Origin: a virus
Reading direction: 5' to 3' (one strand)
Length of the DNA: 29,344 bases
IMG/VR virus record: IMGVR_UViG_3300025141_000523
Location: 1-29,344 of that record
In this document: positions 1 through 29,344 of the stretch, one piece after another
Layout of the letters: each line of letters begins with the position of its first letter
Position numbering within the stretch: the stretch's first letter is position 1
Made by a program: the position numbers and the translations under genes
The notes under the pieces: generated by a model
The model's input: only the letters and a program-made list of their open reading frames with translations
What the model was told of the DNA's origin: nothing
Databases searched by the model: none

Positions 1-127
1 ATATTTATTTACAAAGTTATTAACAATTAGTATGTTAACTACTATTGATTCTCTAAGCGTTTTAAAGTGCTTTGTAGTATGTTGCCCTAGAGAAGTTCTA
101 AAAGTGCCTGTGAGCGCTAAAGGGGGG
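1..127. repeat. Terminal direct repeat (left copy); circular-genome overlap
   Basis: The first 127 bases are identical to bases 29218-29344. An exact overlap of this length at both ends is what a de Bruijn assembler using k=127 leaves on a circular contig, so I read it as an assembly overlap rather than a biological terminal repeat. The molecule is then circular or circularly permuted, with about 29,217 unique bases. A real short terminal redundancy cannot be excluded from sequence alone. Confidence 0.95.
29..107. repeat. Imperfect tandem repeat in the main intergenic region
   Basis: Two units begin with AGTATGTT (29-36 and 76-83) and end with AAAGTGC (64-70 and 101-107), with diverged middles of different length. 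They lie in the only sizeable noncoding region of the circle (29157-29217 plus 1-131), upstream of the early promoter in the direction of transcription. They could be binding sites for an initiator, a terminase or a regulator. Nothing identifies which. A run of seven G follows at 122-128. Confidence 0.4.
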
Positions 128-131
128 GTGT

Positions 132-209
132 CTAAATAGACAATGCTATTACTATTCCAATAATAATAATATAAATTATGAATATTCTTAAGCTATAATC
201 TTTTTCCAT
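132..209 (-). CDS. Tiny single-span membrane peptide (25 aa)
   Basis: A 25-residue frame starts MEKDYSLR and continues as almost unbroken Ile/Val/Leu, enough for one membrane span. Its ATG overlaps the stop of the metallophosphoesterase gene in the form TAATG, which suggests translational coupling. It is the last frame before the intergenic region. A lysis accessory or membrane regulatory peptide is possible, but no family is recognised. Its short length makes chance a real alternative. Confidence 0.4.
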   Translation of the reverse strand: MEKDYSLRIFIIYIIIIGIVIALSI

Positions 210-940
210 TATAAGGGCATTAAAACGTTTATCGGTAGTGTACCATCGTTTAATACAACAGATGCTCCTATAGCTTGTTTCTTAAAGTTCTTAGCGTAAA
301 CTGCTGCGTAGCTAGAAGCATCGACCCCACATCCAACTTGCATTCCGAATACTCTGAATCTTTTTCCAACGAACCATTTGCAATATGCTTCCGTATGTGT
401 ATGACCACAAACACTAGACATTAAATTATTCTTTGCTTTTGTTTGAGCCTGACCTCCTTCACCATGCTCGTAAAGTACATCATCATATACTATACTTTCT
501 ACCCAATTCCAATTAGGAGTTCCTAATACTTCATTATAAGATTTTATCCAAGCTTTAGGGATTCCACCTGTAAAACTTTTTCGGGCTGCTAAACGGTCAT
601 GATTTCCAATGCATATATCAGCTTCAGGAAAGGCTTCGTACCATTTTTGTACTTTTTTTATTGATACTTCTAATTCATAACCTGCTGACATACCATCTGG
701 ATCAGGTTCATGATAGCTAAACGCATGGTTGTCGAGGATGTCACCTATGAATATAACTTGATTACAATTAAATATTTCATATTGTTCTAAACACCAATCA
801 CGGTACTCACTTAAACAGAACGGTTCATGTAGGTCGCCTATTACTAATATATTGCGTACCTCCTTTTCACGCATCTTCTGTAAAGCGAGTATCTCGTGTG
901 GCTTTAATCTAAATCTATTATCTTTTGTTGATGTCCGCAA
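209..940 (-). CDS. Calcineurin-like metallophosphoesterase
   Basis: The 243-residue protein carries the full metal-binding set of the calcineurin-like phosphoesterase family: GDLH at 35-38, GDILDN at 66-71, GNHD at 112-115, HG near 159, and GHTH at 179-182. These normally bind two divalent metal ions and hydrolyse phosphomonoesters or phosphodiesters. The N-terminal 30 residues are basic and may be an extension. It sits at the end of the late transcript, after the lysis genes, and overlaps the upstream holin-like gene by 23 bases. The substrate cannot be told: nucleotide, nucleic acid end or protein phosphate are all possible. The family call is secure, the role is not. Confidence 0.88.
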   Translation of the reverse strand: MRTSTKDNRFRLKPHEILALQKMREKEVRNILVIGDLHEPFCLSEYRDWCLEQYEIFNCNQVIFIGDILDNHAFSYHEPDPDGMSAGYELEVSIKKVQKWYEAFPEADICIGNHDRLAARKSFTGGIPKAWIKSYNEVLGTPNWNWVESIVYDDVLYEHGEGGQAQTKAKNNLMSSVCGHTHTEAYCKWFVGKRFRVFGMQVGCGVDASSYAAVYAKNFKKQAIGASVVLNDGTLPINVLMPL

Positions 941-1112
941 TTCCTTGTCCTAAGATTAATACACAAGCTGTTTGCCAAACTTGCGTAGCAACATCTTCGC
1001 CCCATCCAAATTTTGTCATAAGATAAGGAACGATTATACCTGTCAAACCATAAATGAACTTACGGCTCATAAAAATTTTGTTCAAAAGAACTTCTGTTAT
1101 CCAATTTTTCAT
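918..1112 (-). CDS. Small membrane protein, holin candidate
   Basis: This 64-residue protein has a basic N-terminus, a hydrophobic stretch near residues 18-32 (IYGLTGIIVPYLM) and a second hydrophobic segment near 44-57 (WQTACVLILGQGI), ending in charged INKR. Two spans with a charged tail fit a small holin. It lies between the secreted beta-barrel gene and the metallophosphoesterase, close to the DUF5675 lysis candidate. The leader before its ATG is A/T rich with a short TATATAG stretch. No holin family was confirmed, so this rests on size, topology and context. A second holin candidate is at 2055-2234. Confidence 0.55.
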   Translation of the reverse strand: MKNWITEVLLNKIFMSRKFIYGLTGIIVPYLMTKFGWGEDVATQVWQTACVLILGQGIADINKR

Positions 1113-1137
1113 GTCTATATATGTTTTAAAATTAATA

Positions 1138-1530
1138 TTAAAGTTTATATGATAATCCTACATTAAATCCACCTTCAGAATCTTTACGAGTGTAGCTTGG
1201 TTCTACATAAAAATTATCCCAGATGTGAACTGACATTCCTACTCCTAAAGTTACATTGTCAGTAGAATTTTCAGTAGGCATTTGAACTGATAAATACATA
1301 TCATCAGAAACATTATACCTTCCTATAAAATCATAGTCATCACCATTTTGTTGTACACCTACCATCACATTGTCTTTGATCTGATAGCCTATACCAATGT
1401 TATTAGTGAAGTTATCTACACTCCAACTAGCACCATCAGCAGGTTCTTGTACATTACTCATTACCCTAAACTGTGCTGATGCACATAAGCAAGATAATGC
1501 GATTACTGTCGTTAAAATTGTTTTTTTCAT
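1138..1530 (-). CDS. Secreted small outer-membrane beta-barrel-like protein
   Basis: The 130-residue protein begins with a clear signal peptide (MKKTILTTVIALSCLCASA, probable signal peptidase I site ASA-Q). The mature part shows about seven or eight alternating hydrophobic/polar stretches of strand length, such as NNIGIGYQI, VMVGVQQ, DFIGRYNV, NVTLGVGMSV and FNVGLSYKL, as in small OmpX/OmpA-type barrels. It ends in Leu rather than Phe. Such a protein would reach the host outer membrane, so it is probably not a virion part. Superinfection exclusion by receptor masking, or a role in outer-membrane disruption at lysis, are both possible given its place in the lysis cluster. The barrel is inferred from pattern only. 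Confidence 0.6.
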   Translation of the reverse strand: MKKTILTTVIALSCLCASAQFRVMSNVQEPADGASWSVDNFTNNIGIGYQIKDNVMVGVQQNGDDYDFIGRYNVSDDMYLSVQMPTENSTDNVTLGVGMSVHIWDNFYVEPSYTRKDSEGGFNVGLSYKL

Positions 1531-1533
1531 TTT

Positions 1534-2028
1534 TTATCTATTTTTAATTATTAAGTTAATTTTCTCACCTCCCAAATTTATAACTTCTTTCATCAATAAA
1601 TCCATAGCCAATGTGGAGTTATTAACACGGTCTTGTTCACGAGTTAGACCGACTAATATGCACCCCCTAGTGTCTTTTGCCGTATTTCCTCGATGAAATA
1701 GTATATATTTTCTGTCTGGAACTTTTTGTACTAAAAGATGTAAATAATCTCTAGTAGCACTTTGTCTTGCAGTTCTTAGTCTGACTTTGTATTCACCTTC
1801 AGGAATACAAGATATATTTTTTTGATTGTTTAAATAAGGATTTTCTAATGTATCACACATTAGTTCTCCATTTAGGTAGAGCTTACCTAATGTGGATTCG
1901 TCCGTAAATGTATCTCTAATTAATAAGAGATTAATTTTAAAGTCCAAATTAGGCAGAATAGATTGCGTAAATCTTACACCCCTTAACCTCTTGCACAAAT
2001 TCCTTACGAACTTTAACAGGGTTTTCAT
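1534..2028 (-). CDS. DUF5675-family protein, candidate cell-wall enzyme
   Basis: The core from about residue 33 (NLLLIRDTFTDESTLGKLY) to the end resembles the DUF5675 family found in phages and prophages, often near lysis genes. It contains H112-R-G-N then D119-T-R-G-C123-I, which recalls the H...S/T-H-G-C-x-R active site of YkuD L,D-transpeptidases. A Cys-dependent peptidoglycan activity is therefore an inference. The first ~27 residues are basic and atypical. An in-frame TTG at 1947, just after the stop of a small overlapping frame (1949-2080), could be the real start. No other endolysin is visible, so this is the best lysis-enzyme candidate. Confidence 0.65.
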   Translation of the reverse strand: MKTLLKFVRNLCKRLRGVRFTQSILPNLDFKINLLLIRDTFTDESTLGKLYLNGELMCDTLENPYLNNQKNISCIPEGEYKVRLRTARQSATRDYLHLLVQKVPDRKYILFHRGNTAKDTRGCILVGLTREQDRVNNSTLAMDLLMKEVINLGGEKINLIIKNR

Positions 2029-2080
2029 CTTTCTTTTTATAACGTGGATTGGAACTATTTAGTTTTCTTTTTTTTGGCAT
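1949..2080 (-). CDS. Possible 43-aa basic protein overlapping the DUF5675 gene start
   Basis: A 43-residue frame starting MPKKRKLNSSNPRY overlaps the 3' end of the 59-aa holin candidate and the first 80 bases of the longer DUF5675 frame, in a different frame. It is rich in Lys and Arg in its first 30 residues. Its stop at 1949-1951 is immediately followed by an in-frame TTG for DUF5675. Either this frame or the N-terminal extension of DUF5675 is real, probably not both. Comparison with related phages would decide. Confidence 0.3.
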   Translation of the reverse strand: MPKKRKLNSSNPRYKKKDENPVKVRKEFVQEVKGCKIYAIYSA

Positions 2081-2234
2081 ATTTACTATCATAATTTATG
2101 AATTTATAAATCGTAAAACATATCGCTAATCCTAGTGAAATCATTGTTAAATATTCATTTGCTTCAACTAAGGATATTCCTATTGCACTACCGTTTGCTA
2201 GTGCTACTTGTGCTGTGTCTTGTATTTCTTTCAT
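2055..2234 (-). CDS. Single-span membrane protein, holin candidate (59 aa)
   Basis: Translation gives a 59-residue protein: a short N-terminal region (MKEIQDTAQVALANG), a hydrophobic segment near residues 29-42 (YLTMISLGLAICFTIY) and a very basic tail (KYAKKKKTK). This is the layout of small single-span holins or related phage membrane proteins. It starts inside the 3' end of a coupled small frame and is followed by the DUF5675 lysis candidate. The call rests on topology and position. Confidence 0.6.
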   Translation of the reverse strand: MKEIQDTAQVALANGSAIGISLVEANEYLTMISLGLAICFTIYKFINYDSKYAKKKKTK

Positions 2235-2310
2235 TTTTTTTTGGCTTACTTTTTAAGTATGTCTTTAGTTTAGTTAAGTTAATATCTTTTACTTTATAGT
2301 GTTTCTTCAT
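2188..2310 (-). CDS. Possible 40-aa basic protein coupled to the connector gene
   Basis: The ATG overlaps the connector stop codon as TAATG, giving the frame MKKHYKVKDINLTKLKTYL followed by a Lys-rich stretch. It passes through a run of nine A at 2234-2242 on the minus strand and ends inside the holin candidate. The A-run could allow slippage. The tail after the A-run looks less protein-like (Ser/Thr/Arg rich). Existence is uncertain, supported mainly by the coupled start. Confidence 0.3.
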   Translation of the reverse strand: MKKHYKVKDINLTKLKTYLKSKPKKNERNTRHSTSSTSKR

Positions 2311-2888
2311 TATGTCAAATCAGCAGTTAAAAAATCTCTCAATGTTAATTTGCTTCCTTTTTGTGCAGGTCTTTCAAGGTTCATTCCTGCGTAATAGTTA
2401 TCACTTGAAGGACTGACATCCGCACCCGTATTTGTCGAAAATTCTGGAAAGTCTGAAGTATTATTTCTTATATAATCTATAAGTCGTTCTCTATAATATT
2501 CTCCTGTATTCATAACTTCTGATCTAAGGTGCTGTGCTTCTTCCGTACTTAAAGCATTTCCCGTTTCTGATGTCTTACTGTAGATGTTTCCGTTTTCCAC
2601 TTTAAAACGAAGAAAAGGGATACATAAATGAAATGCATAGTTTGGCAAACAATCGCCAATGTAAGTATTTACTAAAGTTGCATAAGCTTCATTACCTGCA
2701 TCATTAAGTGTATTTGCTATAATCATGACTTTAATAGCTTCAGTTAAATCTGTACCAAGTGCAGTTTCAATATATAGCTTCTGCGCTTGTTTTACAAATG
2801 GGAGTAAGAATTCGACATCGACATTCATGTTTATTGCCGTGGAATCTTTGAGCTTATCTTCACTGACGAAGAGGACGTATTGTGCCAT
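2310..2888 (-). CDS. Putative head-tail connector protein
   Basis: This 192-residue protein lies directly downstream of the portal gene, with a two-base gap. The first ~130 residues are largely helical in composition (DVEFLLPFVKQAQKLYIET, then ALSTEEAQHLRSEVMNT), and the tail is Ser/Asn rich. Helical proteins of this size after the portal are often head-completion or connector proteins (gp6/gp15-type). I know similar proteins from Bacteroidota phages in structural clusters, but the fold is not certain. A minor structural protein is the alternative. Confidence 0.45.
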   Translation of the reverse strand: MAQYVLFVSEDKLKDSTAINMNVDVEFLLPFVKQAQKLYIETALGTDLTEAIKVMIIANTLNDAGNEAYATLVNTYIGDCLPNYAFHLCIPFLRFKVENGNIYSKTSETGNALSTEEAQHLRSEVMNTGEYYRERLIDYIRNNTSDFPEFSTNTGADVSPSSDNYYAGMNLERPAQKGSKLTLRDFLTADLT

Positions 2889-2890
2889 AA

Positions 2891-4759
2891 TTATCTAGGG
2901 TTTAAATATCCGTTATTTTTCATTCTTTGTGGTGGTCTTGCTACTAAATTATCATTCTTCTTAGCGGTAAAGCCTTCTGATAATGCTTTAGTATATCCTA
3001 TCATTGTGTCATCATTAATATTTCCTTCATAATATACAGATGCATCATCAGCTGCCTTTGCACGATACACCTGACGCAACCAGAAATGTCGGCACTCAGG
3101 TCCACCTTTATAAAACCATATGGAATACGTAGATGCACCACGAGGACCGAATCCTGCATTTACAGCCATCTTTCCCATTCTAACGACATCTTCTTTACGA
3201 TATACTTTTTTAGCTGACATCATTAATCTGCAAAAATCTCTGCTTGTACCTGATTTGTTTATTAAAAAATTATCAGTAGTATAAACATATCTCACTTTAT
3301 AGAAAAATGTTCCTGATTTATTTAATCCATCTTGTTCACTTCTTGCATCAGGATTAGCCCTACCTGTTGATGCTAATTCTAATTTATCACCTTTTATATT
3401 ATTTAATTCAGCTTCAAAATCAAAATCTTGGTGTTCACCATCAACAACTTCTTCATTAATTAATTCCCAATCTTCAGGTATATCTTCTAATGTTTCTAAA
3501 TAGGTTTCTAATTCAGTTTTTTCTACTTTACTAAAATCTTCTCTAACTTCTACTTCTTCATTCAATGGTGCTAATCCTAATTCCTCACGTATTTCGTCTT
3601 GTGTCATTACCGCTTTAAGGTCTTGACTAGTAAAGTCTAATGTAATAGGTTTAAGCTGTACAAAACTAATAGGCATATCCATATTATTAACGCTAAATAT
3701 CTTTCTTAAAGTTTTGATGATATGATTCTGGTACGGCATACAAACCGTATTGAGATAGTAATTTCCTGCTGCATTCAGCTCGTCTACATTCGATCCCAAT
3801 CCTGTATCATTCTTAATTCCCATTAACATCGGACTCGTCACACGATGAGCGGTTAAAATATTTTGAACCAGTAGCTCTTGAAGTGCCAAAAATTGTTTAT
3901 CGAGATCGCTTGGTTGTATAGCTGTTATCTGTGGTGTTCTAGTCTGGTCATCGCTGAAAGTTAAAATAAATTTCCCCGCGTTTTGGCTGCCGCCGAATTT
4001 AGATGCTAAGCTATTTTCTATTTCCATTCTCTCCTCACGAGTCGGAACGCCATTAGCGAAGGAAAATACATACGATCCACTAAAGCCCGAATTGATGTTG
4101 TTGAGATGGAACTCTGCCACTTTCTGATCGATTAAACTCCAATTATTTCCAGCCAAATAATCAGGAGTATGGTACGCTGACATATTAGGAGAATAAAGTC
4201 CTGTATAAAGTATCTGATTAGCACTTGTTCTATCATGAATATCAAAAGCTGACACTCTGTAAGGTTTATTTTGTCTAGTATTACTCCAATCTGCTGAAAC
4301 ATAATAACCACGCACTTTTCCCATTTCATCTGCTCTTTCTACACGAATTTTCTCCATCGGTATGTGATAAATTTCACTTATGTGAGTCCGATCCTGTGAC
4401 CACACTAAATTCAGAGCGAACCCGCCTTGTAACTTAAAGTCAAAAGATATCTTTTTTACTACTTCTATTAAACTTTCTTGACTATTAGCATTAGCCATAA
4501 ACTTCTTGAGTTTAACTATTGCATCTAAATTTCTTTCATCTTCATCATCTATTATTAAATCCTCACCTGCTATCATTTCACTCGTTGCATTGATAATCGC
4601 TGCATTTGTAGAACTGTTATAATAAAGGTCTACAAGAAACTGTGGATAGAGGTTTCGCCACTCATCTGTGCCGTATTCTACGTAGTCTTTTGCACGAGAT
4701 TCATGCACTATTGGTGCAGTTGAAGCACCCAAATCTATACTTAATATTCTATCTTTCAT
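2891..4759 (-). CDS. Portal protein with C-terminal extension
   Basis: The 622-residue protein has the usual portal pattern. The N-terminal part includes YGTDEWRNLYPQFLVDLYY and NAAIINATSEMIAGEDL. A central region follows (FALNLVWSQD, EIYHIPMEKIRVE), and then a helical C-terminal part (GLGSNVDELNAAGNYYLNT, MTQDEIREELGLAPL). Portals form the dodecameric DNA channel at one capsid vertex. After residue ~480 comes a distinct domain rich in aromatic and basic residues, including FCRLMMSAKKVYRKEDV, GPRGASTYSIW and GGPECRHFW. This looks like a separate appended domain and makes the protein longer than a typical 400-500 residue portal. The start overlaps the LamG gene stop by one base. The portal lies unusually far downstream of terL. 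Confidence 0.8.
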   Translation of the reverse strand: MKDRILSIDLGASTAPIVHESRAKDYVEYGTDEWRNLYPQFLVDLYYNSSTNAAIINATSEMIAGEDLIIDDEDERNLDAIVKLKKFMANANSQESLIEVVKKISFDFKLQGGFALNLVWSQDRTHISEIYHIPMEKIRVERADEMGKVRGYYVSADWSNTRQNKPYRVSAFDIHDRTSANQILYTGLYSPNMSAYHTPDYLAGNNWSLIDQKVAEFHLNNINSGFSGSYVFSFANGVPTREERMEIENSLASKFGGSQNAGKFILTFSDDQTRTPQITAIQPSDLDKQFLALQELLVQNILTAHRVTSPMLMGIKNDTGLGSNVDELNAAGNYYLNTVCMPYQNHIIKTLRKIFSVNNMDMPISFVQLKPITLDFTSQDLKAVMTQDEIREELGLAPLNEEVEVREDFSKVEKTELETYLETLEDIPEDWELINEEVVDGEHQDFDFEAELNNIKGDKLELASTGRANPDARSEQDGLNKSGTFFYKVRYVYTTDNFLINKSGTSRDFCRLMMSAKKVYRKEDVVRMGKMAVNAGFGPRGASTYSIWFYKGGPECRHFWLRQVYRAKAADDASVYYEGNINDDTMIGYTKALSEGFTAKKNDNLVARPPQRMKNNGYLNPR

Positions 4760-5550
4760 TATGTTAAATATTCATAAAGGCTTTTTCTGTTAGCAGCAGT
4801 TAATGCTCTACCCTTATATATTAATATGTTTTTTAAATAACCTTGTAATTGATTAGTATCATCTGCTGCACTTGCTATGTTATTAATAGTAAAAGCATCT
4901 GCATCTGTTAAAGCTGTAGAACCCCATGCTTTATCACTATAACCACCACCATTTACATATAGTCTTAAATCTCCTGTAGCTCCATTCTCTCTTGTAAAGA
5001 TAACAGTATAATAAGTATCAACAGCAATAGTATCTGATGCTTCTGTAAAGTTGTTATTTCCTGCACCACCAACCTTACATCTAAATCCATCAGCAGCATT
5101 AATCCTAAAGAAATTAGAACTGTCTGATCCATATATAGCTTTCTGTGCAACACTCGTAAACATTACTTCTGTTACAATACTAAAATCTTGATTTGCTGAA
5201 ATAGACATAGCACTACTCATATCCATATACTTATTACCATTAAAATAAGGAACATAAGAATAAGCTGAAGAATATCTATTCCATTCAGGCTTGTCTGCTG
5301 ATGTTGTTTGTACTGCATTATAAGAAGTTCCTGAGTCAGATACATCCTCCCAAATATTTATCATGTCATCCGCTTCCATTGTATTAGCATTTGTAGAATG
5401 TGCAGGGTCTAATTCCCCACCTGCATTTTCATCTGCTTCAATATTAGTATTGAATTTTAGCCACATTTCCAGATTAGAAATATCTGAAGGCATAAATCCT
5501 GTGGTTTCCTTTTGAGAAACCAAACTCATTGCTTGTTTAAGTGCTAACAT
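4759..5550 (-). CDS. LamG/concanavalin A-like lectin-domain virion protein
   Basis: From about residue 25 to the end of this 263-residue protein the pattern fits a laminin-G-3/ConA-like jelly roll: NLEMWLKF near the start, FNGNKYMDMSS, DFSIVTEVMFTS, TYYTVIFTREN, LRLYVNGG, and YLKNILIYKGRALT at the end. Such domains on phage particles bind surface carbohydrates. It sits between the portal and two small structural proteins and overlaps both neighbours by one base. It could be a capsid decoration or an accessory fibre. No signal peptide is present. Confidence 0.7.
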   Translation of the reverse strand: MLALKQAMSLVSQKETTGFMPSDISNLEMWLKFNTNIEADENAGGELDPAHSTNANTMEADDMINIWEDVSDSGTSYNAVQTTSADKPEWNRYSSAYSYVPYFNGNKYMDMSSAMSISANQDFSIVTEVMFTSVAQKAIYGSDSSNFFRINAADGFRCKVGGAGNNNFTEASDTIAVDTYYTVIFTRENGATGDLRLYVNGGGYSDKAWGSTALTDADAFTINNIASAADDTNQLQGYLKNILIYKGRALTAANRKSLYEYLT

Positions 5551-5834
5551 TAGAGTACATCTTCATAATAACACAACCCTACACCACTCGTTAAAGTTAT
5601 TGCGGTAATCTGAAGAAATATCGTCGTTCCCGCAGGCATTGTAGTATGAAGGTTTGCTATTGCTGAACCTGCTGCTGTTGTAGTATTGGATGCAGCTATT
5701 GAAGCTATAACACTTTCAACAGGGAAGTGTACTGCGTAATATTTTTTCCCTGACATTGCAGTTGTTGCTATAACATCACATCTGTTTTTCCCCATTTGTT
5801 CTGTTAGAAGTTGTTGTACATTTTCTATTGCCAT
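5550..5834 (-). CDS. Small structural protein (94 aa), capsid or tail decoration candidate
   Basis: The 94-residue protein is Ala/Thr rich with a central stretch (IAASNTTTAAGSAIANL) and no charged cluster. Its size and composition suit a small trimeric decoration or head-fibre base, but there is no recognised family. It lies between the LamG-domain protein and another unknown structural protein in a tightly packed block. The leader AAATTATGGC is shared with several virion genes. Confidence 0.45.
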   Translation of the reverse strand: MAIENVQQLLTEQMGKNRCDVIATTAMSGKKYYAVHFPVESVIASIAASNTTTAAGSAIANLHTTMPAGTTIFLQITAITLTSGVGLCYYEDVL

Positions 5835-5847
5835 AATTTTTTAATTT

Positions 5848-6351
5848 TTATTGTCCGTAATATATATAATTTGTAGAAGTCGGTTGTTCATATTGAGTGT
5901 ATTCAACCTCTCCTGCTCCTGATCCTGATGCTACATAAAGTTTACCTTCATTTACAGAGGCTACTCCTGTAGCTGATAATCCTTGCACAACACCATTTGT
6001 ATTAGCTACAGGTAAGACTTGTGTTTCTGTTGCAGGTGCAAAGTCGCTAGTTAGTGCAGGTGTTCCTATCCAACTTACTTCATATATCTCGTAAGCCCAA
6101 TATCCATTAGGAACTAAATCCACAGCACCTGTAAACACATCTTCTGTTGTATTATGTACTAATTGCATTTTAGTATATCTAAACGCAATAGTTTGACTTT
6201 GTCCATATCCATAATGAATAGCTCCTGACATATCATTAGTTAATTTAAACAAGAATCGTATATTAGATGATTTAACACTTGTATCAATTCGGTTGCCTTC
6301 TGTTGATACATAAAATACATACGGAGTAGTTGTGTAAGTTACTTGTAGCAT
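5848..6351 (-). CDS. Unknown virion-region protein (167 aa)
   Basis: The sequence is beta-rich: alternating residues in SNIRFLFKLTND, SQTIAFRYTKMQL and WAYEIYEVSWIG, then a Gly/Ala/Ser-rich tail ending in NYIYYGQ. I recognise no family. It is the first gene after a Rho-independent terminator and has a TA-repeat leader directly before its ATG, so it may be translated from its own or a processed transcript. A head decoration or baseplate upper protein is possible. Confidence 0.5.
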   Translation of the reverse strand: MLQVTYTTTPYVFYVSTEGNRIDTSVKSSNIRFLFKLTNDMSGAIHYGYGQSQTIAFRYTKMQLVHNTTEDVFTGAVDLVPNGYWAYEIYEVSWIGTPALTSDFAPATETQVLPVANTNGVVQGLSATGVASVNEGKLYVASGSGAGEVEYTQYEQPTSTNYIYYGQ

Positions 6352-6377
6352 ATATATATATAGAAAAAGCGTTAATT
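6352..6377 (-). promoter_or_regulatory. TA-repeat leader before ATG
   Basis: Immediately before the ATG at 6351 the transcript reads TTAACGC, TTTTTC, then an alternating TA run. Nearly the same arrangement precedes the starts at 18827 and 9512. In a genome without Shine-Dalgarno sequences this is a candidate translation enhancer or unstructured landing site. Confidence 0.4.
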
Positions 6378-6389
6378 TATTTGCAATAT

Positions 6390-6416
6390 AAAGAAAAAGG
6401 TGGCTTTTACACCACC
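6390..6416 (-). terminator. Rho-independent terminator after the tail tube gene
   Basis: Read on the minus strand, GGTGG, an 8-nt loop and CCACC form a 5-bp stem followed by TTTTTCTTT. It lies 44 bases after the stop of the tail tube gene. It probably limits transcription into the LamG/portal block, giving tail tube and capsid more transcript than downstream genes. Confidence 0.7.
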
Positions 6417-6459
6417 CTAATCAAGAAAATATGAAAAACACTAATTAGTTGAAGTATTT

Positions 6460-7068
6460 TTATACTATCACTATTGAATTAATATCAAATGCTGTATTAT
6501 CGAATGGTATTGTTTGATAATCTGCTACAGTAGACATTGGATCTTCCTCCATGCCGTCAAATGTCCAAGAGTAACCATTATGATCCCCGAAGGCACCGCC
6601 GCTTACATCTGTACCTGAATTTAATCTCATTCCATTTCTAACACCGAGTCCTACTATTACATCATGTGTACTGGTTGCTGATACTTTTTGATTTAACTGG
6701 GCAAATATAATTACTTTGCTACTTGCTAATAATTTTACTTGGTTCTGATCCGCTTTAGAAAGAGAATTTAGTTTTATTGTAATTTGTGGAGTGTAGTAAA
6801 TCGTACCATTTTCCGTTGATCCTACAATCGTTTCTGTAAGACTTGATTCTCCACGAGGTAATGCATAACGATATAAGTCGCCTGTTGCGTCACCCATTTC
6901 AATATCTGTAATTTCACCTGATGCTACTACAATTCCTGTTCCATAAACTTCACCTGTTGCTGTTGCTTTATCAAATTCATCATAAACACCAAAGTACACG
7001 TATTTTATTCCTCCTGCCGATCTATTACACGGTAATCCTCGACCCTTTGTTAATGCTGTACATGCCAT
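6460..7068 (-). CDS. Major tail tube protein
   Basis: The 202-residue protein matches the size and beta-rich character of siphovirus tail tube proteins. It starts MACTALTKGRGLPC, has strands such as KYVYFGVYDEF, and a central TPQITIKLNSLSKADQNQVKLL segment. It ends with GYSWTFDGMEEDPMSTV, which resembles the end of tail tube folds seen in Bacteroidota phages. It lies directly after the major capsid gene and is bracketed by two terminators, fitting high, separately controlled expression. The assignment is by pattern and context. Confidence 0.6.
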   Translation of the reverse strand: MACTALTKGRGLPCNRSAGGIKYVYFGVYDEFDKATATGEVYGTGIVVASGEITDIEMGDATGDLYRYALPRGESSLTETIVGSTENGTIYYTPQITIKLNSLSKADQNQVKLLASSKVIIFAQLNQKVSATSTHDVIVGLGVRNGMRLNSGTDVSGGAFGDHNGYSWTFDGMEEDPMSTVADYQTIPFDNTAFDINSIVIV

Positions 7069-7090
7069 TGTTTATTTGTTTTTAAAGGTT

Positions 7091-7118
7091 AAAAACAGAG
7101 GGTATATTTCAACCCTCT
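7091..7118 (-). terminator. Rho-independent terminator after the major capsid gene
   Basis: On the minus strand AGAGGGT, an 8-nt loop and ACCCTCT make a perfect 7-bp stem followed by GTTTTTAA, 12 bases after the capsid stop codon. Partial termination here would give an abundant capsid message. Confidence 0.75.
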
Positions 7119-7129
7119 ATTTTGTATTA

Positions 7130-8062
7130 TTAATCTTGAAGAACTATATCAGCTCCTACTCCTGTTTGAACTGCACCTGAATATCTAGCTACACATCTCA
7201 AATTGTCACTTCCATCGAGAGCAGCCATGTCCATGATAGTAATTCTCGGTCCTGTTCCTGTTACTCCAAAGTCCGAAACAAGGTCTGTTCCCCAATATAA
7301 ATTAGATTTTTGAGCTGCTACCATTACATTGTCGTTTAAGCCAGGACAAACTGCAATTTTGTAGCCTTCAAATACAGGCTCATAATCACCATTCATATTG
7401 TAAGCATTCACATATCCTAATGTAGATACTGCTGAAATATAGAAAGCATAAGTCTTATTATTCATATAAATGTGTAAATCTTCTTTACCTAAGATTGCAG
7501 GTATATTTCCTGCCATGTCTGATGTTAAAGTCTGTAAGTTTGCTATAATGTTAGCTGCTGTATAAGCACCTGAAGCTGTTGATTGGATCACAGTTGCATC
7601 AACACCTGGTAATAATAAACCAACTACTGCTGCTGTGAAACCTGCTTTTAATTCTCCATTACCATCATCTCCTTGCCATATATCAGTTTCTACTTGGTCA
7701 GCAATAATTCCCCCCATATATGAAATTACATAATCTTCAAAAGAAGGTGGTGGATTACCATAAGCACCTGACATCTCAAGAGATTCCCAACTGCTCACTA
7801 AATTTTGCTTACACAAATCAATATTGATCTGTAATGGCTTTACTTCAAGCACCTTCTCAGTCATTGTGAGAGTTCCATAATCAGTAAAGTCGCATTCTGC
7901 GTTCCTTACCATATTTGCGTTTGCCATTGATTGAATGTTAGACTTATACCGCACATTATTTATTTGCGTTAAGTAGTCTAAACTTTTCGCTTCTTTTAAA
8001 GCGGCGGCGATATAAAATCCTGCTGCCTTCCCTGCGAAATTTGATGTTACACTAAATGCCAT
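7130..8062 (-). CDS. Major capsid protein, HK97-fold
   Basis: The 310-residue protein sits right after the scaffold and protease genes, as major capsid proteins do, and has its own terminator. Segments such as NNVRYKSNIQSMANANMV, LEVKPLQINIDLCKQNLV, SFEDYVISYMGGIIADQVE (long helix) and YAFYISAVSTLGYVNAY fit HK97-type capsid proteins of Bacteroidota phages. It forms the icosahedral shell. The N-terminus shows no long delta domain, consistent with a separate scaffold gene. The start ATGGC follows an A/T-rich leader with no Shine-Dalgarno. Confidence 0.75.
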   Translation of the reverse strand: MAFSVTSNFAGKAAGFYIAAALKEAKSLDYLTQINNVRYKSNIQSMANANMVRNAECDFTDYGTLTMTEKVLEVKPLQINIDLCKQNLVSSWESLEMSGAYGNPPPSFEDYVISYMGGIIADQVETDIWQGDDGNGELKAGFTAAVVGLLLPGVDATVIQSTASGAYTAANIIANLQTLTSDMAGNIPAILGKEDLHIYMNNKTYAFYISAVSTLGYVNAYNMNGDYEPVFEGYKIAVCPGLNDNVMVAAQKSNLYWGTDLVSDFGVTGTGPRITIMDMAALDGSDNLRCVARYSGAVQTGVGADIVLQD

Positions 8063-8083
8063 AATTTTTTATTTTTTAAGTTA

Positions 8084-8752
8084 TTATTTATTTAAGTTAT
8101 ACAAGAATCTTTCTTGCCTAGATAACTTATTGTATTGTTTTTTAGTTAGTTCAGGTCTTTCCGAACTAAATTTATTCGTATTAATCGGAGCATCAGCAGG
8201 ACTTTCTGCTAGTTCCGTTTTAAGTTTTTCATTTTCAGCTTTTAATTCTTCAATTGAAAATTCTTTAACTTCTGTTGTTTTTATTGATTTAGGATTTGTA
8301 GATGGCTCAGTTACTTCTTCAGCCATTTCTTCAACCTCATCATCTCCACCTTCTTTATCTTCTTTAAGTTTCGCAACGGCAATTTCAAGATTTTCAATTC
8401 GCTTTTCCATTCCTGCCCAATCGCCAACATCTGCTTCTCTATCATCATCTTCAGCTAATTCTTCTTTTGGTGTTTCTTCTTCTTCCGTTTCACTTTTTAG
8501 GAGTAGAACCTCGGCCACAACGCCTTCCGTCTCAACTCTAAAGCTAACACCTGTGTCAAGTTTATACGTTCCAACGGGAAGTAGTATCGTAGTGCCATCT
8601 TCCGTTAATACTGAAATATCAACACCTGCCTCTAATTCGTCTGCGGTTGATACTATAATTGTGCCATCTTCTGTTTTAGCCTGAAAAGCTAACTTGACGT
8701 CCTCGTCTTTATTAAGACCAAGAGCTACTAATATTTGTTGTTTTAAATCCAT
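8084..8752 (-). CDS. Capsid scaffolding protein
   Basis: The 222-residue protein is highly acidic. It has a Glu/Asp-rich middle (ETEEEETPKEELAEDDD), a coiled-coil segment (GMEKRIENLEIAVAKLKED), a second coiled coil (FSIEELKAENEKLKTELAE) and a basic C-terminus (LTKKQYNKLSRQERFLYNL). An acidic, helical protein with a basic C-terminal tail just before the capsid gene is the hallmark of phage scaffolds. The tail would contact the coat protein. It would be removed by the upstream protease. The first 80 residues are beta-rich and may be a separate small domain. Confidence 0.7.
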   Translation of the reverse strand: MDLKQQILVALGLNKDEDVKLAFQAKTEDGTIIVSTADELEAGVDISVLTEDGTTILLPVGTYKLDTGVSFRVETEGVVAEVLLLKSETEEEETPKEELAEDDDREADVGDWAGMEKRIENLEIAVAKLKEDKEGGDDEVEEMAEEVTEPSTNPKSIKTTEVKEFSIEELKAENEKLKTELAESPADAPINTNKFSSERPELTKKQYNKLSRQERFLYNLNK

Positions 8753-8786
8753 AGTTTTTCCTTTTTTAATATAATAGAATAGTTAA

Positions 8787-9512
8787 TTATTTATTTGATT
8801 TTCCGCTTTCTCTTATTATCTCATTAAGAGCTTCAAGTATTTCTTGGTCAGTAGGTTGTGTTTCTGCCATCTTCTGCATTTTATCAACGAAATATCCTTC
8901 GATGCTTAAACCACGAAGTTCGCCTTCCTTTATTTTTTTCCAAAGATCATCATTCTCGATTTTCATTTTCACGAACCATGTGCCGTCGGGTAAATCATAG
9001 CCGAACATTTTTGATTTGTCTTGATCTCCCTCTTTTATCCAACTCTCAACTGTTAGTACACCTGCTACTCTATCTGAATGTTCGTAAGTTGCTTTATGAT
9101 GATTGTTATGTCGCAAATAAAGTTCTGCTGCTTTTCTTACGGTTTCTTTACTGAAATAAACGTAGTATTCTGAATCCGTATTTGGATCAAATCTGAATAT
9201 TTGCTTATTAGGAATTAAAGCGGGGCTAACCAGCATACGTTTATCTTCGTCTACCTTTGCAAATGTTAAGTTATGTTTATCTTTCCCAAAATAAACAAAG
9301 TCCTGCTCGATTGCAGGAGCTGACACTAAACTAATTGCGTCAATCGCTAATTCTTGATTATCTTCTTCAATAATCAGTTCTACGATTCGTGTGTTATTAG
9401 ATTGTTCTGAATATGCTGCATTAGCATTTTCACAATCTTCTAAGGTGTCGTATTGGCATTCTCCACGATCACCCCATTTGTACTTTCCATCGTCACATTT
9501 TTTACAAGGCAT
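8787..9512 (-). CDS. Prohead maturation protease, XkdF-like (S78_2)
   Basis: Residues ~95-220 match the XkdF-type prohead serine protease: VSPALIPNKQIFRF, FSKETVRKAAELYL, the His-containing ATYEHSD, VLTVESWIKEGD, TWFVKMKIENDDLW and the Ser-containing GELRGLSIEGYF. The His and Ser are the likely catalytic pair. The N-terminus MPCKKCDDGKYKWG holds several Cys and a repeat-like CENANAAY segment, probably a small metal-binding extension. The protease processes scaffold and capsid before DNA packaging. It precedes scaffold and capsid in the canonical order. Its leader is a long TA repeat. Confidence 0.8.
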   Translation of the reverse strand: MPCKKCDDGKYKWGDRGECQYDTLEDCENANAAYSEQSNNTRIVELIIEEDNQELAIDAISLVSAPAIEQDFVYFGKDKHNLTFAKVDEDKRMLVSPALIPNKQIFRFDPNTDSEYYVYFSKETVRKAAELYLRHNNHHKATYEHSDRVAGVLTVESWIKEGDQDKSKMFGYDLPDGTWFVKMKIENDDLWKKIKEGELRGLSIEGYFVDKMQKMAETQPTDQEILEALNEIIRESGKSNK

Positions 9513-9539
9513 ATATATATATATATTTAGTTAATTTTT
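9513..9539 (-). promoter_or_regulatory. TA-repeat leader before the protease gene
   Basis: The transcript before this ATG reads TTAACTAAA and then a TA run reaching the start codon. It resembles the leaders at 6352 and 18828. It is a possible ribosome loading site in a Shine-Dalgarno-free genome. Confidence 0.35.
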
Positions 9540-9548
9540 ATTTGATTT

Positions 9549-11174
9549 TTAAATTGTTGATCTTCTTCTAATTAATGCTAACTTATCTTGGCTATTAGTC
9601 ATGTCGTCCGTAACCACGTAAGCTCGCATAGGGTCTGTATCACCTCCTACTCCTGGTTGGTTTAAATTAAATGAACCACTTAGGAATTCGGGTGCAGGTG
9701 CATCTGAAGTCACACCACCACCACCACCACCACCACCAGCACCAACATCTTGTGACAGAATCTGTTTTACATTAGCTAACCCTGCTGCTAATGCTACACC
9801 TGCTGCTAACGGTCCTAATACTAATCCTGCAGGACCGCCTGTTTCTAATCCATCTTTATATGCTAGTGAAGCCATTTGATAAGTTGTAATAAGAGCTTCA
9901 GCTACTTTAAATCTTTTTGCTGCTGCTGCTGCTCTCTCTCTTTTTGCTTCATACTTACGATCTATTGAAGTAGTATCTTCACCATTTTTTTCAGCTAATC
10001 TCTTTTCTTTTGCATAATTATTATCTATTACTTGAACATTGGCAGCTAAATGTGCGCCAAGTGCATTAAAAGCTTTCATATTTAATTCAGTTTGAAATGC
10101 AGCAGCTTCTGCTCGTAAATCCTTTTCATGCTGTATATCTTTTTGTACTTGGTCTGTAAACTCTTTTTGTTTAGCTAATTTTTTATCTACTACCTTATCA
10201 AAAGTTTCTACTTCCGTTCTACCTATTTTAGTTAGACTGCCCATTTTTTCATTGTCTATCTTTTTTTGTTCCTCCAAGTCAGCTAATCTTTTTGCTGTTC
10301 CTTCAGCTAATATAGCATTGATTTTATTATTAAGCTCAATTTGTTTTGTTGTACTCTCCCCTCTAATATTTGCTAAATCTATTTCAAGTTGAGCTAATAT
10401 ATCTAAATCTTCTTTTTGTGGGTCTAAAAGAGTGCTTTGTCTTTTTTGTTCTAATTTTACAGCTTCTTCACCATTTTTAATCCTTCTCTCTAATAAGTCA
10501 TTCTCTATTTTAAAAGCATCTTGTGCTGCCTTTAATCTTACTTCTTCAGACTTTGTAACATCTTCAGCAATTAATTTTAATTCTTCAATGTCTGCTCTCC
10601 TTTGTGCTGTTTCTACATTTAAGTTTCTTTGACTATCAGTTAACTTTTGCACTTGTTTTGTTAAAACCATTGTATATAAAGTGTCGGTCTGAATTTCTTT
10701 ACCTATATCCTTAAAACTTTCGCCCATATCTTTAAGTCCATCTCTTACATCTCCACTTAGTATTTTAAAAAGACCTCCACCAAACTTTGCTATTCTGTCT
10801 GTTATTACATTAATAGCAGCACCTACTCCTTTAAAAACTACTTCTAAAACTTCTGCACCTCTTTTAGTTTTAGCAAACCAAGTAGCTAATGTTCCAAAAG
10901 CAAGAACAAACAACCCAACTCCTGTGGATGCTATTCCTGTTTTAATACTTCTAAACATAAATTTTGCACCCGCTGCTGCTGATCTCCACCCTGCCTTTAA
11001 ACCATTAATAGAAATACCTAATATTTGCATTTCTGCAATTACTTCTTTCCCTTCCTCATTGACTTTCTCAATCTCTTGTTTAGTCTTTCTTATTTCCTTA
11101 TTCCATTCTTTTTGGTCTTTGGCTACTTTTCCTATATTGGTGTCTATCTTTGCGTTTAATTCTATTTCTGCCAT
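9549..11174 (-). CDS. Tape measure protein (short)
   Basis: The 541-residue protein begins with long coiled coil (KDQKEWNKEIRKTKQEIEK), then Ala/Gly-rich membrane-like segments near residues 75-95 (TGVGLFVLAFGTLATWF), then a long helical region with many Glu, Lys and Gln, further hydrophobic Ala/Gly stretches near 430-470, and a run of Gly near 480-490. This is the pattern of a siphovirus tape measure, which sets tail length and helps DNA cross the membrane. At the usual ~1.5 angstrom per residue it would give a tail of about 80 nm. Unlike most siphoviruses it is far from its chaperone gene (18046-18827). Confidence 0.65.
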   Translation of the reverse strand: MAEIELNAKIDTNIGKVAKDQKEWNKEIRKTKQEIEKVNEEGKEVIAEMQILGISINGLKAGWRSAAAGAKFMFRSIKTGIASTGVGLFVLAFGTLATWFAKTKRGAEVLEVVFKGVGAAINVITDRIAKFGGGLFKILSGDVRDGLKDMGESFKDIGKEIQTDTLYTMVLTKQVQKLTDSQRNLNVETAQRRADIEELKLIAEDVTKSEEVRLKAAQDAFKIENDLLERRIKNGEEAVKLEQKRQSTLLDPQKEDLDILAQLEIDLANIRGESTTKQIELNNKINAILAEGTAKRLADLEEQKKIDNEKMGSLTKIGRTEVETFDKVVDKKLAKQKEFTDQVQKDIQHEKDLRAEAAAFQTELNMKAFNALGAHLAANVQVIDNNYAKEKRLAEKNGEDTTSIDRKYEAKRERAAAAAKRFKVAEALITTYQMASLAYKDGLETGGPAGLVLGPLAAGVALAAGLANVKQILSQDVGAGGGGGGGGVTSDAPAPEFLSGSFNLNQPGVGGDTDPMRAYVVTDDMTNSQDKLALIRRRSTI

Positions 11175-11176
11175 AT

Positions 11177-12058
11177 CTAAAATTCTATTGCTGTGGAAAC
11201 TACTTCGTGTAAATATACACTAGCTGTCCACAAATTATTTACATTGTTTCTATCTGTTACTTCTACTGTTATTGACTTATAATCAATTCCATCGTCACCT
11301 GTTGCTGAACTATCTACCATTGTAAATGTTCCATTAACTCCAATCTTTGCTATATTTCTTGTAAAGCCTATAACAAAAGCCATATTGTAACTGTTATCTA
11401 TTTGTACTGCTCCTTTAATCTCTCTGAATGAATAATTACCTGCTGTTCCTGAGGTTCCTCCAAGTTCAAATCTAGTTAAGTAAATTTCATATCCTAGAAT
11501 ACTATTGTTTCTTACATTAATATAACCACTACCATCACCTTGTGCAGTTAATTTAGTTGCTGTATTATCTATTGTAATTCCTGATAATTGAATTAAAGAC
11601 ATCTGCCTATCTGCTGTGAGTGTAGTACCTCTGTCAGTTATTCCTGGATTACCACCACCAATAGCTACTTCACCTTGTCTGCTTACATTAGCTGATCCTC
11701 CACCAACTACAGATACATTGTTGTTTTGTGATTCTAAAGTATGGCTGTTTCCAACTACAAGAGAATTACGGTTTATATTAGTAGTATTTTCTTGTCCTAT
11801 TATAATACTATCTTCTGTTCTGCTTGATACTGAATTTCCTCCTCGTATAAAATTTCTACTTTTTCTATATTTAACAGGCAAGTCTACATTTACAGAATAT
11901 GCTACACAAGTACCACTTGTTGAGTCATAAGTATATCCATAGGCTTCACAGATACGCTGATTAGGTGTAATATCATTATTTGTTCCATCAGTAAAAAGTA
12001 CCTGACCAGAAGCACTTACACTATAAGGCTGTATTGGTTGTCCTGGTAAATTTGCCAT
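11177..12058 (-). CDS. Tail fibre-like protein with Hep/Hag-type repeats
   Basis: The 293-residue protein has a short N-terminal segment with two Cys (RICEAYGYTYDSTSGTCVAY). From ~70 to 145 it has repeats of the trimeric beta-roll kind (SIIIGQENTTNINRNSLVV, GNSHTLESQNNNVSVVGGG, GEVAIGGGN). The C-terminal beta-rich domain begins near 150. The repeats resemble YadA/Hag head repeats (spacing about 14-16 residues with GN/GG turns), common in trimeric adhesins and phage fibres. It lies between the large tail protein and the tape measure, so it is probably a receptor-binding or baseplate fibre. Confidence 0.6.
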   Translation of the reverse strand: MANLPGQPIQPYSVSASGQVLFTDGTNNDITPNQRICEAYGYTYDSTSGTCVAYSVNVDLPVKYRKSRNFIRGGNSVSSRTEDSIIIGQENTTNINRNSLVVGNSHTLESQNNNVSVVGGGSANVSRQGEVAIGGGNPGITDRGTTLTADRQMSLIQLSGITIDNTATKLTAQGDGSGYINVRNNSILGYEIYLTRFELGGTSGTAGNYSFREIKGAVQIDNSYNMAFVIGFTRNIAKIGVNGTFTMVDSSATGDDGIDYKSITVEVTDRNNVNNLWTASVYLHEVVSTAIEF

Positions 12059-12075
12059 AATTTAAGTTTTTCAAG

Positions 12076-14976
12076 TTAATTATCTCTGGGTGTTGGCTCA
12101 AATTCTAATGCTATAAGCTCAACAACAGATAATTCTCCTGGATTATAGTTAATATTATTTACTCGGTAATTTTTGTTTTTTATTCGTACAATATCATAGA
12201 ACCGAAAGGTATTAATATCACTCGAGTTTAATTTTATTTTTACTTTCATCAGTCTGGTATTACGATTATGTAGTTGTACAAAATATTCTGCATAATATTC
12301 ATTGTATAAATTCTTAGGAGTCAAATTAAAAAAACCTGTAGTCTGACATGCTCCAAAATTAACATCATAAGCAGTAACAGGTACTTGAAAATTAGAGTCT
12401 ATTTCAGAACAATGATTGAATTGTAAATAAGCATCCATATCAGTTGAGGAGTCACCAAAGTTTTCAGGAATATAGTAAGTCATATTAGCTAAATCTTTTT
12501 CTCCACAGTTATATAAAATTCTAGGTACATTTGCAAAATAATCCAAATCATTACCACTCCTATCACCTCCACAAATTTGAGGTACAATAAGTTCAGGGAA
12601 TCCTGGTAGATAATCTCTACAAACTGTTGATGAAAATGGTGAAGCTTCTACTTCTTCCTTGCCTTCTAAAAGTGTAACCATATTTCCATTAAGTCCTAAT
12701 AGACCATCCATATTAACAGGGTGACATCCATAGAATCCTGGATATAACATATTAGCTGTTGCTTCTTTAAAAATTAAAAGATTATGATCCCCATCATCTT
12801 CTTTATATTTAAAGAGTGCTTCTCTGTTTAAATTTAAAGGATTTATAGTTACATCTGACATGTCTACTTTATCTGTCCAATCTAATATTGCAGGATTTAC
12901 CACAAGAGATGTATTATCTACACCAAATACAGAATTATATGGCTCTATTAACATAGAAGTATTATCATTAGGGTCAGGTAATGTTACTAAATTAAACATC
13001 TTAATAAGTGACTCTACAAATTCCCATTGTCCTATATCTCCTCTTGTTGTTCCTAACAGGAAGGATTGACCTATAGAATTTGCTGACATGTAACCTATCA
13101 GAAGGCTGTACTGAGCATCAACATCATCTTCATTTTTTTGTTCCACAAGTGTAGCATTACCACAAATAGCTTCTGGTCTTATACTTTCCCCATTGTTTAA
13201 CATCACATTTAAAACCCCAGTATAATATGTAAAACTAAATGCGCCTACACTCCCAGTTTGAAACTCATAAGTAACCCCTGTTGGATTCCCTGTTGAAGTA
13301 TTATAAACCGCCCATTGGCAGCTAGCAGTTGCCCCTCCTATACCTGTACCTGTTAGTGCTATAGCAAAATCACATGTGAAATTGGTATTATCAGCAGTAC
13401 AGGTAAAAGAATAAGGAACAGTACCACCTGTTGTATACGCAGAAGGTAATGGAGTAGTATTACCATCTCTTAATTGCAATGCTGTCCAACTTGTACCAAT
13501 AGGAACATCAGAGATCGGCCCTCTAGCTGCCCAAGATGCTTCACTTAGAGTTGAGGGCATTTCTCCTGTTCCCCAACTAAAATCCATAAACAATTTAGTA
13601 AAAGCAGGAGTAGTAAGAAAGACTGATGTATATTCAAAACCTACTCCTTGAAATATTTTCTTTAAAATATATTCTATCTGAATCCACGGTCTAAATACCT
13701 CTCCTAAAGATAACAGTTCAGGCATACCTACATTCGCATTATTATTATTACCTGTTGCTATAACCATATCTCCTTTATAATTAACATAAGGATATTTTAA
13801 TACATTAGTATGATCAGTAGGACTTGCTAAAGAGCCATCATAAGCAAAGCTGTCTGAAGTTATAGGATTAGTCAAAGGTAATCCAACACCATCATCCCAA
13901 CTTTGTGTAATACTAGTTCTTTTATATTCATGTTCCAACTCGCTAAAATCTAAGTCTTTAAACTTCCTTCCTTCTAGTGCTTCTTTTAAAGTAATTGTTT
14001 GAGAAAATAAATTTACATTATAACTTATTTCTCCTTCTTGATCTTTAATTGCTATAAGTTTTAAGAATCCATCAAAAAGTATAACCCCATCTTCTTTTAA
14101 TACTGCTCTTGTTTGGGCATAAGGATTAAAATCATAATTAGTTTCAATTACTTTAGTTATCTCAAATACATGGGTAAATATCTTATTATTCCTTTTAGTA
14201 TTAGGTAAGTCAAAATCTTTAGAATAACTTTGCCTTTTTTCTGCTATTTTACTAAACTCATCAACACTTAATGTAAGTGGCACACTTTCTTGTTCATATA
14301 AATCACAAATAACTTGACCATCATTTATATCGTGGATTAATTGAGGTGTGGTTGCAGGATTTTCTGTAACGTGTACTGAAAATACTCGGAGGTCATCATT
14401 AGTATCATGCCAATATCCAATCATTAATTCCATTGAAGAATTATTAGCTGTAAAATATACTTTTGTTCTTGCTATAGCATCATTACCAACTGTGAAAAGC
14501 TGTCCATCTCCTATTGTATTAGTTAATGTGTTTCCTCCCATCTTAAAATAGCCATCACTTCCTGGAGTTACTATTCCATGATTAATTTCTACATAATAAT
14601 CAGCTCCTGAAATAAGACCTGTAACTGTTTGCCATATTCCACATATAGAATTTCCATTAGAACTTACTCCTGAAGCTGAATATAAAGTAACAACTCCACC
14701 ACTCATTGTAGGGGCTGAAACTGCATTCCAAGTACAACCTAGTGGAGGCCCACATACAGGAGAATAATATCCCTGCCAATGCATATTAGGATTAAAATTT
14801 TGTCCATAAAGAGTCACTAAATCATAATCCCATGACCATGCTTGTCCTAAACCTGTTGATTGTATTCCTGCAGATATATTGAATTGCGGATCATTTGCAT
14901 ATTCATTCTGTACAGGTGTGCTGCTAAACGCATAACCATCATAATCTTGTGGATATAAAACTAATTGTACACTCAT
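12076..14976 (-). CDS. Large tail/baseplate protein with carbohydrate-binding-like N-terminus
   Basis: At 966 residues this is the largest protein. Residues ~40-210 look like a beta-sandwich carbohydrate-binding module (GGVVTLYSASGVSSNG, GADYYVEINHG, ARTKVYFTANNSSMELMIG). From ~215 comes a segment conserved in Bacteroidota phage tail proteins (PLTLSVDEFSKIAEKRQS, SKDFDLPNTKRNNKIF, FDGFLKLIAI). The C-terminal ~80 residues (NTRLMKVKIKLNSSDINTF, IKNKNYRVNNINYNPGEL) resemble the end of tail-hub-like proteins. I infer a distal tail or tail-tip protein that contacts the host surface. It overlaps the next tail gene by one base. Confidence 0.6.
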   Translation of the reverse strand: MSVQLVLYPQDYDGYAFSSTPVQNEYANDPQFNISAGIQSTGLGQAWSWDYDLVTLYGQNFNPNMHWQGYYSPVCGPPLGCTWNAVSAPTMSGGVVTLYSASGVSSNGNSICGIWQTVTGLISGADYYVEINHGIVTPGSDGYFKMGGNTLTNTIGDGQLFTVGNDAIARTKVYFTANNSSMELMIGYWHDTNDDLRVFSVHVTENPATTPQLIHDINDGQVICDLYEQESVPLTLSVDEFSKIAEKRQSYSKDFDLPNTKRNNKIFTHVFEITKVIETNYDFNPYAQTRAVLKEDGVILFDGFLKLIAIKDQEGEISYNVNLFSQTITLKEALEGRKFKDLDFSELEHEYKRTSITQSWDDGVGLPLTNPITSDSFAYDGSLASPTDHTNVLKYPYVNYKGDMVIATGNNNNANVGMPELLSLGEVFRPWIQIEYILKKIFQGVGFEYTSVFLTTPAFTKLFMDFSWGTGEMPSTLSEASWAARGPISDVPIGTSWTALQLRDGNTTPLPSAYTTGGTVPYSFTCTADNTNFTCDFAIALTGTGIGGATASCQWAVYNTSTGNPTGVTYEFQTGSVGAFSFTYYTGVLNVMLNNGESIRPEAICGNATLVEQKNEDDVDAQYSLLIGYMSANSIGQSFLLGTTRGDIGQWEFVESLIKMFNLVTLPDPNDNTSMLIEPYNSVFGVDNTSLVVNPAILDWTDKVDMSDVTINPLNLNREALFKYKEDDGDHNLLIFKEATANMLYPGFYGCHPVNMDGLLGLNGNMVTLLEGKEEVEASPFSSTVCRDYLPGFPELIVPQICGGDRSGNDLDYFANVPRILYNCGEKDLANMTYYIPENFGDSSTDMDAYLQFNHCSEIDSNFQVPVTAYDVNFGACQTTGFFNLTPKNLYNEYYAEYFVQLHNRNTRLMKVKIKLNSSDINTFRFYDIVRIKNKNYRVNNINYNPGELSVVELIALEFEPTPRDN

Positions 14977-16490
14977 TACATTGACTGTGTTCTTTGTGTT
15001 TTATTTCTTTCTACTTCTATTGTATATTGTATTAATTTATCATTGGCTTTAGTTTTTCTTGTAAAGTCAGATGTAGTTACAATAACAGGTTCTATATATT
15101 TCTTAATAATGTCTGTATAATTTCCTGCGGGATATAATTCCCATAATTCATCATATTGATATTGATTTACAATATACACTTCAGGACTATTCATTAATTC
15201 CTCCATCCATACACTTTCAAGATCATTTAAAAAATCTGTATTTAATCTTAGTCTTTCTTTTGAATTAACTTTAAAATTCTTTTTTCCTCCTCTAAATCCA
15301 TTTTTTGAATATTTAGCTTTATTCCAAGTTCCTGCTAATTGAGTATATTGCGTTTTGTTTGTTGTTAATGATCTAATAGATTTTTGGTTGAATGTGTAAT
15401 AATCCCATGCTCCAAATCTATTCAACCAAGTAAGTCGAACACCTTCATAACCAAAAGAACTATCACAAATAATATTAACTCTATAAACATCAGTTAGTAG
15501 ATGATGATGGTTGTCTTTAGCTTGAAATGTATAATGGTCAATTCCAGAAGCTTTGGCAATATCCCATGCTCCACTCCAATTCTCTAAATTTCCTGGATAT
15601 ACACCAAAAAATAAGAGATGCTGACTAGCATATTCATCATACCCACTATTTGTACCTCCATTTCCTGAATTATTAGACACTACTATTGGTGAGCCTATTT
15701 GTACATCATCTGCATCATACAGAATAATATTGATATAAGATATTTCATTATCAGCTCCACTTGGTGCTGTTGTAAAACTATAATCTGAATAATGTATTCT
15801 GTTGAACATAGCCACAGTACCATAGTCAGTCATCCTTGCATATTGAACTAAAGGTGCTGAAGATAAAAACCTAGAAGTTGCAGTATGTTGAATATAACTG
15901 AATGCAGTTGTTGTTCCTGTACCTACTTCATATAAGTTTAATCCTGCCAACCTATTAGGAAAGGTAGAAGTTAATATATCTTCATTTTTTGTATATCCAT
16001 TAAACACATAATATTCATCCCCATAAGTAATATCATCATCTGTAACAACATAATTACCCACCAGATATTCTATTTTAAAATTGACTTGAAAATATACTGT
16101 ACTATTCATGTTTAAAGCATACTTGTCAATTATATGTACAGGGAATTGTTTATCTTCACTAAATGCAACTTCTTTGTATTCTGATGTATGAGCAGGATCA
16201 GGTACTGTAAATTCACTACCTTGATGATCTGGACTTACATAACTTTCTATTATAGCACTAATATCAAATATCCCAACACCTGCATTATTTGGAGTTGTTT
16301 TTAGAGTTGCCACTCTACTTGAAGGTAAAACTAAAATTGCATTTTCACGAGACACATATACTTCTGCAATAAACTTCACTCTTGTTTCAGTTGTTACAAT
16401 AGCATTTTCTGAAACTGTGAAGATAATATCCTGTGCCGCAGGTAAAGTTTTATACTGTGGTGTTTGTTCTATTATTATGTTTGCTGCCAT
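14976..16490 (-). CDS. Tail structural protein (504 aa)
   Basis: The protein is beta-rich throughout and carries no signal peptide. It begins MAANIIIEQTPQYKTLPAAQ and ends with basic VERNKTQRTQSM. It includes TETRVKFIAEVYVS and a WLNRFGAWDYYTFNQKS segment that I associate with tail proteins of Bacteroidota phages, located just before the large tail-tip protein. It overlaps both neighbours by one base, so it is part of one translationally coupled tail block. A distal tail or upper baseplate role is likely. The exact family is not established. Confidence 0.55.
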   Translation of the reverse strand: MAANIIIEQTPQYKTLPAAQDIIFTVSENAIVTTETRVKFIAEVYVSRENAILVLPSSRVATLKTTPNNAGVGIFDISAIIESYVSPDHQGSEFTVPDPAHTSEYKEVAFSEDKQFPVHIIDKYALNMNSTVYFQVNFKIEYLVGNYVVTDDDITYGDEYYVFNGYTKNEDILTSTFPNRLAGLNLYEVGTGTTTAFSYIQHTATSRFLSSAPLVQYARMTDYGTVAMFNRIHYSDYSFTTAPSGADNEISYINIILYDADDVQIGSPIVVSNNSGNGGTNSGYDEYASQHLLFFGVYPGNLENWSGAWDIAKASGIDHYTFQAKDNHHHLLTDVYRVNIICDSSFGYEGVRLTWLNRFGAWDYYTFNQKSIRSLTTNKTQYTQLAGTWNKAKYSKNGFRGGKKNFKVNSKERLRLNTDFLNDLESVWMEELMNSPEVYIVNQYQYDELWELYPAGNYTDIIKKYIEPVIVTTSDFTRKTKANDKLIQYTIEVERNKTQRTQSM

Positions 16491-17053
16491 TATTCTGTGG
16501 TTGATTGATTATTTACTGTATCTATTATGTCTTTTGCTACATTTTTTAGTAAGTCTTTTCCAAATCTTTTTAATCCAAGTTCTAAAGGTCTTTGAAAAAA
16601 GCTAATTCCTTTTATACCATCTCTTTTTATTTTTCTAGCTATTAAAAAAGCAAAGGATTTATTTGTAATAAATTGTCCACCTCTATTTCCTGCACCTTTC
16701 CAATTTTTATCTACTCTACCTTTTAATCTTCTTGCACTAATCCACTTCTCTATTATTCCAGATGGTGGTTGTTTTGTGGTATATTTATAAGGACTTGAAA
16801 TTACTTTACCTTTATAATCTTTATAAGATCGTCTTTTTTTATTTCCTGATACTCCTTTATCTACAAATTTACCATAACTTAACATATAAATTTTTAAAGA
16901 GAATCCATCTTTTTCTTCATCTACTTTAAATTTAATAGAATTATATAAATCCCTATTAACATTCTTTTTACCTTTAGTAAGATTAGTTCTTGTTTGTTTG
17001 ACTAAATACTTACCAAAACTCTCTAAATACCTTTCTATGTTTTTAGTTTGCAT
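16490..17053 (-). CDS. HK97 gp10-like head-tail/tail completion protein
   Basis: The 187-residue protein is very basic. It has the gp10-family pattern: an N-terminal helix, YNSIKFKVD, then LSYGKFVDKGVSG (the usual GxFVDKGV motif), a PPSGIIEKWISARRLKG segment, FLIARKIKRDGIKG, and GISFFQRPLELGLKRF near the end. This family bridges the connector and tail terminator. Basic loops near residues 75-85 may be disordered. It lies beside the tail terminator candidate, as in many siphoviruses, although the block is turned round relative to the capsid genes. Confidence 0.7.
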   Translation of the reverse strand: MQTKNIERYLESFGKYLVKQTRTNLTKGKKNVNRDLYNSIKFKVDEEKDGFSLKIYMLSYGKFVDKGVSGNKKRRSYKDYKGKVISSPYKYTTKQPPSGIIEKWISARRLKGRVDKNWKGAGNRGGQFITNKSFAFLIARKIKRDGIKGISFFQRPLELGLKRFGKDLLKNVAKDIIDTVNNQSTTE

Positions 17054-17508
17054 TATTCTGATACAGCTACAAATATTTCTACTCTTGGATCAAAACTTGC
17101 TCCTACAGGTTGTACTTCAATAGCTGTAAGATTTTCTAATGTACCAAAGCTAGGGTCTGTGTCTGCTTCTGCTAACATTACTGTTTCTGCTTGACATAAG
17201 ATATGAGAATTCCCAGGAGTTAGTAATACTTGATAATTAGTTGCCGTACCTACTATTCCTACTTCTATCCAACCTGCTGTGTCGAGATTTGTGATTCGGA
17301 TATACTTTGCTCTATCTACATCTATAGCTACTGCTGAACTATAAGGCTGTGTACCAAAGGTTGCTATGGTTGTTACATTTCCATTAATACAGGTTACGAT
17401 TCTTTCAAATACATCTGATATTCCTGTTGTTGTTACTGTGTTTGTTGTTCCTCTCGTCGCTCCGTTTAAAGAAACGCTTTCAGAGAGTGTGGTCGTTAAA
17501 TTTGCCAT
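17053..17508 (-). CDS. Unknown structural protein (151 aa)
   Basis: A Thr/Val-rich, beta-type protein starts MANLTTTLSESVSLNGATRG. Segments YIRITNLDTAGWIEVGIVG and YQVLLTPGNSHILCQAET look like a jelly roll or small beta-sandwich of the head-fibre/decoration kind. The last residues (FDPRVEIFVAVSE) form a typical final strand. It is overlapped by the gp10-like gene by one base. It is probably a minor virion protein of the head-tail interface, but I recognise no named family. Confidence 0.5.
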   Translation of the reverse strand: MANLTTTLSESVSLNGATRGTTNTVTTTGISDVFERIVTCINGNVTTIATFGTQPYSSAVAIDVDRAKYIRITNLDTAGWIEVGIVGTATNYQVLLTPGNSHILCQAETVMLAEADTDPSFGTLENLTAIEVQPVGASFDPRVEIFVAVSE

Positions 17509-17511
17509 TGT

Positions 17512-17580
17512 TTATATTTTATATGTTATTTTTGGTGGTATTAATTGTATTGTTAGTTTTCCTATTTTTATTTTAAACAT
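17512..17580 (-). CDS. Possible 22-aa peptide coupled to the tail terminator gene
   Basis: The ATG overlaps the upstream stop codon as TAATG and gives MFKIKIGKLTIQLIPPKIT before ending after 22 residues. The frame fills the gap between two structural genes. Coupling and gap filling favour a real peptide, and the alternating basic/hydrophobic pattern is strand-like. It is too short to assign. Confidence 0.35.
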   Translation of the reverse strand: MFKIKIGKLTIQLIPPKITYKI

Positions 17581-18059
17581 TATGTTGTCATTGGAATATC
17601 ACAAGATTGGAAATCATTATCTACTACTATTCCTATTTGAAACACCCATCCCGTTACATCCTGGTCAAATCTTTCTGTGAACGGTTCTAATGTGTAATCT
17701 CCTTCTGTAAAATAAATCCCTGCATTTATATCATCATCATCTTCAGATTGCCACTTACTATTTCTAAATATTGAAATAAGATCAACGCATATTTGCAGTA
17801 CATCACTATACACTTGTTGTTCATTTTCTAATCCTGGATCAACTAAGTCCATTACGAATAATTGAAAATTATAAGTAAGTCCTACTCTGCCTGTTGTTAC
17901 ATTAACAGGATTGATATGGAACAAAGGATATTTAGTATTCTTTTCGAGATCAATGCGAAAAATATCTCCAACAGTAGTAGTGCTTATTTGATAATGTGAA
18001 TCTCCTATACTTTTCAATTTATCGATTAAGTTGCTATATGTCTTATTAGGTATTGCCAT
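17580..18059 (-). CDS. Tail terminator/completion-like protein
   Basis: The 159-residue protein has an N-terminal helix (NKTYSNLIDKLKSIGDSH), a strand block (YPLFHINPVNVTTGRVGLTY, YNFQLFVMDLV), a second helix (QVYSDVLQICVDLISIFR), and closing strands (YTLEPFTERFDQDVTGWVF). This alpha-beta-beta-alpha-beta order is that of the tail terminator family (lambda gpU/HK97 gp10 neighbour). It caps the tail tube. It lies between the gp10-like gene and the tail chaperone, a common grouping. Sequence similarity is not certain, so the call rests on predicted layout and place. Confidence 0.5.
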   Translation of the reverse strand: MAIPNKTYSNLIDKLKSIGDSHYQISTTTVGDIFRIDLEKNTKYPLFHINPVNVTTGRVGLTYNFQLFVMDLVDPGLENEQQVYSDVLQICVDLISIFRNSKWQSEDDDDINAGIYFTEGDYTLEPFTERFDQDVTGWVFQIGIVVDNDFQSCDIPMTT

Positions 18060-18827
18060 TTCTTTTTACGCTTTTACTTTCACTTAAATCTGTTTCATAA
18101 CTTAACCATGTTAAGCACTCTAACAAATTCAATTTTATTATTGTTTCTAATTTTGATATATCTTGGTTACATAAACGATACATCACTCCAAACCATCCCC
18201 ATCGGTCTGAGTGATCTTCCCTTCCAAATTCTTGCTCGTTTCCTGCATCTGTTCCATTAAAGATGATGGCAAAGTCCTCGAGAACACTATGCTGGCGAAA
18301 ATCCAAAAAAAAACCAACGCACTTTCTACATTCTCTGCTTTCATCTTTTTAAACTTCTCTGCTCTAATATCTATGTTACTATCATAAGCTTCAATTATAT
18401 AAGCATCGCCTTCTTTTTCAACTATCGGTCTGTAAAGAACACTCATAATTTCTGGCAAGTTTTCTTGAACCCCATTTTTTATAAACGTTTCAATATCAGC
18501 ATATTCTCCAAGCGTTATATCTGAAAGCTGCGGATGGAATCCATATTCCTTACCATCAACTTCTATTATTTGTTTTAAAGAACTATCTTTTTCATCTTGC
18601 AACTCTGTAACTCTATTAAGGATTGCAGCAACATCTGATAATGCTAATTGCTTAATTAAAGTGTTAGGAATATTTGAAAATTCTGCTATAATTCCTTCCG
18701 CTTCTTCACTCTTACTTAATCCTTCTAACTCTGCTAATTTAACCCACTTCTCTAACGTTACTTCTTCCCAACTACTTATTACTTTGTACTTCTGTGTCTT
18801 TCCTTCTTTCTCGATGTTGACCTTCAT
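18046..18827 (-). CDS. Tail assembly chaperone, -1 frameshift product (G-T-like)
   Basis: A second frame downstream of the 18183-18827 gene has no ATG at its head and overlaps it by 124 bases. At the junction the minus strand has GG, nine T, GG. The heptamer T-TTT-TTT in the upstream frame is a canonical -1 slippery site (18306-18314 region). A -1 shift after codon 174 gives a ~260-residue fusion whose C-terminal part contains DRWGWFGVMYRLCN and LLECLTWLSYETDL. I know this pattern from tail chaperone C-termini of Bacteroidota phages. As with lambda gpG-T, the fusion would recruit tube subunits to the tape measure. The start overlaps nothing upstream and has a TA-repeat leader. Confidence 0.75.
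18183..18827 (-). CDS. Tail assembly chaperone, unshifted product (G-like)
   Basis: The 214-residue protein has the usual chaperone character: acidic, helical, with TLEKWVKLAELEGLSKSEEA near the start and EVDGKEYGFHPQLSDITLGEYADIE in the middle, a pattern typical of such proteins in Bacteroidota phages. It ends about 40 residues after the slippery T9 tract. The unshifted form is expected to be the major one. Both forms coat the tape measure during tail assembly and are absent from mature virions in the lambda model. Confidence 0.65.
   Translation of the reverse strand: MKVNIEKEGKTQKYKVISSWEEVTLEKWVKLAELEGLSKSEEAEGIIAEFSNIPNTLIKQLALSDVAAILNRVTELQDEKDSSLKQIIEVDGKEYGFHPQLSDITLGEYADIETFIKNGVQENLPEIMSVLYRPIVEKEGDAYIIEAYDSNIDIRAEKFKKMKAENVESALVFFWIFASIVFSRTLPSSLMEQMQETSKNLEGKITQTDGDGLE
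18306..18314 (-). promoter_or_regulatory. T9 slippery sequence for -1 frameshift
   Basis: Nine consecutive T on the minus strand, read GTT TTT TTT TGG in the zero frame. The tract contains T TTT TTT in the proper register for a -1 shift, and the -1 frame is open for 86 codons after it. T-runs also allow transcriptional slippage, which would give the same product. Confidence 0.7.
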
Positions 18828-18853
18828 ATATATATATAGAAAAAGTTAATATT
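18828..18853 (-). promoter_or_regulatory. TA-repeat leader before the tail chaperone gene
   Basis: The transcript reads TATTAAC, TTTTTC, then alternating TA up to the ATG at 18827. It is almost the same as the leader at 6352. The two genes are unrelated, so the shared leader is likely functional in translation or processing. Confidence 0.4.
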
Positions 18854-18911
18854 TAGTTTAAAATTTGTATGTTTGCTGTGTTTTAGTTTGTTTCATATAC
18901 TTGTGGGGATT

Positions 18912-18932
18912 GCGGCTTAGGCCGCTTTTCCT
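18912..18932 (+). terminator. GC-rich hairpin with T-tract, plus-strand orientation
   Basis: GCGGC, TTAG, GCCGC followed by TTTTCCTTTTT on the plus strand forms a terminator-like hairpin just after the terL stop codon. There are no plus-strand genes, so it would only stop antisense transcription. On the sense transcript the same stem is preceded by A-rich bases but not followed by T, so there it would act as a stability or processing stem. Confidence 0.45.
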
Positions 18933-18934
18933 TT

Positions 18935-20245
18935 TTAATACACAAAATACTTCCCAAAATTACTATCTACTTCATAATACATACGCATAGCTAAAGCATC
19001 TGCATAGTCAGGTGATCTACCTATCATAGCCTTTACAGTATCTTTAGGAATTATTTGTAGCTTATTATCTTTATCAGCATCTTTCATTCTAACTTGCTCA
19101 AGTTCTTCAATGATATAATTCTTTACATTGATGTCTTTACAATTAATACCTATCTGTCCTTTATTAGTTAAGTCTGCTAATTTGTAAAAGCATTGAGTTT
19201 TTAAGTTTTGATAGTTTTCATTTTTTAATGGTCTTGCATTATTCACAAATCCTTGACATCTTAAATAATCCTTTACACCACCACCTACTCCATCTTCATC
19301 TACAATTATATTCCTTAATGGTACTTGATTTTCTTGTTGTAATTTCTTGATCTCCTCTACAACATCATTTACAGCCGATTTAAGGATAGTTTTGATGTAT
19401 GTAAGGTGTAAGCCCACCCATAGCATTATAACTGTTCTATCGCTTCCAAATCGTGCTACATCACAAGTTATATACTTACTACCTGTTGTGCCTGTGTTTT
19501 CAAATAGAGATACAATAGCATTGTAGTCAATTAGACTATCTTTACTTGCATCATATTCCCAATTACCATATAATAGTCTTTGCTTTGTTAATTCATCTAA
19601 TTCAAATAACTGCTTTTCATAGTGTTTAGATATATAAGTATTGTCACCAACTAAACTTTGTATAAACTTTCTATAAGGTTTTAACTTGCCTTCTTGTGCA
19701 GGTCTATAGTATTCAGTATAAGCCCAATTCTTACTTGGATTACACGTTAATAATATCTTTGGGATTAGTCCGTTTTCATCTAACTTATATCTAATCCTTG
19801 ATGCTACTATGTTTTTTGCTTTTTCTGTTATTTGATTTGCTTCATCAATAAAGGCTGCTGTAATTTCTAATGATCCTAAACTATCAAAGTTTCTATCACT
19901 TGGATATAAGAATAAATCTTTAAGTATGATTTCTGAACCATTGAAAAAGGTTATGATGTTTGTTGATCCATTAAAGTTGTAGTGCTTGTCTGCTTTCACA
20001 TCCCATGCTTCACATACCTCGAAGAAAGTGTTAAGTGTAGTCTTTTTAAGAGAATCCAGTTTTGATCTCCCCATTAAGTATCTTGTCTTAGGATATTTAA
20101 TACACATTAATATCAAGTAGCTTACACCTATCCATGATTTACCTCCTCCTGCTGCACCTCCGAATAATACTTCTTTAGTCTTATTATCAAATAGATACTT
20201 TAGGCATTCCTTTTGTGTCTTAGTAAATTCAGGATTAATCTCCAA
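18935..20245 (-). CDS. terL: Terminase large subunit
   Basis: The 436-residue protein has the packaging ATPase elements: Walker A GGAAGGGKS at 29-37, Walker B FIDEA at 132-136, and coupling motif LLTCNPS near 164-170. The RNase H-like nuclease domain follows, with acidic residues in ITCDVARFGSDRT (D261), IIVDEDGVGGG (D315, D317) and SPDYADALAM near the C-terminus. It drives DNA into the prohead and cuts it. It overlaps terS by 11 bases. The whole length is typical of the PBSX-type large subunits. Whether it cuts at cos sites or by headful cannot be told here. Confidence 0.93.
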   Translation of the reverse strand: MEINPEFTKTQKECLKYLFDNKTKEVLFGGAAGGGKSWIGVSYLILMCIKYPKTRYLMGRSKLDSLKKTTLNTFFEVCEAWDVKADKHYNFNGSTNIITFFNGSEIILKDLFLYPSDRNFDSLGSLEITAAFIDEANQITEKAKNIVASRIRYKLDENGLIPKILLTCNPSKNWAYTEYYRPAQEGKLKPYRKFIQSLVGDNTYISKHYEKQLFELDELTKQRLLYGNWEYDASKDSLIDYNAIVSLFENTGTTGSKYITCDVARFGSDRTVIMLWVGLHLTYIKTILKSAVNDVVEEIKKLQQENQVPLRNIIVDEDGVGGGVKDYLRCQGFVNNARPLKNENYQNLKTQCFYKLADLTNKGQIGINCKDINVKNYIIEELEQVRMKDADKDNKLQIIPKDTVKAMIGRSPDYADALAMRMYYEVDSNFGKYFVY

Positions 20246-20573
20246 GATTGATGTTTATTTTTATTGGTTCTTCTCCAGAAGTAATATCTAATCTATTAGT
20301 TTCATTCCAACCAAGTCTAGTCTTTGCTGCGTGTATTACAACTGAAGGTACTTTGTCTTTTACACATTCATAATACTTAGACTTTATAAAATCATTCTCT
20401 ATATTCTGTATTTCTTTTACATTTGCAGCAAACTCCTCATCTTCTTTTAGCCACTTATAAAAGTTGGTTCTGCTTAGGTCAGTAGCTTTTAATGCAGTAG
20501 TAATTACTCCTAATGAACTCTCTAATGCTTTTAGTATTCTCTCTTTGTTGATCTGTGTTCTATTTTGTTCCAT
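20235..20573 (-). CDS. terS: Terminase small subunit
   Basis: I start this at the ATG at 20573 (MEQNRTQINKERILKALES), giving 112 residues. A longer frame reaching 20633 would translate the adjacent tRNA-like element, and its peptide GAIPPTRSK is the familiar product of a tRNA 3' half, so it is spurious. The protein has a helix-turn-helix in its first 60 residues (GVITTALKATDLSRTNFYKW), an acidic helix (NDFIKSKYYECVKD), and ends with a short strand (EPIKININLGD). It recognises packaging DNA and overlaps terL by 11 bases. Both features fit a phage small terminase. Confidence 0.82.
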   Translation of the reverse strand: MEQNRTQINKERILKALESSLGVITTALKATDLSRTNFYKWLKEDEEFAANVKEIQNIENDFIKSKYYECVKDKVPSVVIHAAKTRLGWNETNRLDITSGEEPIKININLGD

Positions 20574-20587
20574 TTTTTTATATTTTG

Positions 20588-20659
20588 AGCGAGTAGGTGG
20601 AATTGCACCCCTTCTTTGACTTGGAATAGCCAACGCATTACTCCTTATGCTTTACTCGC
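20588..20659 (-). tRNA. tRNA-Gly(UCC)-like element, atypical
   Basis: The 72-nt element has a perfect 7-bp acceptor (GCGAGTA with TACTCGC), a 4-bp D stem (GCAT/ATGC) with A14, G18, G19 and A21-like bases, and a 5-bp anticodon stem (TTGGC/GTCAA). The anticodon is TCC at 20625-20623, flanked by T33 and A37. G1-C72, C2-G71, G3-C70, U73 and C35-C36 are the known bacterial glycine identity elements. Odd points: A instead of U8, an 8-nt anticodon loop, and a T-arm with only 3 of 5 canonical pairs and G for T55 (or a 4-bp GGTG/CACC stem). CCA is not encoded; CAA follows. Its 5' end overlaps the last codons of the second mom-like gene. It may be a non-translational glycyl donor or a decayed tRNA. Confidence 0.6.
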
Positions 20660-21322
20660 AGTTTGCCTTTCTTTTAATGTTATCTTTTCACCTTTATACA
20701 TTCCTGCACCTATTTTATCTATTTCGCTAAAAGGAATAATTGGTTTGGTTAAATTACTTTCCATTTTCTTATCTATAAAATATATATACTTTAACTGATA
20801 ACCTTCATACGCTTTCCAATTTCTAAACTCACTACTCATTTTTAAATGGTATGCCTGTATAACGTGCATTGGTTTTTTAGTTTCAGGATTTATTCTTAAA
20901 GCAGTATTCTTTGCAATACCTACTAACTTAAACCCACTAGCTCTATATATTGTTCCATCTCCACATTGTGTTCCATCTGCAAAGCTAATTATCCATTTTA
21001 TTTGAGGTGCGTTTTTCTTTATTAATTTCACAGCAATACTTATACATCTACTTTCACTATATTTAGGTAAAAAATCATTAAAAGCCATTCTATTTAATTC
21101 TATAAACTCATTCCACCCTGTTCCATCTACCAAATTAATTGTTCCTTTTTTATTTATACTAGGTCCAAAACTCATTACTCCGTGTAAACGTTTATCTAAA
21201 AAGCAGCCAAAATGTAAAGTGCTATTTGGAACAACTTTTCCTGAATAATGTTGTTTCTTTACAAAAGTATTGGCGACTTTGCTTGTTATAACTTTAACTA
21301 TTATTTCTTTCGCTCTCCCCAT
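20645..21322 (-). CDS. Mom-like DNA modification protein, copy 2
   Basis: The 225-residue protein matches the Mom family (phage Mu Mom converts adenine to N6-carbamoylmethyladenine) in pattern: KQHYSGKV at 24-30, LHFGCF and HGVMSFG near 36-53, FIELNRMAF at 73-81, SESRCISIAVKL at 89-100, and IISFADGTQCGDGTIYRASGF at 111-131 in parts. Mom proteins have a GNAT-like fold. The carbamoylmethyl group is formally a glycinamide, and the donor was long unknown. A tRNA-Gly-like element begins inside the last codons of this gene, and another tRNA-like element lies just upstream of its start. Upstream lie a divergent second copy and a ParB-like gene. Role: anti-restriction DNA modification before packaging. 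Confidence 0.8.
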   Translation of the reverse strand: MGRAKEIIVKVITSKVANTFVKKQHYSGKVVPNSTLHFGCFLDKRLHGVMSFGPSINKKGTINLVDGTGWNEFIELNRMAFNDFLPKYSESRCISIAVKLIKKNAPQIKWIISFADGTQCGDGTIYRASGFKLVGIAKNTALRINPETKKPMHVIQAYHLKMSSEFRNWKAYEGYQLKYIYFIDKKMESNLTKPIIPFSEIDKIGAGMYKGEKITLKERQTASKA

Positions 21323-21330
21323 TTTAATTG

Positions 21331-21378
21331 TGGAGATGTGCAGGTTCGAACTGCATAAAACCCCTATTGGTCATCCCC
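21331..21378 (-). ncRNA. tRNA-Ala-like acceptor/T-arm minihelix (48 nt)
   Basis: Read on the minus strand: 5' GGGGATG, a 16-nt linker, a perfect T-arm (TGCAG, loop TTCGAAC, CTGCA), then CATCTCC and discriminator A. The acceptor has seven pairs, with G3:U70 as the only wobble. GGGG opposite CTCC plus A73 is the acceptor signature of bacterial tRNA-Ala, and G3:U70 is the main alanine identity element. There is no room for D and anticodon arms. CCA is not encoded; CAA follows. It overlaps the last five codons of the first mom-like gene and ends 8 bases before the second, filling the whole gap. AlaRS is known to charge such minihelices. Function here is inferred; a tRNA remnant after internal deletion is the alternative. 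Confidence 0.55.
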
Positions 21379-22062
21379 TGTTATCCATTTTTGTTTTTTT
21401 CTAAACACCTGACTATCTTTTGGATATTCTATACATTTTTTTTCTAGATAACTTCTTATTCCTTTATTAAGTGGATAAATATATAAATATCTAAAAGAGT
21501 TGATTATCTTTCCTTCTCCAAATAAATACTCTCCTACTTTTTGGCTTCCTAATTTTACAATTTCTCTAGGCACTCTACCAAAACGCATTGGAGAAATAAT
21601 ATTTTTATACTCTCCTTTTAGCGTATAGTAAAAATCATTACAAACTTCTTTTCCAAAATACAACCAACTACTCGCTTGATAAACAATACCACAATCATTC
21701 TTACATCCTCCTGCGTGTGTTATTAATAGTTTCACTTTCGTATTATCTTTGAATAATTTATAAATTTTTCCTAACACATAACTTTCAGCATTATGTCCTA
21801 AAATATCTGACAGATTCATTCTTTGCATTTCTATAAATTCATTATCATTAATTTTAGGAACTATCTTTTTTACTTTTTGTTCTGTACTAGGACTTAATCC
21901 AAAGGTAATAACTCCCCTCAATAATTTATTATAGAAAACTCCAAAACAAACTTTCGGAATTGGAAATGTTTTCATATAATGATTTTCAATAGTATATCTT
22001 TTTGCTGTTTTACTATCTATAATCTTTACACTTACATCTTTTAGCTGTTCGTTTTTCTCCAT
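21364..22062 (-). CDS. Mom-like DNA modification protein, copy 1 (divergent)
   Basis: The 232-residue protein aligns by eye with copy 2 along most of its length: ENHYMKT at 26-32, VCFGVF at 38-43, RGVITFG at 49-55, NEFIEMQRMNLSD at 74-86, ESYVLGKIYKLF at 93-104, and ITHAGGCKNDCGIVYQASSW at 114-133. The SFADG of copy 2 is THAGG here, so the Asp is missing, and copy 1 has its own Cys pair. The C-terminus is also different and basic. It therefore probably has a changed substrate or donor. It overlaps the ParB-like gene by 22 bases. The minihelix RNA begins within its last codons (GDDQ and stop). Confidence 0.7.
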   Translation of the reverse strand: MEKNEQLKDVSVKIIDSKTAKRYTIENHYMKTFPIPKVCFGVFYNKLLRGVITFGLSPSTEQKVKKIVPKINDNEFIEMQRMNLSDILGHNAESYVLGKIYKLFKDNTKVKLLITHAGGCKNDCGIVYQASSWLYFGKEVCNDFYYTLKGEYKNIISPMRFGRVPREIVKLGSQKVGEYLFGEGKIINSFRYLYIYPLNKGIRSYLEKKCIEYPKDSQVFRKKQKWITGDDQ

Positions 22063-22634
22063 TCAGTTATTAATAAATACAAAGCATTTCCATTACTGTT
22101 TTCATTTCCATAAGTTTCTACATATTTATATTCTTCAGTATGTTTTATATCTTGTACTGCTTCTTTTATTATATTACTTTGCTCACTACTTAATGTATAT
22201 GTTATTTGTTCTAAATTGCTTTTATCTCCATCAGGCAAACTAAACACATCGCTAGTTTCAATGTCATCTTCATTCTGCCATACATCTAAACCCCATTCAG
22301 CAAGTTGTACGCTATCCCATTCATTAGCTAACATATCCCACTCCCACTCTCCAAAACCTACATTGTCTTTTACGATAAACTCTTTCTTTTTTTCTTCAGT
22401 AAGTCCTTCAGCTACTTCTATCCATACTTCTTTAAGCCCTGCATCTTTACTAGCCTTTAATCTCATATTACCACCAAGCACAACCATATCTTCATCTACG
22501 ATAATTGGTCTTAGCTTTAGCATTTCAGGGAACTCCTGTATTGACTTTACTAACTTTTTAAACTTATCATCTTTTATTAATCTAGGATTATTAGGATTTC
22601 CTTTTATTTTGTATAACTTAACTTGTTGTTTCAT
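22041..22634 (-). CDS. ParB/Srx-like domain protein
   Basis: Residues ~10-75 have the ParB N-terminal-like pattern: NPNNPRLI, then KFKKLVKSIQEFPEMLK, RPIIVDEDMVVLGGNMRL and KASKDAGLKEVWIEV. GGNMRL corresponds to the nucleotide-binding GxxR region of the ParB/Srx fold. In phages such domains occur next to or fused with DNA-modifying enzymes, where they are thought to bind DNA or hydrolyse CTP/ATP. Residues 90-125 are Trp-rich and acidic (GEWEWDMLANEWDSV). It is the first gene of the modification cluster, overlapping mom-like copy 1, so a targeting role is plausible. No methylase domain is attached. Confidence 0.75.
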   Translation of the reverse strand: MKQQVKLYKIKGNPNNPRLIKDDKFKKLVKSIQEFPEMLKLRPIIVDEDMVVLGGNMRLKASKDAGLKEVWIEVAEGLTEEKKKEFIVKDNVGFGEWEWDMLANEWDSVQLAEWGLDVWQNEDDIETSDVFSLPDGDKSNLEQITYTLSSEQSNIIKEAVQDIKHTEEYKYVETYGNENSNGNALYLLITEWRKTNS

Positions 22635-22649
22635 AGTATATAATAGAAT

Positions 22650-22928
22650 TTATTTATATTCATTTGGTGCTTCTAAATGTAGTCCTAAGTCTACTGCTGC
22701 CCATGCTCTTATTTCTTCACAGTATTGATTGAACTCTTGCTTGTCTAGTTCTTTAGTTTTTTTAATTATAAATCTTTTCTTTAGTAGTTCGTGCATTTCG
22801 AATTTATGATAACCTGTATATTCTCCTATTGGTTTTACTATACATTTCCAATAGTATTTATTTTGTCTTTCACTTCTAATTAAATGGTTCATTAATTCCT
22901 CTTTCTCCACATAGTTTTTCTTTAGCAC
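22650..22928 (-). CDS. NinB-like recombination-associated protein (short)
   Basis: The 92-residue protein has RSERQNKYYW at 18-27, which resembles the RSxxQNxxxW motif of lambda NinB (Orf), followed by GEYTGYHKFEMHELLKK and EFNQYCEEIRAWAAVDLG, a helical pattern common in phage proteins of this type. Lambda NinB helps recombination by loading on SSB-coated DNA. A NinG-like nuclease is encoded 2.1 kb upstream, so the phage has counterparts of both nin recombination genes. It is shorter than NinB (146 aa). An internal ATG at 22892 is an alternative start that shortens the overlap with the upstream gene. Confidence 0.5.
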   Translation of the reverse strand: MLKKNYVEKEELMNHLIRSERQNKYYWKCIVKPIGEYTGYHKFEMHELLKKRFIIKKTKELDKQEFNQYCEEIRAWAAVDLGLHLEAPNEYK

Positions 22929-23127
22929 TATCCCACATTTTATCTCCTTTATTCCCTAATGTAGGCTCTGTTCTTATAAGATCAGGCATACCTTCCTCTG
23001 GTTCACTTTCCATATATTCTCCACATTCACATAGAGCTTCTTTAGCTACCCATTTATTTTTATGAATTAATGTAACCTTTCCTAACTGTTTCTCGTTACC
23101 ACATTGACACTTATACAGAGCCATCAT
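22876..23127 (-). CDS. Small zinc-ribbon protein
   Basis: An 83-residue protein with CQC at 7-9 and CEC near 34-36, spaced as in a two-knuckle zinc ribbon (YKCQCGNEKQLGKVTLIH and KEALCECGEYME), followed by an acidic unstructured tail. Such ribbons in phages bind DNA or RNA or transcription proteins. It overlaps both neighbours. No specific family or function is recognised. Confidence 0.6.
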   Translation of the reverse strand: MMALYKCQCGNEKQLGKVTLIHKNKWVAKEALCECGEYMESEPEEGMPDLIRTEPTLGNKGDKMWDSAKEKLCGERGINEPFN

Positions 23128-23395
23128 GTAATCTATCTAATTCAAAGTGTAAATGGTTTATAGCTTTCCTTATATCTTGTACCATAGGATTATCTTCCTT
23201 TTTTCCTGCTCTTAATAAATATGTAATAGCAGTTCCTAAATTGTAATTATCAGATTGAAAATCCTCTACAACTTTTCTCGCTTCATACTTATGTATTTTC
23301 CCTATATAGTATTCTGGTATTTTATCCATTCCTTTTTGGTATTGTGGTACTTTCATTAACTCTATCGTTAGATAAAGCACCTGTTCGTGTTTCAA
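23111..23395 (-). CDS. DUF3310-family protein
   Basis: The C-terminal 55 residues (NYNLGTAITYLLRAGKKEDN, IRKAINHLHFELDRL) match DUF3310, a small helical domain widespread in phages, usually carrying the LGNAIKYxxRAGKK pattern. Its function is unknown; T7 gp1.7, a nucleotide kinase, contains a related region. The N-terminal 40 residues are less typical. It overlaps the upstream membrane protein gene by 74 bases in another frame, so the first residues may be wrong and an internal start is possible. Confidence 0.65.
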   Translation of the reverse strand: MKHEQVLYLTIELMKVPQYQKGMDKIPEYYIGKIHKYEARKVVEDFQSDNYNLGTAITYLLRAGKKEDNPMVQDIRKAINHLHFELDRLHDGSV

Positions 23396-23516
23396 ATTTA
23401 TCCAAGTTTTCTTTAAACTCTTGTTGTTCTTTAACTTCTTCTTTATATTCTAAGTAGCTAACTATGATAGCTGCAAATAATACAAGACCTACAATGATTC
23501 CGATTGCTGTGTACAT
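23322..23516 (-). CDS. Small single-span membrane protein
   Basis: A 64-residue protein has a hydrophobic N-terminal span (TAIGIIVGLVLFAAIIVSYL) and then a charged helical cytoplasmic part (EYKEEVKEQQEFKENLDKF). The last third overlaps the DUF3310 gene and is low in pattern. It is probably N-out/C-in, with no cleavage site. Function unknown. It may be membrane-bound phage regulation or exclusion. Confidence 0.45.
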   Translation of the reverse strand: MYTAIGIIVGLVLFAAIIVSYLEYKEEVKEQQEFKENLDKFETRTGALSNDRVNESTTIPKRNG

Positions 23517-23704
23517 TTTTCTAGTATTTTAATTAAACCTTTTTGTGTGTGTAAAGGTCTAGGTTTCATGCCTTTACGATATTCTTCTGGATTAAATATT
23601 AATTTAACCTCACGCACTTTTGTTTCTTCTTTGTCGTGGTATTTTATAATCCACCTACTTGAATGGTGCATCTTATGTCTTTTTAAGTGTTTTAAGTATG
23701 TCAT
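23489..23704 (-). CDS. Unknown small basic protein (71 aa)
   Basis: The protein is rich in Lys, Arg and His (MTYLKHLKRHKMHHSSRW) with a short strand (EVKLIFNPEEYRKGM). Nothing recognisable. It overlaps the start of the membrane protein gene by 28 bases and the zinc protein gene by four bases, as in the rest of this early block. A nucleic-acid-binding role is possible from charge only. Confidence 0.45.
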   Translation of the reverse strand: MTYLKHLKRHKMHHSSRWIIKYHDKEETKVREVKLIFNPEEYRKGMKPRPLHTQKGLIKILEKCTQQSESL

Positions 23705-24105
23705 TTCTTTTTGTGTTTGTTATAAATATCTTTTATTCCATTTAAGCAAGTGCTTAAACAACTACTACAATTCGTTCCTGTTTCATAATTAGTTCCGTGT
23801 ATTACGTTATATAGTTCTATCATTTTAGCTTTTGCTTCATGATCTTTTGCCCTTCCTGATTTTACATGAGGATAAACTTCAAAAACTTCATTCAATATAT
23901 CTTCTGGAATAACTTTAAGTGGTTCTACATCCCTTGTTTTATTCCATTTTTTTACAGGACAAGACATTACAGCAATTCTGGATTTGATTTTCATAAAGCA
24001 TAAACACTTTTTACATTGTCCTGTTAATTTAAAGTAGTATAGACATTCTTTACAGATAGCCATTCTATCTTTATACACATTATCAGTAACAAAAAACTTA
24101 TTCAT
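23701..24105 (-). CDS. Cys-rich zinc-binding protein of a common phage family
   Basis: The first 55 residues hold the pattern C-x2-C (AICKECLYYF), C-x2-C (GQCKKCLCF), then MKIKSRIAVMSCPVKKW. I know this arrangement from small zinc proteins (DUF6171-like) of many phages and bacteria. A second Cys cluster is near the C-terminus (TNCSSCLSTCLNG). The middle has a helix with HVKSGRAKDHEAKAKMIEL. It directly follows the sigma-factor-like gene with an eight-base overlap. Function is unknown. Transcription or packaging-associated roles are guesses. Confidence 0.6.
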   Translation of the reverse strand: MNKFFVTDNVYKDRMAICKECLYYFKLTGQCKKCLCFMKIKSRIAVMSCPVKKWNKTRDVEPLKVIPEDILNEVFEVYPHVKSGRAKDHEAKAKMIELYNVIHGTNYETGTNCSSCLSTCLNGIKDIYNKHKKK

Positions 24106-24655
24106 TTAATTCTTCTTTAAGTATTTCTCTTACTTTGTCTATTGTTGTAAATAAGCTATTTCTACTTATTCCTGTTTTCTTTGCGAGTGAATCAAGTGTG
24201 TTCCCTTCGTAATAATATAATTTAAAAATAGATGAATCATACCAAAACATTTTATCAAGCTGCTCATCAATTTTTTCTAATTTTTTCCATTTCTCTGTAC
24301 CTATAAATTCTTTTTTGCATAGGTTTTCTATACTTCTGTTAATTTCTTTATTAGTCAAAGAACTATTAGTAGTGTAATAATTATTAATATGAGTATAGTA
24401 TTTTTTGTATTTATAATAAAAAGGGCTGCGTTTACTTGTTAAAGCTCTTTTTAATACTACTGCCCCATAACGCACAATCCCATTTATCCCATCTTTTTCA
24501 TATATATTTTTTAATACTGAAGGATTCATACTGAGAAAATATATATAAAGTTCTTGTACCGCATCCTCTATGTCTGTTTTATTATGTGTAATACCATAGC
24601 ACATCTCCTTAAATTTTTCGCTTAGCTCTGCTATTTCTAAATAAATCTTATTCAT
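24098..24655 (-). CDS. Sigma-70-family-like RNA polymerase sigma factor
   Basis: The 185-residue protein has a region-2-like segment (TDIEDAVQELYIYFL) near 28-42 and a region-4-like helix-turn-helix at the C-terminus (EGNTLDSLAKKTGISRNSL then FTTIDKVREILKEEL). The middle is Tyr/Asn/Lys rich and less conserved. Size and layout fit ECF-type sigma factors. Bacteroidota phages often carry such proteins, presumably to direct host polymerase to late genes. No promoter matching the vegetative consensus is seen in front of the virion block, which agrees with such a role. It overlaps both neighbours by eight bases. Confidence 0.65.
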   Translation of the reverse strand: MNKIYLEIAELSEKFKEMCYGITHNKTDIEDAVQELYIYFLSMNPSVLKNIYEKDGINGIVRYGAVVLKRALTSKRSPFYYKYKKYYTHINNYYTTNSSLTNKEINRSIENLCKKEFIGTEKWKKLEKIDEQLDKMFWYDSSIFKLYYYEGNTLDSLAKKTGISRNSLFTTIDKVREILKEELNE

Positions 24656-25010
24656 TGATTAGCTCTAATTTTTCTATCTTATCAATTACATCTTGTAGCA
24701 TTTCATTTAATAAAATTTTATAAGACCTTACTGTGGCTATATTTCTTTTAGTCTCTACCCCTGCAAAAAAGCCATTAGTCATTATAGAAACATTAACAGG
24801 TAATATCATGATCCAATCATACCAATTATTTGTATCTTGTCTAACATTATTTCCATAGTTGTTGTGATATTCTATAACAATATCTAGTAATTCTTTATAA
24901 GCTTCCCACCTTGTGTCATTTGCCACATCTCTTACAAAATCTTTAGTCATTGATATATATGCTTCTAATAAGACTTCATGTTGTTTATTAGCATATATAG
25001 GCTTCCTCAT
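24648..25010 (-). CDS. Unknown helical protein (120 aa)
   Basis: No family recognised. The sequence is mostly helical: LLEAYISMTKDFVRDVAND, YKELLDIVIEYHNN, and a long C-terminal amphipathic helix (LLNEMLQDVIDKIEKLELI). The centre has DWIMILPVNVSIMTNGFFAG, which is hydrophobic but too broken for a clear membrane span. It lies between the NinG-like nuclease and the sigma factor and overlaps the latter by eight bases, suggesting joint expression. A TAACTTTG sequence overlaps its leader but is too close to the start to act as its promoter. Confidence 0.55.
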   Translation of the reverse strand: MRKPIYANKQHEVLLEAYISMTKDFVRDVANDTRWEAYKELLDIVIEYHNNYGNNVRQDTNNWYDWIMILPVNVSIMTNGFFAGVETKRNIATVRSYKILLNEMLQDVIDKIEKLELINE

Positions 25011-25031
25011 TTTTCAAAGTTAGAAATTTTT

Positions 25032-25439
25032 TTATTCAATTCCTTTTTCTTTTTTTATTTTATTAACAAACAACTTATAATAACTTATCTCTTCTTCATA
25101 ATCTATCCTGGATAGTTTTACTGTTTGCTTTGCTTTGTATTGTAATTCTTCAGCAGTTCCTTCTCCATATTTAGCATCTAGTTTAATTCCGAACATGTAC
25201 TGTTCTCCTTGCCCAAATAAATTATCTTTGGCTGATTGTGGTTGAACATTGATCTCGCAGTATCTCGTGGCTAGGTTTTTTCTGCTCATGAAATGACCTG
25301 CGTGTATCTGTTTATAATGATAAACCCTGCCAGAGGTGAAGCATTGTACCATACCTTCATCTGTGGCGTCTCGAAGTCTTATATAAAGACTAAACCACTT
25401 ATCAAGTTCTTTTTTTAATTTAGATATACTCTTTTTCAA
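25032..25439 (-). CDS. ninG: NinG (Rap)-like recombination nuclease
   Basis: The 135-residue protein matches the NinG family: ISKLKKELDKWFSLYIRLRD at the start, then CFTSGRVYHYKQIHAGHF with the typical C-x(n)-DAGH-type motif (here HAGHF), SRKNLATRYCEINVQPQ, and KDNLFGQGEQYMFGIKL. Lambda NinG/Rap is a structure-specific endonuclease acting on branched recombination intermediates. The protein is shorter than lambda NinG (204 aa), lacking its N-terminal Cys region, as in many Bacteroidota phages. It overlaps the upstream gene by four bases. A recombination role next to SSB and initiator genes is reasonable. Confidence 0.8.
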   Translation of the reverse strand: MKKSISKLKKELDKWFSLYIRLRDATDEGMVQCFTSGRVYHYKQIHAGHFMSRKNLATRYCEINVQPQSAKDNLFGQGEQYMFGIKLDAKYGEGTAEELQYKAKQTVKLSRIDYEEEISYYKLFVNKIKKEKGIE

Positions 25440-25690
25440 AATAAGGATTCTTGTTTATGTAGTTGTGTAACTTGACTTTTTTTATAATTAGGGCGGGACC
25501 CTGATAACTCAAGCCCTGTTATAAGAGTATGTATAGTTAAACCTTTAGGGAAACCTCTTCTGCCATTTTCATGCCAAGCTATTATATCCCCATTTAATAA
25601 TTTCAATTTATAAGTCATAAGATTAAAATCATAGGGGCCATCATAAGGACCTATAATATTTATTATTGTTGCATTCATATTTTTAGACAT
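25436..25690 (-). CDS. Small beta-rich protein with C-terminal clamp-binding-like motif
   Basis: The 84-residue protein has a strand-rich core (YKLKLLNGDIIAWHENGRRG) and a flexible Ser/Lys tail ending exactly in QESLF. Bacterial sliding-clamp (DnaN) ligands carry the consensus QLxLF/QxxLF, often at the C-terminal end, so this may tether the protein to the host beta clamp. It lies between the ThyA-family gene (eight-base overlap) and the NinG-like nuclease (four-base overlap). No family recognised. The motif is short and could be chance. Confidence 0.5.
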   Translation of the reverse strand: MSKNMNATIINIIGPYDGPYDFNLMTYKLKLLNGDIIAWHENGRRGFPKGLTIHTLITGLELSGSRPNYKKSQVTQLHKQESLF

Positions 25691-26318
25691 TTAGTTTAAA
25701 TTTTACTGGTTCCCCATTTAATAAGGCAATTGTTTTATCTATATTATTTGAATATATATGAGCATTGCCAATAAAAAAAGTAATATTATCTAATGGTATA
25801 TCGATCATGCGGCTAATTAAAAAAGCATGATATATATCGCTAGGTAACCCTAAATTACTATCCGCTGATCTTTGATATACTGTAATATATAATTTATTAT
25901 TACTGATCTGAAATTGAAATAATGATAAACATGGTAGCTGACTAGTCTCTACTCCTGTTTCTCCTATAAATAGCATATAATTTTTAGAAGGTCTTTTCTC
26001 TTTATTTATCTTTTCTATTAAAGCTGGTAGTTTTTTAAAATAAGTAGGATAAGTATTTACCATATTCGGGGCACAATAATTCCACCAGGTAATCCCTACT
26101 GCATTATAATCTTTTACAGATGTTACCCCGCTGCAATATAATTCTAACTCCTTAGAAAGCTTCTTTTTAGCTATCGGGTGTTCTGTGATTATTCTTAGTA
26201 CGTCCTCTAAATTCATCGATAATACTTCATTTAATAGATATTTAATATCCCCTTTCTTATTTTTTTGTTCTTGACCATTGGTTAAAATCTTACTGAGTAG
26301 TTTATAATATTTATTCAT
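25683..26318 (-). CDS. ThyA-family enzyme, probable dCMP-type (dCMP hydroxymethylase or methylase)
   Basis: The C-terminal half is clearly thymidylate-synthase-like: LPC130LSLFQF (nucleophile Cys), YQRSAD at 148-153, LGLPSD161I, and NAHIYSN at 185-191, with His187 and Tyr189 for the sugar. TSs have Asn in GLPFNI; here it is Asp161. This Asn/Asp position sets dUMP versus dCMP preference: T4 dCMP hydroxymethylase has Asp, and Asn-to-Asp in L. casei TS gives dCMP use. The residue after Cys is Leu rather than His, and the paired Arg of the other subunit are not apparent (SKN near 111-113). Length is 211 against ~264 for E. coli ThyA. It suggests modified cytosine (hydroxymethyl or methyl) in phage DNA, though no dCTPase or kinase is visible. 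Confidence 0.78.
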   Translation of the reverse strand: MNKYYKLLSKILTNGQEQKNKKGDIKYLLNEVLSMNLEDVLRIITEHPIAKKKLSKELELYCSGVTSVKDYNAVGITWWNYCAPNMVNTYPTYFKKLPALIEKINKEKRPSKNYMLFIGETGVETSQLPCLSLFQFQISNNKLYITVYQRSADSNLGLPSDIYHAFLISRMIDIPLDNITFFIGNAHIYSNNIDKTIALLNGEPVKFKLNV

Positions 26319-26680
26319 TTTAATAATTTTTGTGATTGATAAAATGGTACAGCTTTAGGGTCTTTCCCAAGTGTCGTAACCTGGTATTCGGCATCATTGA
26401 TATTTTTCTTATGACTTATAGTCCAACGATAAAAAGTCTTTATATTTAAGAATGGTTCAAAATCGCAAAACCTTACCCCCTGATAAAATGCTTCTTGTAT
26501 CTGATTGAAAGTCAAGCGTTTAAATCTATTTTCTCTTATTAAATCTTCTGCAAATATTTTAGCTAATGCAGCCATTGTCTTACCATCTGTTCTATGACCT
26601 AACTCTATTGAAGTTTTAGCTATTAATTCATATACTTTTTCAGTTAGTTCTTTTAGGTTTTCTTGGCTTAATGGTTTCAT
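26315..26680 (-). CDS. Unknown replication-region protein (121 aa)
   Basis: The N-terminal part is helical (LKELTEKVYELIAKTS, GKTMAALAKIFAEDLIREN). A central segment (RFKRLTFNQIQEAFYQGVRF, FLNIKTFYRWTISHK) is one I associate with phage replication regions of Bacteroidota. The final 20 residues are basic and flexible. It lies between the winged-helix protein and the ThyA-family enzyme, overlapping both by four bases. A helicase-loader or replication accessory role fits the location, but the sequence gives no proof. Confidence 0.5.
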   Translation of the reverse strand: MKPLSQENLKELTEKVYELIAKTSIELGHRTDGKTMAALAKIFAEDLIRENRFKRLTFNQIQEAFYQGVRFCDFEPFLNIKTFYRWTISHKKNINDAEYQVTTLGKDPKAVPFYQSQKLLK

Positions 26681-27273
26681 AATAGTTCTTTACCTTTTAA
26701 ATATTCATTTAATTGCACATCTATTTTTGACATGGTTTTTGGCTTATCCCATTTCTTTTGGTTTTTCGCCCAACGCAATAATCGTAATTTTATTTCAAAT
26801 GTGCTTTGTTTTTGATAACGCATTTTATTTTTACCTTCTGTCCAATAGTTAATAAAATCTTCTAACATATCTTTTGGGTAATCATAAGTCATAACCTGAT
26901 TAATAAATTTCTCCTTTATAGATATATTATTACTTGTAGTATTAATACTTGTAGTATTCTCTTTGCTCATTTTGTAGTTAGCCCTATCAGCTATTTGTGC
27001 TATACCTATAATCCTTTTTGTTATTTGTTTATTAGAATTGCGTTCTATTTGAACAGTAATAAATCCTAATTTGTTAAGGTCACTTATCCACCTAGATACT
27101 GTATTTTTACTAACTCCATATAGTTCTGCAAAGTAGTTATTACTTGCGAAGCAGTACCCTAACTTATTACTCAATGCTGTGATCTCTCCGTATAATAATT
27201 TAGCATTAGGCTTTAAGTTAGAGTACCTTACATTAGCAGGTATATTTGCATAGTAGCTAGGTTTTTCTTTCAT
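26677..27273 (-). CDS. Winged-helix replication initiator-like protein
   Basis: The first 85 residues form a winged helix-turn-helix of the HTH_36 type used by phage and plasmid initiators: YYANIPANVRYSNLKPNAK, LLYGEITALSNKLGY, ASNNYFAELYGVSKNTV, SRWISDLNKLGFI. A linker rich in Asn/Thr/Ser follows, and then a DnaD-like helical C-terminus (DMLEDFINYWTE, KLRLLRWAKNQKK). DnaD-type proteins load host DnaB at origins. It follows the DnaA-like gene with a four-base overlap. No origin repeats are visible inside this gene. Confidence 0.7.
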   Translation of the reverse strand: MKEKPSYYANIPANVRYSNLKPNAKLLYGEITALSNKLGYCFASNNYFAELYGVSKNTVSRWISDLNKLGFITVQIERNSNKQITKRIIGIAQIADRANYKMSKENTTSINTTSNNISIKEKFINQVMTYDYPKDMLEDFINYWTEGKNKMRYQKQSTFEIKLRLLRWAKNQKKWDKPKTMSKIDVQLNEYLKGKELL

Positions 27274-27776
27274 AGAATTTCCATTGAATACTTATAATCT
27301 TCCAATGCAAACTTAATATTTTCTAATTGATTAGAAAAGTCCATGTAAGAAGTTTTAATCAAAGTACCGACCTCACCTGATCTAATTAATATACATACTT
27401 CTTGCTTTTGATTTTCTTTCACGCCATTTTTTAATAGATAATCTTTCATGTAATATTTATCTATAAAAATCTGTTTAGTTTGGTCTATCTGTTTGTAAGC
27501 CATATAAACCTTATTAAAAGCATCACGATATTTATCCCAAGTGTAATTAGCTGAATGCTTTTTCTCATAATGATAAATTAAGCTTCTGTTACGCTTTAAT
27601 ACTTCAGCTATAGTTTTATGATGTATTCCTTCTTCAATCCTACCAATAACACCTGCTATTTGTCTTGCAATATTTAACTCTTGCTTTCTGCTTTTGTGTG
27701 AAAGTGAACCTTTACGTAATCCTAATACACTTGTAGTTAAATTACATATATCAATAAAGTTGTCTTTTGATGTCAT
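27270..27776 (-). CDS. DnaA C-terminal-domain-like protein
   Basis: I start at the ATG at 27776, one base after the SSB stop codon; a longer frame would begin at 27821 inside the SSB gene. The 168-residue protein has the DnaA domain IV pattern in its first 70 residues: LSHKSRKQELNIARQIAGV, GRIEEGIHHKTIAEVLKRN and RSLIYHYEKKH, matching helices that read DnaA boxes. There is no AAA+ domain. The C-terminal half is helical and unknown. It may bind host or phage DnaA boxes, helping or competing for the initiator. It lies between SSB and a winged-helix protein. Confidence 0.7.
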   Translation of the reverse strand: MTSKDNFIDICNLTTSVLGLRKGSLSHKSRKQELNIARQIAGVIGRIEEGIHHKTIAEVLKRNRSLIYHYEKKHSANYTWDKYRDAFNKVYMAYKQIDQTKQIFIDKYYMKDYLLKNGVKENQKQEVCILIRSGEVGTLIKTSYMDFSNQLENIKFALEDYKYSMEIL

Positions 27777-27777
27777 A

Positions 27778-28221
27778 TTAGAAAGGTAAATCGTTATTAG
27801 ATTCTTTATTAGGGTTTTCATTCATTACCCAAGCCACAAATTTATCTGCAATCGCTATACATTCCTCTGGGCTTTCTGAATTGTCACCACAATAATCTAC
27901 TGCTGCTTTTAAACTGCTTTGTCGTACAATTAGTTCTTGCACATTGTGATCTTTCTTGTAACCTCCTGAATATCCACCACTTACGCTGCCCTTTGTAAAG
28001 TCTGGTTTATTGTAAACAGGTTTTACTTTAGGGAATTGACCACCAACAAATTCATATTCCATTTCTTGTCCTTCTACAAATTTATCTTGGTCTTTAGATT
28101 TAGATGAATATTCACCTATATCACCATTTTCCATTTCTACTTCAAATTTGTACATCAAGCCAAATTTCCCTTCCCAAGTTCCATTAGCTTGTACGTTTTT
28201 TACTTTACTTTTTTTAATCAT
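27778..28221 (-). CDS. ssb: Single-stranded DNA-binding protein-like
   Basis: The 147-residue protein has an OB-fold-like N-terminal half (VQANGTWEGKFGLMYKFEVE, DIGEYSSKSKDQDKFVEGQ, EYEFVGGQFPKVKPVY), a Gly/Ser/Tyr-rich linker, a helical segment (QSSLKAAVDYCGDN) and an acidic tail ending NDLPF. This tip copies the DDIPF of bacterial SSB, which recruits replication and repair partners. SSB proteins of Bacteroidota phages often have this shape. It is upstream of the DnaA-like and initiator genes. The 45-base gap before the previous gene is A/T rich. Confidence 0.72.
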   Translation of the reverse strand: MIKKSKVKNVQANGTWEGKFGLMYKFEVEMENGDIGEYSSKSKDQDKFVEGQEMEYEFVGGQFPKVKPVYNKPDFTKGSVSGGYSGGYKKDHNVQELIVRQSSLKAAVDYCGDNSESPEECIAIADKFVAWVMNENPNKESNNDLPF

Positions 28222-28265
28222 GTTTTCTTTTTTTTAGTGTTAATAATTGTGTTAAAAATAATAAA

Positions 28266-28565
28266 TTATTTTGTTTTTATATGTTTTATTAATTGTTCTT
28301 TTATATATTCTAAATGTTCTGTATCAATCCATTCTAAAAAGTTATAAGCATCAAAACAGATTTGAAAGTCTTTACCATATTCATCTGTTCCTCTTAAATA
28401 TAGTTCTCCGTCACAACATTGGAATGTATTAATATTATTCATTCTTTTGTGTATCAATTCATCCTCGTTTTCTGTAAATTCTATTGGTTGTTCTAACTCA
28501 GGCATTTCCATAAGTTTGTCTTGTAGTTCTTTTCTTGTTGGTTCTTCTAACGGTATTGGTATCAT
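28266..28565 (-). CDS. Unknown acidic protein (99 aa)
   Basis: A strongly acidic protein starts MIPIPLEEPTRKELQDKLM. A strand-like core NTFQCCDGELYLRGTDEYGK is followed by a helical end (YIKEQLIKHIKTK). No family is recognised. Acidic early phage proteins may mimic DNA or inhibit host proteins, but this is speculation. It is ten bases after the zinc protein gene stop. Confidence 0.5.
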   Translation of the reverse strand: MIPIPLEEPTRKELQDKLMEMPELEQPIEFTENEDELIHKRMNNINTFQCCDGELYLRGTDEYGKDFQICFDAYNFLEWIDTEHLEYIKEQLIKHIKTK

Positions 28566-28575
28566 ATCATTATTA

Positions 28576-28899
28576 TTAGTGGTTTATTTTCATTTTTTTT
28601 AAATCTTCTATTGCGTCATCCCAAGATGAGCCAGAATGTTCCTTGCAATCTATACATATATCTGTTTCTCCTAAAAACTTAGCTTCACAACAAGCTGATA
28701 TATTACTAAACACATCTTCGCATTCACATTCAAGTCTTTCAGCACATATAATACATGGTTGATGATCTTCGCAATACTCATCACTCATTTCAATTTCTTT
28801 ATCGCAATCATATATAGTGCATTTAGGATTCTCCCCATTGAACTGTGTAGGATCATGCCCATTTAAAGTCATAAAAAAATCTTTATTTATTATAGACAT
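28576..28899 (-). CDS. Cys-rich zinc-binding protein (107 aa)
   Basis: Thirteen Cys occur in a mostly acidic protein. Pairs include CTIYDC, EYCEDHQPCIIC, CECEDV, ACCEAK and CIDCKEH, enough for two or three zinc knuckles. Early location suggests a host-interaction or transcription role, but no family is recognised. It overlaps the preceding membrane protein gene by ten bases. An internal start at MTLNGHDP is possible. Confidence 0.55.
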   Translation of the reverse strand: MSIINKDFFMTLNGHDPTQFNGENPKCTIYDCDKEIEMSDEYCEDHQPCIICAERLECECEDVFSNISACCEAKFLGETDICIDCKEHSGSSWDDAIEDLKKMKINH

Positions 28900-29156
28900 A
28901 ACATTATAAGTTTAGTGATTAATACTACTAAGACTACTCCTAATGTTGCAATAGTAAACTTAGCCATGAACTCCTCTGCTTTATTTTCCTTTGATTTAAT
29001 TTCACTATAAGCATAATCATTTAACTTATTCATATACTTTATTTCCTTTGTTTGTTTATCATAACAACACTTAAAAAATCGTAGAAATTCCTCTCCATTC
29101 ATAATCTGTTGTTTTCTTGATGTTCTGTGTGTAACTATAAACTGTGTCATTTTCAT
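28890..29156 (-). CDS. Early membrane protein, C-terminal anchor (88 aa)
   Basis: This is the first gene after the early promoter. The N-terminal 60 residues are soluble and basic (FIVTHRTSRKQQIMNG, FFKCCYDKQTKEIKYM). The last 25 residues are a membrane span (FTIATLGVVLVVLITKLIM), making it a tail-anchored protein. There is a second possible start two codons in. First-gene, membrane-anchored phage proteins often alter the host envelope or block superinfection. Function is not known. Confidence 0.55.
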   Translation of the reverse strand: MKMTQFIVTHRTSRKQQIMNGEEFLRFFKCCYDKQTKEIKYMNKLNDYAYSEIKSKENKAEEFMAKFTIATLGVVLVVLITKLIMLCL

Positions 29157-29177
29157 ATCTTATTGGTTAATATGAAA

Positions 29178-29207
29178 CAAAAGTAATATAATTATTTGAA
29201 TTAACAA
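29178..29207 (-). promoter_or_regulatory. Bacteroidota-type promoter for the early genes
   Basis: On the minus strand TTG (29207-29205), a 19-base spacer, and TACTTTTG (29185-29178) match the Bacteroidota -33/-7 consensus TTG-N19-TAnnTTTG exactly in spacing and sequence. Transcription would start near 29172-29170 and reach the first gene at 29156. A second TAACTTTG at 12-19 lacks a TTG at the right distance and is probably not a promoter. Confidence 0.7.
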
Positions 29208-29217
29208 CTATATAAAC

Positions 29218-29344
29218 ATATTTATTTACAAAGTTATTAACAATTAGTATGTTAACTACTATTGATTCTCTAAGCGTTTTAAAGTGCTTTGTAGTATGTT
29301 GCCCTAGAGAAGTTCTAAAAGTGCCTGTGAGCGCTAAAGGGGGG
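29218..29344. repeat. Terminal direct repeat (right copy)
   Basis: Exact copy of bases 1-127, marking the overlap of the circular assembly. It ends in a G-run cut to six bases. Confidence 0.95.

Follow-up and report, generated by a model that had tools for sequence, protein, structure and literature searches.

A short thymidylate synthase-family protein of Bacteroidota phages, probably specific for dCMP

Hydroxymethylation by phage T4 gp42 requires Asp145, which interacts with Ser94, and the D145N change already abolishes 5hm-dCMP formation (PMC6400193). The published hydroxymethylase signature consists of Asp or Glu three residues before the Cys and Ser or Thr two residues before the Tyr (PMC6400193). 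In the DNA of phage Xp12, cytosine is fully 5-methylcytosine (PMC8670742, PMC9206674). The CMP hydroxymethylase MilA carries Lys133 at the position of Arg126 in E. coli ThyA (EcThyA), and its A176S variant is shifted toward dCMP (PMC5175136). MetaGPA identified position 147 as the second position associated with modified-cytosine contigs, and the N177D/N229D thymidylate synthase (TS) literature, as cited there, backs Asp as the dCMP selectivity residue (PMC8670742).

Here we describe a short TS family, a variant inside the TS superfamily not described before and probably dCMP-specific. A literature search on thymidylate synthase in Bacteroides phages and on modification of their DNA gave nothing directly about it, the main texts of two hankyphage studies mention neither thymidylate nor ThyA, and public annotation usually reads just "thymidylate synthase". 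The window is the whole stretch of viral DNA analysed (29,344 nucleotides, IMG/VR record IMGVR_UViG_3300025141_000523), and its family member is encoded as follows:

25683..26318, minus strand, gene for a short TS-family protein of 211 amino acids, putatively dCMP-type, with an ATG start and matches to PF00303 and PHROG

The protein scores 84.1 bits against PF00303 in Pfam (gathering score cut-off 24.3; E 1.2e-23) and matches PHROG 160 (thymidylate synthase) with E 1.8e-30, which bears out the short ThyA-family enzyme proposed here in the first-pass annotation. Compared with four near relatives, the window gene has a dN/dS of 0.05-0.16 with synonymous sites near saturation; it evolves under purifying selection. 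Searching with the family produced 296 viral-contig matches and 253 genome-contig matches, the latter almost all Bacteroidota, and the best 80 of the 296 and the best 80 of the 253 were kept for analysis. Phages and prophages of Bacteroidota carry the family widely, in their hundreds, with the gut hankyphage among them. The window phage likely has a flavobacterial host, since its terminase is nearest to that of Flavobacterium phage 11b. Two distant copies of the short gene lie on one chromosome in Bacteroides ilei (L113 and L115) and in Flavobacterium sp. NK2020 (L132 and L148), consistent with two related prophages in each. Copies with in-frame stop codons, at L120 (10001-10636) and in the genome of L111 (G009:C46:81100-81732), are apparently decayed or misassembled.

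Residue counts come from 137 aligned proteins, the window protein and 136 non-redundant members of its family. The codons of the active-site positions are, all on the minus strand:

26148..26150, Glu57, at EcThyA Glu58 (folate activation), 136/137
26073..26075, Cys82, at EcThyA Trp83 and T4 gp42 Val85; Cys in 130, Val in 6 and Thr in 1 of 137
25983..25994, Arg109 to Lys112, segment in place of the cross-dimer phosphate-binding Arg pair
25938..25940, Gln127, three residues before Cys130, at EcThyA Leu143 and T4 gp42 Asp145, 137/137
25929..25931, Cys130, predicted catalytic nucleophile, invariant in the family and in all TS and gp42 rows
25926..25928, Leu131, at EcThyA His147; Leu in 135/137, Ile in 2/137
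25836..25838, Asp161 (GAT), at EcThyA Asn177 and T4 gp42 Asp179, 137/137

The catalytic Cys, Glu58, Arg166-Ser167, Asp169 and Tyr209 of the TS superfamily are all conserved in the family, with Arg150 and Ser151 invariant (137/137). At the selectivity position the window motif is YQRSADSNLGLPS-D161-I, and the Asn of canonical dUMP-using TS at position 177 is absent throughout the family. The Asp at the dUMP/dCMP selectivity position and the Leu after the catalytic Cys, both noted in the first-pass annotation, thus hold well beyond the window. Because Asp161 is invariant and Leu131 nearly so, the Asn-to-Asp change is neither an error nor chance. Family invariance, the change at position 147 and the N177D/N229D literature together support reading Asp161 as a residue of the dCMP type. 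The same annotation had the Arg pair missing, and this is also what we see: hhalign places Lys112 and Asn113 at EcThyA Arg126 and Arg127, while a second alignment moves the register by one residue. Ser111, Lys112 and Asn113 are invariant, and Arg109, three residues ahead of Lys112, occurs in 135/137.

The alignment of Lys112 with EcThyA Arg126, and so with MilA Lys133 (PMC5175136), could point to a MilA-like enzyme that takes both CMP and dCMP and has RNA or a ribonucleotide as its end use. That register depends on the alignment, however, and Ser151 stands invariant where MilA has Ala176, the residue whose replacement by Ser shifts MilA to dCMP (PMC5175136). Ala at the Ser167 position, the MilA type, does not occur in the family, and we give this explanation hardly any weight.

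An AlphaFold2 model of the window protein has the TS fold (pLDDT 95.8). VIA-align places 210 of its 211 residues on residues 1-264 of E. coli TS (Z 24.1, rmsd 1.9), with the last residue on 264; model confidence averages 90 over residues 201-210 and is 66 at the terminal residue. A second model, of a hankyphage member, likewise extends to the TS C-terminus. Since this model is weaker (pLDDT 78.9, with the active-site loop 79-89 under 50), it was used cautiously and for C-terminal placement only. The segment in question is:

25686..25700, minus strand, codons of the C-terminal tail F207-K-L-N-V211, identified by sequence conservation and both models

F-x-L-N-[VTI] is found in 136/136 family sequences, terminal or at most two residues from the end. 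Both structure models place it at the TS C-terminus, predicting a TS-like tail that closes the active site; hhalign leaves it unaligned to TS. The best structural matches of the window model are TS; T4 gp42 is absent from the best 50 structural matches listed, an absence compatible with similarity. An ordinary divergent TS acting on dUMP would explain these matches and the public annotation. The matches reflect fold rather than substrate, however, and such an enzyme is at odds with an invariant Asp in the specificity position and with Leu at 147. Full-length ThyA alongside the short gene in 15/15 host genomes checked also speaks against it; dTMP supply is therefore not the obvious need, and we consider this explanation very unlikely.

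The first-pass annotation had likened the enzyme to T4 gp42. The Asp at the selectivity site stands, but the gp42 signature is missing and a TS-like tail is predicted. Three residues before Cys130, at the water-activating site, the family has Gln127 rather than Asp or Glu, and two ahead of Tyr93 it has Pro91 rather than Ser or Thr (137/137 each), with Thr92 one before Tyr93. In hhalign, Gln127 pairs with EcThyA Leu143. The signature does occur in the 12 sequences of the gp42 group and in a protein of Agathobaculum phage AB434P2 (L020 2638-3300; Asp at -3, Ser two before Tyr), which also has Asp at the selectivity site; annotated as a deoxyuridylate hydroxymethyltransferase, it looks like a dCMP hydroxymethylase.

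Phylogenetically, the short TS family is a single clade with support 100 on a long branch. A joint clade with gp42 is compatible with the data (AU test, p-AU 0.35), and grouping with a clade of Edwardsiella phage IW-1-type TS that have Asp177 has support 69. The IW-1-type TS (L023 2989-3786; L180-L230) have Asp at 177 in 15/16 aligned rows and keep the TS-like Leu143, His147 and, mostly, Trp83; they are a candidate further dCMP-methylase clade.

A dCMP hydroxymethylase, in which the exocyclic methylene would take up water rather than hydride to give 5-hydroxymethyl-dCMP, would agree with the compatible joint clade, with Asp161, with a Lys for EcThyA Arg21 as in gp42, with Cys82 for Trp83 (Val85 in gp42) and with a polar Gln127 where TS carries Leu. 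Yet Gln127 and Pro91 are not the signature residues, the C-terminal tail is conserved, and neither a glycosyltransferase nor a dNMP kinase was seen. This alternative appears unlikely, though as the main rival it deserves consideration.

The explanation we prefer, at slightly short of an even chance, is a dCMP-specific TS-family enzyme that acts as a natural dCMP C5-methylase, its product 5-methyl-dCMP being used by the phage as DNA protection. Sequence and predicted structure indicate a TS fold with intact Cys130, Glu57, Tyr93, Arg150-Ser151, Asp153 and His187/Tyr189, combined with the Asn-to-Asp switch. In the proposed reaction, Cys130 would attack C6 of dCMP, Asp161 would pair with cytosine N3/N4, and methylene-tetrahydrofolate would donate the one-carbon unit to C5. 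Hydride transfer would then finish the reaction, yielding 5-methyl-dCMP and dihydrofolate; this ending is the most likely one, given a TS-like tail that the models predict to be retained and the lack of the water-activating Asp of T4 gp42. By way of host kinases, some 5-methylcytosine would enter the phage DNA as protection. In many relatives this would occur alongside N6-adenine methylation by an adjoining D12 methyltransferase, and in the window phage alongside two mom-like genes.

We lean to methylation over hydroxymethylation because the gp42 signature is absent, the tail is TS-like, and the TS of the Xp12 relatives DLP4 and PaMx28 have Asp at 177 and a polar Asn at 143 (with Pro at 147). 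The residues are mixed and the calibration set is small: Cys82 for Trp83 and the polar Gln127 lean slightly to gp42, against methylation. Since the DLP4 and PaMx28 proteins are without TS-type C-terminal residues and are themselves only presumed to methylate, the tail as a rule for methyl versus hydroxymethyl is not firmly calibrated.

Of the non-redundant loci (<90% identity), 72 have genes on either side; in 35 of these a D12 N6-adenine DNA methyltransferase directly adjoins the short TS gene, always on the same strand and with a median gap of 0. The methyltransferases were called by Pfam (main cluster) or by motif (second small cluster), and they lie upstream or downstream, both orders occurring. 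As most of these phages are related Mu-like prophages, the 35 adjacencies represent linkage rather than 35 independent events. Adjacency in about half of the loci fits a DNA-modification role. In annotated hankyphages the pair occupies the right end of the Mu-like genome, the end at which phage Mu carries mom (35985-36416 of 36717). A right-end late gene in Mu-like genomes would come into play after much of replication, which counts against the preferred explanation. The window and its closest relatives carry the short TS gene in the replication region, near a NinG-like gene. A DUF3310-family gene is found at window 23111-23395. The window also contains two mom-like genes:

20645..21322, minus strand, mom-like gene 1, accessory (PF25680, E 7e-49; no counterpart found in related loci)
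21364..22062, minus strand, mom-like gene 2, accessory (PF25680, E 5.5e-38; no counterpart found in related loci)

Together with a ParB-like gene, these form an accessory island (window 20645-22634). In the close syntenic relative L003 the mom/ParB island is missing and its flanking genes are 15 bases apart, while the ThyA-like gene is kept; near the other loci of the family, no mom match was found. The link between mom and the ThyA-like gene is therefore weak, and cooperation of the two was set aside. Joint modification of cytosine and adenine in this phage, as the first-pass annotation suggested, is possible, but not as a linked system. In Psychrobacter phage Y8A, a mom homologue (48%) and a gene annotated as ParB/sulfiredoxin fall under the same match, a hint that mom and ParB may recur as a pair.

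The pathway partners of T4 were also sought. A dNMP kinase (DNMK), a MazG-type pyrophosphatase and DHFR were not found in the window record, which may be incomplete, or in ten related records, and cytidylate kinase was not found in the ten; the records searched yielded no partner kinase, dCTPase-type gene or DHFR. Nor did a nucleotide kinase turn up when 24 less-annotated hankyphage proteins were scanned with Pfam. In control genomes cytidylate kinase, MazG and DHFR were found widely and DNMK in only 1/14, so that the DNMK search is weakly controlled. Because partner genes were not found, complete replacement of cytosine of the kind seen in T4 or Xp12 looks unlikely, and the T4-like form was set aside, as 11 records showed no DNMK, MazG or DHFR and ten of them no cytidylate kinase. 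For the same reason, 5-methyl-dCMP would need host kinases for its incorporation, which may be only partial. The missing partners would also suit a dCMP enzyme whose product does not serve DNA protection, for example if the host deaminates 5-methyl-dCMP to dTMP or if nucleotide pools shift. That the gene is tightly linked to a DNA methyltransferase at about half the non-redundant loci speaks against such a role, as do hosts that carry ThyA and have no obvious use for an extra dTMP route; we regard it as quite improbable.

Returning to natural dCMP methylation, a broader proposal that we hold to be doubtful is that the family is a clade of tail-keeping methylases of about 211 residues, present in hundreds of Bacteroidota temperate phages, gut hankyphages among them, which would form a two-gene unit with the D12 adenine methyltransferase and supply 5-methyl-dCMP for phage DNA. 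If true, one of the commonest human gut Bacteroides prophage types would hold an unnoticed pyrimidine-modification enzyme labelled thymidylate synthase. Induced hankyphage would then be an experimentally reachable model in which cytosine is modified at the nucleotide level although the usual T4 partners are lacking, and the family a natural test of which TS-superfamily residues choose methyl over hydroxymethyl.

Compared with known systems, the window protein shares with ThyA (PF00303; E. coli 2TSC/1KZJ) the whole-length fold, the catalytic Cys, Glu58, Tyr94, Arg166-Ser167, Asp169, His207/Tyr209 and, as predicted, the C-terminal tail. It differs in having Asp for Asn177, Leu for His147, Gln for Leu143, Cys for Trp83 and Lys/Asn for Arg126/Arg127, and it is about 33 residues shorter ahead of the tail, with the 95-113 loop shortened. 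T4 gp42 (1B5E, 6A9B) is likewise short, with Asp at the selectivity site, Lys at EcThyA Arg21 and no Trp83, but the window protein has Gln127 for Asp145 and Pro91 for Ser94, is without the Arg pair and is only 16% identical; gp42 is without the C-terminal tail that the window protein is predicted to have. MilA has the cytosine-type Asp and possibly a matching Lys at the Arg126 position, whereas the window protein keeps Ser151 (Ala176 in MilA) and is without the helical C-terminal part of this antibiotic-pathway enzyme. The Bosavirus/Pamexvirus TS-like proteins (DLP4, PaMx28; from or near the Xp12 genus) resemble it in Asp 177, a non-His 147 and a polar, non-acidic 143; however, they are about 300 amino acids long, keep the Arg pair, have a different C-terminus and 18-19% identity, and are encoded with DHFR, dCMP deaminase and pyrophosphohydrolase genes. 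The protein labelled "thymidylate synthase" in hankyphage p00 and in related prophages of Bacteroides belongs to the same family, with the same active-site residues and 57-59% identity over the full length, the p00 protein being 57-58% identical; its gene, however, adjoins a D12 methyltransferase at the right-hand end of a Mu-like genome, whereas the window gene is in the replication region.
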